Notes under the pieces: model-generated | Told to the model about the DNA's origin: nothing | Seen by the model: the letters and a program-made list of their open reading frames with translations, nothing else | Databases searched by the model: none | NCBI RefSeq assembly: GCF_022631235.3 | Contig: NZ_CP093310.2 | Coordinates: 1,364,001 to 1,428,000 of the forward strand | Reading direction: 5' to 3' | Source: Psychrobacter raelei | Lineage (GTDB): Bacteria; Pseudomonadota; Gammaproteobacteria; Pseudomonadales; Moraxellaceae | Length of the DNA: 64,000 bases | Shown here: positions 1 through 64,000 of the stretch, piece by piece | Layout: each line of letters starts with the position of its first letter | Numbering within the stretch: position 1 is the stretch's first letter | Translations under genes and position numbers: made by a program

Positions 1-90
1 CTTGGTCACGCTTTGTTCCGAGAAGATGTTGGCGATACCACCATGGCCTTGTATCAAAAATATTGGGACCGACTCAAGGTCGATATGTAG
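1..90 (+). CDS. 3' end of an unidentified protein (partial)
   Basis: The first frame is open from the window edge to a TAG at 88-90. It encodes the last 29 residues of a protein, ending in DRLKVDM. The piece is too short for me to recognise a family. It lies 9 bases upstream of the next gene on the same strand, so the two may be co-transcribed. Confidence 0.6.
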   Translation, partial: LGHALFREDVGDTTMALYQKYWDRLKVDM

Positions 91-99
91 GCCGGCATA

Positions 100-786
100 A
101 TGAACGCTTTATCCCATCTGCTTAATCACCATTGGCGCTTATTAGTCAGCTTACTAATAGGTGCCCTGATGGGTGGCGTGGTCCACCTAACGTGGCACGT
201 CTCATTGAGTGCGGCATTGATTATCGGTTGGGATATCACCGTGCTATCATTTATTGCCAGTATTATTGTGATGATGAGACATGATACCCTGCATAAGCAT
301 TTAAGCAGTACTCGGCAAAGCACCTTTTTTATTTTATCTTTAATCACAGTCTCAAGCTTCATCTGTGTCTATGCCATCGCTCGGCAAACTCAGTTGGCTG
401 AGACTTATAAAGATATCACATTAGTACTGAGCCTGATTTTGACCATAGCCACTATTTTTATTGCCTGGTTGATGATTCAAGTGGTATTTGCGCTGCAGTA
501 TGCTTATTTGTATTTTTCTGAACAACAAAAAGGCCAACGCTTGCCGCTGGCCTTTCCTGAAATGAGCTTGGATATAGATAAAAGTACACCCAGTACCAGC
601 GAGCCACCTAAATATGTCGATTTTTTTTACTGTGCTGTGGCAATAGGCACCTCTGGGCAAACGGCAGATGTTACGTTTACTTCCCTTAAAGGCCGCAAAT
701 TGGCCATATTACACTCAATTATTGCCTTTGCTTTTAACCTTAGCATTATTGCGTTACTGATTAATATCATTGCCGCCTATTTATAA
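100..786 (+). CDS. DUF1345 family integral membrane protein
   Basis: A 228-residue, very hydrophobic protein with about five membrane segments. Two helices fill roughly residues 12-58, two lie around 75-92 and 103-130, and one is at the C-terminus (about 205-228). The segment YVDFFYCAVAIGTSGQTADV, near residues 171-190, resembles the conserved DFxYxSxxxGxTxQxSDV block that I associate with DUF1345. Length fits the family (about 210-230). The function of the family is not known to me. It starts 9 bases after the preceding gene, which suggests an operon. Family call is from motif resemblance only. Confidence 0.75.
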   Translation: MNALSHLLNHHWRLLVSLLIGALMGGVVHLTWHVSLSAALIIGWDITVLSFIASIIVMMRHDTLHKHLSSTRQSTFFILSLITVSSFICVYAIARQTQLAETYKDITLVLSLILTIATIFIAWLMIQVVFALQYAYLYFSEQQKGQRLPLAFPEMSLDIDKSTPSTSEPPKYVDFFYCAVAIGTSGQTADVTFTSLKGRKLAILHSIIAFAFNLSIIALLINIIAAYL

Positions 787-900
787 GGCCGATGGGATAA
801 GATCGATGGGTGATATGGCCGGTGCTGTTATTCATCTAGCTGACATCCTAGCTGATATTATTGTGTTTAGTTTATCGACGCCAAAAGCGCCGCTAGTGGC

Positions 901-1614
901 TTAAGAGTTGAGTGCCTGCTGGCAAGCCTCAGCCAAATAAGGGTCTATGCTGTCTTGACCCATAAGCCATTTTAGATAACCTGCGCCATCAGAGCTTGCG
1001 GCTAACTCAGTAATGGCTTGGCCTTTATATTTACCAAAGCTTAAGTGAGTAGGGATGCGCGCCATTTCGCTGAATTGATACAAGCTTTCAACATCTGTAA
1101 TGTTATGACCTTGGCTATTGGCAAGCTCAATTAAGCTGCCAAGTACTAGCTGGGTAAAATAGATGTCATAAATAGCAGCGTGCGCGTGCTTGGCCTGCTC
1201 GCGTGCCACTTGACGGTGAAAGTGATACAGCAGTGATACCAGTTTATGACTCTCAAGAATCGGCAGTAGATAGCTTGACATCGCCTTGGTACAAATGAGC
1301 TTGGGCGTGTGGGTGACGCCGGCATTTTTTAGTACCGCCATATCATAGTCTATGTTATGACCGACTAGGTATTCGACGCTGTTTGGCAAACGAAACTCTG
1401 TGTGTGGCGGTTCATGAGCCACATCCTCATCACAAATGTGTGAGGTCGCCATAGAGCCTAAGCTTATCGGCTTTAGTGGATTGAAGCGCTTGGATCGGGG
1501 GGCTTGGATAACCTCGATTTTTGCATTATTAATGGCAATAATGCTATAGGCCGCTTCCGTCATATGTGGATCTACCAGCCCTGTGGTTTCGGTGTCTAAA
1601 ATATAAGTGGTCAT
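901..1614 (-). CDS. DnaQ/RNase T-like 3'-5' exonuclease with C-terminal DUF3820-like domain
   Basis: A 237-residue DEDDh-type exonuclease. The Exo I motif is DTETTGL with D7 and E9; Exo II is around GHNIDYDMAVL (D91); Exo III is H145-x4-D150 in HAAIYD. These acidic residues bind the two metal ions in this superfamily. The C-terminal part (about 190-230, FGKYKG near 194-199) resembles the small DUF3820 domain often fused to such exonucleases, as in ExoX-like proteins. It probably trims single-stranded DNA or RNA ends in the cytoplasm. The exact substrate cannot be read from the sequence. It is convergent with the DUF1345 gene. Confidence 0.85.
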   Translation of the reverse strand: MTTYILDTETTGLVDPHMTEAAYSIIAINNAKIEVIQAPRSKRFNPLKPISLGSMATSHICDEDVAHEPPHTEFRLPNSVEYLVGHNIDYDMAVLKNAGVTHTPKLICTKAMSSYLLPILESHKLVSLLYHFHRQVAREQAKHAHAAIYDIYFTQLVLGSLIELANSQGHNITDVESLYQFSEMARIPTHLSFGKYKGQAITELAASSDGAGYLKWLMGQDSIDPYLAEACQQALNS

Positions 1615-1775
1615 AATAAATAGGCCTAAGTTTGATTTACTACATTATAATGACAAATCAAGCTAAGGTGATGACATCTTTATCAATTTGTTGCCACGAG
1701 CAGTGCTCTCAAAGACAAGATCAACGGTTACTCTAACCGCTGGTTTATACAATGACTAAAATAGCCTTGCCTAGA

Positions 1776-2918
1776 TCAGTTGTTTTTGGCAAATAACACC
1801 AGGCCTAAGATAATGATTGCCACGCCCACTAAGCCAAGCGCAGAAGGTAGATCATTGTTTAATAAAAACATACCGCCAATTAACGCAAAGATAACCTCGC
1901 TGGCTTGAGTGGCATCCACGCCGGCCACTTCACTGGATGTTTTGGCCTCTTCACGGGCATACAAAAATAGTCCTGTGGCTACCACACCTGCCAATAATGC
2001 CACCAAAAAAGTATTAAAAACCTGAGAAGCGGCAGGTAAAGGGGGCTGTATGATCACTGCCAGAATCAGCCAAAAGGGTAGGCTACCGAGCGTCATTAGC
2101 CATATTTTATTAAATGAGCTTTGCAGCAGTAAGGTATCAAATGAGGGGATTTTAGCAGTAAGATAACGAGTGACCTGGCTATCCGTGACAGGGTGCGTCT
2201 TCGCATTATTATGAGCACCAGTGCCAGTGCCAGTATCTACTAATAGCTCCTCTGCTGCCATATCTGCATAAAAAGCAGAGGACAGCTTAGCATTGGAGGA
2301 AGCTTGCCATACCAGCTGATTACCAAGCGGGTAGCTAAATGCGGCGATGAGTGCTGGCAGGGCACCATACACTAAGATGTCAAACAAGGGTGCTTGGTTT
2401 TGAGTATCGGCATTTAGGCCTTCGCTTAAATTAACTAACACCACCCCTAAAAAGATTAAAAAAGCGTACACAAATATCTTTTTCTCAAAGCGCTGACCAA
2501 ATGCCATTAAGATAAATAAACTGCTCACCACAGTAAACATAAAGGTGGCTGCGACCACCCAACCACTGACGTGATCAGCGGCATAACAGATGCCGGCATA
2601 AAATATACCAAAGCCAATACCACCTGTGATGCACCAAAACATAGGATTTCTCAGAAACAGCTCAGTTAGCTGTTTAAGGCGTCCCATGCCGTGCTGAGCG
2701 ATAATAATGGCCGAGACCAGCAGCAGCATAAACACATAGCGTAAACTGGCAGACCAAAACCAATGTCCACCAACACTACTCATCAGCTCATTGATGACAA
2801 AGGTTGAGCTAAAAAATGCCCCTGCTAAAAGTCCCAATAATATCAGTTTTACCACTATAGCCCATCTTGGTTGTTTATGTCGTTTATGACAGTTTATCTG
2901 ACTTTTGGCCAACTGCAA
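1776..2918 (-). CDS. EmrE-type multidrug resistance efflux transporter family (DMT superfamily)
   Basis: A 380-residue inner-membrane protein with about ten hydrophobic segments in two halves, as in drug/metabolite transporters. A hydrophilic loop near residues 215-250 separates the halves and contains a short Gly/Thr run (DTGTGTGAHNN). The C-terminal half contains EEAKTSSEVAGVDATQASEV followed by two final helices, typical of the large EmrE-like family (PF13536 as I recall it). It is likely a proton-coupled exporter of unknown substrate. The first 20 residues are basic and cytoplasmic. No partner gene is adjacent. Confidence 0.75.
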   Translation of the reverse strand: MQLAKSQINCHKRHKQPRWAIVVKLILLGLLAGAFFSSTFVINELMSSVGGHWFWSASLRYVFMLLLVSAIIIAQHGMGRLKQLTELFLRNPMFWCITGGIGFGIFYAGICYAADHVSGWVVAATFMFTVVSSLFILMAFGQRFEKKIFVYAFLIFLGVVLVNLSEGLNADTQNQAPLFDILVYGALPALIAAFSYPLGNQLVWQASSNAKLSSAFYADMAAEELLVDTGTGTGAHNNAKTHPVTDSQVTRYLTAKIPSFDTLLLQSSFNKIWLMTLGSLPFWLILAVIIQPPLPAASQVFNTFLVALLAGVVATGLFLYAREEAKTSSEVAGVDATQASEVIFALIGGMFLLNNDLPSALGLVGVAIIILGLVLFAKNN

Positions 2919-3085
2919 TAGCTGGCTTAAATCAAATAAAAAATAAGCAGGCCAAACTAAAATATTACCAATATAAAATCTGCAACAGTGCGTAATGAGA
3001 AAGTTTTTTATAATAAAATAAGCTTAAGATTCGCCACATTGAAAGCTAAATTGACGTTAAAGAAAATTAGGTTAAAGAGGAAGTT

Positions 3086-3451
3086 ATGGAACAACAAATT
3101 AGCGAGCTTGAACAACAGCGTTTTAACTATTTACTAAATAAACAGTATGATGAGTTTGCTGCACTGTGTGATGCCGATTTACGCTATGTGCACAGTAGTG
3201 GTGCGATGGATGACTTGTCTTCGTATTTACAAAAACTTAAGTCTGGGTTCTATGAGTATCAACAGCTTGACTATGATATCAATCAGGTCATCGATATGCA
3301 GGATTATGTTATGGTTACCGGTGACTTTTATGCGCAGGTCTTAGTTGATGGCCAGCCTATCTCTTTGAAAAACCGCGCCCTCTGTATTTGGAAAAAGCGG
3401 GGTGATGAGTTTAAGTTTTTTATGTATCAGGGTACACCTTTTACTAAGTGA
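3086..3451 (+). CDS. NTF2-like / SnoaL-like small protein
   Basis: A 121-residue soluble protein of the NTF2-like alpha+beta fold. Features are the starting helix (EQQRFNYLLNKQYDEFAALC), then a DLRYVHSSGAMDDLSSYLQKL block and the strand pair around YVMVTGDFYAQV and RALCIWKKRGDEFKFFMYQG. Such proteins are often annotated nuclear transport factor 2 family or DUF4440 and have diverse roles. No catalytic residue is diagnostic here. An AGAGGAAG ribosome-binding sequence lies just upstream of the ATG and supports this start. Confidence 0.75.
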   Translation: MEQQISELEQQRFNYLLNKQYDEFAALCDADLRYVHSSGAMDDLSSYLQKLKSGFYEYQQLDYDINQVIDMQDYVMVTGDFYAQVLVDGQPISLKNRALCIWKKRGDEFKFFMYQGTPFTK

Positions 3452-3610
3452 TTGAACTGTGAGCTTCGGCTCATGGGTTGGTCTTTAAATATATGGGATA
3501 TTATCTCATCTTTTAAATGACAAAAATTTTAATGCTAAAATAGACATCTAAAAAATTATCTGTAAGCTAAGCGCCGCGTCCATTTATCCTAGCGCAACAG
3601 GAACGTTATT

Positions 3611-4537
3611 ATGCTCGTTTTGCAAAAACCCAATGCATTTAAGATACTGTTTACGCTACGTGGTTCCATTATTCCTCATATTTATACTCAAGTACTGTTT
3701 ATCATTTTAATCAGTACCATAATCTCCGCAGTTCAACACTGGATTCCAAGCTCGTTTTCTTCTTATAGTGCCGCGCCTTTTACCCTTATGGGGATAGCTT
3801 TGTCCTTGTTTTTGGGATTTCGCAACAATGCCAGTTATCAGCGTTGGTGGGAGGCTCGAACCTTGTGGGGCCAGCTGGTATATGAGTCGCGCAGCTTTAC
3901 CCGTCAAGTGATGTCTTTTATCGATGACACACAACCAGGCGCTCAACAGGCGCAGCATACGATGGTGAATCTGACCATAGCTTTCACACATGCGCTGCGT
4001 CATAGGCTGCGTAAGAGCTCACCTTGGGCGGATGTTGAGAGGTTTGTGGCACCTGAGTATCACGCTGGTATGCGTGAAGCTGGCAATTTACCTGAGTATT
4101 TATTGAGATTACTGGGCCAACAGCTGGGCGCTTGCCGGCGAGACAACCTCACCTCAGATCTTATGATCCAAAACATGGATGATAGACTGACCTCATTAAC
4201 TGTGGTGCTATCAGCCTGTGAGCGTATTGATAAGACGCCTCTGCCACTTGCCTATACGTTACTGGTGCATCGAACCACCTATCTGTACTGCTTCATGTTG
4301 CCTTTCGGGCTGGCCACCTCGCTAGGCTGGGTGACGCCCTTTGTCTGTGGTGTGATTGCCTATACCTTTTTTGGTTTAGATGCGCTCAATGAAGAAATAA
4401 CAGACCCCTTTGGCGAAGCGGCCAATCAACTGCCTTTAACCACTTTATCACGCACCATTGAGCGAAATTTGCTTGAAGCACTGGGCGAGGATAATCTTCC
4501 CCCTGAACTGCTGCCTGAGAATGGTTACCTGCCTTAA
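3611..4537 (+). CDS. Bestrophin-like (UPF0187) membrane protein
   Basis: A 308-residue protein matching the bacterial bestrophin family in length and landmarks. An N-terminal basic stretch precedes two helices (about 20-75). The segment FLGFRNNASYQRWWEARTLWGQLV follows; the FRxNxSYxRWWEAR pattern is the family signature. Two helices near residues 215-258 and a conserved tail DALNEEITDPFG complete it. Known relatives form pentameric anion or cation channels in the inner membrane. Ion selectivity cannot be read here. It stands alone between two intergenic gaps. Confidence 0.88.
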   Translation: MLVLQKPNAFKILFTLRGSIIPHIYTQVLFIILISTIISAVQHWIPSSFSSYSAAPFTLMGIALSLFLGFRNNASYQRWWEARTLWGQLVYESRSFTRQVMSFIDDTQPGAQQAQHTMVNLTIAFTHALRHRLRKSSPWADVERFVAPEYHAGMREAGNLPEYLLRLLGQQLGACRRDNLTSDLMIQNMDDRLTSLTVVLSACERIDKTPLPLAYTLLVHRTTYLYCFMLPFGLATSLGWVTPFVCGVIAYTFFGLDALNEEITDPFGEAANQLPLTTLSRTIERNLLEALGEDNLPPELLPENGYLP

Positions 4538-4782
4538 TCATTAAACAGTCAGCATAATCAAGCAACCCGCTTAATAGCAACTACTCTGATTCTAATGATA
4601 AAAATGTGGGTATAAGTAATTTTAAAAATATATTTTAAATTATAAGCCATAACCCCTTCCAAATCTCAGTGTACATCTGTTATGTTATCCAGCGCAGCTT
4701 CAGTATGAGGTATGCGTACAGATGCCTGTACTCTGTATTGAGTGTTACTAAAAACAAAAAACAAACTAATAGGGAAGTTATC

Positions 4783-4805
4783 ATGGCTTTATCACAATTT
4801 TTTAT
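4783..4805 (+). pseudogene. 5' stub of the interrupted iron-dependent alcohol dehydrogenase
   Basis: ATG at 4783, preceded by AGGGAAG, opens a frame reading MALSQFF and then AT before the element at 4806. Joined to the sequence after the element (6043 onward) the frame continues [10 protein letters not shown], the expected N-terminus of YiaY/AdhB-type dehydrogenases. The two parts total 1152 nt, that is 383 codons plus stop, which is the usual length of this family. Confidence 0.8.
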
Positions 4806-4810
4806 CACCG

Positions 4811-4854
4811 GTCACCGTAAAACCACCCACTTCAGGGGGTGGATATAAGGCGAC
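4811..4854 (+). repeat. Left-end hairpin of TnpB element, copy 1 (decayed)
   Basis: Arms 4811-4828 and 4837-4854 correspond to the perfect 18-bp palindrome of copy 2, but here the outer half has several mismatches; CCACCC/GGGTGG at the tip is intact. In IS605 elements such subterminal hairpins are the sites bound by the Y1 transposase. Confidence 0.7.
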
Positions 4855-4918
4855 ACACACTGTCGTGATCAGTACTTAAAGTATTGCAAGTTAAAATTAA
4901 CCTCGCCATACTAACCCT

Positions 4919-6025
4919 ATGAAAACCCTCAAGCTACGCATCAAAGACAAACATGCAAACCAGCTAAACAAACTAGCTGGGAGTGTTAACTATGCGTGGA
5001 ACTATGTTAATGCGTTAAGCTTTGAGCATTTAAGACGCACAGGTAAGTAGTTTTGGGCCTATGATTTAAGCCAATACACCAAAGGCAGTGGTGAGTATTT
5101 AGGATTGCACTCGCAAACTTTGCAAGCCATCAACGAAACTCATGCCAAATCTCGTAAGCAGTTTAAAAAAGCCAAACTTAATTGGCGAACCAACCGACCC
5201 GATGCCAAACGAAAAAGCTTAGGTTGGATACCTTTTAAAAAGTCTGCCATAAAGTATCTACATACAAGACAAATAGGTAAAAAAGCACTTAAATCAACCA
5301 TACAGCTATCGCTCTGTAAAGGTCAAAAGCTTATCATAGACGTATTCGATAGCTATAATCTAAGCCTATATCAAATCAATACGCTTGAGATAGTGCAAGA
5401 CAGCCGTAATCGTTGGTATGCCTGTATTACCGTCAAAGATTTTCCTAGACAAGCAAGTGGCAAAGGCAGCGTTGGTATTGACTTAGGCTTAAAGCAGTCT
5501 GCTACCACATCAACGGGCGATAAACTACAGATTAAGCAGACTCAAAAATGGGCGAATAAATTAGCAGTCGCCCAGCGTGCAAACAATAAAAGCCGGGTAA
5601 AGGCAATCCATGCCAAGATCAAAAACTCAAGATTAGACTTAACTCATAAATTCACCACCAAACTTGTGCAGGGCAATGCTTTGATAGTGGTTGGTAATGT
5701 TAAATCACGCTCATTTACAACTAAAAAGACCAAACTCGCTAAATCGACATACGATGCAGGTTGGTTTGAACTTAAACGACAACTGGAATATAAATGCAAG
5801 CATGCAGGTTGTCAGCTTGAGATGGTAAATGAGAGTTACACTACCCAGACCTGCTCGTACTGCCGCCAAATAAGTGACAGTAGTCCGAAAGGTAGAGCAG
5901 GACTTGGAATAAGAGGATGGAGGTGTGCTGAGTGTGGCACATGGCATGATAGAGATATCAATGCTGCTAAGAACATCCTTGCGGTCGGGCTTGACCGTCT
6001 AGCTGTAGCAATCCCCTCGGTTTAG
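4919..6025 (+). pseudogene. tnpB: TnpB RNA-guided endonuclease, interrupted by an amber codon
   Basis: The frame from ATG 4919 to TAG 6025 matches the intact 368-codon tnpB at 47168-48274 codon for codon, but has an in-frame TAG at 5048-5050 (codon 44). There the other copy reads R-F instead of K-stop. Downstream it is open: RuvC-I GIDLGLK, a zinc ribbon with CSYC and CAEC, and RuvC-III HDRDINAAKN. The RuvC-II site reads VVGNV where the usual motif has Glu. Translation could only resume from a weak TTG near 5105, which would lose the first 62 residues. The protein is therefore probably not made in full. The 3' end remains identical to copy 2. Confidence 0.87.
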
Positions 6026-6042
6026 CGAGGGGAGGAAGTCAA
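5903..6042 (+). ncRNA. Candidate right-end guide RNA (reRNA/omegaRNA) scaffold, copy 1
   Basis: These 140 nt are identical to 48152-48291 although the rest of tnpB differs at many positions, including silent ones. In known TnpB systems an RNA overlapping the tnpB 3' end and right end supplies the scaffold, and the flanking DNA supplies the guide. A TCCCCTCG/CGAGGGGA hairpin at 6012-6033 sits at its 3' part. Transcription is inferred, not shown. Confidence 0.4.
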
Positions 6043-7171
6043 GCCTTCTAATAACTTAATTGGGGAAGGCGCATTAGAAAAAGGTCTTGAGCAGTTGGCA
6101 AGATTTAATTGCAAAAAAGTATTTGTTGTAACCGATAAGATTCTGGAAGAAATTGGGGTCGTAAAGCAGATTACGGGGCCGCTAGAATCAAAGGGCATCG
6201 AGATTAAGCTGTTCACCGAGGTTCAGCCCAACCCCACTGTGGCAAACGTCGAAGCAGGTCTGACTGAGCTAAAAACATTCGAGGCAGACTTAATGATTTC
6301 TCTTGGTGGCGGATCAGTGCATGACTGCGCTAAAGCGATAGCTGTCGTGGCTACCAATGGTGGCAAGATTCAAGACTATGAAGGATTAGATAAGTCTAGC
6401 AAGCCGACACTGCCTTTGGTGGCCATCAACACCACCGCAGGTACCGCCTCTGAGATGACTCGATTCTGTATCATCACCGATGAGTCAACCCACATTAAGA
6501 TGGCCATTGTTGACAGCAATTTAACGCCCATGCTGTCTATTAACGACTCAGGCATTATGTCTAACATGCCAGCAGGATTGACTGCAGCAACCGGTATGGA
6601 TGCGTTAACTCACGCTGTTGAGGCCTATGTATCTACCGCGGCCAGTCCCATTACGGATGCTTGCGCTCTAAAGGCCATTGAGCTAATCGCTCAGGCATTA
6701 CCTACGGCAGTAATTGAGCCTAAAAACATGCAGGCTCGTGAAGACATGGCCTACGCTCAGTTCTTAGCAGGGATGGCATTTAACAACGCCTCTTTGGGCT
6801 ACGTGCACGCTATGGCGCACCAGTTAGGTGGTATGTATGACTTACCGCATGGGGTGTGTAATGCACTGCTATTGCCACATGTGGAAGCTTTTAACCAATC
6901 AGCGGCCAAAGACAGGCTAGATGTGATTGGTAAAGTATTGGGTGATAATAACGCCAATCTTGCTGGTCTAGATACCATTGATGCGATTAAAAAACTGGCA
7001 GATATTGTTAATATTCCTAAATCTTTAAAAGAGCTTGGCGTAAAACGTGAAGATTTCGATGAGCTGGCCACTAATGCCTTAAAAGATGTGTGCGGCTTCA
7101 CCAACCCGATTCAAGCCACTCATGAACAAATCGTGGGTATCTTTGAAGATGCCTTTAAAGCGCGCTCATAG
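6043..7171 (+). pseudogene. Iron-dependent alcohol dehydrogenase (YiaY/AdhB-like), body cut off from its start by the element
   Basis: This is residues 9-383 of a group III, iron-activated NAD(P)-alcohol dehydrogenase. Visible features are the nucleotide-binding [18 protein letters not shown], and the metal-ligand pattern: D and H in [12 protein letters not shown] and two H in HAMAHQLGG and LPHGVCN. Related enzymes oxidise ethanol, 1,2-propanediol or similar alcohols. The body has no internal damage. The native ATG lies 1.2 kb upstream across the element, and only a TTG at 6095 with no clear ribosome site could start it. It is probably silent until excision. A terminator follows at 7225. Confidence 0.85.
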
Positions 7172-7224
7172 TCTACTTCAGCCCGCTCTTATCAACGTAG
7201 CAAATCAGTTATAGGGGGCATATA

Positions 7225-7268
7225 AAAAGGCAGATTAGACCTAATGGATTAAGTCTCTTCTGCCTTTT
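7225..7268 (+). terminator. Rho-independent terminator after the dehydrogenase
   Basis: Arms AAAAGGCAGA (7225-7234) and TCTGCCTTTT (7259-7268) pair over 10 bp, with further TTAGAC/GTCT pairing inside. The flanking A and T runs make it usable from both strands, so it also serves the convergent gene that ends at 7335. Confidence 0.75.
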
Positions 7269-7334
7269 ATCTTGCCTTTTTTGGGTCATTAAAATTGAGC
7301 TGGCGATAATAGGCTCAATTGCAGCACGCGGCTG

Positions 7335-8087
7335 CTAACTCTTATAGGTATCAGGCACCTCAAAGATAGCCGGTGGCAAAATCACCCTATCTAGTCCCCA
7401 ACATTCAATGGCATTCATATACTCTTCCGGCTCCATATGTGACAAAGAGCGTCTTCGGCTGGGATCATTAGGCGGCGGGTTAATCTCAAAGCCTTGATAG
7501 CTCACAGTGAGTATCTCAGATAAGCCCAGTACCAAGTGTGCCCCATTGAGCGCCACTATCACCACCTTATGCAAGTTGGCATTTTTAATCAGCTCTATAA
7601 AGCGATAAGATCTATTGAGGCTCTCATCCTCATTGTTGATCACACTGGGCGGTGTGATAATCACCGGTAGAATACAAAAAAAGTCGTCACCCTCAGGATT
7701 ATCCATATAACCTTTTAGGCTCAAGTACTGACGGGTATAGAGCACTATAGTGGACTCAAAATTGGCGCACGAGACATCATAGACATACATCAAAGCGATG
7801 TATCCTTGGCTTTGGGTGATGGTATATTCAAAAGTGGAGAAGTAGGGCGGCCAGTTGGTGGCCAAATTATTTAAAAATCGGTCCACCGCAGCAGGAATTT
7901 CGCCTGCATAAGAGTAGGGGTCGATAATATGGCGGCACAGATCCTTAATCTTGCTCAAGTTATGCTTATCAATTTGATGATAAGGTGACGCCAAAACCTC
8001 AAAGGGGAATTTAGGAAGGGTGTTATTGAAAAAATCTTCAATAACTAGTTTTTCGTCATATTCATAGTCATGTACTCTCATCGTCAT
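7335..8087 (-). CDS. Hypothetical protein
   Basis: A 250-residue soluble protein that I do not recognise. It has no signal peptide or membrane segment. The N-terminus is acidic and aromatic (MTMRVHDYEYDEK). The middle contains short hydrophobic strands (YIALMYVYDV, KVVIVALNGAHLVLGL), suggesting an alpha/beta fold. A Pro-rich turn NPPPNDPSRRRS precedes the C-terminal helix. A Thr-Met start at 8087 is supported only by frame length. It is flanked by a terminator and a 525-base gap, so it is probably transcribed alone. Confidence 0.6.
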   Translation of the reverse strand: MTMRVHDYEYDEKLVIEDFFNNTLPKFPFEVLASPYHQIDKHNLSKIKDLCRHIIDPYSYAGEIPAAVDRFLNNLATNWPPYFSTFEYTITQSQGYIALMYVYDVSCANFESTIVLYTRQYLSLKGYMDNPEGDDFFCILPVIITPPSVINNEDESLNRSYRFIELIKNANLHKVVIVALNGAHLVLGLSEILTVSYQGFEINPPPNDPSRRRSLSHMEPEEYMNAIECWGLDRVILPPAIFEVPDTYKS

Positions 8088-8613
8088 CTCACTTATTAAC
8101 TTTTAGATGGGTTAAAAACCAATTAACACCAGACCGCAAGGTAAGCGTAAATAGACGGGCCAAAATAGCAAAATGTCATTTTTTGGCGTCAAAGAAGGCC
8201 AGCCAAAGCGCTCCTAGAAGCAAGGAGGGGCTGTCTTAGTCAGTTAATTGGTTTATTAAATGAGATGGAGCAACAACTTAAAACGAAGTATTTTTTAATG
8301 ATAAAGCTAATGATAAAGCGTTTTTTAACTATAACGCGTTACACTACCGGCCAAACCTTAAAAAAGATAACCAGAGATAGTTAACAGCGGCTGATAGCAA
8401 CATAAATATATACGCTTGATCAGCGCTTTAATTTTAACAAAGATTATAAAATAAGCAATAAGCAGTCAGAGAGTTTTTGTTATTGTGGTTTTTGTACTTT
8501 GTAATCTTTTGTATTGAGTAAAATTAGCGTACTATCAAGGATATGAAAAAGGTGTCAGATAAATATTTACAAATTTTGGTGTTCAGTATTTTTTAAATAG
8601 GAAGTAGGAAGTT
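8088..8613. other. 525-bp AT-rich intergenic region between divergent genes
   Basis: No open frame with a plausible start is visible. The right part contains A/T-rich promoter-like sequence, and an AGGAAGTAGGAAG ribosome-binding stretch lies at the end before ATG 8614. A short direct repeat (aatgataaagc) occurs near 8300-8325. Nothing else is supported. Confidence 0.5.
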
Positions 8614-10521
8614 ATGGCCCATCGCAAAGGACAGCCCTTACCTCAACGCTCTTTAAGAGCCGATATGAAAGCGGGTCTGTGCTATAAGTGGTCGTCAAGC
8701 ACACGGCATGCGACGCTTATTGGCGGCATTTGCTTATCACTTATGGGGTGCCAGTCTACAGCCGCTTTAAGCGCCTCGGAACCGGCGAACTTAATAGACT
8801 TCTCAGTCAGCGATCCGGCCCTTACTCAGGCTCAGAGCAAAGCCTTTCAACACACCCTACAGCGCAATCAAGCGGCATATCAACAGCTGTTTGATCAAAG
8901 CGCCTTTCCTGATAGCGACACTCAAGCCAAAAATAAGCTTATTAGTGCGTTGCGGCAACATCTGGCTACCGAGCATGTGGCTGTGGCAAAAGCCCGTTAT
9001 CACCTCACCCCTTTTATTGCTGAGGGCAGTATTGATGCTGGTGCCGACAGTTTATTTAACACGGTATTAGACATTATTGACTATCAAAACAGTCACGCTG
9101 AAGATGAGGCTTATAGTGAGGAGGAGGAGGTGACTGGTGATGACGTCTATTATGATGAGGAAACAAATGCTTATTATTATATAGATGACGCAGGCGAAGT
9201 GACTGTTATAGAAGAGGCAGCTGCGGCTGTTGCTGCTGACAGTGATGAGGAGGGGTATGACAGCGATGCGGACGATGGGGCGGCAGATTATGCAGACCAT
9301 GAAGAAGGCAGTTTTTTAACCCGTAATAATCCAAAACGTATGTTGGCCACTTACGAAGAGATGCAGGCGGCTAAGCAAGATAATGCCAAATCAGAAGCAG
9401 GCATCGGGGGCATGGGGAGCTTAACGGCTTTGCTGAGCATGAGTAAAAAGACACCTGAGCAGGTCGCCACTGCTAATGCCTATCAGTACCAATACCTTAC
9501 TCTCAATAGTGTCAGCCAGTATAAGCCAGCAGAGCGCCGGTATAACAGCGTTTACAGCTATGACTATGCAGCGCCGACAGTAAGTGGCACCATACAATTG
9601 CCCTTTGCGATAGACTTTAATAACAGCCGTGTGTCTGTTGACCCCTCTGCCTTAATGCCTCTGATGGCACTGGTAGATCCTGAAAACACCCCTTTGCCTG
9701 ATCAAATGATATCGAAGACAGTCGATTTGGGGTTGCCTGCCAGCATCACCTCACAGATTCCGCCTGCAATCATCTATGATGCCAGTATTGCCGCTATGCA
9801 AGACAGTATCGCGGAGCTTGACCCTGAGCTGTTCAGCTTAATCGACATCCAAAACGATGACTTTGCCAAGCAGATTGGGGCAGCCCAAGGTATTAAAGTG
9901 TATTTTGGCAGTAAGCAAAGTGGTGAGCTTATTGGCAAAATATTTAAACACATCAGTACGGCATTAGAGCGCTATGTGGATGCGCATCCTGAGGCCTACC
10001 CTGACAACCATGGCCTAAAAAATGCCATAAAAAAAGTACAGCTTTATAACAAAGGTTATCAAAGTGGGGATATCGGCTCCCTACTGCAACTGATTGAGGC
10101 GGTAGTGCCGATCTCTTTTAATCAGGCTAATTATTATTACCTAGATCAAGCCGGTCACTTATTGGGTAAACAGCAGCGTATCAATCTGGGCAGTGAGCTT
10201 ATTGGGATGCAATCGGCAATGCTCAATCAGATACGCTACGACCACAATAGCTTTAGCCAGCATGCTTTAACCCCACTACTTGAGCAGTCCTTTGGTAGCA
10301 AGGCGCCGAAGTCTATCGATGGCAATGCTTGGTTGCAACAGATCAAGCTAAGCAAACAAAAGCAGAGCTTGGCGCAAGCAGCACGAGAAGAGTACTTTTA
10401 TATCGATGCCACATGTGTCACCCAATATGAGGGCACTGATGATGACGACTATCATGAAGATGAGGCTCATAATGACTGCCGCAAGGATAGCTACGATGAG
10501 GACAGTTATGGGCCACAATAA
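8614..10521 (+). CDS. Large acidic lipoprotein of unknown function
   Basis: A 635-residue protein with a lipoprotein signal: hydrophobic segment HATLIGGICLSLMGCQST with lipobox LMGC (Cys46). The start at 8614 has a strong purine-rich ribosome site, but an in-frame ATG at residue 18 would give a more normal 28-residue signal. Residues about 165-235 are a highly acidic, Tyr-rich low-complexity stretch (for example YSEEEEVTGDDVYYDEE), and the C-terminus is again Asp/Glu-rich. The remaining parts look globular. The family is unknown to me. It probably sits in the outer membrane facing the periplasm or surface, and is paired with the next lipoprotein gene. Confidence 0.72.
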   Translation: MAHRKGQPLPQRSLRADMKAGLCYKWSSSTRHATLIGGICLSLMGCQSTAALSASEPANLIDFSVSDPALTQAQSKAFQHTLQRNQAAYQQLFDQSAFPDSDTQAKNKLISALRQHLATEHVAVAKARYHLTPFIAEGSIDAGADSLFNTVLDIIDYQNSHAEDEAYSEEEEVTGDDVYYDEETNAYYYIDDAGEVTVIEEAAAAVAADSDEEGYDSDADDGAADYADHEEGSFLTRNNPKRMLATYEEMQAAKQDNAKSEAGIGGMGSLTALLSMSKKTPEQVATANAYQYQYLTLNSVSQYKPAERRYNSVYSYDYAAPTVSGTIQLPFAIDFNNSRVSVDPSALMPLMALVDPENTPLPDQMISKTVDLGLPASITSQIPPAIIYDASIAAMQDSIAELDPELFSLIDIQNDDFAKQIGAAQGIKVYFGSKQSGELIGKIFKHISTALERYVDAHPEAYPDNHGLKNAIKKVQLYNKGYQSGDIGSLLQLIEAVVPISFNQANYYYLDQAGHLLGKQQRINLGSELIGMQSAMLNQIRYDHNSFSQHALTPLLEQSFGSKAPKSIDGNAWLQQIKLSKQKQSLAQAAREEYFYIDATCVTQYEGTDDDDYHEDEAHNDCRKDSYDEDSYGPQ

Positions 10522-10619
10522 GCCGTTTTGAGTAAAGGCCTTTAAAGCGCTTTATGCGAACCCTTTACAATCTACCTCAATTATCACCCTTATCAGAACT
10601 AGGCTATCAAGGACTTCTC

Positions 10620-12395
10620 ATGACGTGCAATACTCATATAAATACAGCATCAAAGCCGGCAGCACAGCGATCAGAGCAAGCAAACGCCGCACTGGCTAGA
10701 AAGCTGCCACGACTCGAAAAACTGCCACTATCACTGACCTTGCTGGCAGGCAGCCTGTTACTTGCCGGCTGTCAAACCACAGCGCTGCAATCACATAATG
10801 ATGCATCGCCTATCGAGGCAAAAGCAGCGCTTAAGCAGGCACTACAGAAGCAGCGTACGAGCGCTTATAGCTATCATAGCCAGATTAAAATCAGTCCGGC
10901 CATGTCACCTGACACGGTTAACGCTGAGGACTTAGGCGTCACTGACTCTTTAGATACTTACTGCGAAAATACGCATGATCAGGCGTATATGGGCTTACTT
11001 GAGCAGGCAGATGGTGCGCAAAAACCTGTGCAATCAGCCCAGTTTGACGCCCAAAGACAAGCCATTAAACAGGCTTATATCGCTTGTAGCAAGGCTTATC
11101 AAGCGTGGCAATATAATCAGCCTGATGAGTATGACACTGAGAACCAAATCGACTATGAACAAAGTGAACAGACAGCTGATGAGAGTGTAGCGCCTGCTGA
11201 GCACGCTATCAAACCGGTCTCTGAGTATTACCAAAACCTGTTTGATAATTATCAGCACAAGCCCACTAAGCTCGATGTCAAAAAAGCCAAACTGCTACAG
11301 GCTTATCTATTAAAGCCATCGTCTATCCATGCTCAAGGCAGCTATCAGCCCGCTGCTGGTAAGTTTACGATCCTAATGAGCGCTCAGTATTTTGTCCATA
11401 ATAATAAAATCTCTATCAATCAGCCGATTTATGTAGATGCCAAGACCGGCAGTATTTATTTATGGGCCGATAATTTTGCGATGTTAACCTCAGAGTATCT
11501 AGATACTAAGCTTGGCACCACTTGGCACAATAAATGGCTAAAGCTAACTTTAAATGATGGTACGTTGCCTCAAGGTTTTACCCAGTCGCTAATCAAAGCG
11601 CACTTTCAAGCTTTAGACAGACTGTATGAATCTGCGCCGGTTAACGAGTTTGAACCAGTGGCACCCCGTCAGTTAAATAGACTCTCTGGAGCGTTAACTG
11701 AGCAGCAGCTTAGCCTTATGTTGGCCAGCCCACAGGTGATTCGCCGCACCCAAACAGTGCAAGATTATTATCAGTCTTATCATGACTATATCCGTACGTT
11801 GTATTCTATTCTTAGTGCCAAGTATCCGCAGCTTGTGGCCGAGACTGATGCTGCCAATGTTTCCAATACTGCCAATACTGACAGCAAGGACAATAGCACT
11901 GCTGAGTCGGTAAGGCTAAACGAGGCCACTGGCAATACATTTAGCAGTAAATCCTTGGTACAAAAAATGCTCACGTCCATGAGAACTATGATAGACACTG
12001 AGTCTGATCAGCTGATATATGGGGTGTATAGCGGTGAAGGTCAGCTGTCTGACGATCAAACGCTTAATCAAAGCGTAGAGCAGCTTTATGGCCTAGCTAA
12101 TAACGGTCAAATACAGTGGCAGTATCTGCATAATATAACCAGCCAGCCAGACATTGATAGCCTGAGCGTCGATGTGTTTCAGCGTTATTTGCCACTTTCA
12201 AAGCCACCGCTGGACTTTGTTAACTTGCCGGCCAATATGCAAAAGCCTAATGCCAATAATAGCGTTGATTTAAGACAATATAGTGACGCGTTAACCGAGC
12301 GTTATCGCAGTGGTGAAGGGACTGTGATAGGTAGATTGTTATTAAGTCAAATTTTGCAACCAGACTTAGTTGGTCCGCCATTACAAAGCGAGTGA
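10620..12395 (+). CDS. Second lipoprotein of unknown function
   Basis: From ATG 10620 (AAGGA six bases upstream) the product is 591 residues, and its signal segment LTLLAGSLLLAGCQTT ends in lipobox LAGC. A longer form from ATG 10554 is possible but has no good ribosome site. The mature part is globular, Gln/Tyr/Ser-rich, with a moderately acidic linker after about residue 160. I recognise no domain. Its size, lipobox and position 98 bases after a similar lipoprotein gene suggest the two form an operon and perhaps distant paralogues, but I see only weak resemblance. Confidence 0.7.
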   Translation: MTCNTHINTASKPAAQRSEQANAALARKLPRLEKLPLSLTLLAGSLLLAGCQTTALQSHNDASPIEAKAALKQALQKQRTSAYSYHSQIKISPAMSPDTVNAEDLGVTDSLDTYCENTHDQAYMGLLEQADGAQKPVQSAQFDAQRQAIKQAYIACSKAYQAWQYNQPDEYDTENQIDYEQSEQTADESVAPAEHAIKPVSEYYQNLFDNYQHKPTKLDVKKAKLLQAYLLKPSSIHAQGSYQPAAGKFTILMSAQYFVHNNKISINQPIYVDAKTGSIYLWADNFAMLTSEYLDTKLGTTWHNKWLKLTLNDGTLPQGFTQSLIKAHFQALDRLYESAPVNEFEPVAPRQLNRLSGALTEQQLSLMLASPQVIRRTQTVQDYYQSYHDYIRTLYSILSAKYPQLVAETDAANVSNTANTDSKDNSTAESVRLNEATGNTFSSKSLVQKMLTSMRTMIDTESDQLIYGVYSGEGQLSDDQTLNQSVEQLYGLANNGQIQWQYLHNITSQPDIDSLSVDVFQRYLPLSKPPLDFVNLPANMQKPNANNSVDLRQYSDALTERYRSGEGTVIGRLLLSQILQPDLVGPPLQSE

Positions 12396-12430
12396 TGGAG
12401 CAAGGCTAAGTCGTAACAGGTATCTATCTC

Positions 12431-12483
12431 GGCATAAGTTTATCTAGGCATAAGTTTAATAGTGCCTAAATCTGGCATAAACT
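12431..12483 (+). repeat. Short direct repeats GGCATAAGTTTA
   Basis: GGCATAAGTTTA occurs at 12431-12442 and 12447-12458 (16-bp period), with a partial third copy GGCATAAACT at 12474-12483. It lies in the gap before the PAP2 gene, where it could be part of a promoter or operator. Confidence 0.5.
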
Positions 12484-12544
12484 AGGGTGGCTAAAATATA
12501 CATGGTAAACTCCCTAAAAGTACTCACAAAGGTCACCATTATCT

Positions 12545-13540
12545 ATGCTCAGTCTCATTCAAGACAATCAGCAGCTGTCCTTTTTAATTGGCTTGATTGT
12601 ATTTGTCATGATATTTTTATGGATGCTGCAGCACTCAGTGATTGAGTATGGCAATAGAGTGCGGACACAGTTATTGGACTATGGCCGCGCTTTGGAAAGA
12701 AGATTTGGTATCAAGCAGCGCCTAGCTCAGCTAAAGATCAGTTATCCTAAGCTGTACCATTTTTTTTGGCAGAGACTACATATCGAGCACTTTTATGGCT
12801 TGCCTTTGACCGCATTGGTCTTGGTAATGGGCTATGTGTTATCACTATTTGTGGGTCTGGTCGAGGATGTGGTCACCTCAGAGTCTATCGTGGCGATGGA
12901 TCATTTCGTCTCGCAGCAGATGAGCGTCATGAGTGATTCAGGGGTAATTGATTTTTTTATTCTAATCACCAGCTTGGCCTCCACGCCGATTACCGCCTTG
13001 GTCATGGTGCTGACCACGCTATTGTGCTGGCTAGTAGGGCAGCGCTATTTAATTATAGGGCTGCTTATTGCCACCTTGGGCAGCACTGGATTTACTTTTT
13101 TAAGCAAAATGCTGTTCCAGCGTGAGCGGCCAATAGATATTTTGCTCCATGAAGCAACCTATTCATTTCCCAGTGGCCATGCCACAATTTGTGTGGCGTT
13201 ATATGGGTTTATTGCCTATTTGAGTATCCGTTTTAGCACAGATTTTATGAGACAAATACGCATTGGCGCCGTCACCATATTTTTATGTCTCTTAATTGGC
13301 CTAAGCCGAATTGTGTTAAACGAGCATTATTTAAGTGATGTGATGGGCGGCTATTTGGTAGGTACATTGTGGCTAACTGTCGCCATTAGCGTGATGGAAT
13401 GGATAAGCGCAAAAAACAAAATCAACTGGGCGGTTGCTTGGTCGCAGCCGCAGCGTCATTTGCTATGGTTTGGCGCGGCCTGCGTACTCATTGGCGCAGT
13501 CATTTACGCCAATTTGTCTCAGTTTCCACTTTTGTATTGA
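12545..13540 (+). CDS. PAP2-family membrane phosphatase
   Basis: A 331-residue membrane protein with the three-part acid phosphatase signature: K-x6-RP (KMLFQRERP, near 187-195), PSGH (about 208-211) and SR-x5-H-x3-D (SRIVLNEHYLSD, about 253-264). About six membrane helices surround the motifs, and an N-terminal helix with a basic cytoplasmic segment (residues 35-80) precedes the core. Family members dephosphorylate undecaprenyl pyrophosphate, phosphatidate or phosphatidylglycerophosphate on the periplasmic side. The substrate cannot be settled here. It is convergent with the chimeric gene. Confidence 0.88.
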   Translation: MLSLIQDNQQLSFLIGLIVFVMIFLWMLQHSVIEYGNRVRTQLLDYGRALERRFGIKQRLAQLKISYPKLYHFFWQRLHIEHFYGLPLTALVLVMGYVLSLFVGLVEDVVTSESIVAMDHFVSQQMSVMSDSGVIDFFILITSLASTPITALVMVLTTLLCWLVGQRYLIIGLLIATLGSTGFTFLSKMLFQRERPIDILLHEATYSFPSGHATICVALYGFIAYLSIRFSTDFMRQIRIGAVTIFLCLLIGLSRIVLNEHYLSDVMGGYLVGTLWLTVAISVMEWISAKNKINWAVAWSQPQRHLLWFGAACVLIGAVIYANLSQFPLLY

Positions 13541-13593
13541 GCCGCTTTGGTGATAAAACACAGCGGATATTGTCGTTAAAAAGATAACCTCTA

Positions 13594-14916
13594 CTATGAG
13601 ACTTTGTGCTCCCACCAAGGCGCGGTGGGTAGTGTGTCGAGGGTGAAGACTTGGCCGATACGGGGGGTGGCCACTTTGATTCTGTGTTTGGCAGGCTGAG
13701 TGCTGTTGTAATTATCGAAGGCAAGTTTGAGTCGTCGAACCGGTTCACGCCAGTGATGCACGGACAAATCAAACTTGCCCCAATGGATTGGCAGCACGAC
13801 TTTTGCCTGAACATCGATGCCAGCTTGCGCTGACTCTTCTGGCATCATATGAACGTTGCGCCAGCTCTGGTTATAAGCGCCATCTTCGATAAAGGCCACA
13901 TCAAAGCCGCCAAAGCGCTCACCGATTTTGGCAAATTCTTCTGAGTAGCCGCCATCGCCACTAAAGTAGACGCTCAGCTGCTGAGACTGTACCGCCCAGC
14001 TCCCCCATAGCGAGGTGTTTTGTCCGGTTAATCGGCGTCCGCTAAAATGCCTAGTGGGCGCAAAGGTGAGCGTAATCTCATCCTTAGATAAAGAGGCGCC
14101 GCCAGTGATGCTGGCACTCTCATACCAATCATATTCGCTGATATTGTCCGCCGCCACCCCCCAGAGTATCAGATGCGCTTTTACGCCAAGCGGTACATAA
14201 AAATGCCCCACTTTATGCGCCAGTTGTTTAATGGCTTTATGGTCTAAGTGATCGTAGTGGTCATGAAAGTGACACGCCCCAGTGCGCTGCAATTTATCGG
14301 CATCGGCTCGGAAGTCACCAAGCCCAGCGGCTTTTTCGGGGGCAATAACCAACACATGCTCAATATCAAAAGGGGCAGGGACTTGCTTGTTTAAGTTGAG
14401 TAGTCCTTCAGCACTGAGTCGCTCTAACATGGCGGCATATTGGCGAGCCAAATCACCTAGAGTATAACTGGGGTCAATATCATTAATGGTTAATGAGAAC
14501 CCATACAGTGGATGAAAATTTGCTGTCACGTTAAGCAAAACGGTAACGTCACGCTCTAACGCCATGCCAGTAGCACGTTCAAATTTAGCCAATACTCGTG
14601 CTGCTTTAAAGCGCCATAAGTTACCTCGGCAACTGGCAATCACTTTGCCATCGTCGTCTTTTTCAGCCAACTCAAAGTAATAATGCCCGCCCTTGCTGGA
14701 TAAGTTGCGAATCTCAGCTTTAACCCAAACGCTGTGGCTAAAGGTTTCTTTGACCACCAGCTCAACCGCTGCCAGATAATCGCTAAGTCTGAGTACCGTA
14801 TTTTCTAATTCATCGGCTACAGGGTCGATTAACTCGTCGCTGTCAAAGTTTTCGGCATCAAAGCCTGAACCGTCTGAGGGGAGAGAATCAAGGCGAGATA
14901 AGTCTGGCTTAGGCAT
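13594..14916 (-). CDS. Chimera: XseA (exonuclease VII large subunit) N-terminal half fused to C-terminal part of an MBL-fold hydrolase
   Basis: A 440-residue open frame of two unrelated halves. Residues 42-218 read as XseA: start LRLSDYLAAVELVV, OB-fold motif VWVKAEIRNLSSKGGHYYF, and the start of the catalytic region AAGLGDFRADADKLQRTGACHFH. From residue 218 on it becomes an MBL-fold hydrolase of the UlaG/NAPE-PLD-like group: HDHYDHLDH metal motif, then HFYVPLGVKAHLILWGV, SLWGSW, FSGDGGY, FIEDGAYNQSW, and VLPIHWGKFDLSVHHW. XseA lacks its second half, and the MBL lacks its N-terminal strands but keeps its metal ligands. The natural explanation is an in-frame deletion joining two neighbouring same-strand genes at about 14262-14268. 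Neither activity can be assumed. Confidence 0.85.
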   Translation of the reverse strand: MPKPDLSRLDSLPSDGSGFDAENFDSDELIDPVADELENTVLRLSDYLAAVELVVKETFSHSVWVKAEIRNLSSKGGHYYFELAEKDDDGKVIASCRGNLWRFKAARVLAKFERATGMALERDVTVLLNVTANFHPLYGFSLTINDIDPSYTLGDLARQYAAMLERLSAEGLLNLNKQVPAPFDIEHVLVIAPEKAAGLGDFRADADKLQRTGACHFHDHYDHLDHKAIKQLAHKVGHFYVPLGVKAHLILWGVAADNISEYDWYESASITGGASLSKDEITLTFAPTRHFSGRRLTGQNTSLWGSWAVQSQQLSVYFSGDGGYSEEFAKIGERFGGFDVAFIEDGAYNQSWRNVHMMPEESAQAGIDVQAKVVLPIHWGKFDLSVHHWREPVRRLKLAFDNYNSTQPAKHRIKVATPRIGQVFTLDTLPTAPWWEHKVS

Positions 14917-14945
14917 AGTATTATCTATATCAGAGAGGTGAGTTT

Positions 14946-15063
14946 TATAATGATACCAATTCTCTAAAATAACATATCTTTGCCAAACTCACTTAGCCTA
15001 CTAATTGTAGTACTTGCGCTCGTTTTGCTCGGTATGTTAATGAATAGAAATGGTATTAGTATA
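14946..15063. mobile_element. MITE-like element with about 28-bp imperfect terminal inverted repeats
   Basis: The left end starts TATAATGATACC (14946) and the right end finishes GGTATTAGTATA (15063). The left 24 bases from 14951 match the reverse complement of the right end at 18 positions, and the TATA-side extension adds more pairs. The element is 118 bp, has no frame, and lies just upstream of the XseA::MBL chimera. It may be a non-autonomous transposon. Copies elsewhere in the genome would be needed to confirm it. Confidence 0.45.
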
Positions 15064-15260
15064 CTTGTTTGATAAGCAGAAGGGTATTATAGCCAGTATG
15101 ACATCAATCTCAACTTTTGGTTGTGAGAAGTTTGATTTTACTAATTTAACAATATTGTAAGAAGTTGATGACAAGGAAAAGTTTAAAAAAAGAACGACAG
15201 GTGCGGGTAATGCTAGAAACAGTGTCACAAGCTAATTTATCAATAAAAAGGAAATGTTAA

Positions 15261-16046
15261 ATGCTGTTTGATCCTATGAAAAAACGAAAAAATGCAATGA
15301 TTGATTTTTTAATCAATACTAAATACGATCCTGATAGTCCTATGGGTAATGTGGCAGCAACTGATATTCTTATGTTAATTGGTTATTGGATGGTGGGTCT
15401 AAAGTCTGAAACAGAGGTAATTCTACCCAGCCATATCCAATGGATACAGAAAGCCATTGATGACAATGAAACACTTAAGAATCGTTATGGAGAAGAACAA
15501 GATCCTTATTTCCATAAATATCAGCTATATGAACACTTAGCTCTTGCCAAATGGCTTGATACTGGTAAAGACAGTATCAGCGACTGGCAACATGCCAAAA
15601 CTATCTATGGTGATAATTATGTCAAACGTCAGTGGTGGGAAACCAGAAGTCTTAAAACATATGGCTTAGATGATTATTTAGCATTGTGCATACAAGCGCA
15701 AGATTATGAGGCTGGTATTAAAGAGTTTGAACATTACTATGGTCAAAAAAACATCTCATTAAAAAGAAAAACCATCACACCAAGAGAGTATGGCTATCTG
15801 GTTTGTCAAAACCAATTAAACCGCATACACGACAATCAAACCATGATAGAAGTGGGTAGAAAATTATTAGCCAAATATTTAGAAGACACTTGGTTAGGCT
15901 ATGGTCAATTCGCAAGAGCTGCACAGTGGCTTAAGATTGTTTATTGGCATCATGGTGAAGACTTAACGCCAGAGCAGACTTTACTTAAAATTTATGAGAA
16001 TATACCGAGTATTGAAACACCGGAATTTATAAAACCTAAGCTTTAA
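15261..16046 (+). CDS. Hypothetical protein, possible immunity-type orphan
   Basis: A 261-residue soluble protein, rich in Lys, Tyr, Trp and aromatic-acidic helices (YHKYQLYEHLALAKWLDTGK, QWWETRSLKTYGLDDYLALC). It has no signal peptide or membrane segment and no motif that I recognise. It is predicted mostly helical, and its base composition is more AT-rich than its neighbours. It sits alone next to a MITE-like repeat. Such helical, Trp-rich orphans are often immunity proteins of polymorphic toxins, but nothing here proves that. AAGGA lies 7 bases before ATG 15261. An ATG seven codons in is also possible. Confidence 0.6.
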   Translation: MLFDPMKKRKNAMIDFLINTKYDPDSPMGNVAATDILMLIGYWMVGLKSETEVILPSHIQWIQKAIDDNETLKNRYGEEQDPYFHKYQLYEHLALAKWLDTGKDSISDWQHAKTIYGDNYVKRQWWETRSLKTYGLDDYLALCIQAQDYEAGIKEFEHYYGQKNISLKRKTITPREYGYLVCQNQLNRIHDNQTMIEVGRKLLAKYLEDTWLGYGQFARAAQWLKIVYWHHGEDLTPEQTLLKIYENIPSIETPEFIKPKL

Positions 16047-16188
16047 ACGGAGAAGGCTAGCGCAAAGCATCTATCCTTGAAGCTACTGGACAAACAGGGT
16101 AATACAATAACACTAACGCACTAATCCAAGCCTATCGCTACAGCAGATACGCCATAACGACAGACTTTCATAAAACTACTTGGATACG

Positions 16189-17025
16189 TTAAACAAGCTG
16201 ACCCATTTTGCCACTGCGATAGTCTTCATAAGCTTGTGCGATACGCTCTTCGGTATCCATCACAAACGGACCATCAAAAATAATGTTGTCTTTGACAGCA
16301 TCCCCGCCTAGCAATACCAACTCAACATCGTCATCACTGGCCATCAACATAACCGTGTCACCCGTCGATAAAACCGCGATAGAATCTGAACCAAGTTTGC
16401 GTCCGTCAGCTAAGGCCAATTGACCAGTCACCACATAAATGCCAAGCTCTTCAGCACTTTTTTCATCCACATTCAACGTGACACTTTGATTGGCAGGCAA
16501 GCGAACATGTGCTAACAAGTTGGTGGTTTGGGTCTGAATAGGACCGTCATGACCTTCCAGATGACCAGCAACAACACGGATGGTGGCCTGATCTTTAGTA
16601 AACTCAAGAATTTGGTCACGTTTATACTCTTGGTAGCTTGGCTCCATTAGTTTCTTATCCGCAGGTAAGCTTGTCCATAGCTGCAAACCATGACGACCAC
16701 TGGTCGGCTGTTCGGCATGGATAATACCGCGCCCTGCATTAATATATTGGGCATCAAGTGCGTTTAACTCACCTTTTAGGCCTTTGCTGTCACGGTGAGC
16801 AACGCCGCCGTCAAACAGATAGCTAATGACTTCGATACCAGCGTGTGGATGCGGTCTATCACCGATACCACGCATGCTTTGATGGTTGTAATGATCGACA
16901 AACACATACGGGCCAATAGAAAACCGATCACGTTGAGGTAGCGCGCGCCATAGCAGCATATCGCCGTCATCAATGGCTTTTTGTGCGGATAAAACATCGG
17001 TAATGATTCTTGTATTATTTTGCAT
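16189..17025 (-). CDS. Pirin family protein
   Basis: A 278-residue bicupin protein. The N-terminal cupin carries the pirin metal site: HPHAGIEVISYLFDG (His-x-His) and INAGRGIIHAEQP (His and Glu). The 'Q..N.G.G..H.E' pattern is diagnostic. The C-terminal cupin (about 150-278) ends with FDGPFVMDTEERIAQAYEDY, usual for the family. Some pirins have quercetinase activity and others bind redox or metabolic enzymes, so the role here is open. It is cytoplasmic and divergent from the acyl-CoA ligase gene. Confidence 0.9.
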   Translation of the reverse strand: MQNNTRIITDVLSAQKAIDDGDMLLWRALPQRDRFSIGPYVFVDHYNHQSMRGIGDRPHPHAGIEVISYLFDGGVAHRDSKGLKGELNALDAQYINAGRGIIHAEQPTSGRHGLQLWTSLPADKKLMEPSYQEYKRDQILEFTKDQATIRVVAGHLEGHDGPIQTQTTNLLAHVRLPANQSVTLNVDEKSAEELGIYVVTGQLALADGRKLGSDSIAVLSTGDTVMLMASDDDVELVLLGGDAVKDNIIFDGPFVMDTEERIAQAYEDYRSGKMGQLV

Positions 17026-17344
17026 AATAGACTCTTTTTGTTAATTAGATTTAATAAGTATATGGGGTGTTATGTACTGGTTATCAAGTGTGGGTATTGT
17101 TTGTATGTATTGAGGTGCAAGGGTTTGTGTGTAATTTTAGTTAAAGTCTTTTATTGCGCTAACATCTCACAGATTCTGATAAAGCGTGTCAAAAAATAGA
17201 GTGCTTAACAGTCGCTTTTATAATAAATTTTATCTGAGCTTTCAGTCTGTTATAGAAATATGTCATAGAAATAAATGCTTGAATGGTTTACAGTGGATGT
17301 ATGACACAAATTAACTTTATACTCATCAAAAAAGGACTTTAACA
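17026..17344. promoter_or_regulatory. Divergent promoter region between pirin and acyl-CoA ligase genes
   Basis: A 319-bp AT-rich gap without a credible frame. ATAGAAATA is repeated at 17252-17260 and 17265-17273 (13-bp spacing), about 70-90 bases before the ligase ATG. It may be an operator half-site pair. AAAAAAGGACTTT at 17330-17342 is the ligase ribosome site. No PsrA- or FadR-type palindrome is visible. Confidence 0.4.
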
Positions 17345-19015
17345 ATGATAAATAACTATAACGCCGCCCCGCAAGCCTACAACTTTCCGTTGACCATCAA
17401 ACAGTTATTAAACCGCTCAAAAACCACCTCTCAAAATGAAGAAATCGTTTATGCGGATAAAAAACGCATGACATATAGCGAGCTGTTTACGCGTATTGCG
17501 AAGCTTGCTAATGTTTTAGGTGGTCTGAATTTAGAGAAGGGCGATGTGGTTGCAGTAATGGACTGGGACAGTCACCGCTTTTTAGAGTCTTACTTTGCCA
17601 TTCCGATGTCGCAGTATGTATTGCAGACGGTTAATATCCGTTTGTCTCCAGAGAAGGTGCTGTACACCATCAACCATGCCAAGCCAAAAGTGCTGCTGCT
17701 AAACTCTGAGTTTGCACCGATGGTAAAAGACTATCAGTTTGAGAACTCGTCAATTGAGCATATCATTTGGCTTGATGACAATGGCACCAGCAGTGAGGGT
17801 GTGTTTGGTATCAGTCAGGAGCGACTGCTTGGTGAATATGAAGCGCTGCTTGCCGATGCCAGTGATGAGTTTGAGTTTCAAGACTTTGATGAAAACACCA
17901 TTGCCACCACTTTTTATACCTCAGGCACCACCGGCAATCCAAAAGGGGTATTCTTTAGTCACCGCCAATTGGTACTGCATGCGTTAGCAGAAGCGGCGAC
18001 GCTGGGCGTGTTGCCACAAAAGCAAGGCCTAGTACTGGGTGATGTATATATGCCAATGACGCCGATGTTCCATGTGCTGGCGTGGGGCTTTCCTTATACC
18101 GCCACCATGCTTGGTATGAAGCAGGTGTATCCGGGTCGTTATGCACCTGATGTGATGTTGAAGCTCATTGAAACCGAAAAGGTGAGTATCACTCACTGCG
18201 TACCGACTATTTTGCAGATGCTACTTAAGCAGGCCGATGCAGAAGGCAAACGCTTTAATGGCCTAAAAATGATTATTGGTGGCTCACGCTTATCTGAAGG
18301 ATTGGCGCAAACCGCATTATCAGCAGATATTGAGGTCTATACTGGTTATGGTATGTCAGAGACGGCGCCGCTGATTAGCTTGACTGAATTTAGATCAGAT
18401 GATCCTGAGATGAGTCTAGAGGAAGAGGCGAAGCGACGTAGCCTAACCGGCAAGCCGGTCATAATGGTGGAGGCCAAAATTTGGGATGGTGATGGCAATG
18501 CGCTACCGCAAGATGGTAAGCAAACCGGGGAGCTGGTACTGCGTGCGCCTTGGCTGACTCAAAGCTACTTCAAAAATGCCGATGCCGGTGATGAGCTATG
18601 GGTCGGCAGCTATATGCATACCGAAGACATTGCATTTATGACTGAAGATGGCACGTTAAAAATTACCGACCGATTAAAAGATGTGATTAAATCTGGTGGT
18701 GAGTGGATATCGTCCTTAGAGATTGAGACCATTTTATCCTTGCATCCTGCAGTCGCTGATGTGGCGGTGATTGGGGTGCGTGATGAGAAGTGGGGCGAGC
18801 GTCCACTGGCGGCAATTGTATTAAAGCCTAACTGTCAGGATGTGACCGCTGAGGATATCAAAGCCATTGCCGAAAAAGCCGCTGAAAAGGGTATGATTCC
18901 TAAGTACGGCGTGCCTGAGCAGTATAAAATTGTGGATGACTTGCCTAAGACGTCAGTAGGCAAACATGATAAGAAATTGATGCGTGAGATGTACGCTGGT
19001 CAAACCACTATTTAA
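17345..19015 (+). CDS. Fatty-acyl-CoA ligase (AMP-forming, AlkK/FadD-like)
   Basis: A 556-residue member of the ANL adenylating enzymes. The P-loop-like motif YTSGTTGNPKGV is near residue 191, the adenine-binding motif YTGYGMSETAPLIS near 336, the ATP-binding Asp region YMHTEDIAF near 425, and the hinge DRLKDVIKSGGEWIS near 440. The C-terminal catalytic lysine is expected in PKTSVGKHDKK. Sequence style is closest to medium/long-chain acyl-CoA ligases of the AlkK type. It activates fatty acids with ATP and CoA in the cytoplasm for beta-oxidation. The enoyl-CoA hydratase family gene that follows fits the same pathway. A terminator separates them. Confidence 0.92.
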   Translation: MINNYNAAPQAYNFPLTIKQLLNRSKTTSQNEEIVYADKKRMTYSELFTRIAKLANVLGGLNLEKGDVVAVMDWDSHRFLESYFAIPMSQYVLQTVNIRLSPEKVLYTINHAKPKVLLLNSEFAPMVKDYQFENSSIEHIIWLDDNGTSSEGVFGISQERLLGEYEALLADASDEFEFQDFDENTIATTFYTSGTTGNPKGVFFSHRQLVLHALAEAATLGVLPQKQGLVLGDVYMPMTPMFHVLAWGFPYTATMLGMKQVYPGRYAPDVMLKLIETEKVSITHCVPTILQMLLKQADAEGKRFNGLKMIIGGSRLSEGLAQTALSADIEVYTGYGMSETAPLISLTEFRSDDPEMSLEEEAKRRSLTGKPVIMVEAKIWDGDGNALPQDGKQTGELVLRAPWLTQSYFKNADAGDELWVGSYMHTEDIAFMTEDGTLKITDRLKDVIKSGGEWISSLEIETILSLHPAVADVAVIGVRDEKWGERPLAAIVLKPNCQDVTAEDIKAIAEKAAEKGMIPKYGVPEQYKIVDDLPKTSVGKHDKKLMREMYAGQTTI

Positions 19016-19074
19016 GCGGTCTTTAAATTAAGATGGTTTTATTAAGTTAATATTTGAACCCTAGAGTAATATTT

Positions 19075-19106
19075 AAAAGCCGTGGCAGTGATGCTGCGGC
19101 TTTTTG
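19075..19106 (+). terminator. Rho-independent terminator after the acyl-CoA ligase gene
   Basis: AAAAGCCG (19075-19082) pairs with CGGCTTTT (19097-19104), with inner CAG/CTG pairing, followed by T residues. Confidence 0.75.
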
Positions 19107-19291
19107 TCTAAATACCAATATGCTAGTATAGCCCCCTGTTAAATATGGGTCTGATAATGGGCAATTATCATACCCCGTGATGATATGAAAATTAAATGAC
19201 CTGATTATGTGGGTGTTTATTTATTCAAAGGGTCATTATCACGGTTGTTTTTAGAACTTATAAAGCTATTTAAACTGGGGCAAACATTCAC

Positions 19292-20503
19292 ATGCAAACC
19301 AATAACAAAAGTTTGGCAGCCAAGGGCGCAGAGGCTGCTGATACCGCAGAAGTGTTATTTGAACAAATCCAAATCAAACAAGATTTACAAATCGGTTTGA
19401 TTACCTTAAACCGTGAAAAATCACTCAATGCGTTAAGCACCACTATGTGTCAGATGATGAGTGATAAGCTCACAGAGTGGGAAGAAGTCGATAACCTCGT
19501 GGCAGTCGTCATTCGTGGGGCAGGCGAGCGCGCATTATGTGCCGGTGGCGATATCCGTCAGTTGTATCAAGCTCGCCAGCAGTGGGATAAAGAGGGCATT
19601 GCGCCGCCAGAGGCCATTGATTTTTTCGCCAGTGAGTATCATTTAGACACTCAAATGCACGAGTATCACAAGCCGATTATTATCTGGGGCAGCGGTATTG
19701 TGATGGGCGGCGGTATGGGGATACTAAGTAGCAGTAGCCACCGAATCGTGACCGAGACCACACGTGCAGCAATGCCAGAAGTAAATATTGGGCTATTCCC
19801 AGATGCGACAGGCAGTTGGTTCTTACAGCGATTCCCAGCCAAGACTGGACTATTTATGGGTCTAACCGGTGCAGACGCCAATGCCAATGATGCCTTGCTA
19901 TGTAACTTGGCTGACTTTAAGATGAGCAGTCAAGACTTTGACGCCATGCTACAAAGCTTGTGTGATGCCGATTGGAGCGAGGCACTGGGTCAACCGACTT
20001 TAAATAGCCTAAGCAGTAAACTGCATCAGATTGCAACAAGCACACTTAACCAGTTTAGTATTGAGTCGACTAAAGATATTGAGTTTGCACCCAGTAACAT
20101 TGCTAAATTTATGCAGCCTATTCAGCGGTTAATGAACTGTGGCGGTCTGGATAAAATTGATGCTATTTTGCAGTCGGACTTGGCCATTGAGCAGTTTTAT
20201 CCAGAGTTTGCCAGCAGTGCGTGGTTTCAGGCGGCCGTGGGGAATTATCGCTATGGTTGTCCGGTGACCAAAGCCATTACTTATGAGATGTATCAGCGAG
20301 CCCACAACTTGTCATTAACCGAAATTATGGCACTTGAAACCAATGTGGCGCTGCACTGCGTCAATTATCCTGACTTTAGTGAAGGAGTACGTGCTTTACT
20401 GATAGACAAAGACCGCAAGCCGCAGTGGAGTCGCAGCCTAGCTCAGTGTTTAGATGTTGAAGGTCAAGCCTACATTCAACAACACTTTCAAGCGCTATCC
20501 TAG
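19292..20503 (+). CDS. Enoyl-CoA hydratase/isomerase family protein (3-hydroxyisobutyryl-CoA hydrolase-like)
   Basis: A 403-residue crotonase-fold enzyme, longer than ordinary enoyl-CoA hydratases (about 260) and matching the HIBCH group. Motifs are GAGERALCAGGDIRQLY (CoA/oxyanion hole), GSGIVMGGGMGI (second oxyanion Gly pair), and MPEVNIGLFPDATGSWFLQR with the catalytic Glu position. In the family the reaction is hydrolysis of 3-hydroxyisobutyryl-CoA in valine breakdown, though some members are hydratases. The roughly 20 N-terminal residues are extra, so the start could lie a little downstream. It follows an acyl-CoA ligase gene. Confidence 0.87.
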   Translation: MQTNNKSLAAKGAEAADTAEVLFEQIQIKQDLQIGLITLNREKSLNALSTTMCQMMSDKLTEWEEVDNLVAVVIRGAGERALCAGGDIRQLYQARQQWDKEGIAPPEAIDFFASEYHLDTQMHEYHKPIIIWGSGIVMGGGMGILSSSSHRIVTETTRAAMPEVNIGLFPDATGSWFLQRFPAKTGLFMGLTGADANANDALLCNLADFKMSSQDFDAMLQSLCDADWSEALGQPTLNSLSSKLHQIATSTLNQFSIESTKDIEFAPSNIAKFMQPIQRLMNCGGLDKIDAILQSDLAIEQFYPEFASSAWFQAAVGNYRYGCPVTKAITYEMYQRAHNLSLTEIMALETNVALHCVNYPDFSEGVRALLIDKDRKPQWSRSLAQCLDVEGQAYIQQHFQALS

Positions 20504-20571
20504 GTTTTTCAGCCTGACACGACATGATGTGTCATTTGTGCCTATAAAAATTTTATACGAGACAACATATG

Positions 20572-20607
20572 AGCAAGGCAGGCTTCAGCGCTGCCTTGCT
20601 TTTTTTA
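20572..20607 (+). terminator. Rho-independent terminator
   Basis: AGCAAGGCAG (20572-20581) pairs with CTGCCTTGCT (20591-20600), followed by seven T residues. It ends the hydratase-family transcript. Confidence 0.85.
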
Positions 20608-20717
20608 TGTTTTAACGCTTTGGCTAACATAATCTGTTAGTATAAAATGATAATATTCGGTGGTAGGCGATAAACCGAACTGTGATTGTGATGAAGTTAT
20701 TATACAGGAGAGCAAAA

Positions 20718-21926
20718 ATGGACTTTGCCCAACTACCAGCACCGCCAAAGGTGAGTGCTTGGCTAGATATGGATGCACTCGATCATAATATTAAATTGGT
20801 CAATCAAAAGACCCAAGCGGTTAAGCTACGCATTGCGACTAAGTCAATTCGCTCTATGGATGTTTTGCGTTATATCCAAAAACATACCCCTCACTTTATT
20901 GGCCTTATGTCTTACAGCGCTGCTGAGTCTGTGTACCTGCTGCAAAATGGCTTTGATAATATCCTATGTGCTTATCCAACTGTAGACAGAGCAAGCGTGG
21001 CAGAAGCCCTGAAATATAATCAGCAAGGGGCGACTATGATTTGGATGGCTGATCGTATTGAGCATTTGCATCTGCTAAATGAGATAGGCAAACAGCAGGA
21101 GCAATCCGTTGAGGTTTGCTTAGATATCAATATGTCTATGCCACTGCCTAAGCTATATTTTGGTACTAAGCGCTCCGCCTTGATGCGCAAAAGCGATGTC
21201 AAAACGATTATAGAACAAGCAGGCTCTTTATCGCATATAACAATCACTGCAATGATGGGTTATGAGGCTCAAATTGCTGGACTGGCAGAGCATCTGCCGG
21301 GTAAGTCACTGATTACGCCGGCAATTAAGCTGTTAAAAAATAGCTCAAAAAGACAAGTCAGTCGCCGCCGAGCAAGTATGGTGCACTGGATTAATAAACA
21401 GGGGTATCCGCTTAAATTGGTCAATGGTGGCGGCAGTGGCAGTATGGACTTTACCTCAAGCCAGCCTGAAGTGACTGAGATTACGGTGGGTTCTGCGTAT
21501 TATAAGCCGGCCTATTTTGATTATATGGACAGTATGCAGCAATTTAAGCCGGCGGCAGGCTTTGTGTTGCCAGTCACTCGTCAGCCTGAAAAGCGGGTCA
21601 TTACTTGTCAAGGGGGCGGCTTTATTGCCTCAGGCGCTATCGGTACCGATAAGGTGCCTGTGGTGCATTATCCTCCAGGCTTAAGCTTACTGCCCGATGA
21701 AGGGTTTGGAGAGGTTCAAACCCCATTTGCGGTAGATGAGGCAGTAATCAAACAAGGCAATATGCCAACAATCGGAGAGGCCGTCTGGTGTCGCCATGCC
21801 AAAGCGGGCGAGCTGGCTGAGCATTTTAATGAGTTGGTGTGCTACCGTGGCAATAAGCCGCTAATTGTAGAAGGCGCTGCTCAAGTTATGACAACTTATC
21901 GAGGAGAGGGACTGTGTTTTCATTAA
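20718..21926 (+). CDS. PLP-dependent alanine racemase-like / D-threonine aldolase-like (DSD1) enzyme
   Basis: Start chosen at ATG 20718, which has CAGGAG 8 bases upstream; an in-frame GTG at 20682 lacks one. The 402-residue product has the fold-type III N-terminal domain beginning SAWLDMDALDHNIK, with the PLP lysine in LRIATKSIRS near residue 42. The phosphate-binding region is NGGGSGSMD and the C-terminal metal/substrate region includes GEAVWCRHAKAGELAEHF. This group comprises amino-acid deaminases, racemases or aldolases acting on D-amino acids. The exact reaction is unknown. It overlaps the next gene by 13 bases, so the two are translationally coupled. Confidence 0.82.
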   Translation: MDFAQLPAPPKVSAWLDMDALDHNIKLVNQKTQAVKLRIATKSIRSMDVLRYIQKHTPHFIGLMSYSAAESVYLLQNGFDNILCAYPTVDRASVAEALKYNQQGATMIWMADRIEHLHLLNEIGKQQEQSVEVCLDINMSMPLPKLYFGTKRSALMRKSDVKTIIEQAGSLSHITITAMMGYEAQIAGLAEHLPGKSLITPAIKLLKNSSKRQVSRRRASMVHWINKQGYPLKLVNGGGSGSMDFTSSQPEVTEITVGSAYYKPAYFDYMDSMQQFKPAAGFVLPVTRQPEKRVITCQGGGFIASGAIGTDKVPVVHYPPGLSLLPDEGFGEVQTPFAVDEAVIKQGNMPTIGEAVWCRHAKAGELAEHFNELVCYRGNKPLIVEGAAQVMTTYRGEGLCFH

Positions 21927-23251
21927 GACACTGGCAGGCAAGCCGTCAGTGGGAGAATTGGTCCGGCTATGTCACCGCTACGCCAGAACAAAAGCTCTCG
22001 CCAAGCTCAGTAGAAGCGCTGCAAGAGATCATCAAACAGGCACGTATACATAAAAAGCGGGTGCGGGTTACCGGCGCTGCACATTCTTTTAGCGGCTGCG
22101 CCAAACCTGAGGAGATTGCGGTTAGCCTGCATAATATGCGTGGCATAATCTCAGTAGACAAACCCAACAAACAGGTCACCTTGCACGCCGGCACTTACCT
22201 GCATGAGATTGGTCCGGCTTTGGCAAAGCATGGCTTGGCACTTGAGAATATGGGTGATGTACAGGCACAAACTATCGCAGGTGCGGTCAGTACGGGTACT
22301 CACGGTACAGGTATTGGGCTTGGCTCATTGTCCAGTCAAGTGGTGGCGTGGGAGTGGGTAGATGGTCAAGGTCAGCGGCATACGCATCATCGAGGCGACC
22401 CGGATACCGATGAGCTGGGCAATGCGTTACATGTCAGCTTGGGCATGCTTGGCGTCTTTACCAAGCTTACCCTAAAAGTGGTCGATTTATATGGTCTAAA
22501 AGAGAGCAATGAGCCAATAGACTTTGAACAAGGGTTGGCAGGGTTTCATGATACAGCACGTGCTCATAGACATATGGAATGGTTTTTATTCCCAGGCACC
22601 AATAAGATACAGCAGAAGACCTTATCTGTTGTGGCACCACAGCCCATGCGCCGAGCACAAAAGCTCAAAGATCATTTTGAAAGTATCGTCATACTCAATG
22701 GTGCATTTTATCTGCTCTCTGAGTTGGCAAGAATGAACCCTAAGCTGACCAAAAAGGTCAGTGAAATATCAGCAAACTCTATACCCAATACCCACCGGCA
22801 AGGTTATAGCTATGAAGTGTTTCCGACACCGCGTGGGGTCAGGTTCAATGAGTCGGAATATTTTATTAAGCTGTCAGACTTTGATCAATGCATTACTGAG
22901 ATTAACGACATCTTATTACAAGATAATAAACTATCGCATTTTCCCATTGAGGTGCGTACTCACAAAGGCGAGACCGGTATGCTAAGCCCAACTCAGGGTG
23001 AGGACTGTGCGGTATTGTCTTTTTACGTCTATAAAGGCATGGACAGCGAGCCGTTATTTAATTGGCTCTATGACTATATGAAAAAATGGCAGGGCCGTCC
23101 GCATTGGGGCAAGATAAATAAATTAAGCAGTGATGAGCTGCAAGTATTATACCCGCAAATGAAGCGTTTTTTGCAAATCAGGCAGATATATGATCCAGAT
23201 AATGTGTTTATGAACCGCTGGCTTGAGCAGAAGTTTTTTGGCATGGAATAA
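21914..23251 (+). CDS. D-arabinono-1,4-lactone oxidase family FAD-dependent oxidoreductase
   Basis: A 445-residue vanillyl-alcohol-oxidase-type flavoprotein. The FAD-binding PP-loop region is KKRVRVTGAAHSFSGCA (about 47-63), with the TIAGAVSTGTHGTG motif near 108-121. The C-terminal ALO domain has the conserved HWGK near residue 396 and ends with the YDPDNVFMNRWLEQKF block. Known members oxidise aldonolactones or alditols. The substrate is not readable here. The GTG start at 21914 lies inside the end of the preceding PLP gene, with GAGGAGAGGG upstream. Pairing of these two families is known in other bacteria, though I cannot name the pathway. Confidence 0.88.
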   Translation: MFSLRHWQASRQWENWSGYVTATPEQKLSPSSVEALQEIIKQARIHKKRVRVTGAAHSFSGCAKPEEIAVSLHNMRGIISVDKPNKQVTLHAGTYLHEIGPALAKHGLALENMGDVQAQTIAGAVSTGTHGTGIGLGSLSSQVVAWEWVDGQGQRHTHHRGDPDTDELGNALHVSLGMLGVFTKLTLKVVDLYGLKESNEPIDFEQGLAGFHDTARAHRHMEWFLFPGTNKIQQKTLSVVAPQPMRRAQKLKDHFESIVILNGAFYLLSELARMNPKLTKKVSEISANSIPNTHRQGYSYEVFPTPRGVRFNESEYFIKLSDFDQCITEINDILLQDNKLSHFPIEVRTHKGETGMLSPTQGEDCAVLSFYVYKGMDSEPLFNWLYDYMKKWQGRPHWGKINKLSSDELQVLYPQMKRFLQIRQIYDPDNVFMNRWLEQKFFGME

Positions 23252-23452
23252 CACATCAGTTCAAACAAATAGAGCTATGGTTGGTATCAAGCCATGATTA
23301 ATATTAAAAATATTGATAATAAAAAGTAGGCGAAATAGGCTTGCTTTATTACTACTTGTTTGCAACAAATTATTATTTACATGGTATCTACGCCACATAT
23401 CTGCTATTTTCTTAATCCTCTAAACTCACAACCTCATGCATCATCTAAAGCT

Positions 23453-24661
23453 ATGATAAAAATTGTTAACGGTGTAAAAAACCATTTTTCTTCTCAAACG
23501 GCGCAAGCCAATACTACAGCTATCAGTGCCACAAAAACCCATAACTGGCTAAAACTGAGCAGCCCTTGGCTTAAAGCCGCTGCACTGACTGCCTCATTAG
23601 GCGCTATGAGTATGCTAGCTTACGCCGCTTGTCAGGTGCCCAAAAGCTACTACTCCAATGTGTTTTGTACCTCAAGCAGCAATCACTTCTTGGCACTCAA
23701 AGACTCAGGCCAACCCGTAGCACTACTAGACAATAGGGGTAGGCGAGTTGCTGACTTGTCTCGCTACACCGGTGTCGATGTCAGCAAAATTAGTGAGGGT
23801 CTTATACCTGTGCAGCGTATGGGTAAGCTTGGTTATGTTAACTTAGCGGGCCGAGAAATCATCCCCGCGGTCTACGATGTCATCCGAGGTGACAGTCAAA
23901 CCAGAGGCTGGGCCCGTGCTGCTAATGGCAACCGCATTGTGGTCAAAAAAGGGGGTATGTTTGGGGTAATTGATATTCGCAATACAGTGGTGTTACCGTT
24001 TTCGCCCAATTATGTCAGTATCAGTGACTTCTCTGGCAACCGAGCCAAGATTACGACCCGTGCAGGTACGCAGTGGATTGATGCATATGGTAAAGCCATT
24101 GCAGCGCCTGCATCTGCTGCGACTCAGAGTATAACGGCTCGTAATCCGTCAACACCTGTGGTCAAAACCACCACCAATATTAAAGCGCCGCTACCTAGCA
24201 CTACGGCACCGCGCACAACTGTGGCTACCAGCCAGTCAGCAATAGAGGCACTGAATGCGCTTCAGCGTCCAGAGGCCATCAACTCAGGCCCTGTGGTTGC
24301 TCCAATGTCATCGAGTGCATCATCGGGTCCGGAGATTTGGCAGCCTGAACAGCGCGATGGTAAATGGGGCTTCGTTAACTATAGCGGTGTGCCGATGATT
24401 ACCTTCTCATTTAATCAGGTCACCCCGTTTTCTGAAGGGTTAGCGGGCGTACGTATGGGAGATAAGTGGGGATTTGTAAACTTGGCAGGTGAGTTGGTTA
24501 TTCCTTTTAACTATACCGAGTCTACAGTTCAGCGTATTCGCGGTGCTAATTATAAAGGTGTCCAACCCTTTATGTTCACGGGTGGAAAAGCCTGGGTCGG
24601 CAATACAGCCAATGGCGCACAGATGTGTATTGATACCGAAGGTAAGTATGTTTCTTGTTAG
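23453..24661 (+). CDS. WG-repeat exported protein
   Basis: From ATG 23453 the product is 402 residues. A long basic N-region precedes the signal segment LKAAALTASLGAMSMLAYAA, with a likely cleavage after AYA, so the mature protein begins near ACQVPKSYYSN. WG (KWG) beta repeats are visible: LGYVNLAGREIIPAVYD, MFGVIDIRNTVVLPF, KWGFVNYSGVPMITF and KWGFVNLAGELVIPFNYT. A Thr/Ser/Pro/Ala-rich linker (about 220-300) separates the two repeat blocks. The role is unknown; WG proteins are often periplasmic or surface binding proteins. Earlier starts at 23381 or a TTG at 23360 are possible but lack ribosome sites. Confidence 0.8.
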   Translation: MIKIVNGVKNHFSSQTAQANTTAISATKTHNWLKLSSPWLKAAALTASLGAMSMLAYAACQVPKSYYSNVFCTSSSNHFLALKDSGQPVALLDNRGRRVADLSRYTGVDVSKISEGLIPVQRMGKLGYVNLAGREIIPAVYDVIRGDSQTRGWARAANGNRIVVKKGGMFGVIDIRNTVVLPFSPNYVSISDFSGNRAKITTRAGTQWIDAYGKAIAAPASAATQSITARNPSTPVVKTTTNIKAPLPSTTAPRTTVATSQSAIEALNALQRPEAINSGPVVAPMSSSASSGPEIWQPEQRDGKWGFVNYSGVPMITFSFNQVTPFSEGLAGVRMGDKWGFVNLAGELVIPFNYTESTVQRIRGANYKGVQPFMFTGGKAWVGNTANGAQMCIDTEGKYVSC

Positions 24662-24717
24662 AGACTTTAGCTTGGGTATAAAACTCACTGATTTGTAAAG
24701 ATTTGGGTTTACCGCAT

Positions 24718-24754
24718 AAAAAAACAGCCCCTTAGTCATAAGGAGCTGTTTTTT
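24718..24754. terminator. Bidirectional terminator between WG-repeat and GST genes
   Basis: AAAACAGC (24721-24728) pairs with GCTGTTTT (24745-24752) with an inner CCTTA/TAAGG stem, and A/T runs on both sides. It serves the convergent genes ending at 24661 and 24795. Confidence 0.85.
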
Positions 24755-24794
24755 ATGTCCGGTGTCTTTATAAGCGTTATGGTTTAACTAAAGC

Positions 24795-25424
24795 TTATTT
24801 TGACGCATCATACTGCGCTTCTAACTGCAAGGCACGCTGATAGCTGTCAATGTTAGATAGGCTATCTGCATAAGCTTTGATATGGGGGTAGTCATTCAAT
24901 AAGCCGCGCTGTGCCAACATAATTAAGTCAAATGACAGCATAAAGTCGGCACCGGTTAGCTTATCAGATACGATAAAAGATTTACCTTCAAGCTCATCAT
25001 TTAGATAGCTTAATAAATTATGCTTTTCTTTGGCGATATAGCCTGACAAAAACTCATTGTCAGTGATGCCTGCTTTATTAACGAATAATTCAAGCAATAA
25101 AGGCACCATGATTGAGCTTTCAGCAAAGTTCATCCACTGTAGATATTTGCCATATTCAGCACTTTGCGGCGCAGGACGCAACGTATCAGCAGCAAAGCGT
25201 TCAATTAATAGCTCCGTAATCGCCACAGACTCTGCAAGCACTTGGCCATCAAGCTCGATGACAGGTGATTTACCCAAGGGATGCACCTGCTTTAGGCTTT
25301 GTGGCGCAAGATGCGTGGTCGCGTCACGTTGATAGCTGACCACTTCATAGGGTTGACCCAACTCTTCTAATAGCCACAATATGCGCAGTGAGCGAGATTG
25401 ATTGAGGTGATGTAATTTAATCAT
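24795..25424 (-). CDS. Glutathione S-transferase
   Basis: A 209-residue cytosolic GST. The N-terminal thioredoxin-like domain starts MIKLHHLNQSRSLRILWLLEELGQPYE, where Ser/Arg near residue 10 would activate glutathione, and has the GSH-contact LGKSPVIELDG with cis-Pro, then LAESVAITELL. The C-terminal all-helical domain has the N-capping motif region LTGADFMLSFDL. It conjugates glutathione to electrophiles. It is the last gene of a run of four detoxification genes on this strand, 26 bases after the DJ-1-like gene, so it is probably co-transcribed with it. Confidence 0.9.
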   Translation of the reverse strand: MIKLHHLNQSRSLRILWLLEELGQPYEVVSYQRDATTHLAPQSLKQVHPLGKSPVIELDGQVLAESVAITELLIERFAADTLRPAPQSAEYGKYLQWMNFAESSIMVPLLLELFVNKAGITDNEFLSGYIAKEKHNLLSYLNDELEGKSFIVSDKLTGADFMLSFDLIMLAQRGLLNDYPHIKAYADSLSNIDSYQRALQLEAQYDASK

Positions 25425-25450
25425 GATATTAGCCTTAGTAATAATGAGTC

Positions 25451-26128
25451 TTAAGCTTGTAGACGTTGAATAAGACGCTTGGCCGCATCTTCAGATGAAG
25501 CGGGGTTTTGACCGGTGATAAGTAGGCCATCTTCGACCACGTAAGATTGCCAATCCGCACCTTTTTGGTAATGAGCACCATTTGCTTGTAGCGCATCTTC
25601 TAGTAAGAACGGCACCACATCAGTTAGGCCAACCGCTGCCTCTTCGGTGTTGCTAAAGCCGGTGACTTTTTTGTCTTTTACCAAGTATTCGCCATCGACT
25701 TTTACATTCTTTAAGGCAGCAGGTGCGTGGCAAACGAAGGCAACTGGCTTATCTAACTTAACAAATTCTTCGATAAGAGCGATTGAGGTGAGATCAACCG
25801 CTAAGTCCCACATGGGGCCATGACCGCCTGGGTAGAAGACGGCGTCATAATCCGCAGCATTGATATCAGCAAGCTTGTGAGTGGTCGCTAAATGCGCTTG
25901 GGCTGCGCTATCTTGCTTAAAGCGATCGGTGTATTTAGTTTGAGCGTCAGGGGTATCACTGCTTGGGTCAAGCGGCGGTTGACCGCCGGCAGGTGAGGCC
26001 AAAGTAATCTCAGCGCCCGCATCTTTAAAGGCGTAATAAGGCGCGGCAAACTCTTCTAACCAAAAACCGGTTTTTTTACCCGTTTCTGCCAATTTATCAT
26101 GTGAGGTAAGCACCATTAATATTTTCAT
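25451..26128 (-). CDS. DJ-1/PfpI family protein (type 1 glutamine amidotransferase-like, Hsp31-like)
   Basis: A 225-residue protein with the nucleophile elbow AFVCHAPAAL (Cys about 136) and the upstream segment YDAVFYPGGHGPMWDL, both conserved in Hsp31/HchA-like proteins. The start MKILMVLTSHDKLAETGKKTGFWLEEFAAPY also fits this group. Relatives are glutathione-independent glyoxalases or protein deglycases acting on methylglyoxal damage. This fits its position between a reductase and a GST. ATAGGATAA supplies the ribosome site. Which activity dominates is unknown. Confidence 0.88.
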   Translation of the reverse strand: MKILMVLTSHDKLAETGKKTGFWLEEFAAPYYAFKDAGAEITLASPAGGQPPLDPSSDTPDAQTKYTDRFKQDSAAQAHLATTHKLADINAADYDAVFYPGGHGPMWDLAVDLTSIALIEEFVKLDKPVAFVCHAPAALKNVKVDGEYLVKDKKVTGFSNTEEAAVGLTDVVPFLLEDALQANGAHYQKGADWQSYVVEDGLLITGQNPASSEDAAKRLIQRLQA

Positions 26129-26186
26129 CAGTTATCCTATAGCAAAGATCTGTGTTTAAAATTCGGTCATTTATTTATAAATTCAG

Positions 26187-27251
26187 TTATTTAGGGTCAG
26201 CGACTTTAACCACGGTTTTGCCGAAGTTATTGCCCTCTAACATATCCACGAAACCTTTTGGCGCATTTTGTAGGCCATCAACGATATGCTCTTTGGTTTT
26301 TACCTTGCCCTCAGAGACCCATTTGCCCATGGTTTGTAAGAACTGCGGGAAGCTATCACCATACTCTTCGAAGATAATAAAGCCTTTAACAGTTAGGCGC
26401 TGTCTTAAGATGAGGCTCATGAGCTGGCTTAAGCGATCTTTGCCTTCAGGCAGCTCGGTCTCATTGTAATGAGCAGCAAGACCACACACAGGGATACGAG
26501 CGTGCGCATTCAGTAGAGGCAGTACCGCATCAAATACACGGCCACCCACGTTTTCATAATAAATATCAATGCCGTTAGGACATGCGGCGGCTAGCTGCGC
26601 CTCGAAGTCATCGCTGCGGTGATCAAGACACACATCAAAGCCGAGCTCTTCAACGGCGTATTTACATTTATCTGCACCACCTGCGACGCCCACTACTTTT
26701 AGATTATGTAGTTTGCCCACTTGACCGACGGTCGCACCGACTGGACCGGTTGCTGCGCCTACTACTAAGGTCTCACCTGCTTTTGGCTTACCAATATCAG
26801 TTAATCCCATATAGCCGGTGAAGCCTGGCATACCCAGCACACCTAAGCCGTAAGAAGGGTTGCTCATCTCTTGGGTTAATTTATATACACCCTCACCAGT
26901 ACTGACGCTATAGTCTTGCCAGCCGCCATAAGCAACCACAATATCGCCTTCGCTAAAGCCCTCAACGTTTGAGCTAACCACTTGCGATACGGTAGCACCA
27001 AGCATCACATCACCCACTTCTAGCGGGTCGGCATAGCTTTTGGCATCACTCATACGACCACGCATATAAGGGTCAAGCGATAAATAAAGGGTGCGTAATA
27101 ACATCTCATTATCAGCTGCACGGGGTACGTCAGTTGTCGTTAATTCAAAATTATCGTCAATTGGCTTGCCATGAGGACGGCTGGCCAGTTTGATTTGACG
27201 GTTTAGGGTATCTGATTGGGCTGTATTAAATGGTGTATTATCAAAGCTCAT
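26187..27251 (-). CDS. NADPH-dependent 2-alkenal/curcumin-type reductase (MDR superfamily, CurA-like)
   Basis: A 354-residue zinc-free medium-chain dehydrogenase/reductase. It has the N-terminal marker RTLYLSLDPYMRGRMSD, the cofactor loop VVGAATGPVGATVGQVGKLHNLKVVGVAGG, and the YENVGGRVFDAVLPLL segment typical of prostaglandin reductase/CurA enzymes. Such enzymes reduce alpha,beta-unsaturated aldehydes and ketones with NADPH. It lies 58 bases upstream of the DJ-1-like gene and 235 bases downstream of the YqhD-like gene, so it belongs to the detoxification cluster. Confidence 0.9.
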   Translation of the reverse strand: MSFDNTPFNTAQSDTLNRQIKLASRPHGKPIDDNFELTTTDVPRAADNEMLLRTLYLSLDPYMRGRMSDAKSYADPLEVGDVMLGATVSQVVSSNVEGFSEGDIVVAYGGWQDYSVSTGEGVYKLTQEMSNPSYGLGVLGMPGFTGYMGLTDIGKPKAGETLVVGAATGPVGATVGQVGKLHNLKVVGVAGGADKCKYAVEELGFDVCLDHRSDDFEAQLAAACPNGIDIYYENVGGRVFDAVLPLLNAHARIPVCGLAAHYNETELPEGKDRLSQLMSLILRQRLTVKGFIIFEEYGDSFPQFLQTMGKWVSEGKVKTKEHIVDGLQNAPKGFVDMLEGNNFGKTVVKVADPK

Positions 27252-27486
27252 AAGTGGAAATCCTTGGTGTATTTATGCAGTTTATTGTTATTAAGGGAGG
27301 TAGGCAGCAGCGGTTGTTGAAGCCAGATTATATTTAAGCCAAATCAATGGACTGCTATTTTTATTATTTGAAAATCTTTAGAGGTGGGGGCGCAGCCACC
27401 TATTTTATTGTAGAGTAGGGCGGCTGTGCCTATGTGGTGCTTTTGTACCTAATTTATGACTTAAGCTAAGTGGCTTTAAGTGGCAA

Positions 27487-28695
27487 TTAAGCTTGGGCTG
27501 CACGCTGTAAAATACGGCGTGAAACTTCTAAATCATTGGTCTTATGCTCACCAAGCTTAGTCATACCATGTGCTTGTAACTGCTGAACAATAGGCTCAAT
27601 GGCGCTTTCATCTAGGTTGGCATCAGCAAGGTTTACCGGTAAGCCTAAATCCTTAAAGAAGCGCTCAGTGTGCACAATGGCCTCTTCAATGATGGCGTCA
27701 TCGTCTTTGGTAGTGTCGCTGCTGATATGCCAGACATTGCGGGCATATTGTAAAAGCTTGTCTTTTTTGCTGTCTTTTAACTCACGCATCACTGAGGGCA
27801 ACACTATGGTTAACGTGCGGGCATGATCGATGCTGTGTAGAGAGGTTAATTCGTGACCAATCATATGTGTGGTCCAGTCTTGAGGTACGCCGGTACCAAT
27901 TAGACCATTTAAGGCCATGGTTGCTGTCCACATGATGTTTTTGCGTACTTCCAGATCCTCTGGATTGGCTTTAACGGCTTGACCTTCACTGATTAATATT
28001 TTTAGCAAGCTTTCTGCAAAAGCATCTTGGACTTTAGCATTTACTGGATAAGTTAAATACTGCTCCATGACATGGACAAAGGCATCTGCCACGCCATTCA
28101 TTACTTGACGTTCAGGCAAGGTTAAGGTCTTAGTAGGATCTAAAATTGAGAACTTCGGATAGGCCAATGGGTTACCAAAGGGTAGCTTGGCTTTGCGTTC
28201 ACTGTAATTAATCACGCCACCTGAATTCATCTCAGAACCTGTTGCTGGAATAGTCAATACCGCACCTAAGTCAACCGCTGAATCAATGTTTCTGGTATAG
28301 CTGGTGAGTGCTTCCCAAGCTTGGTCGCGCGACACGGTACCATCATCTTGTGTTAGGTGTGAGACCAGTGCCACAAATTTACTGCCATCAATGACGGAAC
28401 CACCACCCACCGCTAGAATAAAGTCGATATGGTGCTCATTCACCATATCAGCGGCTTTCATCAAGGTGGTGAACTCAGGGTTTGGCTCAATACCACCAAA
28501 TTCAAAAACTTCACGAGTGCTGTCTGCTGTATTTAGGGCATCTTTTACTTCATCAAGTGTGCCAGTACGCTGTGCTGAACCGCCGCCATAAGTAATTAAT
28601 ACACGGGCGTGGTTAGGTACTAGATTGGACAGCTCTTTAATTTGACCGTCACCAAAGACGATACGCACAGGGTTAAAGTATTGAAAGTTGTTCAT
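27487..28695 (-). CDS. Iron-containing alcohol/aldehyde dehydrogenase, YqhD-like
   Basis: A 402-residue group III dehydrogenase of the YqhD/butanol dehydrogenase branch. Features are RVLITYGGGSAQRTGT (NADP phosphate contact), AVGGGSVIDGSKF, ATGSEMNSGGVI, and metal ligands in GVADAFVHVMEQYL and THMIGHELTSLHSIDHA. YqhD is an NADPH-dependent reductase of short-chain and lipid-derived aldehydes, which matches the other genes here. The ATG is preceded by AAGGA. A TAGAC-N5-GTCTA palindrome lies 69 bases upstream, over the probable promoter, suggesting control by the nearby TetR protein. Confidence 0.9.
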   Translation of the reverse strand: MNNFQYFNPVRIVFGDGQIKELSNLVPNHARVLITYGGGSAQRTGTLDEVKDALNTADSTREVFEFGGIEPNPEFTTLMKAADMVNEHHIDFILAVGGGSVIDGSKFVALVSHLTQDDGTVSRDQAWEALTSYTRNIDSAVDLGAVLTIPATGSEMNSGGVINYSERKAKLPFGNPLAYPKFSILDPTKTLTLPERQVMNGVADAFVHVMEQYLTYPVNAKVQDAFAESLLKILISEGQAVKANPEDLEVRKNIMWTATMALNGLIGTGVPQDWTTHMIGHELTSLHSIDHARTLTIVLPSVMRELKDSKKDKLLQYARNVWHISSDTTKDDDAIIEEAIVHTERFFKDLGLPVNLADANLDESAIEPIVQQLQAHGMTKLGEHKTNDLEVSRRILQRAAQA

Positions 28696-28763
28696 AAAAA
28701 TCCTTAAAGTAAAGGTAGGGGTAAAGACTAGGTTTGTTATCTGTGGCTATAATACGCTCTAAT

Positions 28764-28778
28764 TAGACCGGTCGTCTA
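28764..28778. promoter_or_regulatory. NemR-like palindromic operator upstream of the YqhD-like gene
   Basis: TAGACCGGTCGTCTA is an inverted repeat with arms TAGAC/GTCTA. The same pattern with a different centre occurs at 30146-30160 upstream of the TetR gene. On the minus strand it overlaps the expected -35 region of a promoter whose -10 candidate is TATTAT. The arm resembles the published E. coli NemR site (TAGACC-N4-GGTCTA). Regulator assignment is inferred. Confidence 0.7.
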
Positions 28779-29047
28779 GTTAAATTACAAAACTACCTAA
28801 CTTTTGTGGACGGTTTTTATAACCGAGTGAGAGGAGGGGATTACATTAGGACTAAACAAGGGAATCAAAGAGGGCGTTAAACAGATGAGTTAACGGTTAA
28901 CAACATCATTTAAAACACAATGCTGCATCATTTGTGCTAGATAAAAGTTAGGGGCATACCATATCCAAAGCGATAGCGCCGAAAATGATAGCCGGTCTGC
29001 TAACGTTAGAGCCGGCTATCACAGCCGCTGTGTCCACAGTGCACTGC

Positions 29048-29190
29048 GCTAAAAACAATGTACCGCACTAACAAATATACTAAGCTAAAAAACATACCAA
29101 GCTAAAAAAAATACCAAGCTAAAAAACGTACCAAACCAAAAAATATATCCTGCTAACAAATGTACCAAGCTAAAAACTAAAATAAGCCAA
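29048..29190. repeat. 17-bp tandem repeat array
   Basis: Units of consensus GCTAAAAAACATACCAA follow each other with exact 17-bp spacing at 29084, 29101, 29118, 29135, 29152 and 29169, with a degenerate unit at 29067 and a 19-bp variant at 29048. It fills the gap between the TetR stop and the YqhD-like gene's operator. It has no spacers and no frame. The unit may be bound by a protein or may be simple slippage. Confidence 0.8.
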
Positions 29191-29212
29191 GCGACATCTC
29201 AGCAAACTTAGC

Positions 29213-29884
29213 TTAGCGCCCAAGCTCTGAGGTGGTCATCTGCCATACCTCAGATAATGGAATATTAGACTGACTGGTCTTGGCAATTAAGCTGGCCCCC
29301 AACCAAGCATAGTACCAGCGCTTGGCCAGACTCTCTGCTGCCACATTTTCGGTCTTAGGCACAGAGCCATCTTCCCAGCCAGCCTTAATCTGATCGCTAA
29401 TCCAGCCAATGGTCTGCATATAACCGCCCGCTAAGGCTTCACGCATAGGGTCTGAGATATCGGCCACCTCACCACTTAATTTAACCACCAAGCATTTTTC
29501 GTGATCGCAGCCATTTTGCTGAGTGTCATACCAAAACTGAAAGTAGTTATACAGTTTTTGTTGTGCACTAATATCTTGGTTAGAAATGGCCTCAAGACGG
29601 CTTTTATAATGCTCAAAGTAGCCTTTAATAATGGCTTCACCAAACGCTTCTTTGGAGGCAAAATAATGATAAAAAGAGCCTTTGGGCACGCCAGCAGTAT
29701 CTAAGATAAGCTTGATACCGACCGCAGTAAAGCCTTTATGAGCCAGCAGTTGATATCCAGTGGCCAACAAATGCGACTTAGTATCGCCTTTAGCGGCTTT
29801 CACAAAATCCGCTTCAATAGTAGGTAGTGTTGCTGCCTCAGTCTTATGGCGGACTGCGACGGTATCAGGGGTAGAAGAGCTCAT
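29213..29884 (-). CDS. TetR/AcrR family repressor (NemR/AcuR-like)
   Basis: A 223-residue regulator from ATG 29884, with AACGGATA upstream; an in-frame GTG at 29914 would add ten residues. The helix-turn-helix reads GFTAVGIKLILDTAGVPKGSFYHYFASKEAFG, the well-conserved version found in NemR- and AcuR-type repressors. A Cys pair (QNGCDHEKCLV, near residues 113-119 of this start) sits in the ligand domain; NemR itself senses electrophiles through cysteines. With aldehyde and alkenal detoxification genes adjacent and matching operators at 28764 and 30146, it is likely their repressor and its own. Confidence 0.88.
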   Translation of the reverse strand: MSSSTPDTVAVRHKTEAATLPTIEADFVKAAKGDTKSHLLATGYQLLAHKGFTAVGIKLILDTAGVPKGSFYHYFASKEAFGEAIIKGYFEHYKSRLEAISNQDISAQQKLYNYFQFWYDTQQNGCDHEKCLVVKLSGEVADISDPMREALAGGYMQTIGWISDQIKAGWEDGSVPKTENVAAESLAKRWYYAWLGASLIAKTSQSNIPLSEVWQMTTSELGR

Positions 29885-30421
29885 AATTAGGTATCCGTTA
29901 TACAGCCGCATCACCCTGTTTTGGTAGATTGCGACAAATGCTAAGTAGTAGATTAAAGTCGGCTGAGTATAAAAATCGTTGGTATTTATATGGTATTTAT
30001 TTGGTGTTTATATGGTTTGTTAGTAATAGCTCGTCAGTATGAGTATTTATATAGTCGAAGTAAAAGTCGCCGAAAGCTTATATAGGATTTGTTAGGATAA
30101 TCCAGATTGAATTCAAGACGAAACTACAAAGCTGATACAAGAATATAGACCAGTCGTCTAGAAAGTTACCATTTTAGCACATATTTACCTTATATTGGCC
30201 TCAATTACGGATATGTATAGCAATAAAAATCAGATTACAAGAGCAGTTTATTTAATAAAAGCCTACTAATAATTATGAATGAACAGGTAATGATGAAACA
30301 TTGTTAAACCCTTTAGTCTCAAGCCTAGGAGGAGTAAAATCTAGCTTTAAAACAGACAAAAATCTAGTTTTAAATTTCGATAATAAACCAATAATTAAAT
30401 AAGCTCTCAAAGGGATTTATA
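29885..30421. other. Gene-free region between the TetR gene and the glutamate dehydrogenase gene
   Basis: AT-rich divergent intergenic region of about 530 bases. It holds the palindrome at 30146, repeated TGGTATTTAT/TTGGTGTTTAT words near 29985-30010, and AAAGGGATTTATA before the ATG at 30422. I see no small gene in it. Confidence 0.5.
30146..30160. promoter_or_regulatory. NemR-like palindromic operator upstream of the TetR gene
   Basis: TAGACCAGTCGTCTA repeats the arm pattern of the 28764 site with one changed base in the centre. It lies about 260 bases before either flanking gene. On the minus strand it would precede the TetR gene, suggesting autorepression, though the leader would be long. 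Confidence 0.65.
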
Positions 30422-33400
30422 ATGAAAAACACGCTTGCTTTAAGCGCTGAACGTCTTGAAAACATAAGTAATATTGCCACAAGCTATGTCAATAAAGATA
30501 AGGCTTTGGTAGACAACTTCATTTCGGTCTATTACCGCAGCTTAGCGGCGCGTACCGCTGATAAAGAGTCAGATGCTGACTTAGCCGGTATGGCGCTGCA
30601 TCACTTTGTGCTATTAAAGTCTTATAAAAACAATCAGCCCGCCCTACGCCTATTCAATCCAAGTATCGAAGAGCAACATTTTCATAGCGGTCATACCGTG
30701 TTGCAATTGGTCGCGTATAACCGCCCATTTTTGGTCGATACCTTGACCATGTGTATTGAGGCACAAGGTCTAGATGTACACCGCATCCACAACACCATTA
30801 TTGATGCCAAACGCAATGAGGCAGACGAGATTATTGCAGTAGAGGGTGTGCAAGACAGTGATACCCGCTACTTGTCATTGATTCATTGCGAAATCGAGCG
30901 TACAGACAGCAAGACCATGCAGTTATTAAGTGAGCGCATCTTAAACAAAATCGCCACTTTAGATACGGTGGTTGGCGATTGGCAGGCCATGCGCAATAAG
31001 CTTAGCGAAATTAAGCAAGAGCTTGATAATACGCCTGTGCCTGAGGTGTATAGCAGCGCAGATGAAATTAAAGCTTTTTTGCAGTGGATTGCTGATGATA
31101 ATTTTATCTTCTTAGGCTTTAGAGAGTATCGCTTAGAGGGCAATGCCGACAGCCTTGAGCTAGCCAATGACGCCGACTTAGATGCGGAGCATTTAGACGC
31201 AGGCAAGACCATTAACCTTATTTCTGTAGGCAACAGTGGTCTGGGCTTATTAAACGGGGTTTCTGAAGACACACCGTCCAGAAGTTTTGCGCAGCTACCA
31301 GACAGTCTAAAAGTGCTAATGACCATGCCGCGCGTGGTGTTACTGTCAAAATCAAGTCAATTGTCACCCATTCATCGTCCCGTATATATGGACTTTTTGG
31401 GCATTCATAAATATGATGCGCAAGGTCGCCTAATTGGCGAGTATCGCTTTATTGGCTTATTGACCTCTCAGGCATATCAGCTAAGCGTGCAGCAAATTCC
31501 GTTACTGCGCGAAAAAGCCAATAAAATTATGGAGCAAGCCGACTTTCCAAAAAATGGCTACAACTATCATAAATACATGCACATCATCAACAGCTTGCCA
31601 CGCGATGACTTGTTCCAAGCCAATATTGATGAGCTGTATCCCATCGTCTCTGGTATTGCTCAGCTAAAAGACAAAAAGCGTCTGCGCTTATTTACCCGTG
31701 TCGATCACTATCAGCGCTTCGTGTCGTGCCTGGTCTATATCCCTCGTGATAAGTTTAATACCAGCTTACGTCTTAAGATGCAGCAGGCGTTAGTAGATGC
31801 CTTTAATGGCATTTCCTCTGGCTTTACCACTGAGTTCGATGAGTCATATCATGCCCGCGTCCATGTGCATGTGCGTACCGAGCCTGGTCAAATCAATACG
31901 GTCGATTTACAGCAGCTAGAAGATGAGCTCAACGGCCTGATGGAGGACTGGAGCGATCAGTATCAGCAAGTTATGGTGGCCGCTTTGGGTGAGCAAAAAG
32001 CCAATAGCCTATTAAAGCGCTATTTAAATACCATTCCTGCCGCTTACAAAGAGCGCTTTGATGTCCGTACCGGCGTGACTGATACCAAGCGTCTGGCGAG
32101 CCTAAGCGACAGCAATCCTATGATATGGAAGCTGTATCAATCTACTGGTGATGAAAGCAATCAGCTGCATCTGAAGCTCTATGGCTTAAATCAGCCCACC
32201 ATTTTATCCAACATCTTACCGATTTTAGAGAACTTTGGGGTGCTGGTGGTCTCAGCACAGACCTACGAGTTTGATTTGCCTGAGCAGTCAATGTGGCTGC
32301 AAGAGTACGAGCTGACCATACGTAATGCTAAGACCATTGATTTGGCAGTGGTGCGTGAGCAGTTCGAGGACAGCCTAGCGCAAATTTGGGCGGGCCGTGT
32401 TGAGAGTGACTCACTAAATGAGCTGGTGTTGGCCACCCGCTTGGGTACATTTGAAGTCGTGGTACTGCGGGCATTAATGCGCTATATCCTACAAGCCAAA
32501 GCGCCATTCTCAAGTCAGTATATTCAGCAAACCTTAGTAAAAAATGGCGATATCGCAGTGATGATTGCCGACTTGTTCGATGCGCGTATGAATCCGGACT
32601 ATAGCGAGGAAGTACGAGTCAGTAAAACTCAAGCGTGCCAAGAGCAGCTAAAAGCGGCGCTGGCTAAAGTAGATAGCCTAGATGAAGATAGAATTTTGCG
32701 TTGGTACTTGGACTTAATCAATGCCATGCTACGCACCAACTTCTATCAGCGTGATAGCGAGGGTAACCGTAAAGACCGCTTGTCCTTTAAATTTGCGGCC
32801 AGTGATATCCCCAATCTGCCTAAGCCCAAACCGATGTTTGAGATCTTTGTGTATTCCCCACGTGTGGAAGCCATTCACTTACGCGGCGGAAAAGTGGCGC
32901 GTGGTGGTCTTCGCTGGTCAGACCGTATGGAGGATTTCCGTACCGAAGTGTTAGGCTTGGTTAAAGCACAAATGGTCAAGAACGCAGTGATTGTGCCAGT
33001 AGGCTCAAAAGGCGGCTTTATCGTGAAGCAAAAAAGCCCCGCTGATGGCCGAGAAGCGTTCCAAAAAGAAGGTATTGAGTGTTATCAGACCTTCTTACGC
33101 GGTATGCTGGATGTGACTGACAACTTAGTCGATGGCAATGTGGTGCATCCGGACAATACAGTGCGTCACGATGAGGATGACCCATATCTGGTTGTGGCAG
33201 CTGATAAAGGTACCGCCAGCTTCTCAGACATCGCCAATGGCGTGGCTGCTGAATATGGGTTTTGGCTCGATGATGCCTTCGCCTCAGGTGGCTCAGTCGG
33301 TTATGATCACAAGGCCATGGGGATTACTGCTCGCGGCGCTTGGGAATCGGTCAAACGTCACTTTAGAATGTTGGGTCTAGACATCCAAAACAAAGACGAC

Positions 33401-35299
33401 TTCACCGTCGTGGGTATTGGTGATATGAGCGGCGACGTGTTCGGTAATGGCATGCTGCTGTCTAAGCATATCAAGCTGCAAGCTGCCTTTAACCATCTGC
33501 ATATCTTTATCGATCCTAATCCAGATACGGAGGCATCTTACGCCGAACGCGAGCGCTTATTTAATCTACCGCGCTCAACGTGGGATGATTATGAAAAATC
33601 GCTTATTAGCCAAGGCGGCGGCGTGTTCTCACGCTCAGATAAATCGATTGTCATAACTGATGAAATGAAAGCGGCCTTTGATATCTCTGAGGACAGCTTA
33701 ACCCCCAATGAGTTGATTGGTCGCTTATTAAAAGCGCCGGTGGACTTAATCTGGAACGGCGGTATCGGTACGTACGTCAAGAGCCGCGAGGAGAGCCATG
33801 CTGATGTGGGTGACCGAGCTAATGACGCGGTTCGCGTTAATGGTGAGGATATCCGTGCCAAAGTCTTTGGTGAAGGGGGTAACTTAGGCTGCACCCAACA
33901 AGGCCGTATTGAGTATGCCTTATATGGTGGCCCACAACATGAAGGCGGTCATTTATATACCGATGCCATTGATAACTCAGCCGGTGTTAACTGCTCAGAT
34001 CATGAGGTCAATATCAAAATCTTATTGGGCAAAGTGGTTGAGCAAGGTGATATGACCACCAAGCAGCGCAATGACTTATTAAAGAGCATGACCGATGAAG
34101 TGGCTCAGTTGGTACTGCGTCAAAACTATCTGCAGCCGCAAGCCTTAGAGCTCAGTCATTTAGATGGGGCAGATAACCTAACCGATCATAAGCGTATTAT
34201 TGATTATCTAGAAGCACAGGGCCGTTTAGATAGAGCCATTGAATTCTTACCAAGTGATGAGGTGATTGAGCAGCGCATGAAGTCAGGCGTTGGTATGACC
34301 CGCCCTGAGCTTGCTGTGATATTGGCCTATGGCAAAATGTGGGTGTATGAGCAGCTATTAGAGTCAGATCTTCCTGATGACCCTTATTTCGTGAATGAGC
34401 TGCGTAAATACTTCCCAGATGAGCTGGCAAGCCGTTTCTTTGATGAGATGACCCGTCACCGTTTGCATCGCGAGATCATCAGTACGTATCTGACCAACAG
34501 TGTGGTAAACCGCTTGGGTATTGAGGCCATCTTCCGCTTGTTTGAAGAGACCAATCAAAGCGTAGCGACCCTAATCCGCGCTTATGCCATTGCCCGTGAT
34601 ATCTTTGCAGTCACTGACAGCTGGCAGACGCTTGAGGCCTTGGATAACCAAGTGGACGCCGTAACCTTGCTGCAGTTAGAGGTCAGAGTGCGCTCGGTGT
34701 TAGAGCAGGGTATTGTGTGGCTGGTTAATGCTTTTGGCAATGATTTGCAAGTCGCACCAACCATTGAGCGCTTCAAAAATGGGGTGTCTGAATTAACTCA
34801 GTCACAAGGCATTATTGCCCATCAGTTCGAAACACATCTAGAAGAAGATGTGTCTGAGTTGACCGACTTAGGACTCAATCAAGATCAGGCTCAAAGCTTT
34901 GCCATCTTACCCTATGCTATTGATGCCTTAGACACAGCGCTACTGGCTGAGCAGTATCAGCGCCCGGTGGATGAGATTGCACAGCTGTACTTTGAGGTTT
35001 ATCAAAACCTGCATATCGACTGGCTAATGCTACAAGTTGAGCATCTACCACAGCAAGACCACTGGGACAGACGTGCGCGCTATGCACTGCTTAATGAGCT
35101 GACCCGTAGTCTGCGTCAGATGATGAACAAACTGTTGTCTCAGGACAATGCAGCGGCCACTCTTGAGCAGTGGCAACAGTCTCACAGACAAGCCATTGAA
35201 GATATGGCGGGTCAAATGTCTAAGCTGAACGGTACTGAGGTGGGCTTATCAGCGCTCTCGGTTATGATTAGCGAGATTAACAAGTTGATTTCTGAGTAA
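30422..35299 (+). CDS. NAD-specific glutamate dehydrogenase, large type (about 180 kDa)
   Basis: A 1625-residue member of the GDH180 family (Bac_GDH), which converts glutamate to 2-oxoglutarate and ammonia with NAD. The N-terminal ACT-like regulatory part fills roughly residues 1-700. The catalytic core has GGKVARGGLRWSDRMEDFRTEVLGLVKAQ and KNAVIVPVGSKGGFIVK near residues 825-865, then VVGIGDMSGDVFGNGML for nucleotide binding, and AKVFGEGGNLGCTQQGRIEY. Length is normal for the family. ATG 30422 has AAAGGGA upstream. It is monocistronic, ended by the 35341 terminator. The family gene name is often gdh or gdhB, which I leave open. Confidence 0.95.
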   Translation: MKNTLALSAERLENISNIATSYVNKDKALVDNFISVYYRSLAARTADKESDADLAGMALHHFVLLKSYKNNQPALRLFNPSIEEQHFHSGHTVLQLVAYNRPFLVDTLTMCIEAQGLDVHRIHNTIIDAKRNEADEIIAVEGVQDSDTRYLSLIHCEIERTDSKTMQLLSERILNKIATLDTVVGDWQAMRNKLSEIKQELDNTPVPEVYSSADEIKAFLQWIADDNFIFLGFREYRLEGNADSLELANDADLDAEHLDAGKTINLISVGNSGLGLLNGVSEDTPSRSFAQLPDSLKVLMTMPRVVLLSKSSQLSPIHRPVYMDFLGIHKYDAQGRLIGEYRFIGLLTSQAYQLSVQQIPLLREKANKIMEQADFPKNGYNYHKYMHIINSLPRDDLFQANIDELYPIVSGIAQLKDKKRLRLFTRVDHYQRFVSCLVYIPRDKFNTSLRLKMQQALVDAFNGISSGFTTEFDESYHARVHVHVRTEPGQINTVDLQQLEDELNGLMEDWSDQYQQVMVAALGEQKANSLLKRYLNTIPAAYKERFDVRTGVTDTKRLASLSDSNPMIWKLYQSTGDESNQLHLKLYGLNQPTILSNILPILENFGVLVVSAQTYEFDLPEQSMWLQEYELTIRNAKTIDLAVVREQFEDSLAQIWAGRVESDSLNELVLATRLGTFEVVVLRALMRYILQAKAPFSSQYIQQTLVKNGDIAVMIADLFDARMNPDYSEEVRVSKTQACQEQLKAALAKVDSLDEDRILRWYLDLINAMLRTNFYQRDSEGNRKDRLSFKFAASDIPNLPKPKPMFEIFVYSPRVEAIHLRGGKVARGGLRWSDRMEDFRTEVLGLVKAQMVKNAVIVPVGSKGGFIVKQKSPADGREAFQKEGIECYQTFLRGMLDVTDNLVDGNVVHPDNTVRHDEDDPYLVVAADKGTASFSDIANGVAAEYGFWLDDAFASGGSVGYDHKAMGITARGAWESVKRHFRMLGLDIQNKDDFTVVGIGDMSGDVFGNGMLLSKHIKLQAAFNHLHIFIDPNPDTEASYAERERLFNLPRSTWDDYEKSLISQGGGVFSRSDKSIVITDEMKAAFDISEDSLTPNELIGRLLKAPVDLIWNGGIGTYVKSREESHADVGDRANDAVRVNGEDIRAKVFGEGGNLGCTQQGRIEYALYGGPQHEGGHLYTDAIDNSAGVNCSDHEVNIKILLGKVVEQGDMTTKQRNDLLKSMTDEVAQLVLRQNYLQPQALELSHLDGADNLTDHKRIIDYLEAQGRLDRAIEFLPSDEVIEQRMKSGVGMTRPELAVILAYGKMWVYEQLLESDLPDDPYFVNELRKYFPDELASRFFDEMTRHRLHREIISTYLTNSVVNRLGIEAIFRLFEETNQSVATLIRAYAIARDIFAVTDSWQTLEALDNQVDAVTLLQLEVRVRSVLEQGIVWLVNAFGNDLQVAPTIERFKNGVSELTQSQGIIAHQFETHLEEDVSELTDLGLNQDQAQSFAILPYAIDALDTALLAEQYQRPVDEIAQLYFEVYQNLHIDWLMLQVEHLPQQDHWDRRARYALLNELTRSLRQMMNKLLSQDNAAATLEQWQQSHRQAIEDMAGQMSKLNGTEVGLSALSVMISEINKLISE

Positions 35300-35340
35300 G
35301 TAGCGAGCGCTTGATAATGAGCGTTATGTGCCTCTAACAA

Positions 35341-35375
35341 AAAGACCTCTTTATCAATAAAGAGGTCTTTTTATT
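35341..35375. terminator. Strong bidirectional terminator between glutamate dehydrogenase and sbcC
   Basis: AAAGACCTCTTTAT (35341-35354) and ATAAAGAGGTCTTT (35357-35370) form a perfect 14-bp palindrome with T and A runs outside. Both flanking genes converge on it. Confidence 0.92.
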
Positions 35376-35451
35376 TGCCTGTATTCTGCCTTTAGTATGA
35401 TGATGACTGAGCTTAGCGCTTATAACCAGACATGTTAGAGAATAGAGGGCA

Positions 35452-38400
35452 TTAATCCTTAACCGCCGAACAGCCAGGCCCGCTAAGTTTACTATATCCG
35501 CCTGAGAGTTTATCCACTCTAATTTGGGTGTGAATTCTATCTTTAAGCGCTTGCACATGTGAGATAATCCCAATCAGCTTGCCTTCTTGCTGCAAGTTGG
35601 TCAGCGTATTGAGCGCCACATCCAGCGAGTCCTCATCAAGTGTACCAAAGCCTTCATCCAAGAACAGCGAGTCGACCCGAATGTTTTGGCTGGCCATACT
35701 CGATAACCCCAGTGCCAAAGCCAAACTGATTAAAAAGCCTTCGCCGCCCGATAAGTTTTTGGTACTGCGTATCAATCCGCCTTGATAGTCATCAATAACG
35801 TTAAGCTCAAGTGGACTGTTCTCGTCACGTACCAGTATGTATCGGTCACTCATTTTGCGCAGCTGAGTATTGGCGTTGCTGACCATAATCTCAAAGGTGA
35901 GCCCTTGAGCGAAGGTGCGGTATTTTTTACCATCGGCAGAGCCAATTAAGCCATAGAGCTCTTGCCAGACTTTCAGCTTTTGTTTTTGCTCAGCTATCTT
36001 CTCAAGTTGGGAGCGCTGATCTGTTTTTCGCGCCTCATTGGTTTGTAGCTGCTGATTGATGCCGCCCACCTGTTCGATAAGCTCATCGACTAAGTCTTGT
36101 TGCTGTTGCCGCTGAGCCTGCAGATTTTCTTTGGTGTCGGTGGTTTGCGGATTAGCCGTTTTATGCTGTAGCTGATGTTCAACCGTTTTTAAAGCATTTT
36201 GGGCATAATTTAGGGCATTAACAATCTCTTGCTGTCGTTGATTGAGCGCATCACGCTGTTCTTTGGGCAGGCGAGCGGCCAAATAATCGGCCTCAGAATC
36301 AAAATCATGGGCAAGAAGCTGTGTCCTTAGCGCGTGCTCTTGCTGAGCAAGTTGACTTTGTAATTCAGACAGCTGAGCCTCAAGGCGTAGGCTTTCTGCT
36401 TGAAGCGTGCTTAATTGATGCTGCGTATGGCTGTGCTCTTTATTTATTTGGTTAAGCTGGTCTTTGGCACTATCAAGCGCGGCACGCAATCTGCTGTCTT
36501 CGCTATTGACTTGCTTATCACCAAATAAATCACGGCGGCGGCTTTGCAGCTGAGTCATCTCATGTGACAGCTGACGGATGGTGTCAGTCAATAGCGCAAG
36601 CTGGCTGTGCTCTTTGTCTGCCTGAGCCTGATTACTTTTAAGCTGTGTGTCTAATGTTTGGATCTCAGTGAAGAGCTGCTGCTTGGAGGCCAGCTTGGCT
36701 GCATAGCTGTTATTGAGCGCGCCCATCCATTGACTAAGATTGCGTAGCGGCTGTAATGAGTCATAGCACTGCTTGTCATCTAAGTGTTGCTGGTTATTCA
36801 TACAGTGTCTAAGCTGAGCCAGTGACTGCTCGCAATCAGTAAGGGTCTGTGAGGCATCATTAATCGCCGCACTGTCTTTATACTTATCTAGCAAACCTTG
36901 CAGCTGTTGAACGCTCTCACCAAGCTTACTAAAACCTTGATCTATAAAGGCTGTAGCTTGAGTGATACTATGCTGGTTAAGCTGCTGCTTGGTTTCAATG
37001 TCCTTGATGTGCATCATTAGCCTTTGGTTATCAGCCTCTATCGCTTTATGCCGCTTCTCGATATCTGTTATCTGCTGGGTCAGCGCATCTTGTTCCTCTA
37101 AAGACTGCTTAATCTGCTGTTTTTGATGGTGTAATCGCTGCTGTGCGTCATAAATACACGCTGTAATTTGCTTGCCCGTGGCTAGTAAAGCCTCAAGCTG
37201 CTGCTGGCTTGGCTGACTGTCAAAACCTGCTGTTAGCTGCGATAGCTTTAACAAGAGAGCCGGCTTAGGCGCCGCTGGCTGCTGGTCGTTTTGATGATTT
37301 TTTGGATCGCTGCTTTGAGGATCAGTTTCATGAAGGTGAGCGCTGCTATTTAGTAGCTGCTGTTGCAGCACAGTGGGGGCAGCACTTAATTGCTCAGATA
37401 ACGTATTAGTATGGTTTAGTATCTGGCTTAGTGTTGTATTAAGTCGCTGTAGCTGGTTTGTCAGCTGAGCGTGGCTTTGTTGCTGCTTATACTCAGTGTT
37501 TTTATAAGCCAGCTTGGCGTCGTCCAAATTTTGCTTGGCACGATTAATTTTAGCGACTATTTGAGACAGCTCATCTTTTAATTGATGGAGCTTGGTATGA
37601 GCCTCAGATGAATCAGATTTTTTGTTAGCAACACTAGGGTGTTCGGTAGAGCCACACAGTGGACAGGGCTGATTATGGGCTAACAGCTCGATATAATCCT
37701 CAAGCTTGGCCTCCAGCTCAATGATTTTTTGTTGTTGTTCTACTTGAGATTGTTTGTCCTGCTGATGACGGTTTAGCATCTCAAGATCTTGCTCAGCCTG
37801 TTCAATGGCGCTTTGTAGGTCAGCCATATCTGAGTCAAACTGAGTGGTGACTGCCTTTTCAGCGCTGATTTGAGTAGCCAATTCAGCTTTATTATCAAGG
37901 TGCTGCTGTAGTATGGACAGCTGCGTACTCAAGGCATCACTGTGCTCTTGCTGCTGACGAAGTGCCGCCAAAGGCTGACCCTGTAACAGTGCTTGCTGCG
38001 CGTGATATAACTCAGTTAACTTGGCTTGTTTTGTCTCATAAAGGGCCTGGTTCGTGGCCTGTTCTTGCTTTAGGGCGTTTAATTGATGGGTCAGATCCTT
38101 ATTTTCTTGCTCTTTTAAGTGCTGCTGCTGATACAGCTTATAGTTATTTTCAAGCTCAGCTTTGAGAGTTAAGCCGAGGGTATTTAAGCCACTTATATCC
38201 ACATTTAGCTGGCTGTGGTGCTGGTACTGCTGTAGGTAGCTGTCAACCTCAGCCAGCTGCTGCTGGGTTTGGTTTTTATCTGATATAAGGCGTGTTATTG
38301 TTGCCTTGAATTCGGCCAAGCTTTGCTGATGGGTGTGCTGTAATTGTTGCTGCTGCTTTAGGGTAAGCTGCTTTTGTTCAATTTGATTATCCAGCTGGCG

Positions 38401-39492
38401 CGTCTGTTCAATCACAGGGAGCGTATCATTCAAGACTTGGTTAGCTGATGCTTCACGCTTTTGTGCCTGAGTCATTTGTGTTTGCTGCTCATCAAGCTGC
38501 TGCTGTAAGACAGAGGTTTGCTGCTGTTTATTAGACAGCTCTTGATTCAGCTGATGTTTTGAGGTGCGCAGATTACGCACTTGTGTATAGTGACTTTCAA
38601 TCTCTAACGCCTTATTGGCACGCTCTAGACGTTTTGCATCCTCTTCAAAGGCTGTTTTTGCTTGTATGGATACCGCCACATCGGCGTTAAGCGTCACCAC
38701 TTGCTCTGTAAGCTGTTCAACCTCAGTGATCCATGTTAATTGATCCTCTAATTGGCTAACGATGGCGCGGTGATCTGTCAGTTGTTTGGTATTGGCCTCG
38801 AGCTGTTGTTTGAGTTGGGTCTCGGCCTCTACATCGAGCAACTCTAGCCCCTGAAGCTTGGCCTGCAAGGTATTAAGAAGGGCTTCTTCTTGTCGTTTTT
38901 TTTCGTGCACCCGCTCAGAGATGGTGGCATAAATATCGGTGCCGGTTATCTTCTCCAAGATGTCGGCACGCTCGTCGGCTTTGGCGCTTAAAAATGCCGC
39001 AAAGCTGCCCTGAGCCAATAAGATGGAGCGGGTGAATTGCTGAAAGTCCATACAGGTAAGTTCAACAATTCGCTTTTTGGTCAGCGATGATTTTTCTTCA
39101 AGAACCGTACCGGCTTTTTGTCCCTCATGATCGCTGGCAAGGGACAGCTCATGGGTGGCGTCTTGCAAGTTACCGTCAGGCTTACCATGGGCACGGCGCT
39201 GATACCAATGACAGCGGTAATGTGTGCCATTTATATCAATCACCACTTCGGCCAGACACTCCCCAGTTTGGCGAGTCATCACCTCATTGGTCGATTTACT
39301 AATGTTACTGATCCGCGGTGTTTCTCCATATAGCGCTAAGCAAATGGCATCCAAAATGGTGGTCTTGCCTGCGCCTGTGTGCCCAATAATGGCAAAAATA
39401 CCTTCGTTGATATAGGCTTCATCGCTAAAGTCGATGCGCCATTCGCCCTTTAGAGAGTTTAGGTTTTTGAGTCGTAATTCAATCAGTCGCAT
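35452..39492 (-). CDS. sbcC: SbcC, SMC-like ATPase subunit of the SbcCD nuclease
   Basis: A 1346-residue Rad50-type protein. Walker A is GHTGAGKTTILDA near residue 36, with LNSLKGEWRIDF before it. Two long coiled-coil arms, extremely rich in Gln, Leu and Lys, run to the zinc hook CPLCGSTEHP near residue 608. The C-terminal half has the ABC signature NLSGGEGFLISLALALGL and the Walker B/D-loop DSLFLDEGFGTLDEDSLD. It drives processing of DNA hairpins and blocked ends with SbcD. It is longer than E. coli SbcC (about 1048), mostly in the coils. SbcD is encoded 123 bases upstream on the same strand. Confidence 0.95.
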   Translation of the reverse strand: MRLIELRLKNLNSLKGEWRIDFSDEAYINEGIFAIIGHTGAGKTTILDAICLALYGETPRISNISKSTNEVMTRQTGECLAEVVIDINGTHYRCHWYQRRAHGKPDGNLQDATHELSLASDHEGQKAGTVLEEKSSLTKKRIVELTCMDFQQFTRSILLAQGSFAAFLSAKADERADILEKITGTDIYATISERVHEKKRQEEALLNTLQAKLQGLELLDVEAETQLKQQLEANTKQLTDHRAIVSQLEDQLTWITEVEQLTEQVVTLNADVAVSIQAKTAFEEDAKRLERANKALEIESHYTQVRNLRTSKHQLNQELSNKQQQTSVLQQQLDEQQTQMTQAQKREASANQVLNDTLPVIEQTRQLDNQIEQKQLTLKQQQQLQHTHQQSLAEFKATITRLISDKNQTQQQLAEVDSYLQQYQHHSQLNVDISGLNTLGLTLKAELENNYKLYQQQHLKEQENKDLTHQLNALKQEQATNQALYETKQAKLTELYHAQQALLQGQPLAALRQQQEHSDALSTQLSILQQHLDNKAELATQISAEKAVTTQFDSDMADLQSAIEQAEQDLEMLNRHQQDKQSQVEQQQKIIELEAKLEDYIELLAHNQPCPLCGSTEHPSVANKKSDSSEAHTKLHQLKDELSQIVAKINRAKQNLDDAKLAYKNTEYKQQQSHAQLTNQLQRLNTTLSQILNHTNTLSEQLSAAPTVLQQQLLNSSAHLHETDPQSSDPKNHQNDQQPAAPKPALLLKLSQLTAGFDSQPSQQQLEALLATGKQITACIYDAQQRLHHQKQQIKQSLEEQDALTQQITDIEKRHKAIEADNQRLMMHIKDIETKQQLNQHSITQATAFIDQGFSKLGESVQQLQGLLDKYKDSAAINDASQTLTDCEQSLAQLRHCMNNQQHLDDKQCYDSLQPLRNLSQWMGALNNSYAAKLASKQQLFTEIQTLDTQLKSNQAQADKEHSQLALLTDTIRQLSHEMTQLQSRRRDLFGDKQVNSEDSRLRAALDSAKDQLNQINKEHSHTQHQLSTLQAESLRLEAQLSELQSQLAQQEHALRTQLLAHDFDSEADYLAARLPKEQRDALNQRQQEIVNALNYAQNALKTVEHQLQHKTANPQTTDTKENLQAQRQQQQDLVDELIEQVGGINQQLQTNEARKTDQRSQLEKIAEQKQKLKVWQELYGLIGSADGKKYRTFAQGLTFEIMVSNANTQLRKMSDRYILVRDENSPLELNVIDDYQGGLIRSTKNLSGGEGFLISLALALGLSSMASQNIRVDSLFLDEGFGTLDEDSLDVALNTLTNLQQEGKLIGIISHVQALKDRIHTQIRVDKLSGGYSKLSGPGCSAVKD

Positions 39493-39615
39493 AGGATAAC
39501 AAGCCGTTTAAATAAATAACGTTGAAATAATTAAAACATAGTAAATAGCAGCACAAGGGCAATAGTAATAGCAACATGAGCATAAGCATAAGCAGCACGT
39601 GCACCAGCAATAGAT
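39493..39615. repeat. Low-complexity AGCA/AAGC-rich spacer between sbcD and sbcC
   Basis: The gap is built of short related words (agcataagc, agcaac, agcagcac, accagcaat) and has no frame. It looks like expanded simple sequence and carries no visible terminator, so sbcD and sbcC are probably co-transcribed. Confidence 0.45.
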
Positions 39616-41241
39616 CTACTCGGCCATTGAGTCATCATGATGGATTTGATACACGATTTGTGCATAGGCCTCGCGCAAGCTAGGACGCTGAGATTCTGCC
39701 ACTTTATTCGCCACTAAGCAGCGCTCAAAGACCTGCATTTCATCCAAGTCTTGCAGCGTCTCATGCGTGCTCTGTGCTTTGAGCACCTTGTTACGAACCT
39801 GATGGTTCTTGATTTTTAATACCTCAAAAGGTGTGCCAGCCACGGCAGCATGGATCTGCTCGCGCAAATCGCTGACGATTTCATCGCCGGTATAAGCCAC
39901 CTCTATCCAAATGGGCTTGGTGTGTGGGAGTTGTTGCAGGCTTTGTAGAATATGATTGATATCACCTGAAATGGGCAAGAGCTGCTGAAAGCAAGGCACA
40001 GTAACCGCGATAATTTGCATGGTATTATCGGCGGTGATGTGCAAGGTTTTGGTCGCCAGTGCCTCATCTGGCTTATGCTGCTTGTCTAATTGGCTTATAG
40101 AGTCTGCTGTTGAATCTGCATGGGTCTGCAGCTGAGATGGCTGATTTGATGTCGGCTCAAGCCAATCGTCAAATAAATCTCCACAAAACAAATCCGCTTG
40201 AGATAAATTGGCAGCTGCGCCTGCTGCCGGTGTCGTTAAGGTATGGCTGGGCTTAGCAGATATTTGAGATGCCGTAGGTATTTGAGATGCCGTAGAAGCC
40301 TCCTCAATACGCTCTTGAACGCGCTCTTGAATGCGCTCTTGAATGCGCTCTTTAAGGCTATCAGAGGCTAAATTTTGGCCAAATTGTACCAACAATACCT
40401 GTTTGGTCTGATTGGCCTCTCCAAAGCCCATCGCAATAGGGGAGCCACTATAACGAATGTGCTCACGGCCGCCCACCTTTTGCGGCACATGCAGGTGCCC
40501 AAGTGCCACATAATCAAAGCACTCATCAAACATATCGGCTGAAATCTTACCCAGACTGCCGACATACAGCTCACGTACCCCATCATCAGCTGTGGTCGCA
40601 CCCCCTGCGGCAAACAAATGACCAGTGGCAATAAGAGGGATATGGCGCTGCTGCTGAGCGATCAGCTTGGCCTGTTTGGCTTTGGCAACCTGCGCCACCT
40701 TCGCATAGTGCTCATGGATACCAGCCAACAGATTGGCATCTTTATCTGCGCCTGACTCGCCTGCTTGAGCACTACGCACATCACGGTCACGAAGATAAGG
40801 CACCGCCGCAATGATGCATTGCGCTTGATCCTGGCTGTCTGTGAGCACCAATACTTCATCGGCCACATCTTCGCAAGCGGTGCCAATCACATGCACGTTT
40901 AACGCTTTGAGCACATTGGCTGGCGCGTCCAAGAAGGTAGGGGAGTCATGATTGCCAGCCACCACCACCACGTGATCGCAGTGCGACTTAGAGACCACAC
41001 CCAAGAATTCATAGTACAGCGCTTGAGCCTTATTACTGGGCGTCATGGTGTCAAATACATCACCAGCGACGATCAGCACATCGACCTCATATTGCTGCAA
41101 GGTCTGAGTCAGCCATGCCAAAAAAGCCTCAAATTCATGGTAGCGCAATTGGCCATACAAACGGCGTCCCAGATGCCAGTCTGAGGTATGTAAAATAGTG
41201 AGTGGTTTTGGAGGATGGGATAACGAAGTAGAGTTTGACAT
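39616..41241 (-). CDS. sbcD: SbcD, Mre11-type nuclease subunit
   Basis: A 541-residue metallophosphoesterase. Motifs are ILHTSDWHLGR (D and H ligands, residues 15-25), VLIVAGDVFDTM (GDxxD), VVAGNHDSPTF (GNHD), IATGHLF and VALGHLHVPQ (GH-x-H). These bind the two Mn ions that cut DNA. After the nuclease domain a long linker (about 300-400) contains tandem peptides ERIQ/ERVQ x4 and TASQI x2 plus a Gln/Ser/Asp-rich part. This explains why it is longer than the usual 400 or so residues. The C-terminal SbcC-contact region follows. It is encoded first in the sbcD-sbcC pair. Confidence 0.93.
   Translation of the reverse strand: MSNSTSLSHPPKPLTILHTSDWHLGRRLYGQLRYHEFEAFLAWLTQTLQQYEVDVLIVAGDVFDTMTPSNKAQALYYEFLGVVSKSHCDHVVVVAGNHDSPTFLDAPANVLKALNVHVIGTACEDVADEVLVLTDSQDQAQCIIAAVPYLRDRDVRSAQAGESGADKDANLLAGIHEHYAKVAQVAKAKQAKLIAQQQRHIPLIATGHLFAAGGATTADDGVRELYVGSLGKISADMFDECFDYVALGHLHVPQKVGGREHIRYSGSPIAMGFGEANQTKQVLLVQFGQNLASDSLKERIQERIQERVQERIEEASTASQIPTASQISAKPSHTLTTPAAGAAANLSQADLFCGDLFDDWLEPTSNQPSQLQTHADSTADSISQLDKQHKPDEALATKTLHITADNTMQIIAVTVPCFQQLLPISGDINHILQSLQQLPHTKPIWIEVAYTGDEIVSDLREQIHAAVAGTPFEVLKIKNHQVRNKVLKAQSTHETLQDLDEMQVFERCLVANKVAESQRPSLREAYAQIVYQIHHDDSMAE
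40263..40353 (-). repeat. In-frame tandem repeats inside sbcD
   Basis: Two 18-bp copies of TTTGAGATGCCGTAGGTA-type sequence (40263-40298) and four 12-bp copies of AATGCGCTCTTG (40306-40353) lie back to back. Both periods are multiples of three, so copy changes keep the frame. They encode the linker after the nuclease domain. Confidence 0.85.
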
Positions 41242-41454
41242 AAAGGATAGCAGAGCAGGTTAAATAGTTAAGAGGGCGACTTGTCGTTAAATTGTCGTTA
41301 AAAGAGCGACTTAATCAATAGCAAAGAGGATAAATTATCATAGCACAAATACCGCAAAAGCTGAGCAGGATAACCAGGCTGTCGCGAAGTTTATTATTGT
41401 TTAGTGTATGATAGTGGTTTTTTTAGTATTGATAAATGAAAGAAGGTAAATTTC

Positions 41455-42657
41455 GTGTTAGTAGCAACAAGACAGTATGTTCAATGGCAAGAAAATGGCA
41501 GTCTACACCGTGCACAATGGCTCTCACAGAGCAATCATGGTCCGCCTGCCCGCATCGTTATCATCGATGACACCACCACGGCAGATACCGCCTACCGCTT
41601 AGCCAATGCCGGCACTTCTATGCTGTGGCGAGGCGACTTTCATAATGCCAAGCAATTAATTCAAGCCCTGCAGCGCCGTATTGATCGTGCTGAGCTGCGC
41701 AAGGCTGAAAAAACCGCAAAAAAAGCCGCTCAAGCAGTGACTGATTCAATGAGGGGTGACTCAAAGCCGGTGAGCGCGTCACAACACCTGCCGAATCTAT
41801 TTCATAAAAACCGTTTGGCGCAAACTCAGCGCTCTCGAATATTAAGCCGCCTACTATTACATTTCGATGCCAATTATCAACTCAATCTAGGCCGCGCCCC
41901 TGAAGTCAGGGAGGCTTGTACAGCTGCCTTTGGTAAGATGGATGAGGCATGCGTGTTGTCCTTTCGTGACTTGCAGGGCGCATTAGGTGCCGCGCAGTGG
42001 CGCAAAAAAGGCGTCCCCGTTGAGGCTCTAGGCGTATCAATTCACCCTCATTACGGTGTGTTCGCACCAACCCGCCAAGAATATGTGCAGCTGCTACTTG
42101 ATGCACCCTTGCCAAAGCCTTGCGATATCGCCTATGACATTGGTACCGGTACGGGTCTATTATCCATTGTTCTGGCGCAGCGTGGTGTGAAAGAAGTGAT
42201 TGCCACTGATTTAAATCCCCGTGCATTAGACTGTGCCGATGATAACTTTGAACGCCTGCAAATTGAACAGGTACAGCTGCAGCAAATAGATCTGTATCCC
42301 AAGCAAGCGCCGCTGGCTAATTTGATTGTCTGTAACCCGCCTTGGCTGCCCGCCAAACCCAGCTCACCGTTAGAGTATGCAGTATATGATGCCAATAGTG
42401 CGATGTTGCGTGGTTTTTTTATGGGCGCAAAGTCGCATCTGGCCGACAAGGGTGAAGTCTGGTTGATATTGTCAGATTTAGCCGAACATTTACAGCTACG
42501 TAGCCGTGAGGAGTTACTTGGCTGGATAGAGGAGGCCGGCTTAAAGGTCAAATATCGCTTAGATACTGAGCCAACCCATGGCAAAAGCCAAGATAAAAGC
42601 GATCCATTATTTGAAGCGCGCCGTGCTGAGGTGACTTCGCTGTGGTGTTTGTATTAG
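41455..42657 (+). CDS. Class I SAM-dependent methyltransferase with NPPW motif
   Basis: A 400-residue protein. The C-terminal half is a Rossmann methyltransferase with motif I DIGTGTGLLSIVLAQRG near residue 229, the acidic motif II ATDLNPRALDCA, and motif IV VCNPPWLPAK near 292. NPPW/NPPY marks methylation of a planar nitrogen in DNA, rRNA or protein Gln. The N-terminal 180 residues are a separate, less conserved, Arg/Ala-rich part (IDDTTTADTAYRLANAGTSM; ALQRRIDRAELRKAEKTAKK) without a recognisable domain. GTG start at 41455 with AGAAGGT upstream. The substrate is unknown; an rRNA or tRNA base is a guess. Confidence 0.85.
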   Translation: MLVATRQYVQWQENGSLHRAQWLSQSNHGPPARIVIIDDTTTADTAYRLANAGTSMLWRGDFHNAKQLIQALQRRIDRAELRKAEKTAKKAAQAVTDSMRGDSKPVSASQHLPNLFHKNRLAQTQRSRILSRLLLHFDANYQLNLGRAPEVREACTAAFGKMDEACVLSFRDLQGALGAAQWRKKGVPVEALGVSIHPHYGVFAPTRQEYVQLLLDAPLPKPCDIAYDIGTGTGLLSIVLAQRGVKEVIATDLNPRALDCADDNFERLQIEQVQLQQIDLYPKQAPLANLIVCNPPWLPAKPSSPLEYAVYDANSAMLRGFFMGAKSHLADKGEVWLILSDLAEHLQLRSREELLGWIEEAGLKVKYRLDTEPTHGKSQDKSDPLFEARRAEVTSLWCLY

Positions 42658-42795
42658 GTGAACGCAGTGGACTTGTGACGGCAAAACCTTAGGCGTATTC
42701 AGCTTAGGGGCCTATTGATGGCTATTAGTAATATGCGCCTAAGCTTGCCATACCAAGCCTGTACTGTAAGCATCCGCTAGATTTTTTAAGTGAAT

Positions 42796-42814
42796 GATAA
42801 TTGTTTTTATTATC
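42796..42814. promoter_or_regulatory. Fur-box-like site upstream of the siderophore uptake operon
   Basis: GATAATTGTTTTTATTATC is a 19-bp palindromic sequence matching the classical Fur consensus at 14 of 19 positions, including both GATAAT/ATTATC ends. It is 79 bases before the first gene of the operon, in an AT-rich promoter region. Iron-Fur repression is inferred. Confidence 0.75.
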
Positions 42815-42893
42815 GTTCGTAAGTATAATTTGACTCTAAATTCAAAGCATATTCAATTGCTTATTAATTTTTCACCTAATCTACGGCGATTCT

Positions 42894-43658
42894 ATGTTAC
42901 AAGCCCAGCACCTTTCTATTAGCCGTCAAAACACCCTATTATTACAAGACATAAACTGTCAGATTGCGACCAATCAATTGGTTGCTCTGGTTGGCCACAA
43001 TGGCTCCGGAAAATCCACTTTAATAAAAACCTTGGCAGGCGAGATGTTACCAAGCTCAGGGTCGCTTGTGCTTGAAGATAAACCGCTTAGTGATTATGGC
43101 AGTAAAGATTTGGCCAAAAAACTGGCCTATTTGCCGCAGCAGTTACCCGATGCCGCCTCTTTTAGCGTCAGTGAGCTTGTGATGCTCGGCCGCTATCCGC
43201 ATCAAAAATGGCTACAAAAACCCAGTCAAATAGACCGTGATAAAGTCACTGAGGCAATGCATTTGACTCAAGTGGCACCTTTTGCTGATCGCATTGTGTC
43301 TACCTTGTCGGGCGGTGAGCGAGCACGGGTTTGGCTGGCGATGTGCTTGGCTCAAGATACCCAATATCTGCTACTTGATGAGCCATTGGCAGCACTAGAT
43401 GTCCGCTATCAGCTAGAGGTGATGGCACTGATTAGACAGCTGGTAGATACACAGGGCTTGGGAGTGGCTATGATTGTACATGATATTAATCTTGCCGCTC
43501 AATATGCAGACCGTATTGTTGCGCTAAAAGCTGGGAAGATCTGCCATGATGATACGGTGGCTAATATCATGCAGCCAGACGTGTTAAAAGATATTTTTAA
43601 TGTCGATATGCAGCTGCTAACTCATCCAGTTAATGGCCAACCTGTGGCAGTGGTGTAA
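42894..43658 (+). CDS. Iron-siderophore ABC transporter ATP-binding protein (FhuC-like)
   Basis: A 254-residue ABC ATPase. Walker A is GHNGSGKST near residue 33, signature LSGGERARV near 137, Walker B LLLDEP near 160, and the switch His is in MIVHDINLAA. The Q-loop is LAYLPQQLP, and VSELVMLGRYPHQKW is typical of the FecE/FhuC/BtuD importers. It powers uptake of ferric siderophores across the inner membrane through the FhuB-like permease. The next gene starts one base after its stop. The Fur-box-like site upstream suggests induction under low iron. Confidence 0.92.
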   Translation: MLQAQHLSISRQNTLLLQDINCQIATNQLVALVGHNGSGKSTLIKTLAGEMLPSSGSLVLEDKPLSDYGSKDLAKKLAYLPQQLPDAASFSVSELVMLGRYPHQKWLQKPSQIDRDKVTEAMHLTQVAPFADRIVSTLSGGERARVWLAMCLAQDTQYLLLDEPLAALDVRYQLEVMALIRQLVDTQGLGVAMIVHDINLAAQYADRIVALKAGKICHDDTVANIMQPDVLKDIFNVDMQLLTHPVNGQPVAVV

Positions 43659-43659
43659 T

Positions 43660-44778
43660 ATGAAAGTGAGACTGCCTCCTCTAAAAAAACCACCCATCAG
43701 CCCCACCACCTTCTCATCCAATCAGACCGCTTTAACCAGACATTGCTTGTTTAAATCTACAGCGTTTAAGCTGATACAAGTGCTTAGTGTGGCAAGCCTT
43801 GTGCTCACAGGCTGTGACAACGTCGATGGTGCGGCTGATTCCACACAAGATAAGCCTGCACTTAATGACTCATCAGCCCCCTCTCAGATAGAGGCGCTTG
43901 ATCAGCCAGACAGCGCTTCGGCTAACCCTTCTAAGAAGTCCCTGAATGTGGTGTCACCTGATTGGGGTGTGTCGGCCACGCTTACTGCCATGGGGCATCC
44001 TCCCATTGCTACCGGGGATATGAGAGTGTGGGATCAATGGGTGGCTGAGCCCAAACTGCCATCCTCCGTCCATGACTTAGGCATACGCTATCTACCCAAT
44101 GCGGAGCTTGCTGCACAGTTACCGGTTGATTTAATTATAGATAACTTTTTTTATGAGCACTCACGCGGGGTATATGGTGACGTGCCGGCGCAGACGGTCA
44201 TGTTTGCCGCTCAAGGTAAGACGGCTAAATGGTCAGATTATACCGCGCCTACGCGTAAGCTTGGGAAGATTATAGGCAATCCTGCGCAAGCAGAGCAGTA
44301 TATCAATCAAAGTCAGCAGCGCATTAATCAGGCTGGTGCAAAGCTACAACAGCGGTATTCTGCCATCAAAAAATTTGCCGTGGTGCAGTTCGTTGATGCC
44401 AATAACATGCGTATGTATGCCAATAACAGCTTGTTTAATACTGTGCTGACTAAGATGGATAAGCAGTTGGTTGCATTGGGTGAGGGCAATGAGTGGGGGT
44501 TTGTGCCCATTCAAATGGGAGACTTGACTCAGCTTGAGCCAGATGTGTGTCTATTGATTATCAAGCCCCTAAACCCTATCACCCAGCAGCAAATCCAAGA
44601 CAGCTTGGTGTGGCAAAGACTGGGCTATGGCGCCGATCCAAGTACCTCAGACACCAGCCGTTGTATGACCATTTTGCCACCGGTATGGATTTATGGCGGT
44701 ATGGCATCACTCACCAGTTTGGCAGACAATCTTGCCTCAGCTACCTTAGTTGGAGGCCGTGCTCATGACATCAAATAA
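43660..44778 (+). CDS. Iron-siderophore binding lipoprotein (FhuD-like)
   Basis: The ATG at 43660, one base after the ATPase stop, gives 372 residues; an ATG at 43633 overlapping it is less likely. The signal segment has lipobox LVLTGC (Cys52), so it is anchored by lipid, unlike E. coli FhuD. The mature part is a class III binding protein: VVSPDWGVSATLTAMGHPPI, LPNAELAAQLPVDLIIDNFF, long linking helix with RKLGKIIG, and PPVWIYGGMASLTSLADNLA. A Ser/Ala/Asp linker (about 55-95) follows the lipid site. It delivers the ferric siderophore to the permease. Confidence 0.88.
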   Translation: MKVRLPPLKKPPISPTTFSSNQTALTRHCLFKSTAFKLIQVLSVASLVLTGCDNVDGAADSTQDKPALNDSSAPSQIEALDQPDSASANPSKKSLNVVSPDWGVSATLTAMGHPPIATGDMRVWDQWVAEPKLPSSVHDLGIRYLPNAELAAQLPVDLIIDNFFYEHSRGVYGDVPAQTVMFAAQGKTAKWSDYTAPTRKLGKIIGNPAQAEQYINQSQQRINQAGAKLQQRYSAIKKFAVVQFVDANNMRMYANNSLFNTVLTKMDKQLVALGEGNEWGFVPIQMGDLTQLEPDVCLLIIKPLNPITQQQIQDSLVWQRLGYGADPSTSDTSRCMTILPPVWIYGGMASLTSLADNLASATLVGGRAHDIK

Positions 44779-46873
44779 TCGTCACTCTATGCCTAATAGT
44801 AATCAGAACAAAGACAATAGCAATAGCCATCTCCCTAAACGCTCAACGCAAGCGGCTACAGACAGGCCAGTTGCAGTCTCCTCCTTGGCTTCGGCAGTAG
44901 AAGTCAAACACTGGCGGGCATGGGCCTTGATACTGATACTGTTAGCGGCTATTGCCATCAGCAGTTCGGTATTGATTGACAGGCTTTGGGAGCTGCCAGT
45001 TAGCCAGCTGTTTAAGTCAAGCTTTACACTTGATGTGGCGGATATGGCGGTGCAGTTAAAGCTGGTCGCTACCAGTGTGGTGGCCTTATTGGCTGGAGGG
45101 TTACTGGGGGTGGTCAGTGTGTTATTACAACAACTGGTCAAAAACCCTTTGGCCTCTGATACCACCTTGGCCATTGGCACTGGCGCTCAATTGGCGCTGC
45201 TTATTGCGACCTTATTTGTGCCAAGTTTAGCGATTTATGGTGGGGTATGGATTGCCTTTGTCGGGGCGCTGTTTAGTTTGGTATTGGTATTTAGCTTATC
45301 AGCGCCTAGCCGTTTTAATCCCCTAATCTTAGTGTTAGCCGGACTGGTGGTAAATATTTTACTGGCTTCATTTGCCAGCACTTTGGTGTTGTTTTTTACT
45401 GAGCATAGCGTCGGTATTTTGTCATGGGCGGCTGGGTTTTTAACGCAAAATAATTGGCATACCACGGTTAAGCTTGCCATAACGGCCATAGCACTGGCGG
45501 CGATAAGTATCCCCTTATTAAAGCCGTTAACCCTAATGAGCCTAGATGATATGCAAGCCAAACGGCTGGGCGTACCTATTAATGCCTTACGTTTAGCGGT
45601 CATTGCTATCGTAGCTATCGTATCGGCGCTGGTGGTTAGTGAGGTGGGCTTGATTGGGTTTATCGGCTTGGCGGCAGCAAGTTTGGTGAATGCCTTGGGT
45701 ATTGGCTCTATCGGGCGCAGATTGGTAGCGGCCTTTGGCTTTGGCGCTTTATTGCTGTGGTTGACCAGTAATGTGGCGCTGCTATTAGAGCCGGTGATGG
45801 GGACGCCGATACCGGCGGGCTCTATCACTGGCGTGTTGGGTGCCCCGCTGATTATTTGGCTGATTTTACGTCAAAGACGCCAAGGCGTGACACCCATTAC
45901 GCCGATGTTCACGCCCCAGCGTAAAGCCATCAACTGGTGGCGGTGGAGTGTGGGCGTACTGCTACTTATTGCTTTAGTTAGCGTATGGGTCAAAGACCTC
46001 TCAGGCATTGCCTTTAGTACAGATTGGGCGCTAACCCAGCAATACCGATTGCCGCGCACGCTAAGTGCTGCTGCTACCGGTGTTATGCTGGCTACCGCCG
46101 GGGTGTTGCTACAGACCTTGACTCGCAACCCCATGGCCAGCCCGGAAGTACTGGGCATTAGCTCTGGGGCTGCATTGGGGGTCATTGGCGGCTTTTTATT
46201 GTTGCCCGCTTTTGGGATAAAAGCTGGTGCCCTAAGCTTGGTTGGCTCAGGGCTGGCAGGGGCGTTTTTGGTGCTATTACTGATTATTTGGTTGGCGCGT
46301 AAAGTCACGCCAGCTTACTTACTGCTGGTCGGTATTGGGATTGCCGCTATGATGGATGGCATCATGAGCATGGTCAAGCTGTCAGGTGACCCAAGACTTG
46401 AGGCCATGCTGAGCTGGCTATCGGGCACCACGTATAGCGCCAGCCCTGAGACGGTCTGGTACCTGATGATAGCAGCAGCGGGACTGGTGGCACTTAGTAT
46501 GTTATTGATTAAGCCGCTAAGAGTGCTGGGATTAGGTGAGTCGGTGGCCAAAAGCTTGGGCGTTAAGGTGAGATTTTATCAATTGGCGCTACTGATCGTG
46601 GTGGCAGCGCTGAGTACAGTCAGCACATTAGCGGTGGGTCCGCTCAGCTTTATTGGGCTGATGGTGCCGCATTTGGCCACTTCTTTAGGGGCAGTGCAGC
46701 TTGAGAAGCAGCTGCCATTAGCAGCACTTCTGGGCGCGGGGGTGATGGTCTTAGCGGACTGGATTGGCCGCTATATCATCTTCCCTTATGAGCTGCCGGC
46801 AGGCACCATAGCCGCTATCATTGGGGGACTGTACTTTATATGGCTCATTCGGCGCAGTTCGGTTCATCAGTAA
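44765..46873 (+). CDS. Iron-siderophore permease, fused double FecCD domain (FhuB-like)
   Basis: From ATG 44765, 14 bases inside the end of the binding-protein gene, with GGAGG upstream. The 702-residue product has about twenty hydrophobic segments in two tandem FecCD permease halves. The first ends in VSEVGLIGFIGLAAASLVNALG and the second in VGPLSFIGLMVPHLATSLG, the ATPase-coupling loop of this family. Each half also carries an early GxLLGxxxxxLQ-type segment (GGLLGVVSVLLQQLVKNPLA and TAGVLLQTLTRNPMASPEVL). The fused arrangement is typical of FhuB (about 660). It moves ferric hydroxamates or related siderophores into the cytoplasm. Confidence 0.92.
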   Translation: MTSNNRHSMPNSNQNKDNSNSHLPKRSTQAATDRPVAVSSLASAVEVKHWRAWALILILLAAIAISSSVLIDRLWELPVSQLFKSSFTLDVADMAVQLKLVATSVVALLAGGLLGVVSVLLQQLVKNPLASDTTLAIGTGAQLALLIATLFVPSLAIYGGVWIAFVGALFSLVLVFSLSAPSRFNPLILVLAGLVVNILLASFASTLVLFFTEHSVGILSWAAGFLTQNNWHTTVKLAITAIALAAISIPLLKPLTLMSLDDMQAKRLGVPINALRLAVIAIVAIVSALVVSEVGLIGFIGLAAASLVNALGIGSIGRRLVAAFGFGALLLWLTSNVALLLEPVMGTPIPAGSITGVLGAPLIIWLILRQRRQGVTPITPMFTPQRKAINWWRWSVGVLLLIALVSVWVKDLSGIAFSTDWALTQQYRLPRTLSAAATGVMLATAGVLLQTLTRNPMASPEVLGISSGAALGVIGGFLLLPAFGIKAGALSLVGSGLAGAFLVLLLIIWLARKVTPAYLLLVGIGIAAMMDGIMSMVKLSGDPRLEAMLSWLSGTTYSASPETVWYLMIAAAGLVALSMLLIKPLRVLGLGESVAKSLGVKVRFYQLALLIVVAALSTVSTLAVGPLSFIGLMVPHLATSLGAVQLEKQLPLAALLGAGVMVLADWIGRYIIFPYELPAGTIAAIIGGLYFIWLIRRSSVHQ

Positions 46874-46893
46874 GCTAAGATTAGCATTATCTG

Positions 46894-47054
46894 ATGACAC
46901 ACTTATCACCGCCGCCTGGCTCGTTATCACAACAAGCCTACCATGAGGATCCAGATAGCCGCCAAGTACGCCGAGTGCTGTGGACCTTGCTATTGGGCGG
47001 CACAGTGGTCAGCTTTAGCAACAGTGCGTTAAACCCGGCCATCCCTGTTTTTAT
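46894..47054 (+). pseudogene. N-terminal stub of an MFS transporter cut by the TnpB element
   Basis: An ATG at 46894, 21 bases after the permease stop, opens 53 codons: a hydrophilic start and then the first helix RRVLWTLLLGGTVVSFSNSALNPAIPVF, which looks like the first membrane segment of a DHA-type MFS exporter. The frame then enters the element at 47055. The rest of the transporter is not found on the other side. By position it was likely a siderophore or drug exporter in the iron operon. Confidence 0.75.
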
Positions 47055-47059
47055 CACCG

Positions 47060-47103
47060 GTCGCCGTAAAACCACCCACTTCAGGGGGTGGTTTTACGGC
47101 GAC
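47060..47103 (+). repeat. Left-end hairpin of TnpB element, copy 2 (perfect 18-bp stem)
   Basis: GTCGCCGTAAAACCACCC (47060-47077) is the exact reverse complement of 47086-47103 with an 8-base loop. Copy 1 has the same structure with several broken pairs. Confidence 0.9.
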
Positions 47104-47167
47104 ACACACTGTCGTGATCAGTACTTAAAGTATTGCAAGTTAAAATTAACCTCGCCATACTAACCCT

Positions 47168-48274
47168 ATGAAAACACTCAAGCTACGCATCAAAGACAAG
47201 CATATAAAAGAGCTGAACCAGCTAAGCGGTTTAGTAAACTTCGTGTGGAACTATGTCAATGCGCTTTGCTTTGAGCATTTAAAGTGTACCGGTAGGTTTT
47301 TTAGTGCTTATGATTTAAGTGAGTATACCAAAGGTAGCGGTGAGTATTTAGGATTACACAGTCAAACCTTACAAGCTATCAATGAAACTCACGCGAAGGC
47401 CCGAAAACAATTTAAAAAAGCCAAACTCAATTGGCGTACCAACCGTGTGGATGCCAAACGCAAATCGCTTGGTTGGATACCTTTTAAAAAGTCTGCTATC
47501 AAGTACCTAAATACCAGACAAACGGGAAAGAAAGCACTTAAATCAACCATACAGCTATCGCTCTGTAAAGGTCAAAAGCTTATCATAGACCTCTTTGATA
47601 GCTATAATCTATCTTTGTATCAAATTAACACGCTTGAGATAGTGCAAGACAGCCGTAACCGTTGGTATGCCTGTATTACCGTTAAAGACCATCCTAGACA
47701 AGTAAGTGGCAAAGGCAGCGTTGGTATTGATTTAGGCTTAAAGAAGTCTGCTACTACCTCAAATGGCGACAAGCTAACTATTAAGCAGACCCAAAAATGG
47801 GCTAAAAAGCTTGCGATTGCTCAACGTGCTAAGAATAAAAAGCGTGTCAAAGCAATCCATGCCAAAATTAAAAACTCAAGATTAGACTTAATTCACAAAT
47901 TCACCACCAAGATAGTTCAAAATAATGCTTTAATTGTGGTTGGTGATGTTAAATCACGCTCATTTACCAATTCGATGACCAACCTAGCTAAATCAACATA
48001 CGATGCAGGATGGTTTGAACTCAAAAGACAACTGGAATATAAATGCAAGTATGCAGGTTGTCAGTTTGAGATGGTAAATGAGAGTTACACTACCCAGACC
48101 TGTTCGCACTGCCTTAAAATAAGTGATAGTAGTCCGAAAGGTAGAGCAGGTCTTGGAATAAGAGGATGGAGGTGTGCTGAGTGTGGCACATGGCATGATA
48201 GAGATATCAATGCTGCTAAGAACATCCTTGCGGTCGGGCTTGACCGTCTAGCTGTAGCAATCCCCTCGGTTTAG
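47168..48274 (+). CDS. tnpB: TnpB RNA-guided endonuclease (IS200/IS605 family)
   Basis: A 368-residue TnpB. The N-terminal recognition region starts MKTLKLRIKDKHIKELNQLS with WNYVNAL near residue 27. RuvC-I is GIDLGLK with D188, the zinc ribbon is C312-x2-C315 and C336-x2-C339, and RuvC-III is HDRDINAAKN with D346. The RuvC-II site reads ALIVVGDVKS, with Gly259 where Glu is usual. A Glu305 in MVNESYTTQTCS just before the ribbon may replace it. In known systems TnpB cuts DNA next to a target-like motif using a guide from the element's right end. Its stop codon lies in the loop of the right-end hairpin. Confidence 0.92.
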   Translation: MKTLKLRIKDKHIKELNQLSGLVNFVWNYVNALCFEHLKCTGRFFSAYDLSEYTKGSGEYLGLHSQTLQAINETHAKARKQFKKAKLNWRTNRVDAKRKSLGWIPFKKSAIKYLNTRQTGKKALKSTIQLSLCKGQKLIIDLFDSYNLSLYQINTLEIVQDSRNRWYACITVKDHPRQVSGKGSVGIDLGLKKSATTSNGDKLTIKQTQKWAKKLAIAQRAKNKKRVKAIHAKIKNSRLDLIHKFTTKIVQNNALIVVGDVKSRSFTNSMTNLAKSTYDAGWFELKRQLEYKCKYAGCQFEMVNESYTTQTCSHCLKISDSSPKGRAGLGIRGWRCAECGTWHDRDINAAKNILAVGLDRLAVAIPSV

Positions 48275-48291
48275 CGAGGGGAGGAAGTCAA
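48152..48291 (+). ncRNA. Candidate right-end guide RNA scaffold, copy 2
   Basis: Identical over 140 nt to 5903-6042 although upstream tnpB sequence differs widely. It includes the TCCCCTCG/CGAGGGGA hairpin at 48261-48282. The guide would be the bases from 48292 on, that is the 3' end of the receptor gene remnant. This is inferred from other TnpB systems; expression is not shown. Confidence 0.4.
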
Positions 48292-48405
48292 AACCTACTC
48301 AATAAAGAGCATATGAATGTGTATCACCAAGCCACCTATGGCGATATGAATCGCCTGCCTTCACAAGGCACTACCTATGGTATCAGCTATACCATTGATT
48401 ATTAA
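48292..48405 (+). pseudogene. C-terminal remnant of a TonB-dependent siderophore receptor
   Basis: From the element's right edge a frame runs NLLNKEHMNVYHQATYGD and then MNRLPSQGTTYGISYTIDY before TAA at 48403. NLLNK-x-H/Y, a G-R/T-TYG block and a terminal aromatic residue are the usual last strands of TonB-dependent receptors. Only 37 codons remain of about 700. It sits where a receptor gene would be expected downstream of the Fhu-like operon. Confidence 0.8.
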
Positions 48406-48427
48406 GCCTATCAAGGCTTACTAAACT

Positions 48428-48480
48428 TTAGCAGACCCTGTGCCGGCACTCACTGCTAAGGGCCTGTAAGGGTCTGCTAA
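48428..48480. repeat. 12-bp inverted repeat after the receptor remnant
   Basis: TTAGCAGACCCT (48428-48439) and AGGGTCTGCTAA (48469-48480) are exact reverse complements, 29 bases apart. No T run follows, so it is a weak terminator at best. Confidence 0.6.
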
Positions 48481-48514
48481 TAGCCCGTCATAACCAGGCA
48501 TTACCAGCCATAGC

Positions 48515-48552
48515 AATAAAGGCAATGACTAAGATTAGTCGTTGCCCTTATT
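48515..48552. terminator. Possible terminator hairpin for cysG
   Basis: AATAAAGGCAATGACT (48515-48530) pairs with AGTCGTTGCCCTTATT (48537-48552) with two mismatches. A/T-rich arms continue into repeated TTATTGTTATGG words. It lies just downstream of the minus-strand cysG stop. Confidence 0.5.
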
Positions 48553-48592
48553 GTTATGGTCTTTATTGTTATGGCAGAATGTTTGCCTGTTT

Positions 48593-50056
48593 TTAGAGCA
48601 TATTTAAAGCATGCGCCTGCTGATCGGTATTTGCTATATGCTCCCCATACCAAGCAAGCTCATCATGCAGCTTAGCCACCTCACCGACGATCAGTAGCGC
48701 TGGGGTAGGCAGAGGATTGGCCTCATGCTTGGCAACGATATCTTGTAAGGTGGCGGTCATGACTTGCTGAGTGGGCATACTGGCCTGAGAGATAATCGCA
48801 ATAGGCGTCTGTGGGCTACGACCGGCATCCATTAAGCCCTTGGTTAAGCGCTCAAGCGAGTGTAGCCCCATATAAAATATGACGGTCTCATTCGGATTGG
48901 TTAAGGCAGCAAAGCCGGTATTGGGCTCGCCAGACTTTAAAAATCCGGTAACAAACCTTACCGACTGTGCATAATCACGGTGAGTCAACGGGATACCGGT
49001 ATAGCAAGAGGCGGCGCCCGCAGCAGTAATGCCAGGTACCACTTGATACGCAATACCTGCTGCCCGTAGCGCTTGTATCTCTTCACCGCCTCGACCGAAT
49101 ACGAAGGGATCACCGCCTTTAAGACGCACCACACGTTTGCCTGAGCTGGCCGCATCAATCATGAGCTGATTAATACCTTGCTGTGCCACAGCATGATTGC
49201 TGCGTTTTTTGCCGACGAATACTTTGTCTGCATCACGTCGACACAGATCAAGCACCTCGCGTGATACCAGCGCATCATAGTAGACAATATCGGCCTGCTG
49301 CATCAGTCTTAGCGCTTTGAAGGTAAGTAGCTCCGGATCACCAGGGCCAGCACCAACGATATATACCTCTCCCACAGACTTAGGGTCAGCTTGCTTGACA
49401 TCACTATTGCTGCTTAACTGCTGATGGGTCTGCTCAAGTTGCTGTTTTAGTGCCTGCTCGGCCTCCACGCTACGCCCAGCAAACATCAGCTCACTCACTT
49501 TGCCCTCAAAGGCCTTCTCCCAAAACTGACGGCGGCCGGTCAGCGTGGGTATCTTTGATTTAACCTCATCACGCATGTCGCCTGCCAGCTTAGCCAATTT
49601 GCCATAGCCTTGAGGAATTAAGGTCTCCAAGCGGGCACGAGTCAGGCGGGCAAGCACAGGTGCTTTGCCATTGGAGGAGATGCCAATAACGATGGGGTTT
49701 CGATCAACGATGGCCGGAAATATAAAGTCGCATAAGGGCGGCGTATCCACCACATTCACGGGGATATTTAACGCTTTACAGTCGGCATGGACTTGATGGT
49801 TTAACGCCTCATCATCTGTGCCGGCGATGACAATACGCTTGCCGTCGATGTATTTTTTATCATAGTGCGCTGTGATAAGCGTGTGTCTTTCATCGCTTAA
49901 AAGCTGATGTATCTCTTGGCTAATCTGTGGGGCTAATATGGTGATACACGCACCTGCACGCGATAGCAGGTCGGCTTTACGCTGGGCGACTTCGCCACCT
50001 CCCACGATGAGCACAGGTTGATTGGTTAATTTAAAAAATAGGGGAAAGGTGTTCAT
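48593..50056 (-). CDS. cysG: CysG, multifunctional siroheme synthase
   Basis: A 487-residue fusion. The N-terminal part (1-210) is precorrin-2 dehydrogenase/ferrochelatase: VLIVGGGEVAQRKADLL NAD site, then VIAGTDDEALNHQVHADC and RNPIVIGISSNGKAPVLAR. The C-terminal part (from about 228) is uroporphyrinogen-III C-methyltransferase: GEVYIVGAGPGDPELLT, RVVRLKGGDPFVFGRGGEE, and VVPGITAAGAASCYTGIPLTHRDYA. It makes siroheme, the cofactor of the CysI sulfite reductase encoded nearby. Length is close to E. coli CysG (457). Confidence 0.95.
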   Translation of the reverse strand: MNTFPLFFKLTNQPVLIVGGGEVAQRKADLLSRAGACITILAPQISQEIHQLLSDERHTLITAHYDKKYIDGKRIVIAGTDDEALNHQVHADCKALNIPVNVVDTPPLCDFIFPAIVDRNPIVIGISSNGKAPVLARLTRARLETLIPQGYGKLAKLAGDMRDEVKSKIPTLTGRRQFWEKAFEGKVSELMFAGRSVEAEQALKQQLEQTHQQLSSNSDVKQADPKSVGEVYIVGAGPGDPELLTFKALRLMQQADIVYYDALVSREVLDLCRRDADKVFVGKKRSNHAVAQQGINQLMIDAASSGKRVVRLKGGDPFVFGRGGEEIQALRAAGIAYQVVPGITAAGAASCYTGIPLTHRDYAQSVRFVTGFLKSGEPNTGFAALTNPNETVIFYMGLHSLERLTKGLMDAGRSPQTPIAIISQASMPTQQVMTATLQDIVAKHEANPLPTPALLIVGEVAKLHDELAWYGEHIANTDQQAHALNML

Positions 50057-50272
50057 AATCGGTAGGCTATTTATTATAAGATATGCCCATTATGGCGTAT
50101 TCGATGACAACAAGCATGGAAGTATTCGATATTACTTAATGCATAATTGTCATAAGGCTATGTTAATTAACCGATTTTCAGAATTAATGATACAAAAAGA
50201 CACCGCCTAATGAGCCATTAAGCGGTGTCTGTGTCTCTAACTGGCCTTAATGCTTACTGGCCATCTAGAGGA

Positions 50273-50902
50273 TTACAGCTGAGTGTGTAGACCACACTCA
50301 CGGTTTTCTTCAACTTTGGTCGGATCAAAATAATCAAACTCATTGGGCAGGTCATGCTCTGCTAAGTAAGCGTCTAAGTCTTTATCGTTTTTGTAGAACA
50401 AAGGCGCGACTTTTAATACGCCGTCTTTTGACTGGCTAAGCACATCAAGACCTTGACGGAATTCAGTTTGGTCTTTGCGGATGGCATTGAACCACACATC
50501 AGGCTTTAACTCAGCTAAAGCACGCTTAAATGGCTCAAGCTTTACCTGCTCAGTGAATTCGTCATGTAGCGGGTTATTTACGCTTGGAATACCGTTCATG
50601 GTGGCGTCACGATGGGCGCTGGTTTGCTTAGGAATATAAGTCACTACGTTTAGGTTTAGATCTTTAATCAGCTTATTAGCGAAGTCATAAGTGGCACGTG
50701 TGTTGTAGCCTGAGTCTACCCAAAGTACAGTGATATCCGGCTTTTGCTTGGCCACTAAATGTAAGATGGCTGACTCATAAGGGCGGAAGTTGGTGGTGAT
50801 GATTGGGTTTTCGGCTTTGGCAAGCGCCCACTCAACGATTTGCTCAGGGGTTTTGCCTTGAAGCTCTTGGTTGGCTTGGTCGATATTGATTTCGATGGTC
50901 AT
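50273..50902 (-). CDS. cysH: Phosphoadenosine phosphosulfate reductase family (CysH)
   Basis: A 209-residue protein with PAPS reductase features: PIITTNFRPYESAILHLV for nucleotide binding, VLWVDSGYNTRATYDFA, AIRKDQTEFRQGL, and the C-terminal ECGLH with the redox Cys. The CC/CxxC iron-sulfur ligands of APS reductases are absent, so it should be the PAPS type. It reduces activated sulfate to sulfite with thioredoxin. No APS kinase gene (cysC) is in the window. It is shorter than E. coli CysH (244), mostly at the N-terminus. AAGGA precedes ATG 50902. Confidence 0.88.
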   Translation of the reverse strand: MTIEINIDQANQELQGKTPEQIVEWALAKAENPIITTNFRPYESAILHLVAKQKPDITVLWVDSGYNTRATYDFANKLIKDLNLNVVTYIPKQTSAHRDATMNGIPSVNNPLHDEFTEQVKLEPFKRALAELKPDVWFNAIRKDQTEFRQGLDVLSQSKDGVLKVAPLFYKNDKDLDAYLAEHDLPNEFDYFDPTKVEENRECGLHTQL

Positions 50903-51003
50903 AGGAGTGTCCTTATTTTATAAGAGTAATAAAGTTTTTTTTGAGAGTATGAGTCAAAGCGGGCTCTAAGTTTATACCGCAAAACGCCAATTCTTTAAAA
51001 GCG

Positions 51004-51606
51004 CTAAGCTTGCTTTCTAAACATTGGCAACTGACTGGCCACGCTGCCATCGTAAGAGGAGGGCAGCACTGAGAAAGCCGCTTGAATGTCATCGGTCACA
51101 TTCTCAGCTCGGATAATAAAGCTGTCCACGCCGGCACGCTGCAAATACACAATTTGATCACGGCCAAAGTCACCTGCGATACGGATTTCGCCCTCGAAGC
51201 CTTGCTGGCGTAAATGACGCGCTTGGCTAAAGCTGCGACCATCACCGAAGCCTGGCTGATATAAGACCACAAGGTCTAAAGCATTTAACAAAGGGCGCTC
51301 GCTGTCTTTACAAGCTGCCAACAGCTGATCGAGCTGATCGGTTGAGATGCTGGTGTCGGCCCATAAGCCCACACGGCTGCTGTGATTGGCAATCATCGCC
51401 AATACTTCGGTTAACAGTCCTTGCGGCGCTAAAATATCAGACAGCGGTAAGATAACATCTAGGCGTTCAGACTTATTTAACAGCTCACTTAGCTGAGTGG
51501 TCTTAGCGGCCACGCCATCTGGCAACTCTGAAGTAAAGAGCGCATACCAGGTGTCCTCAGCGGTAATGTCTTTGGCCTGCGCATCTAAAATACGGTGATT
51601 ACCCAT
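51004..51606 (-). CDS. DUF934 family protein of sulfate assimilation
   Basis: From ATG 51606, with AAGGAGG upstream, the product is 200 residues. It overlaps the cysI stop by a few bases, so the two are co-translated. Landmarks are GNHRILDAQAKDITAEDTW, the PGFGDGRSFSQARHLRQQGF block and the TIM-barrel-like tail DQIVYLQRAGVDSFIIR. DUF934 proteins are regularly found between sulfite reductase and CysH in Proteobacteria and are thought to be accessory. Function is not proven. Confidence 0.88.
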   Translation of the reverse strand: MGNHRILDAQAKDITAEDTWYALFTSELPDGVAAKTTQLSELLNKSERLDVILPLSDILAPQGLLTEVLAMIANHSSRVGLWADTSISTDQLDQLLAACKDSERPLLNALDLVVLYQPGFGDGRSFSQARHLRQQGFEGEIRIAGDFGRDQIVYLQRAGVDSFIIRAENVTDDIQAAFSVLPSSYDGSVASQLPMFRKQA

Positions 51607-53281
51607 ATACAGCCTCCTTAAATGGCGTGATGCCCACACGTTGTACGAAGTCAGCAAATGGCTCAGGATGATCACCCTCGACATAACGCTGCTGGGTATA
51701 CACATCGAGTACCTTTTGTAGGGTAGGCGCGACTTCCTCTGTGGCCACTGAGCGGCCTAGGATATTACCCAGACGTGTTTCTGCTTTTGAGCTGCCGCCT
51801 AAGCTGATTTGATACCAGTGCTCACCTTTTTTATCGACGCCTAAGATACCGATATCACCCACATGGTGGTGGGCACAGGCATTCATACAGCCTGACATGT
51901 TGAGCTGAATGTCGCCTAGATCATACAAATAATCTAAGTCATCAAAGTGTTTTTCGATCTGTTCGGCAATGTTAAAGGTGGTGGCATTCGCCAGCGCACA
52001 TAAGTCAAAGCCTGGGCAGACAATCATGTCGGTTAAGGTGCCGATATTAGGACGCGCCAAATCAATCTCAGTTAATGCCTCCCATAAGGCATACAGATCG
52101 GTTTGCTTCACATCAGCAAACACTAGGTTTTGTTGATGGGTACCACGGATTTCACCGAAGCTGTATTGGTCAGCTAAATCGGCTAGGCGGTCTAATTGCT
52201 CATGAGTCACGTCACCGGCAGGCACGTATTTGCCATTGACAAGTCCGGCCTTTAAAGACACCACGACCGCACGGTAACCGGCCACTTTATGCGCAACGGT
52301 ATTGCGAGAGTACCAGTCCGCAAACGCCTTATTCTCTAAGTGCTTGTTAAGCTCAGATTGGCTTGCCAGCGTATCGATATGCTCATAATCAAACTCTGGG
52401 AAGTAGCTTTTTGCGGTTTCAAAGTTGTCATCAGTTAGCGTTAATGGTCCATCTTTGGTAAAGGTTTCCCACTCTTTATTGACAAGCTTAGTGAATTCTC
52501 TTTCACCCATGCTCTCCACTAGGATTTTAATACGGGCTTTGAATTTGTTGTCTCGGCGACCATACAAGTTGTACACCCGCAAGATGGCATCTAGATAACT
52601 TAATAAGTGCTCATGTGGTAAGAATTTATTGATGGTCTTACCGATGATGGGCGTACGGCCTAAGCCGCCACCAACGATAACCTCAAAGCCAATCTCACCC
52701 GCTTCATTTTTTAGCACATGTAAGCCGATGTCATGCACTTGAGTCGCTGCTCGGTCTTCTGGTGTACCGATGACCGCAATCTTGAATTTACGCGGTAAAA
52801 AAGCAAACTCAGGGTGGAAAGTTGACCACTGACGGATAATCTCACAATAAGGGCGTGGGTCTTCTATTTCATTGGCATTAATGCCGGCATAAGGGTCGGT
52901 GGTGGTGTTACGGATACAGTTGCCAGAAGTTTGGATGGCATGCATCTGTACTGAGGCAAGCTCAGCTAAGATATCAGGCACTTCTTCAAGCTTGGGCCAG
53001 TTTAACTGTAGATTTGTACGGGTCGTGAAGTGGCCATAACCGCGGTCATATTTGCGCGTGATTTCGGCAAGCTTACGTACCTGGTAGGTTGCCATTAGAC
53101 CATAAGGCACAGCGATACGTAGCATAGGCGCATGGCGCTGGATATATAGACCATTTTGCAGGCGCAGTGGCAAAAACTGCTCTTCGGGTAACTCCCCGGC
53201 TAGGAAGCGGCGGGTCTGATCGCGAAACTGCTCAACCCGCTCATCAACCATGGCTTGGTCTGCATGAGTGTACTTATACAT
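51599..53281 (-). CDS. cysI: Sulfite/nitrite reductase hemoprotein, CysI-like
   Basis: A 560-residue siroheme and 4Fe-4S reductase. The N-terminal half has RHAPMLRIAVPYGLMATYQVRKLAEI and TRTNLQLNW, and TSGNCIRNTTTDP is the siroheme-contact block. The Cys ligands are in CPGFDLCALA near residue 422 and NMSGCMNACAHHH near 464. It reduces sulfite to sulfide with six electrons. In this single-subunit type (no CysJ adjacent) the donor is probably ferredoxin or a separate reductase. DUF934 and CysH genes follow on the same strand. Sat is divergent, 299 bases away. Confidence 0.93.
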   Translation of the reverse strand: MYKYTHADQAMVDERVEQFRDQTRRFLAGELPEEQFLPLRLQNGLYIQRHAPMLRIAVPYGLMATYQVRKLAEITRKYDRGYGHFTTRTNLQLNWPKLEEVPDILAELASVQMHAIQTSGNCIRNTTTDPYAGINANEIEDPRPYCEIIRQWSTFHPEFAFLPRKFKIAVIGTPEDRAATQVHDIGLHVLKNEAGEIGFEVIVGGGLGRTPIIGKTINKFLPHEHLLSYLDAILRVYNLYGRRDNKFKARIKILVESMGEREFTKLVNKEWETFTKDGPLTLTDDNFETAKSYFPEFDYEHIDTLASQSELNKHLENKAFADWYSRNTVAHKVAGYRAVVVSLKAGLVNGKYVPAGDVTHEQLDRLADLADQYSFGEIRGTHQQNLVFADVKQTDLYALWEALTEIDLARPNIGTLTDMIVCPGFDLCALANATTFNIAEQIEKHFDDLDYLYDLGDIQLNMSGCMNACAHHHVGDIGILGVDKKGEHWYQISLGGSSKAETRLGNILGRSVATEEVAPTLQKVLDVYTQQRYVEGDHPEPFADFVQRVGITPFKEAVYG

Positions 53282-53450
53282 AGTTCATATGCCCTTGGAT
53301 AACAAAAAATCATGCAGCTATACTACCTATGCTTATAGTGTTTTATAAATTCATATCTGACATATCTATATCCAAAGAGAGCATAGATAAGAATAAGTAA
53401 ATTTGGTTAGTCTAATGCAATCGATTTTTATAAATAGCCTAAGTAGATAA

Positions 53451-53488
53451 TTTAAGCCTAATTATTTGAGCTTAATCATTTAAGCCTA
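53451..53488. repeat. Three 14-bp iterons between cysI and sat
   Basis: TTTAAGCCTA, TTTGAGCTTA and TTTAAGCCTA start at 53451, 53465 and 53479, an exact 14-bp period. They lie in the shared promoter region of two divergent sulfate genes and may be a regulator binding array, for example CysB. This is inferred from position only. Confidence 0.6.
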
Positions 53489-53580
53489 CTGTATGCTTTG
53501 CTGATATGGGGTGCGATAAGGGCCATTTACCGCCATATTAGTCTTACTTAGACTCTCTGTTAACCTTACTGGATGATGTT

Positions 53581-54840
53581 ATGACTTCACAAAAAATAGT
53601 AAAACGCCTTGGCAAAACCAGCATTGTACCGCCGCATGGCAGCGATGAGCTAAAGCCTTTATTACTAGAGGGTGAGGCGCTAAGCCAAGCCTTACACAAT
53701 GCCAAAAACCTACCCAAGATTACCCTAAGCTCACGTGAGCGTGGCGACTTAATTATGCTGGGTATTGGTGGATTTACCCCATTAGATGGATTTATGAATC
53801 AAGCCGACTGGCAGGGGGTTGTGGATGAGATGACCCTAAAAACCGGCGCCAATAAAGGCCTGTTTTGGCCCATTCCCATCACCTTATCTACCAGCAAAGA
53901 GCAAGCGGATAGCCTAGCCCCAGGCGATGAGGTGGCTTTAGTGGCAGAAGATGGCGAGATTATGGGGGTCATCACTGTTGAGGAGACTTACACCATTGAT
54001 AAGGCGCATGAGTGCCAGCAAGTGTTTACCACCACAGAAGAAGAGCATCCTGGGGTAAAACAGGTGATGGAGCAAGGTGAGGTGAACGTGGCCGGTGCGG
54101 TCAAGGTGTTTAGCCAAGGCGAATTCCCAACCTTATATCCTGAGATTTATAAGACGCCTGCTGAGACCCGCAAATTGTTTGAGGAGAAGAACTGGCAGAC
54201 CATCGCCGCCTTCCAGACCCGCAACCCAATGCACCGCTCGCATGAATACTTGGCCAAAATTGCCATTGAGATCTGTGATGGGGTGATGATTCACTCGTTA
54301 TTAGGCGCTTTAAAGCCAGGTGATATCCCTGCTGAAGTGCGCCAAGAAGCCATCAAGACCTTGATTGACAATTACTTCAAAAAAGACACCGTCATTCAAG
54401 CCGGCTACCCATTAGACATGCGCTACGCCGGTCCTCGTGAGGCGTTGTTACATGCGCTGTTCCGTCAGAACTATGGCTGTAGCCATCTGATTGTCGGCCG
54501 TGACCACGCTGGTGTGGGCGACTATTATGGTCCTTTTGATGCGCAGGCTATTTTTGATGAGATTGACAAAGACGCTATGTTAACTCAGCCCTTGAAGATT
54601 GACTGGACCTTCTGGTGTAATGCTTGTCAGGCCATGGCTTCGACTAAGACCTGCCCGCATGACGCTGAACATCATGTGAAGGTATCGGGTACCAAGCTGC
54701 GTAAGGCTTTATCTGAAGATCAAGAAGTGCCTGAGAACTTCAGCCGTCCTGAAGTGCTACAAATCTTACGTAATTATTATGAAAGCATTGCCAAAGAAGA
54801 CCGTGCTGAGGTTAAGCTGGTCGGCGCTTCTGCTCAATAG
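53581..54840 (+). CDS. sat: Sulfate adenylyltransferase, single-chain Sat type
   Basis: A 419-residue ATP sulfurylase. Key motifs are [16 protein letters not shown] (QxRNPxHxxH) near residue 210, [22 protein letters not shown], and [18 protein letters not shown] near 306. A zinc-binding CNACQ...CPHDAEHH block precedes the C-terminal end. It forms adenylylsulfate from ATP and sulfate, the first step of the pathway completed by CysH and CysI. It is the monomeric or oligomeric Sat form, not the CysDN heterodimer of enteric bacteria. A hairpin terminator follows at 54923. Confidence 0.94.
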
Positions 54841-55367
54841 TCGATCTGCATTGCAAGCTGCTATGTACAGCTAACGGCATCATTTAGTATTGGCTATATT
54901 TAAGATTAAAAGTATTTAAGGTAAAAAGTCAGCTTCGGCTGGCTTTTTTTTGTGCCCAGTAATCGGTAAATATCATAAAAAGTAAACATTAACACTACGT
55001 GAATCTAAACCTAAATAGTCAACAAATGTTATACTATTTGAATCTATAAAGACTCTCCTAAAAAATAATTAAAAAAAACCAACACATAAGCTGCGATAAA
55101 AATGGTAAATATCTCTAGTAGAGAGTTTGCTTAGGGCTTAACTTTTTGCCAAATTAGGCTTTGGCGATAAGGTATTGGTATTGTAGGATTTTTTTTATTT
55201 AATGGGAGTAGGGTGACAAACCATTATCACCTTGATGCATACGCTTGAGGTGGGTTTGTTTGATGTTGAGGGGCAAGGTGTCAATCAGTGTCAATAACAG
55301 TTATGGTCGCATTGGTACAAACTAAGCTAGGCACATGGTCTGCTTATTAAGAGGTATAGTCAGCGTT
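54841..55367. other. 527-bp intergenic region after sat
   Basis: It begins with the sat terminator and is otherwise AT-rich, with two homopolymer stretches near 55070 and 55190. GTCAATCAG and GTGTCAATAACAG half-repeats lie near 55280. I see no frame worth calling; the last part is leader for the next gene. Confidence 0.45.
54923..54952 (+). terminator. Rho-independent terminator after sat
   Basis: AAAAGTCAGC pairs with GCTGGCTTTT across a TTCG tetraloop, followed by eight T residues. Confidence 0.88.
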
Positions 55368-55742
55368 ATGGGTAACAAATTAGCACTTATGACGGGCGGC
55401 TTGCTGCTCACAGCAGCAGTTACAGCCATCGCAGCAGAACCCCAGATCGACTCTGCAAAAGCCCCGCTATATATCGGCAAGTCGGTCATGGCATGTGGTA
55501 CAGTGGCAGAGATTAATCATATGCCCAATAGGCACTACATTAATTTTGACAAAAAAAATCCCAATCAAAGTCTCACCGCCTTGGTGTGGAACAAAGACTA
55601 TGTATGGTTTGAGAAGCGCTACGGCCGTATGGACAGTTATGTGGGTAAAAAAATGTGTGTGCTTGGCAATATCACCTCCACCCAAAGTTACTTACAGATT
55701 AATGTGACCAATCCGCAATTTTTGCGTCTGCCCAATAGATAA
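55368..55742 (+). CDS. Small exported protein with OB-like fold, unknown function
   Basis: From ATG 55368 the product is 124 residues, with a signal peptide MGNKLALMTGGLLLTAAVTAIAAEP that would be cut after AIA. An upstream ATG at 55335 adds eleven residues and is less likely. The mature part reads as short strands with two Cys (VMACGTVAEINHM, KKMCVLGNITSTQSYLQINV), a pattern like periplasmic OB-fold proteins such as those named DUF-type nucleic-acid-binding homologues. No function can be assigned. It is followed by a terminator and stands alone. Confidence 0.7.
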   Translation: MGNKLALMTGGLLLTAAVTAIAAEPQIDSAKAPLYIGKSVMACGTVAEINHMPNRHYINFDKKNPNQSLTALVWNKDYVWFEKRYGRMDSYVGKKMCVLGNITSTQSYLQINVTNPQFLRLPNR

Positions 55743-55842
55743 TACGCTGGCCAAAGCCGCTTTAAGCTTACGCCTGTATCTTTTGTCCTGATTCAAATAC
55801 GCCAGCTGCCTTCCGCTTAACATAACGGATGAGGCAATTAGA

Positions 55843-55866
55843 CCAGCTTAGGCTGGTTTTTTTATT
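55843..55866 (+). terminator. Rho-independent terminator
   Basis: ACCAGC (55843-55848) pairs with GCTGGT (55853-55858) and is followed by seven T residues. It ends the small exported protein gene. Confidence 0.75.
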
Positions 55867-56020
55867 GTCTGTGCCTGCTACAGTTAGCAACCCAATGGCA
55901 TCACAAGCTGGGCTATACTAAATGACAAGTGATTACCGCTTAGCTTCTAGAGTAGGGCTTTACTATCAACCACTATAATAAGAAGCACCCTTGTATTTTT
56001 TATACTTAGAGAGTGACGGC

Positions 56021-57457
56021 ATGTTTTTGGATTTTTTACTCGGCCTACATTTTTTGATATGGCTTACCATCTCGCTGCGGGTATTGGCCCGCCATGATCT
56101 GTCCGCTCCGGCTCGTCTGGCTTGGCTGGTGGTGCTGTTTATCTTGCCATACGTAGGCGTGGTGGTGTATTGGATGTTTGGTGAGGTGCATTTAGGCATC
56201 AACTTCACCCACCGCTATGATCGCATCACTCAGAAGTTGGCCGAAAGCTATCCTCAAGTGCTGGGCGATAAAGACACGATGGCACAGGTGGTAGAGCGTG
56301 AATATCAAGCAGCCGGATATGCGGCGAGTGTCACCGGCTTTCACACTACGTTGGGCAACCGTGCCGAGCTTATGGCCGATGCCAAGGCCACGCAGCAGCG
56401 TATGATTGCCGACTTCGATGCCGCCACAGATCATATTCACGTGATGTATTATATTTGGCTAGATGATGACATGGGGACCGCCGTGGGTGAGGCATTAATG
56501 CGTGCTGCCAAACGCGGGGTGCGCTGCCGTGCCATGGTCGATGGCTTAGGGTCACGCAAGCTGTTACGCTCCTTATTGTGGAAGCGGATGCAAGACGCTG
56601 GGGTTAAGGTGAGTGTGGCGCTACCGATCAATAATTTGCTAAAAGTGCTGCTGTTTAGTCGTATTGACCTACGCAATCACCGTAAGATTACCGTGATTGA
56701 TGGCAAGATTGGCTATGTCGGCAGCCGCAACAGTGCTGATCCTGAGTTTCGGATTAAGCCCAAGTATGCGCCTTGGGTCGATATCATGCTGCGGGTACAA
56801 GGCCCGCTGGTTGCCCAAAATCAAATGCTCTTTGCCAATGACTGGCTGATGGAAAACCCCGATACCGATTTTAATAGCTTCCCTTATGTCACCGAGCCGC
56901 ATCCTGAGGGCATTGCCGCTCAAGTCTTCGCCGATGGTCCTACTCAGCGTCAAGGCACCACGCCGCAGTTTTTGAGTACGCTGATGAGTCAGGCACGTCA
57001 CACCCTTATCATCTCCACTCCCTATTTTGTCCCAGATTACACCTTGATTAATATGCTGTGTGCCACCGCTTACCGCGGTGTGGCGGTGAGCATTATCTTT
57101 CCAAAAAACAACGACTCCTTTATTGTGGCCGCCACCAGTCACAGCTACTATTGGCAGCTGCTTGAAGCCGGCGTGAAGGTGTATGAGTATAAGCCTGGCT
57201 TACTGCATGCCAAGACTCTAACGGTGGATGGTAAGATAAGCTTGATTGGCTCGACCAATTTAGACTTGCGCAGCTTCGACTTAAACTATGAGAACAATGC
57301 GTTATTTTATGATGAAGCGTTCACGGCACAGATTGTGGAGCGTCAGTATGCGTATATCGCTGACTCAGATGAGGTGATGCGTCAAGAGGTGCGTGACTGG
57401 CCGATTTATTACCGCATCTGGATTAATATTGTCTCCACCATGGGGCCGCTGCTCTAG
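56021..57457 (+). CDS. cls: Cardiolipin synthase
   Basis: Start chosen at ATG 56021; a TTG ten codons earlier has no support. The product is 478 residues, normal for ClsA. Two N-terminal helices (about 1-20 and 35-55) anchor it in the inner membrane. Two phospholipase D motifs follow: HRKITVIDGKIGYVGSRN and HAKTLTVDGKISLIGSTNLD, each with H-x-K-x4-D. It joins two phosphatidylglycerol molecules into cardiolipin and glycerol. Whether it is ClsA or ClsB/C-like cannot be fixed, but the length and helices favour ClsA. Confidence 0.93.
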   Translation: MFLDFLLGLHFLIWLTISLRVLARHDLSAPARLAWLVVLFILPYVGVVVYWMFGEVHLGINFTHRYDRITQKLAESYPQVLGDKDTMAQVVEREYQAAGYAASVTGFHTTLGNRAELMADAKATQQRMIADFDAATDHIHVMYYIWLDDDMGTAVGEALMRAAKRGVRCRAMVDGLGSRKLLRSLLWKRMQDAGVKVSVALPINNLLKVLLFSRIDLRNHRKITVIDGKIGYVGSRNSADPEFRIKPKYAPWVDIMLRVQGPLVAQNQMLFANDWLMENPDTDFNSFPYVTEPHPEGIAAQVFADGPTQRQGTTPQFLSTLMSQARHTLIISTPYFVPDYTLINMLCATAYRGVAVSIIFPKNNDSFIVAATSHSYYWQLLEAGVKVYEYKPGLLHAKTLTVDGKISLIGSTNLDLRSFDLNYENNALFYDEAFTAQIVERQYAYIADSDEVMRQEVRDWPIYYRIWINIVSTMGPLL

Positions 57458-57571
57458 ACAAACACCGTTACCAAGGGTAAACCGGCCTTTACTGAGTGTG
57501 TATACAATCTGTGTTAGCTTAATAAGCAGGTGACGACACCTTAAATGACGGATTAAGAAAAGGATGAAGTA

Positions 57572-57970
57572 ATGAAATCAGAATCTACCGTGAAGCTCAT
57601 CATTGTAAGCTTAATAACAGCCGTGGTACTGGTGCTTATCGTAATGGCCGGCTACCCATTTTATAAGGTTTGGTCGCAAGAGATGCGCGGTAAGGCAGCA
57701 TTGGCTGAGGCCACTCAGTCAAAAATGATCCAGATTGAGCAAGCCCGTGCAGAGTTAGAGTCTGCACAGCTCAGAGCGGAGGCTATCAAGATTATCGGCC
57801 AAACGGCCAAGGAGTACCCAGAATACCGCGAGCAAGAGTTCATCGGTGCCTTTGGTGAAGCGCTGCGTGAGGGTAAGATTAATCAGATTATTTATGTGCC
57901 GACTGAGGCCAATTTGCCGATATTAGAGGCGGGCAAGCGTCAGCCTGTGGTCGAGGCGTCTGGCGATTAA
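57572..57970 (+). CDS. Membrane-anchored small protein resembling the tail of SPFH/stomatin proteins
   Basis: A 132-residue protein with an N-terminal signal anchor (LIIVSLITAVVLVLIVMAGYPFY). A helical Ala/Glu/Gln-rich coiled-coil segment follows (residues 45-75), and then AIKIIGQTAKEYPEYREQEFIGAFGEALREG. The coiled coil and the AEAIKIIGQ block look like the last part of HflC/stomatin-like proteins, without their SPFH domain. Function is unknown. AAAAGGATGAAG precedes the ATG. It follows the cardiolipin synthase gene by 115 bases, in the same direction. Confidence 0.7.
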   Translation: MKSESTVKLIIVSLITAVVLVLIVMAGYPFYKVWSQEMRGKAALAEATQSKMIQIEQARAELESAQLRAEAIKIIGQTAKEYPEYREQEFIGAFGEALREGKINQIIYVPTEANLPILEAGKRQPVVEASGD

Positions 57971-57991
57971 GCGTAGGGAGTAGCGCTTACA

Positions 57992-58756
57992 TTACTCATT
58001 TAGATACAGCTCGGCCATGCTATCAAGCTGAGTTTTTAGTGCTTTCCACTGCGGCATGACTTGGGTTAGCAGCCGCCAAAATTGCTCACTATGGTTGTAC
58101 TCAGCAATATGACACAGCTCATGGAGTATCACATAATCAATGCACTCTTTGGGCGCTTTGACCAAATGCGGATTGAGCACCAGATTACCTTGGGTAGAGC
58201 AGCTGCCCCATTGTTTTTTCATCGACAATAGTCGAAAGGCAGGCGTGCCCTTAACCCAATCGGTCTTAGGCAGCATGGCCAATAAGCGCTCATAGAACAC
58301 CGCTTTGGCTTTTTGCTGATACCAGTTATCCAGCAAGCTTTTGACTTTGGCGGCTCTTTCTTGAGTCTCAAGCTGCTCAAGGCTTAGGTTAACATTAAGC
58401 TTACCTCGATACAGTTTTACCGCTTCTGGCCGTTGATCATCAGCTGTGATCTTGAGCACATATCTTCGCCCCAAATAAAACTGGGTCTCGCCGCTGATAT
58501 AGCGCTTGGGCAGTACATCGCTTTTTTGCTTGGCAAAATCTTGTACGTGCTGCCATATCCAGCCCGCCTTTTTATTTACTGAGCTTTGTATAAAGGCTTG
58601 TGTGGTATCCATAGGCGCTGTGACCACTACCCGCTGGTCGGGGTGAACCTTGATGCGTAATTTACGACTATTGGCCTTGCGCACTACTTCATAATCAATG
58701 AGTTTTTCGCCATAATATAAGCGGTGGCTGTTTTTGGCTGTACCGCGGTCTGTCAT
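57992..58756 (-). CDS. YgjP/SprT-like M48-type metallopeptidase
   Basis: A 254-residue zinc metalloprotein of the YgjP (DUF45) type. The core has the zinc motif YVILHELCHIAEYNHSEQFW (HELCH with a third ligand His further on). Before it are KKQWGSCSTQGNLVLNPHLV, and at the N-terminus a beta-rich part (YEVVRKANSRKLRIKVHPDQ). Such proteins are commonly encoded beside type I restriction genes. Here its ATG overlaps the hsdR stop as ATGA, so translation is coupled. Its role with HsdR is unknown; it may degrade or regulate the endonuclease. Confidence 0.88.
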   Translation of the reverse strand: MTDRGTAKNSHRLYYGEKLIDYEVVRKANSRKLRIKVHPDQRVVVTAPMDTTQAFIQSSVNKKAGWIWQHVQDFAKQKSDVLPKRYISGETQFYLGRRYVLKITADDQRPEAVKLYRGKLNVNLSLEQLETQERAAKVKSLLDNWYQQKAKAVFYERLLAMLPKTDWVKGTPAFRLLSMKKQWGSCSTQGNLVLNPHLVKAPKECIDYVILHELCHIAEYNHSEQFWRLLTQVMPQWKALKTQLDSMAELYLNE

Positions 58757-61700
58757 CGCTTGCCCCGTGATAGACCCAAGCGTGCGATATTAATCACTTC
58801 TTGAGCCATACGCTTGGTATTGTCTATACCGATTGGCTTGTACAATAAGCGCATCATTTCAAAGTTAATTGACTTCTCCATTTGGGCAGGATTTAACGAG
58901 TTCTCGCTAACCGCAGTATTGACGAGTTTATCAATCTCAAATGCATAATTGACCAAGTCCTGCTCGCTAAGCTGATTGTCGATGAGCAAACTTTTGGGAA
59001 ATAAATGCTTAAACAGACCAAAGTAAGCTTGAGCATGCTTGTTATGCACACCTGATGGATCAACAAAAGCATTGGGCACATCGGGCATGTTACGGGCTTT
59101 GACATCCTGCTCGAAGTCGGCAAACATCATATATTGCTTCACTGGGGCATCGAACATGGCCTTGGCATCTTCAATGGCCTGCTTTAATAATTTAGAAAAA
59201 TGCTCTTGAGCATAAGGGTCATCGGCCAAGTCTACTTCAATCATTTTGGTCACTCGGCTAGTAATCTTATCGGTCTGGTTACGTGCCTCATCATCGTTCA
59301 GCTGTTCAGGCTTGACCTCTTTCCCCATATTACCCACCAGATAAGCACCCTCAGGCTCTTTGACCTCAAGACCGGCGATGTGCTTATTGAGTAGGTTTCG
59401 AATGTCGTCTTCATACTCATCGAAGTTGATGGTCTCATTGGCATCTTCACGCACTTGCTTACGCAGCTCGATAAAGGCCTTTAAGTCTTTTTTATACAAA
59501 TTGCGCTTTTTGTCAAAAAAAGTATCGTCGAAGTAAGACGCCGATTGCAGCGCCACTTTCATGGTATTGGCAAATTCAGTCAAGGCGGCATAAAAGTCAT
59601 CGCGTTTTTTAAGGTTGGTATCGATGACCATGCCATCACGCTGTTGCATCTTGGGCGATAACGCCTGACGTAGTGCGTGCCCATCTTGCTTATTAGCCAC
59701 ATCAGCGAATATGGCCCAGACCTTGCTATGCAGCATGGGCAGCTTCTTATACTCACTCTGCATCGAGCTATACATGCCAGCTAAGTCATCAATATCAAAC
59801 CCGCCTTGAGTCCGCTCAGCCAAATTCTGATAATCTTCGATGGTGGTATCAAGCTCTTTTAAAATACCTCGATAATCAATAAGATACCCAAATTGCTTAT
59901 GACTGTGTAAGCGGTTCACTCGGGCGATGGCCTGAATCAGGTTATGGCTTTTAAGCGGCTTGTCGATATACAGTACGGTGTTTTTGGGCTCATCAAAGCC
60001 GGTCAATAGCTTATCGACCACGATCATAATATCGGGCCCATCGTCTTGGCTAAAGGCATCGATAATATCCTTGGTATATTGCACATCATCCATACCATAG
60101 TTGGGCGCGACATGCTGCATCCACCAGTTTTGAACGATATCTTTACTCTCTACATCGACCTCAGTATGGCCCTCTCTGGTATCAGGTGGTGACATCGCGA
60201 CCACTGAGGTGACTTTGCCAATATTGTCTAGTGCCTGCTTATAGCGAATGGCTGAAGCTTTAGAGTCGCAGGCCAGTTGACCTTTTAACCCTTGCTGTTT
60301 GAAGTTTTGAAAATGGTCTGAGATGTCATGGGCGATAAGCTCAATACGCCCCTCGACTTGATACACCTGTCCTTTTTTGGCAAATTTACGCTTAAGGTCG
60401 GCTTTTTGTTCAGTGGTCAGCTTCTGAGTGATGCGATCAAACCATTTATCAATGGCGACATCATTGGTGTTGAGCTCAGGTATGCGCTCTTCATATAACA
60501 AGGGGGTAACGGTCTTATCGGCTACCGCTTGCTGCATGGTATAAGAGTGGATGATTTTACCAAATTTATTTTCGGTCTTATCGTCTTTGAGCAGCGGCGT
60601 ACCGGTAAAGGCAATAAAAGCGGCATTGGGCAGCGCCTTTTGCATAAGGATATTATTGGCACCATTTTGGCTACGGTGACCCTCATCAACCAAGACGATA
60701 ATGTTTTCGCTGGGGTTATAAAATTCGGGGTACTGCGCGGCGGCGCCAAATTTGTTAATAATAGAGAAGATAATACGCTCATTACCTTGCCCCACCTTTT
60801 TTGCCAAGTCTCGACCCGATAAGGCCTTGGCCATCGCTTTGTCTTTATCGCTAAGGGCACCAGCTGAGATAAAGGTGCGCGCAATTTGGTTTTCTAAATC
60901 AATGCGGTCAGTGACCACAAACACCCGGCATTTGGCCAGATCCTCAAGCCAAATAAGCGCTTTGGACAAAAACACCATGGTAAATGACTTACCACTGCCT
61001 GTGGTATGCCAAATCACGCCGCCCGCGCGACTGCCTTTGTCATCAAGCTGACTGACCCGCTTAATCAGTGCCTTAATACCGAATACCTGCTGATAGCGGG
61101 CGACAATCTTGCCGGCACGACTGTCAAATAAGGTATAAAAGCGGGTCATGTCCAGTAGCCTATCGGGGCGCAGTAGACTGATAATCAAGCGGTCTTGGTC
61201 AGTCACTGTCAGCTCCCCTGACTGGACAAGCGATAGGTATTCTTGCTTATCTCTAGGTTTGCGATGAGCGAACAAAGCCGCTAATTGATCTGGGTGTACC
61301 GGCTGATTTTTTAATTGTTTAAATTCTGCCTCTTCAAGCTCTTCTTCAATCCATTTGGCCCAGAATTTCTCTGGGGTATTGCACGTTGCATATAGCCCCT
61401 CGTAGCCATTAATCGTCAGTAGCAGTTGGCTATAAGCAAACAGATGCGGAATGTACTTTTGGCCTTGGTTACGCAGATGCTGCGATATGGCCTGGCTATT
61501 GGTCGATTTGTGGGGATTATTAGAGTCTGGGCGCTTGGCCTCGATGACCACCAGTGGCAGACCGTTCACGAAGCAGACGATATCAGGGATGACATTGCCT
61601 GTGGCATCGCTGTTTTGAACCACCATCTCCTCTGTCACATGGTAGCGGTTGTTATGGATATTATCCCAGTCAATAAGCTTAATGGTCGGCGATGCTTTTT

Positions 61701-62076
61701 TACCATTAACGAATTCAGTAACCCCAACACCATATAGTAGGGCGTCATAAATGATTTCATTGGCTTTACTAAGCCCTTGGTTTAAGGCTGGGGTGAGCTG
61801 ATGCACAATCTTATCGATGCTGGCATCAGATAAGTGATGCTGTTTGCCTTCAAAGGGAAAGGTTTGACTGGCTAAGAATTCACGCAGCACTGGCAATAGC
61901 ATCACTTGGTTGCTGCTATGGGTCGCTGAGTGGCTAATGGTGTTATTATTGGGGCTGCGCAGCTTGAAGCACTGTGCTGGCGATAGATAGTGATAACCCA
62001 AGTTCATTAACAAGGTGAGGGCAGGTATCTTGGCACTAAATTCTTCTTTGAAGTTTATACTTGGGCTGGTGTGCAT
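58753..62076 (-). CDS. hsdR: Type I restriction endonuclease subunit R (HsdR)
   Basis: Start at ATG 62076; an in-frame GTG at 62139 adds 21 residues but has no ribosome site. The product is about 1107 residues. The N-terminal nuclease domain carries IVCFVNGLPLVVIEAKRPDS (the D...E-x-K motif). The motor has HTTGSGKSFTMVF (Walker A), VLVDEGHRSQ (DEAD-like), FTGTPLL, and ITDLLKGF-like motif VDKLLTGFDEPKNTVLYIDK plus QAIARVNR. A long helical tail follows. It cuts DNA after ATP-driven translocation with HsdM and HsdS. Those genes are not in the window and may lie upstream past the DUF262 gene. Confidence 0.93.
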   Translation of the reverse strand: MHTSPSINFKEEFSAKIPALTLLMNLGYHYLSPAQCFKLRSPNNNTISHSATHSSNQVMLLPVLREFLASQTFPFEGKQHHLSDASIDKIVHQLTPALNQGLSKANEIIYDALLYGVGVTEFVNGKKASPTIKLIDWDNIHNNRYHVTEEMVVQNSDATGNVIPDIVCFVNGLPLVVIEAKRPDSNNPHKSTNSQAISQHLRNQGQKYIPHLFAYSQLLLTINGYEGLYATCNTPEKFWAKWIEEELEEAEFKQLKNQPVHPDQLAALFAHRKPRDKQEYLSLVQSGELTVTDQDRLIISLLRPDRLLDMTRFYTLFDSRAGKIVARYQQVFGIKALIKRVSQLDDKGSRAGGVIWHTTGSGKSFTMVFLSKALIWLEDLAKCRVFVVTDRIDLENQIARTFISAGALSDKDKAMAKALSGRDLAKKVGQGNERIIFSIINKFGAAAQYPEFYNPSENIIVLVDEGHRSQNGANNILMQKALPNAAFIAFTGTPLLKDDKTENKFGKIIHSYTMQQAVADKTVTPLLYEERIPELNTNDVAIDKWFDRITQKLTTEQKADLKRKFAKKGQVYQVEGRIELIAHDISDHFQNFKQQGLKGQLACDSKASAIRYKQALDNIGKVTSVVAMSPPDTREGHTEVDVESKDIVQNWWMQHVAPNYGMDDVQYTKDIIDAFSQDDGPDIMIVVDKLLTGFDEPKNTVLYIDKPLKSHNLIQAIARVNRLHSHKQFGYLIDYRGILKELDTTIEDYQNLAERTQGGFDIDDLAGMYSSMQSEYKKLPMLHSKVWAIFADVANKQDGHALRQALSPKMQQRDGMVIDTNLKKRDDFYAALTEFANTMKVALQSASYFDDTFFDKKRNLYKKDLKAFIELRKQVREDANETINFDEYEDDIRNLLNKHIAGLEVKEPEGAYLVGNMGKEVKPEQLNDDEARNQTDKITSRVTKMIEVDLADDPYAQEHFSKLLKQAIEDAKAMFDAPVKQYMMFADFEQDVKARNMPDVPNAFVDPSGVHNKHAQAYFGLFKHLFPKSLLIDNQLSEQDLVNYAFEIDKLVNTAVSENSLNPAQMEKSINFEMMRLLYKPIGIDNTKRMAQEVINIARLGLSRGKR

Positions 62077-62178
62077 ACTATCGCTCGTGATGTGTGTAAT
62101 CAGTTGTTTTGGAAAGGTAGGTTGCTCTTTATGTATCACTGAATATCTAGGCTATATATTTGGTAATGAGCCAATTTC

Positions 62179-62484
62179 TTATCTTAGAAGAACACCATGA
62201 AACTCTTCGTCAGCTATTACAACCTTATAAGAGTCATGAATAGCGTGCTTTAGTATGTATACATCAGGGTTATACCTATATAAATATTTATAGCGAGTAC
62301 ATTTAAAATACAGACCGACATCAAGCTGATATACCTTGTCATACTCACAGCCATCAAAAGTTCTATTGGTCAGCTTTGTTTTTGCTATAGCTGCGTACCC
62401 ATCTTTAGCAAGCATCTCCCAGTCATTAGCAAAAACTTGATTGCTAGAGAGTGCCAAAGCAAGCATTAAAAACATTTTTTTCAT
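62179..62484 (-). CDS. Small secreted protein of unknown function
   Basis: A 101-residue protein with a clear signal peptide MKKMFLMLALALSSNQVFA, cut before NDWEML. The mature 80 or so residues contain two Cys (FDGCEYDKV, LYFKCTRYKY) that could form a disulfide, and many Tyr. I know no family. It lies in the middle of a restriction-type cluster, 40 bases after the DUF262 gene's stop and 103 bases before the hsdR GTG. AAGGGT precedes the ATG. Its periplasmic location is odd for a restriction gene and may mean it is an unrelated passenger. Confidence 0.65.
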   Translation of the reverse strand: MKKMFLMLALALSSNQVFANDWEMLAKDGYAAIAKTKLTNRTFDGCEYDKVYQLDVGLYFKCTRYKYLYRYNPDVYILKHAIHDSYKVVIADEEFHGVLLR

Positions 62485-62514
62485 GGCTGTACCCTTAAAT
62501 ATATAATTAACTCG

Positions 62515-64000
62515 CTAATCATTGTGGCTTTCTTGAATATCTTTACCCATAGCTTTGGATATCAATTCAATAAGCTGTACCTGTCTATCTGATATAAACG
62601 CATCAAAATCGTCATTTCGTAATAGATCAGGAGATAGTGAGTGACTGCTCAACAGTTTATCCATTTCATCATCAGAGAGACTAACTTGCTTTTCGTTTTG
62701 AATTTTTTGTAAGTAAACTGACGGTGCATCTCCACCAATTTTTCTATTAGCTTTATATGAGATGCTGGTTTTATTTAAAATGCAGTTATATATTTTAGGG
62801 TCTATATTTCTATCCTCGCACCATTTGATGGGGAATATATGGTGGATATCTAACGCTAACTCTTGCTGTGCATCTAACTCTTGGATAGTTGAGTTCCAGA
62901 ACCAGTCTTTAGCGCCTTCTCTTAGGATTAAAATGTTTATAGCTTTATAGGCAGCGCTATTGCGAGAACGTAAGCTATACAGTCTTTCTGGTTGGAAGAA
63001 TGCATCAATAATAGTCCGAGGGATTTTGTCGTTATCCTCAAACCAAGCTAGAAGCTCTTCGAAGTCATTGGCAATACGGGTTTCAACTGCGCCACCATAG
63101 AGCTCTCCTAAGACACCACACCAGTACCACCGTGCTAGTTTCTCGTAAATTTTTGGCTCTAACCAACGATTACCCAGCACAGACATGACTGCAGCTAAAG
63201 GAATAACTTGAGTGCTATAGGGCAATTCACTACGAGCATAAAAGTATTCTTTACGAAGGAATTGGGCAGCATTTTTGAATCCATCTTCTACCTTGTCCGC
63301 ATATTTTTTCCACGCTTCGAGAGGTAGCTTTAGAACATCGGTACGTTTAGCACTTACTGGTCTAATTTGCTTGCCTACTTTTCCTTCTTTTATATCATTT
63401 TGTCGCATTTCATAGGTATACAGTATCGTCACTGCTTGAAGCATCTCAGGGGCCTCTGTTTCCTTGAGTAGAGGGTGCTTCGCTATACGTGATTTTCTAG
63501 AATCGACATTTCGAATTTCAGAGCCCAACCAATCATCTCGTAGATTGTATCCATCTGCAGCATAACTTGCTGTAATTAATTCAAACACTGAAAGTTTGAC
63601 ACCACCAGTATTTACCTTTTCAAAAACTAAGCAAACAGCCTCTTTAGAGGTTTCTTTTTTAAGCTCAATGACAGGCAACTGGTAATTACAGAAGGGCTGA
63701 ATGATCCTGCTAATAAATTCAGTAAATATTGCTAGATCCTCAGGGTTAGAGTGGTTTTGACTTAATTTAATGAGCCATTGATTAGAGTTAAATATTTGAT
63801 CACATGGGAACATCATGTGCTCACACTCTTTTTCAACAGTTGATAAATCTAAATCGATATCACGGCCGAAGTTGCTTTTTATTTGTTTGTTTTCATCGAC
63901 AGCAACAATCGCATCTTCTATATATATTTCAGACTCAATGGCTTTTTTGATATCAAAATAGTAATGTCGCTGAATAGGCTTACCTTTGCTAGTTCTTGTT
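62515..64000 (-). CDS. DUF262/HNH (GmrSD-like) protein, 5' end beyond window
   Basis: The frame stays open past the window end at 64000, so the visible 494 residues are the C-terminal part. The DUF262 (ParB-like) catalytic DGQQR motif would be upstream and is not seen. FEKVNTGGVKLSVFELITASYA is typical of the DUF262 domain, and the C-terminal HNH-like part has LDIHHIFPIKWCED, NCILNKTSISYKANRKIGG and the following Ser-rich block. GmrSD-family proteins are modification-dependent restriction nucleases that cut modified DNA. Here it is grouped with HsdR. The exact target is unknown. Confidence 0.87.
   Translation of the reverse strand, partial: TRTSKGKPIQRHYYFDIKKAIESEIYIEDAIVAVDENKQIKSNFGRDIDLDLSTVEKECEHMMFPCDQIFNSNQWLIKLSQNHSNPEDLAIFTEFISRIIQPFCNYQLPVIELKKETSKEAVCLVFEKVNTGGVKLSVFELITASYAADGYNLRDDWLGSEIRNVDSRKSRIAKHPLLKETEAPEMLQAVTILYTYEMRQNDIKEGKVGKQIRPVSAKRTDVLKLPLEAWKKYADKVEDGFKNAAQFLRKEYFYARSELPYSTQVIPLAAVMSVLGNRWLEPKIYEKLARWYWCGVLGELYGGAVETRIANDFEELLAWFEDNDKIPRTIIDAFFQPERLYSLRSRNSAAYKAINILILREGAKDWFWNSTIQELDAQQELALDIHHIFPIKWCEDRNIDPKIYNCILNKTSISYKANRKIGGDAPSVYLQKIQNEKQVSLSDDEMDKLLSSHSLSPDLLRNDDFDAFISDRQVQLIELISKAMGKDIQESHND

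Follow-up and report, generated by a model that had tools for sequence, protein, structure and literature searches.

A Psychrobacter raelei reading frame that joins the front half of xseA to the back half of a metallo-beta-lactamase-fold hydrolase gene

The window analysed here is a stretch of 64,000 nucleotides of the Psychrobacter raelei chromosome (contig NZ_CP093310.2, positions 1,364,001 to 1,428,000 of the forward strand), and coordinates are those of the window unless they carry a contig (C1) or locus (L) label. Its minus strand holds a 440-codon open reading frame that starts with ATG, reads as the exonuclease VII protein XseA to codon 218 and continues from there, in an unbroken frame and without a stop, as the back half of a NAPE-PLD-like metallo-hydrolase of the metallo-beta-lactamase (MBL) fold. 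The genomes referred to most often below are those of P. raelei itself (G000), P. pasteurii (G005), P. phenylpyruvicus (G023) and Psychrobacter sp. FDAARGOS_221 (G035); the features of the locus are as follows.

12545..13540, plus strand: PAP2-family gene, convergent with the chimera and the start of an unrelated left neighbourhood
13594..14916, minus strand: chimeric open reading frame of 440 codons (open reading frame call, Pfam, TIGR00237; single-member cluster P0001)
13594..14263, minus strand: MBL-derived back (NAPE-PLD-like hydrolase), 670 bases, to the stop codon (comparison with P0002, alignment to 4qn9)
14263..14266, minus strand: joint, with shared bases TCA (against the MBL DNA of G105) or CA only (against that of G014)
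14264..14916, minus strand: xseA-derived front, 653 bases, comprising codons 1-217 and the CA of codon 218 (DNA identity, PF13742)
14955..15054, no strand assigned: inserted MITE-like element, some 100 bp long and bounded by imperfect terminal inverted repeats, which G005 and G035 do not have upstream of xseA
15086..15113, minus strand: promoter-like site TTGAGA-16-TATAAT, identical in sequence in G005 and G035, a consensus match only
15261..17025: a 261-aa gene (plus strand) and a pirin gene (minus strand) forming the right flank, in the same order as in G035, which has extra genes between them
17345..20503, plus strand: an AMP-binding ligase gene and an enoyl-CoA hydratase-like gene, neighbours of xseA in relatives

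The right flank stays collinear with G035 for 16 kb within the window, and its 261-aa gene, present in three of 57 genomes (P. raelei included), shares 90% DNA identity with G035. The AMP ligase and the hydratase-like gene are the xseA neighbours in P. pasteurii, P. phenylpyruvicus and P. lutiphocae, and the ligase is the neighbour in G035; the order AMP ligase, xseA, xseB, glycerate kinase is found in the first three species. As the order of the right flank matches that of these relatives, the chimera sits at the xseA position of the P. pasteurii group. The stretch between xseA and pirin (15261-16046 in the window, 10283-16208 in L067 and 12276-13851 in L068) contains various small genes, differs among G000, G035 and G005, and looks like a variable gene-acquisition spot. 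In P. phenylpyruvicus (L069 10560-14320, G023), two tandem AMP-ligase genes lie beside xseA, compared with one in P. pasteurii and P. lutiphocae. Further to the left, two adjoining large proteins (8614-10521 and 10554-12395) have starts that appear lipoprotein-like by eye; neither Pfam nor NCBIfam gives a match for the second at an E-value of 0.001. Of five genomes compared, G030 alone has matching DNA for the pair, if an 80-bp match in G023 is disregarded.

The MITE-like repeat that the first-pass annotation had placed just upstream of the frame is indeed found there, between the promoter-like site and the start codon of the chimera. A second copy (91%) lies at C1:2892580-2892683, shorter weak matches occur elsewhere in the genome, and G035 contains three 48-bp matches to the element. 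Five promoter-like sites occur in the region, compared with 3.0 expected. A direct role of a MITE or an insertion sequence (IS) at the joint was considered and set aside, as the MITE-like element lies about 690 bp away and shows no sign of involvement. An IS-like repeat of about 1.25 kb is present at 47048-48305 and has dozens of matches in P. pasteurii, mostly at 82-92%.

The chimeric nature of the frame, first noticed from the letters alone, is confirmed by domain hits and by intact relatives of both parents, and the joint at codon 218 falls within the positions originally proposed for it, 14262-14268. This codon is CAT in the chimera (14265-14263), after which the MBL reading follows, and it is CAC in all four XseA genes read at this point (G005, G035, G023 and the intact copy of P. 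raelei described below); XseA identity thus ends at 14264 and the MBL part begins at 14263.

In its front half, the chimera contains the OB fold of XseA (PF13742 at residues 44-148, profile positions 3-95 of 95, 49.7 bits with a cut-off of 27), and its sequence is 98% identical to the XseA of P. pasteurii over 221 residues and differs from the intact 526-aa XseA P0003 at seven of 218 residues. By comparison with complete XseA proteins, which combine PF13742 with PF02601 and belong to TIGR00237, the chimera shares the front 217 residues and lacks both the remaining C-terminal part and the catalytic domain past its first 46 or so of 315 positions. The Pfam search accordingly gives no match to the Exonuc_VII_L domain PF02601, which begins at residue 172 in the intact copy, and the TIGR00237 model scores the chimera at 81.4 bits, below the required 180, whereas the intact proteins P0003 and P0022 reach 247.5 and 243.5 bits. 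The part of XseA that binds XseB lies in its C-terminal region. Judged from its sequence, the hybrid cannot work as an exonuclease VII subunit because both a complete catalytic domain and the XseB-binding part are absent.

The back half shows the opposite truncation. Lactamase_B_2 (PF12706) is matched at residues 217-379 from profile position 37 to 200 of 200, compared with 5-200 in the intact 419-aa MBL protein P0002; this bears out the early impression that the N-terminal part of the MBL domain has been lost. From His218 onwards, only four of 223 residues differ from P0002, whose nearest solved relative by sequence is NAPE-PLD (4qn9, E-value 2.8e-50). The HxHxDH motif and the later putative ligands are present in the back half, and the prediction that the hybrid would keep its metal-ligand motifs holds for all seven residues (H218, H220, D222, H223, H290, D321 and H378), which we take to be the metal ligands of NAPE-PLD-like enzymes and whose positions come from the alignment to 4qn9. 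Compared with a NAPE-PLD-like hydrolase of this fold (PF12706; 4qn9), the chimera thus keeps the back 223 residues together with the seven candidate ligands, whereas XseA sequence stands in place of the N terminus, including the hydrophobic stretch found in P0002, and of the first portion of the domain. Among the segments missing are 'EFVWLGHST' and 'TDPVF', both fully conserved across nine MBL proteins. As the 'WLGHST' and 'TDPVF' stretches are gone, the hybrid is probably not a working MBL enzyme, and its product would be expected to fold poorly and to have neither activity.

Three of the four differences from P0002 in the MBL part fall on variable columns and the fourth, a leucine at residue 251, is also leucine in one of nine intact relatives; because these changes spare invariant positions, the MBL part does not yet show decay, and the fusion event may be recent. 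Between the xseA front and that of P. pasteurii, 48 codon changes are silent and three alter the residue, a low ratio that mostly predates the fusion.

In the collections searched, the fusion is seen in a single genome. In a search of 5.8 billion proteins, in which the 8,000 candidates sharing most words were scored, the 90% cluster of the fusion (P0001) has one member on one contig, which is this chromosome, and the fusion query is covered to 63% at most by any other of the best 120 of 5,856 hits. The same collection contains intact versions of both parents, P0002 for the MBL protein, present on 10 contigs, and P0003 for XseA. At the species level, 93 relatives were found and 80 loci kept; the XseA front is present at 79 of these, all 79 continue into XseA with its RGGG motif and none runs into the MBL motif, the remaining locus being an MBL gene. 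An XseA-front match is found in 35 of 35 same-genus relatives. The MBL back half occurs in nine of 105 genomes of the genus, including that of P. raelei, and in the other eight it belongs to MBL frames without an XseA front (G105 has a short frame in addition to its MBL frame). A close relative with the same architecture, which the first-pass annotation had itself held up against its reading, is not seen in any of the sets searched. Plasmids and viral contigs were rejected as the source of the MBL gene: the 218 plasmid records that matched are all below 60% identity, and the viral contigs yielded a single pattern match and no confirmed one.

From this locus alone, the cell had been suspected of lacking exonuclease VII unless it held another xseA. 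It does hold one: an intact xseA of 508 aa lies at C1:1695057, about 316 kb from the start of the chimera, and reaches 243.5 bits with a cut-off of 180, followed by an xseB at 99.3 bits with a cut-off of 40. The match of P0003 to this copy carries one TAG, located within the 21 bases before the ATG, and the 508-codon frame is open. The presence of both genes rules out the loss of exonuclease VII, which a reading of the single locus would wrongly have predicted. The gene order at the intact copy is xseA, xseB, glycerate kinase, gamma-glutamyltransferase and msrAB (L031 6337-14000, corresponding to G000 C1:1694336-1701999), and this copy adjoins a peroxiredoxin gene, the xseA position of the P. 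pasteurii group being that of the chimera. In P. raelei, xseA and the AMP-ligase neighbourhood are more than 300 kb apart; because the two lie near each other in related species, an older rearrangement may have split them.

The fused front and the intact copy have different affinities. In DNA, the fused front shares 92% identity with P. pasteurii and 85% with both G035 and P. lutiphocae; with the intact copy in its own genome it shares only 79%, a value that rules out its origin by duplication of the resident xseA. The front of the intact copy shares 75-78% identity with the five nearest species compared. A ten-row tree places the fused front together with G005, G035 and P. lutiphocae and the intact copy outside, the grouping having a support of 88/92, which is under the starred level. 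In the remainder of the window, P. pasteurii is matched mainly at 71-85%, the IS-like repeat left out, and against this background a front at 92% looks foreign-like and the intact copy native-looking. The nativeness of the copy at C1:1695057 rests on its divergence, 75-78% and thus background-like, and on Psychrobacter sp. YP14, whose copy (P0019) resembles the intact one and which shows no second among the best 120 clusters listed. Rightwards, identity to P. pasteurii is 83-92% from 17.25 to 19.0 kb and then 78-86% to about 20.5 kb. The AMP ligase stands at 87%, a value that is not decisive because 87% is also reached outside the tract, in the peroxiredoxin region beside the intact copy; only the xseA front clearly stands out as a candidate signal of import.

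How could a foreign-like xseA front have come to be fused to an MBL gene? With modest confidence, we lean towards a recent strain-level recombination scar left by homology-facilitated illegitimate recombination (HFIR) of foreign DNA from an xseA flank. The recipient would already have held its own xseA elsewhere and an intact minus-strand MBL gene here, and it is from the present arrangement that we infer its gene order before the event. Linear P. pasteurii-like DNA carrying xseA and its upstream neighbours would then have entered and recombined homologously on the right, on the pirin and AMP-ligase side, while its left end would have been joined illegitimately, at two or three shared bases, inside the MBL gene, with deletion of the MBL front half and of anything in between. 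In PMC3240628, HFIR is described as having one homologous end and, at the other, a microhomology of mostly 3-10 bp accompanied by a deletion, products and deletions averaging about 1 kb; Acinetobacter baylyi, Streptococcus pneumoniae and Pseudomonas stutzeri are named as species with such products. Under this reading, the locus would resemble those products in having foreign-like DNA among homologous genes on one flank, very little sequence in common at the joint on the other and a loss of resident sequence, the last being equally what a plain deletion would leave. It differs from them in that two or three bases are shared rather than 3-10 and in that the tract is probably longer than this average, measuring about 6 kb should it extend to 20.4 kb; identity to P. 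pasteurii falls gradually to the right without a clear edge, and the P. pasteurii contig ends near there. We infer this reading from a single end state, and under it the in-frame fit would be a one-in-three coincidence.

The joint itself contributes little to the choice of mechanism. With the MBL DNA of G105 and G014 used as stand-ins for the true MBL parent, the exact bases shared are TCA (xseA of G005 or G035 against G105) or CA (against G014), which would be at or below the HFIR range usual in that source and is what chance gives. Of all position pairs of the two genes, about 1.7% match at three bases (31,463 of 1,849,815 for G005 against G105), so that the microhomology taken alone is not evidence. 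When the genes are compared in register over 27 bases, 12 to 15 of the 27 agree in the four pairings, a level reached by 0.09% (G035 with G105) to 2.4% (G035 with G014) of position pairs, that is by at least 1,684 pairs. Microhomology between histidine codons was therefore rejected as a strong cause; of the suggestion that His-rich words could have provided microhomology, what stands is the shared TCA or CA, and what does not is its significance, the match being at chance level. The genome also has ComEC, which is not telling for competence since ten of 14 control genomes, E. coli among them, have it too.

The original explanation, a deletion between two same-strand genes, accounts for the anatomy equally well and is the main rival to HFIR-style import as the main reading; we consider it less likely, and doubtful as the whole story. 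It would start from a full second xseA, inherited or imported, with a same-strand MBL gene to its left, and a plain chromosomal deletion between short repeats would have removed the back of xseA, the MBL front and the intervening genes, perhaps xseB, glycerate kinase and gamma-glutamyltransferase, with the same consequences for function. A joint with two or three shared bases is in keeping with it, and xseA, xseB, glycerate kinase and gamma-glutamyltransferase do stand in line in P. pasteurii and P. lutiphocae, as do the first three in G035 and P. phenylpyruvicus; the genes following xseA (xseB, glycerate kinase and gamma-glutamyltransferase) are missing at the chimera and present beside the intact xseA. 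However, such a deletion needs an ancestor with both genes close together, to which four of the four relatives that could be placed give no support: MBL and xseA are on different contigs in the drafts G021, G014 and G034 and 809 kb apart in G030. Moreover, the remaining front is foreign-like, so that an import would be needed anyway. A reciprocal inversion or translocation was discarded on other grounds, as the expected partner joining the MBL front to the XseA back is not found in the genome.

An assembly error, in which two loci or a longer locus would have been wrongly joined, is suggested by the occurrence of the fusion in a single genome and is nonetheless improbable. The parents share only two or three exact bases at the joint, leaving no repeat to explain a collapse, and the frame is preserved across it. 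In an assembly of two contigs with an estimated completeness of 100%, P0002 has its sole match at the chimera, beginning at residue 192, and P0003 has no match other than the chimera front and the full-length intact copy; the absence of the missing halves from a near-complete genome argues against a misjoin, and the longer locus with two full genes that had been envisaged at the outset finds no counterpart, this genome having no second full MBL gene and no second xseA of the P. pasteurii type. A functional hybrid under selection, acting as an OB-fold-targeted metallo-hydrolase or as a regulator of exonuclease VII, is very improbable. It could account for 440 codons without a stop, the retention of all seven putative ligands, MBL changes confined to variable or leucine-tolerant columns and the persistence of the promoter-like site common to G005 and G035. 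Against it, the MBL part is without its N-terminal strands and the XseA part without its catalytic domain, no relative searched shares the arrangement, an element of about 100 bp separates the promoter-like site from the start codon, and the purifying selection seen in the front relative to P. pasteurii (48 silent changes to three) is mostly older than the fusion. That an expressed and folded newborn protein would use its OB fold to bind single-stranded DNA and deliver a re-formed MBL metal centre, with the XseA linker supplying the missing MBL strands, and would thus be a new DNA-directed metallo-hydrolase or an inhibitor of exonuclease VII, is a faint prospect. The hybrid is most likely a non-functional remnant, and a harmless one since an intact xseA persists.

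A chimeric remnant of illegitimate recombination is ordinary in kind, with a small chance of being a functional newborn gene. The locus is a clean natural case in which two unrelated bacterial genes have become one open reading frame while intact relatives of both parents can be identified, and it illustrates that a housekeeping gene that looks broken may turn out to be a redundant second copy of foreign-like character. If the unrearranged locus of a sister strain is as predicted, it would represent HFIR caught in a natural genome. Among the XseA-bearing records, BMPS01000001.1 (L168), titled Streptomyces cinereus JCM 3040, contains a Psychrobacter-like XseA (73%) with an adjoining xseB and looks mislabelled or contaminated.
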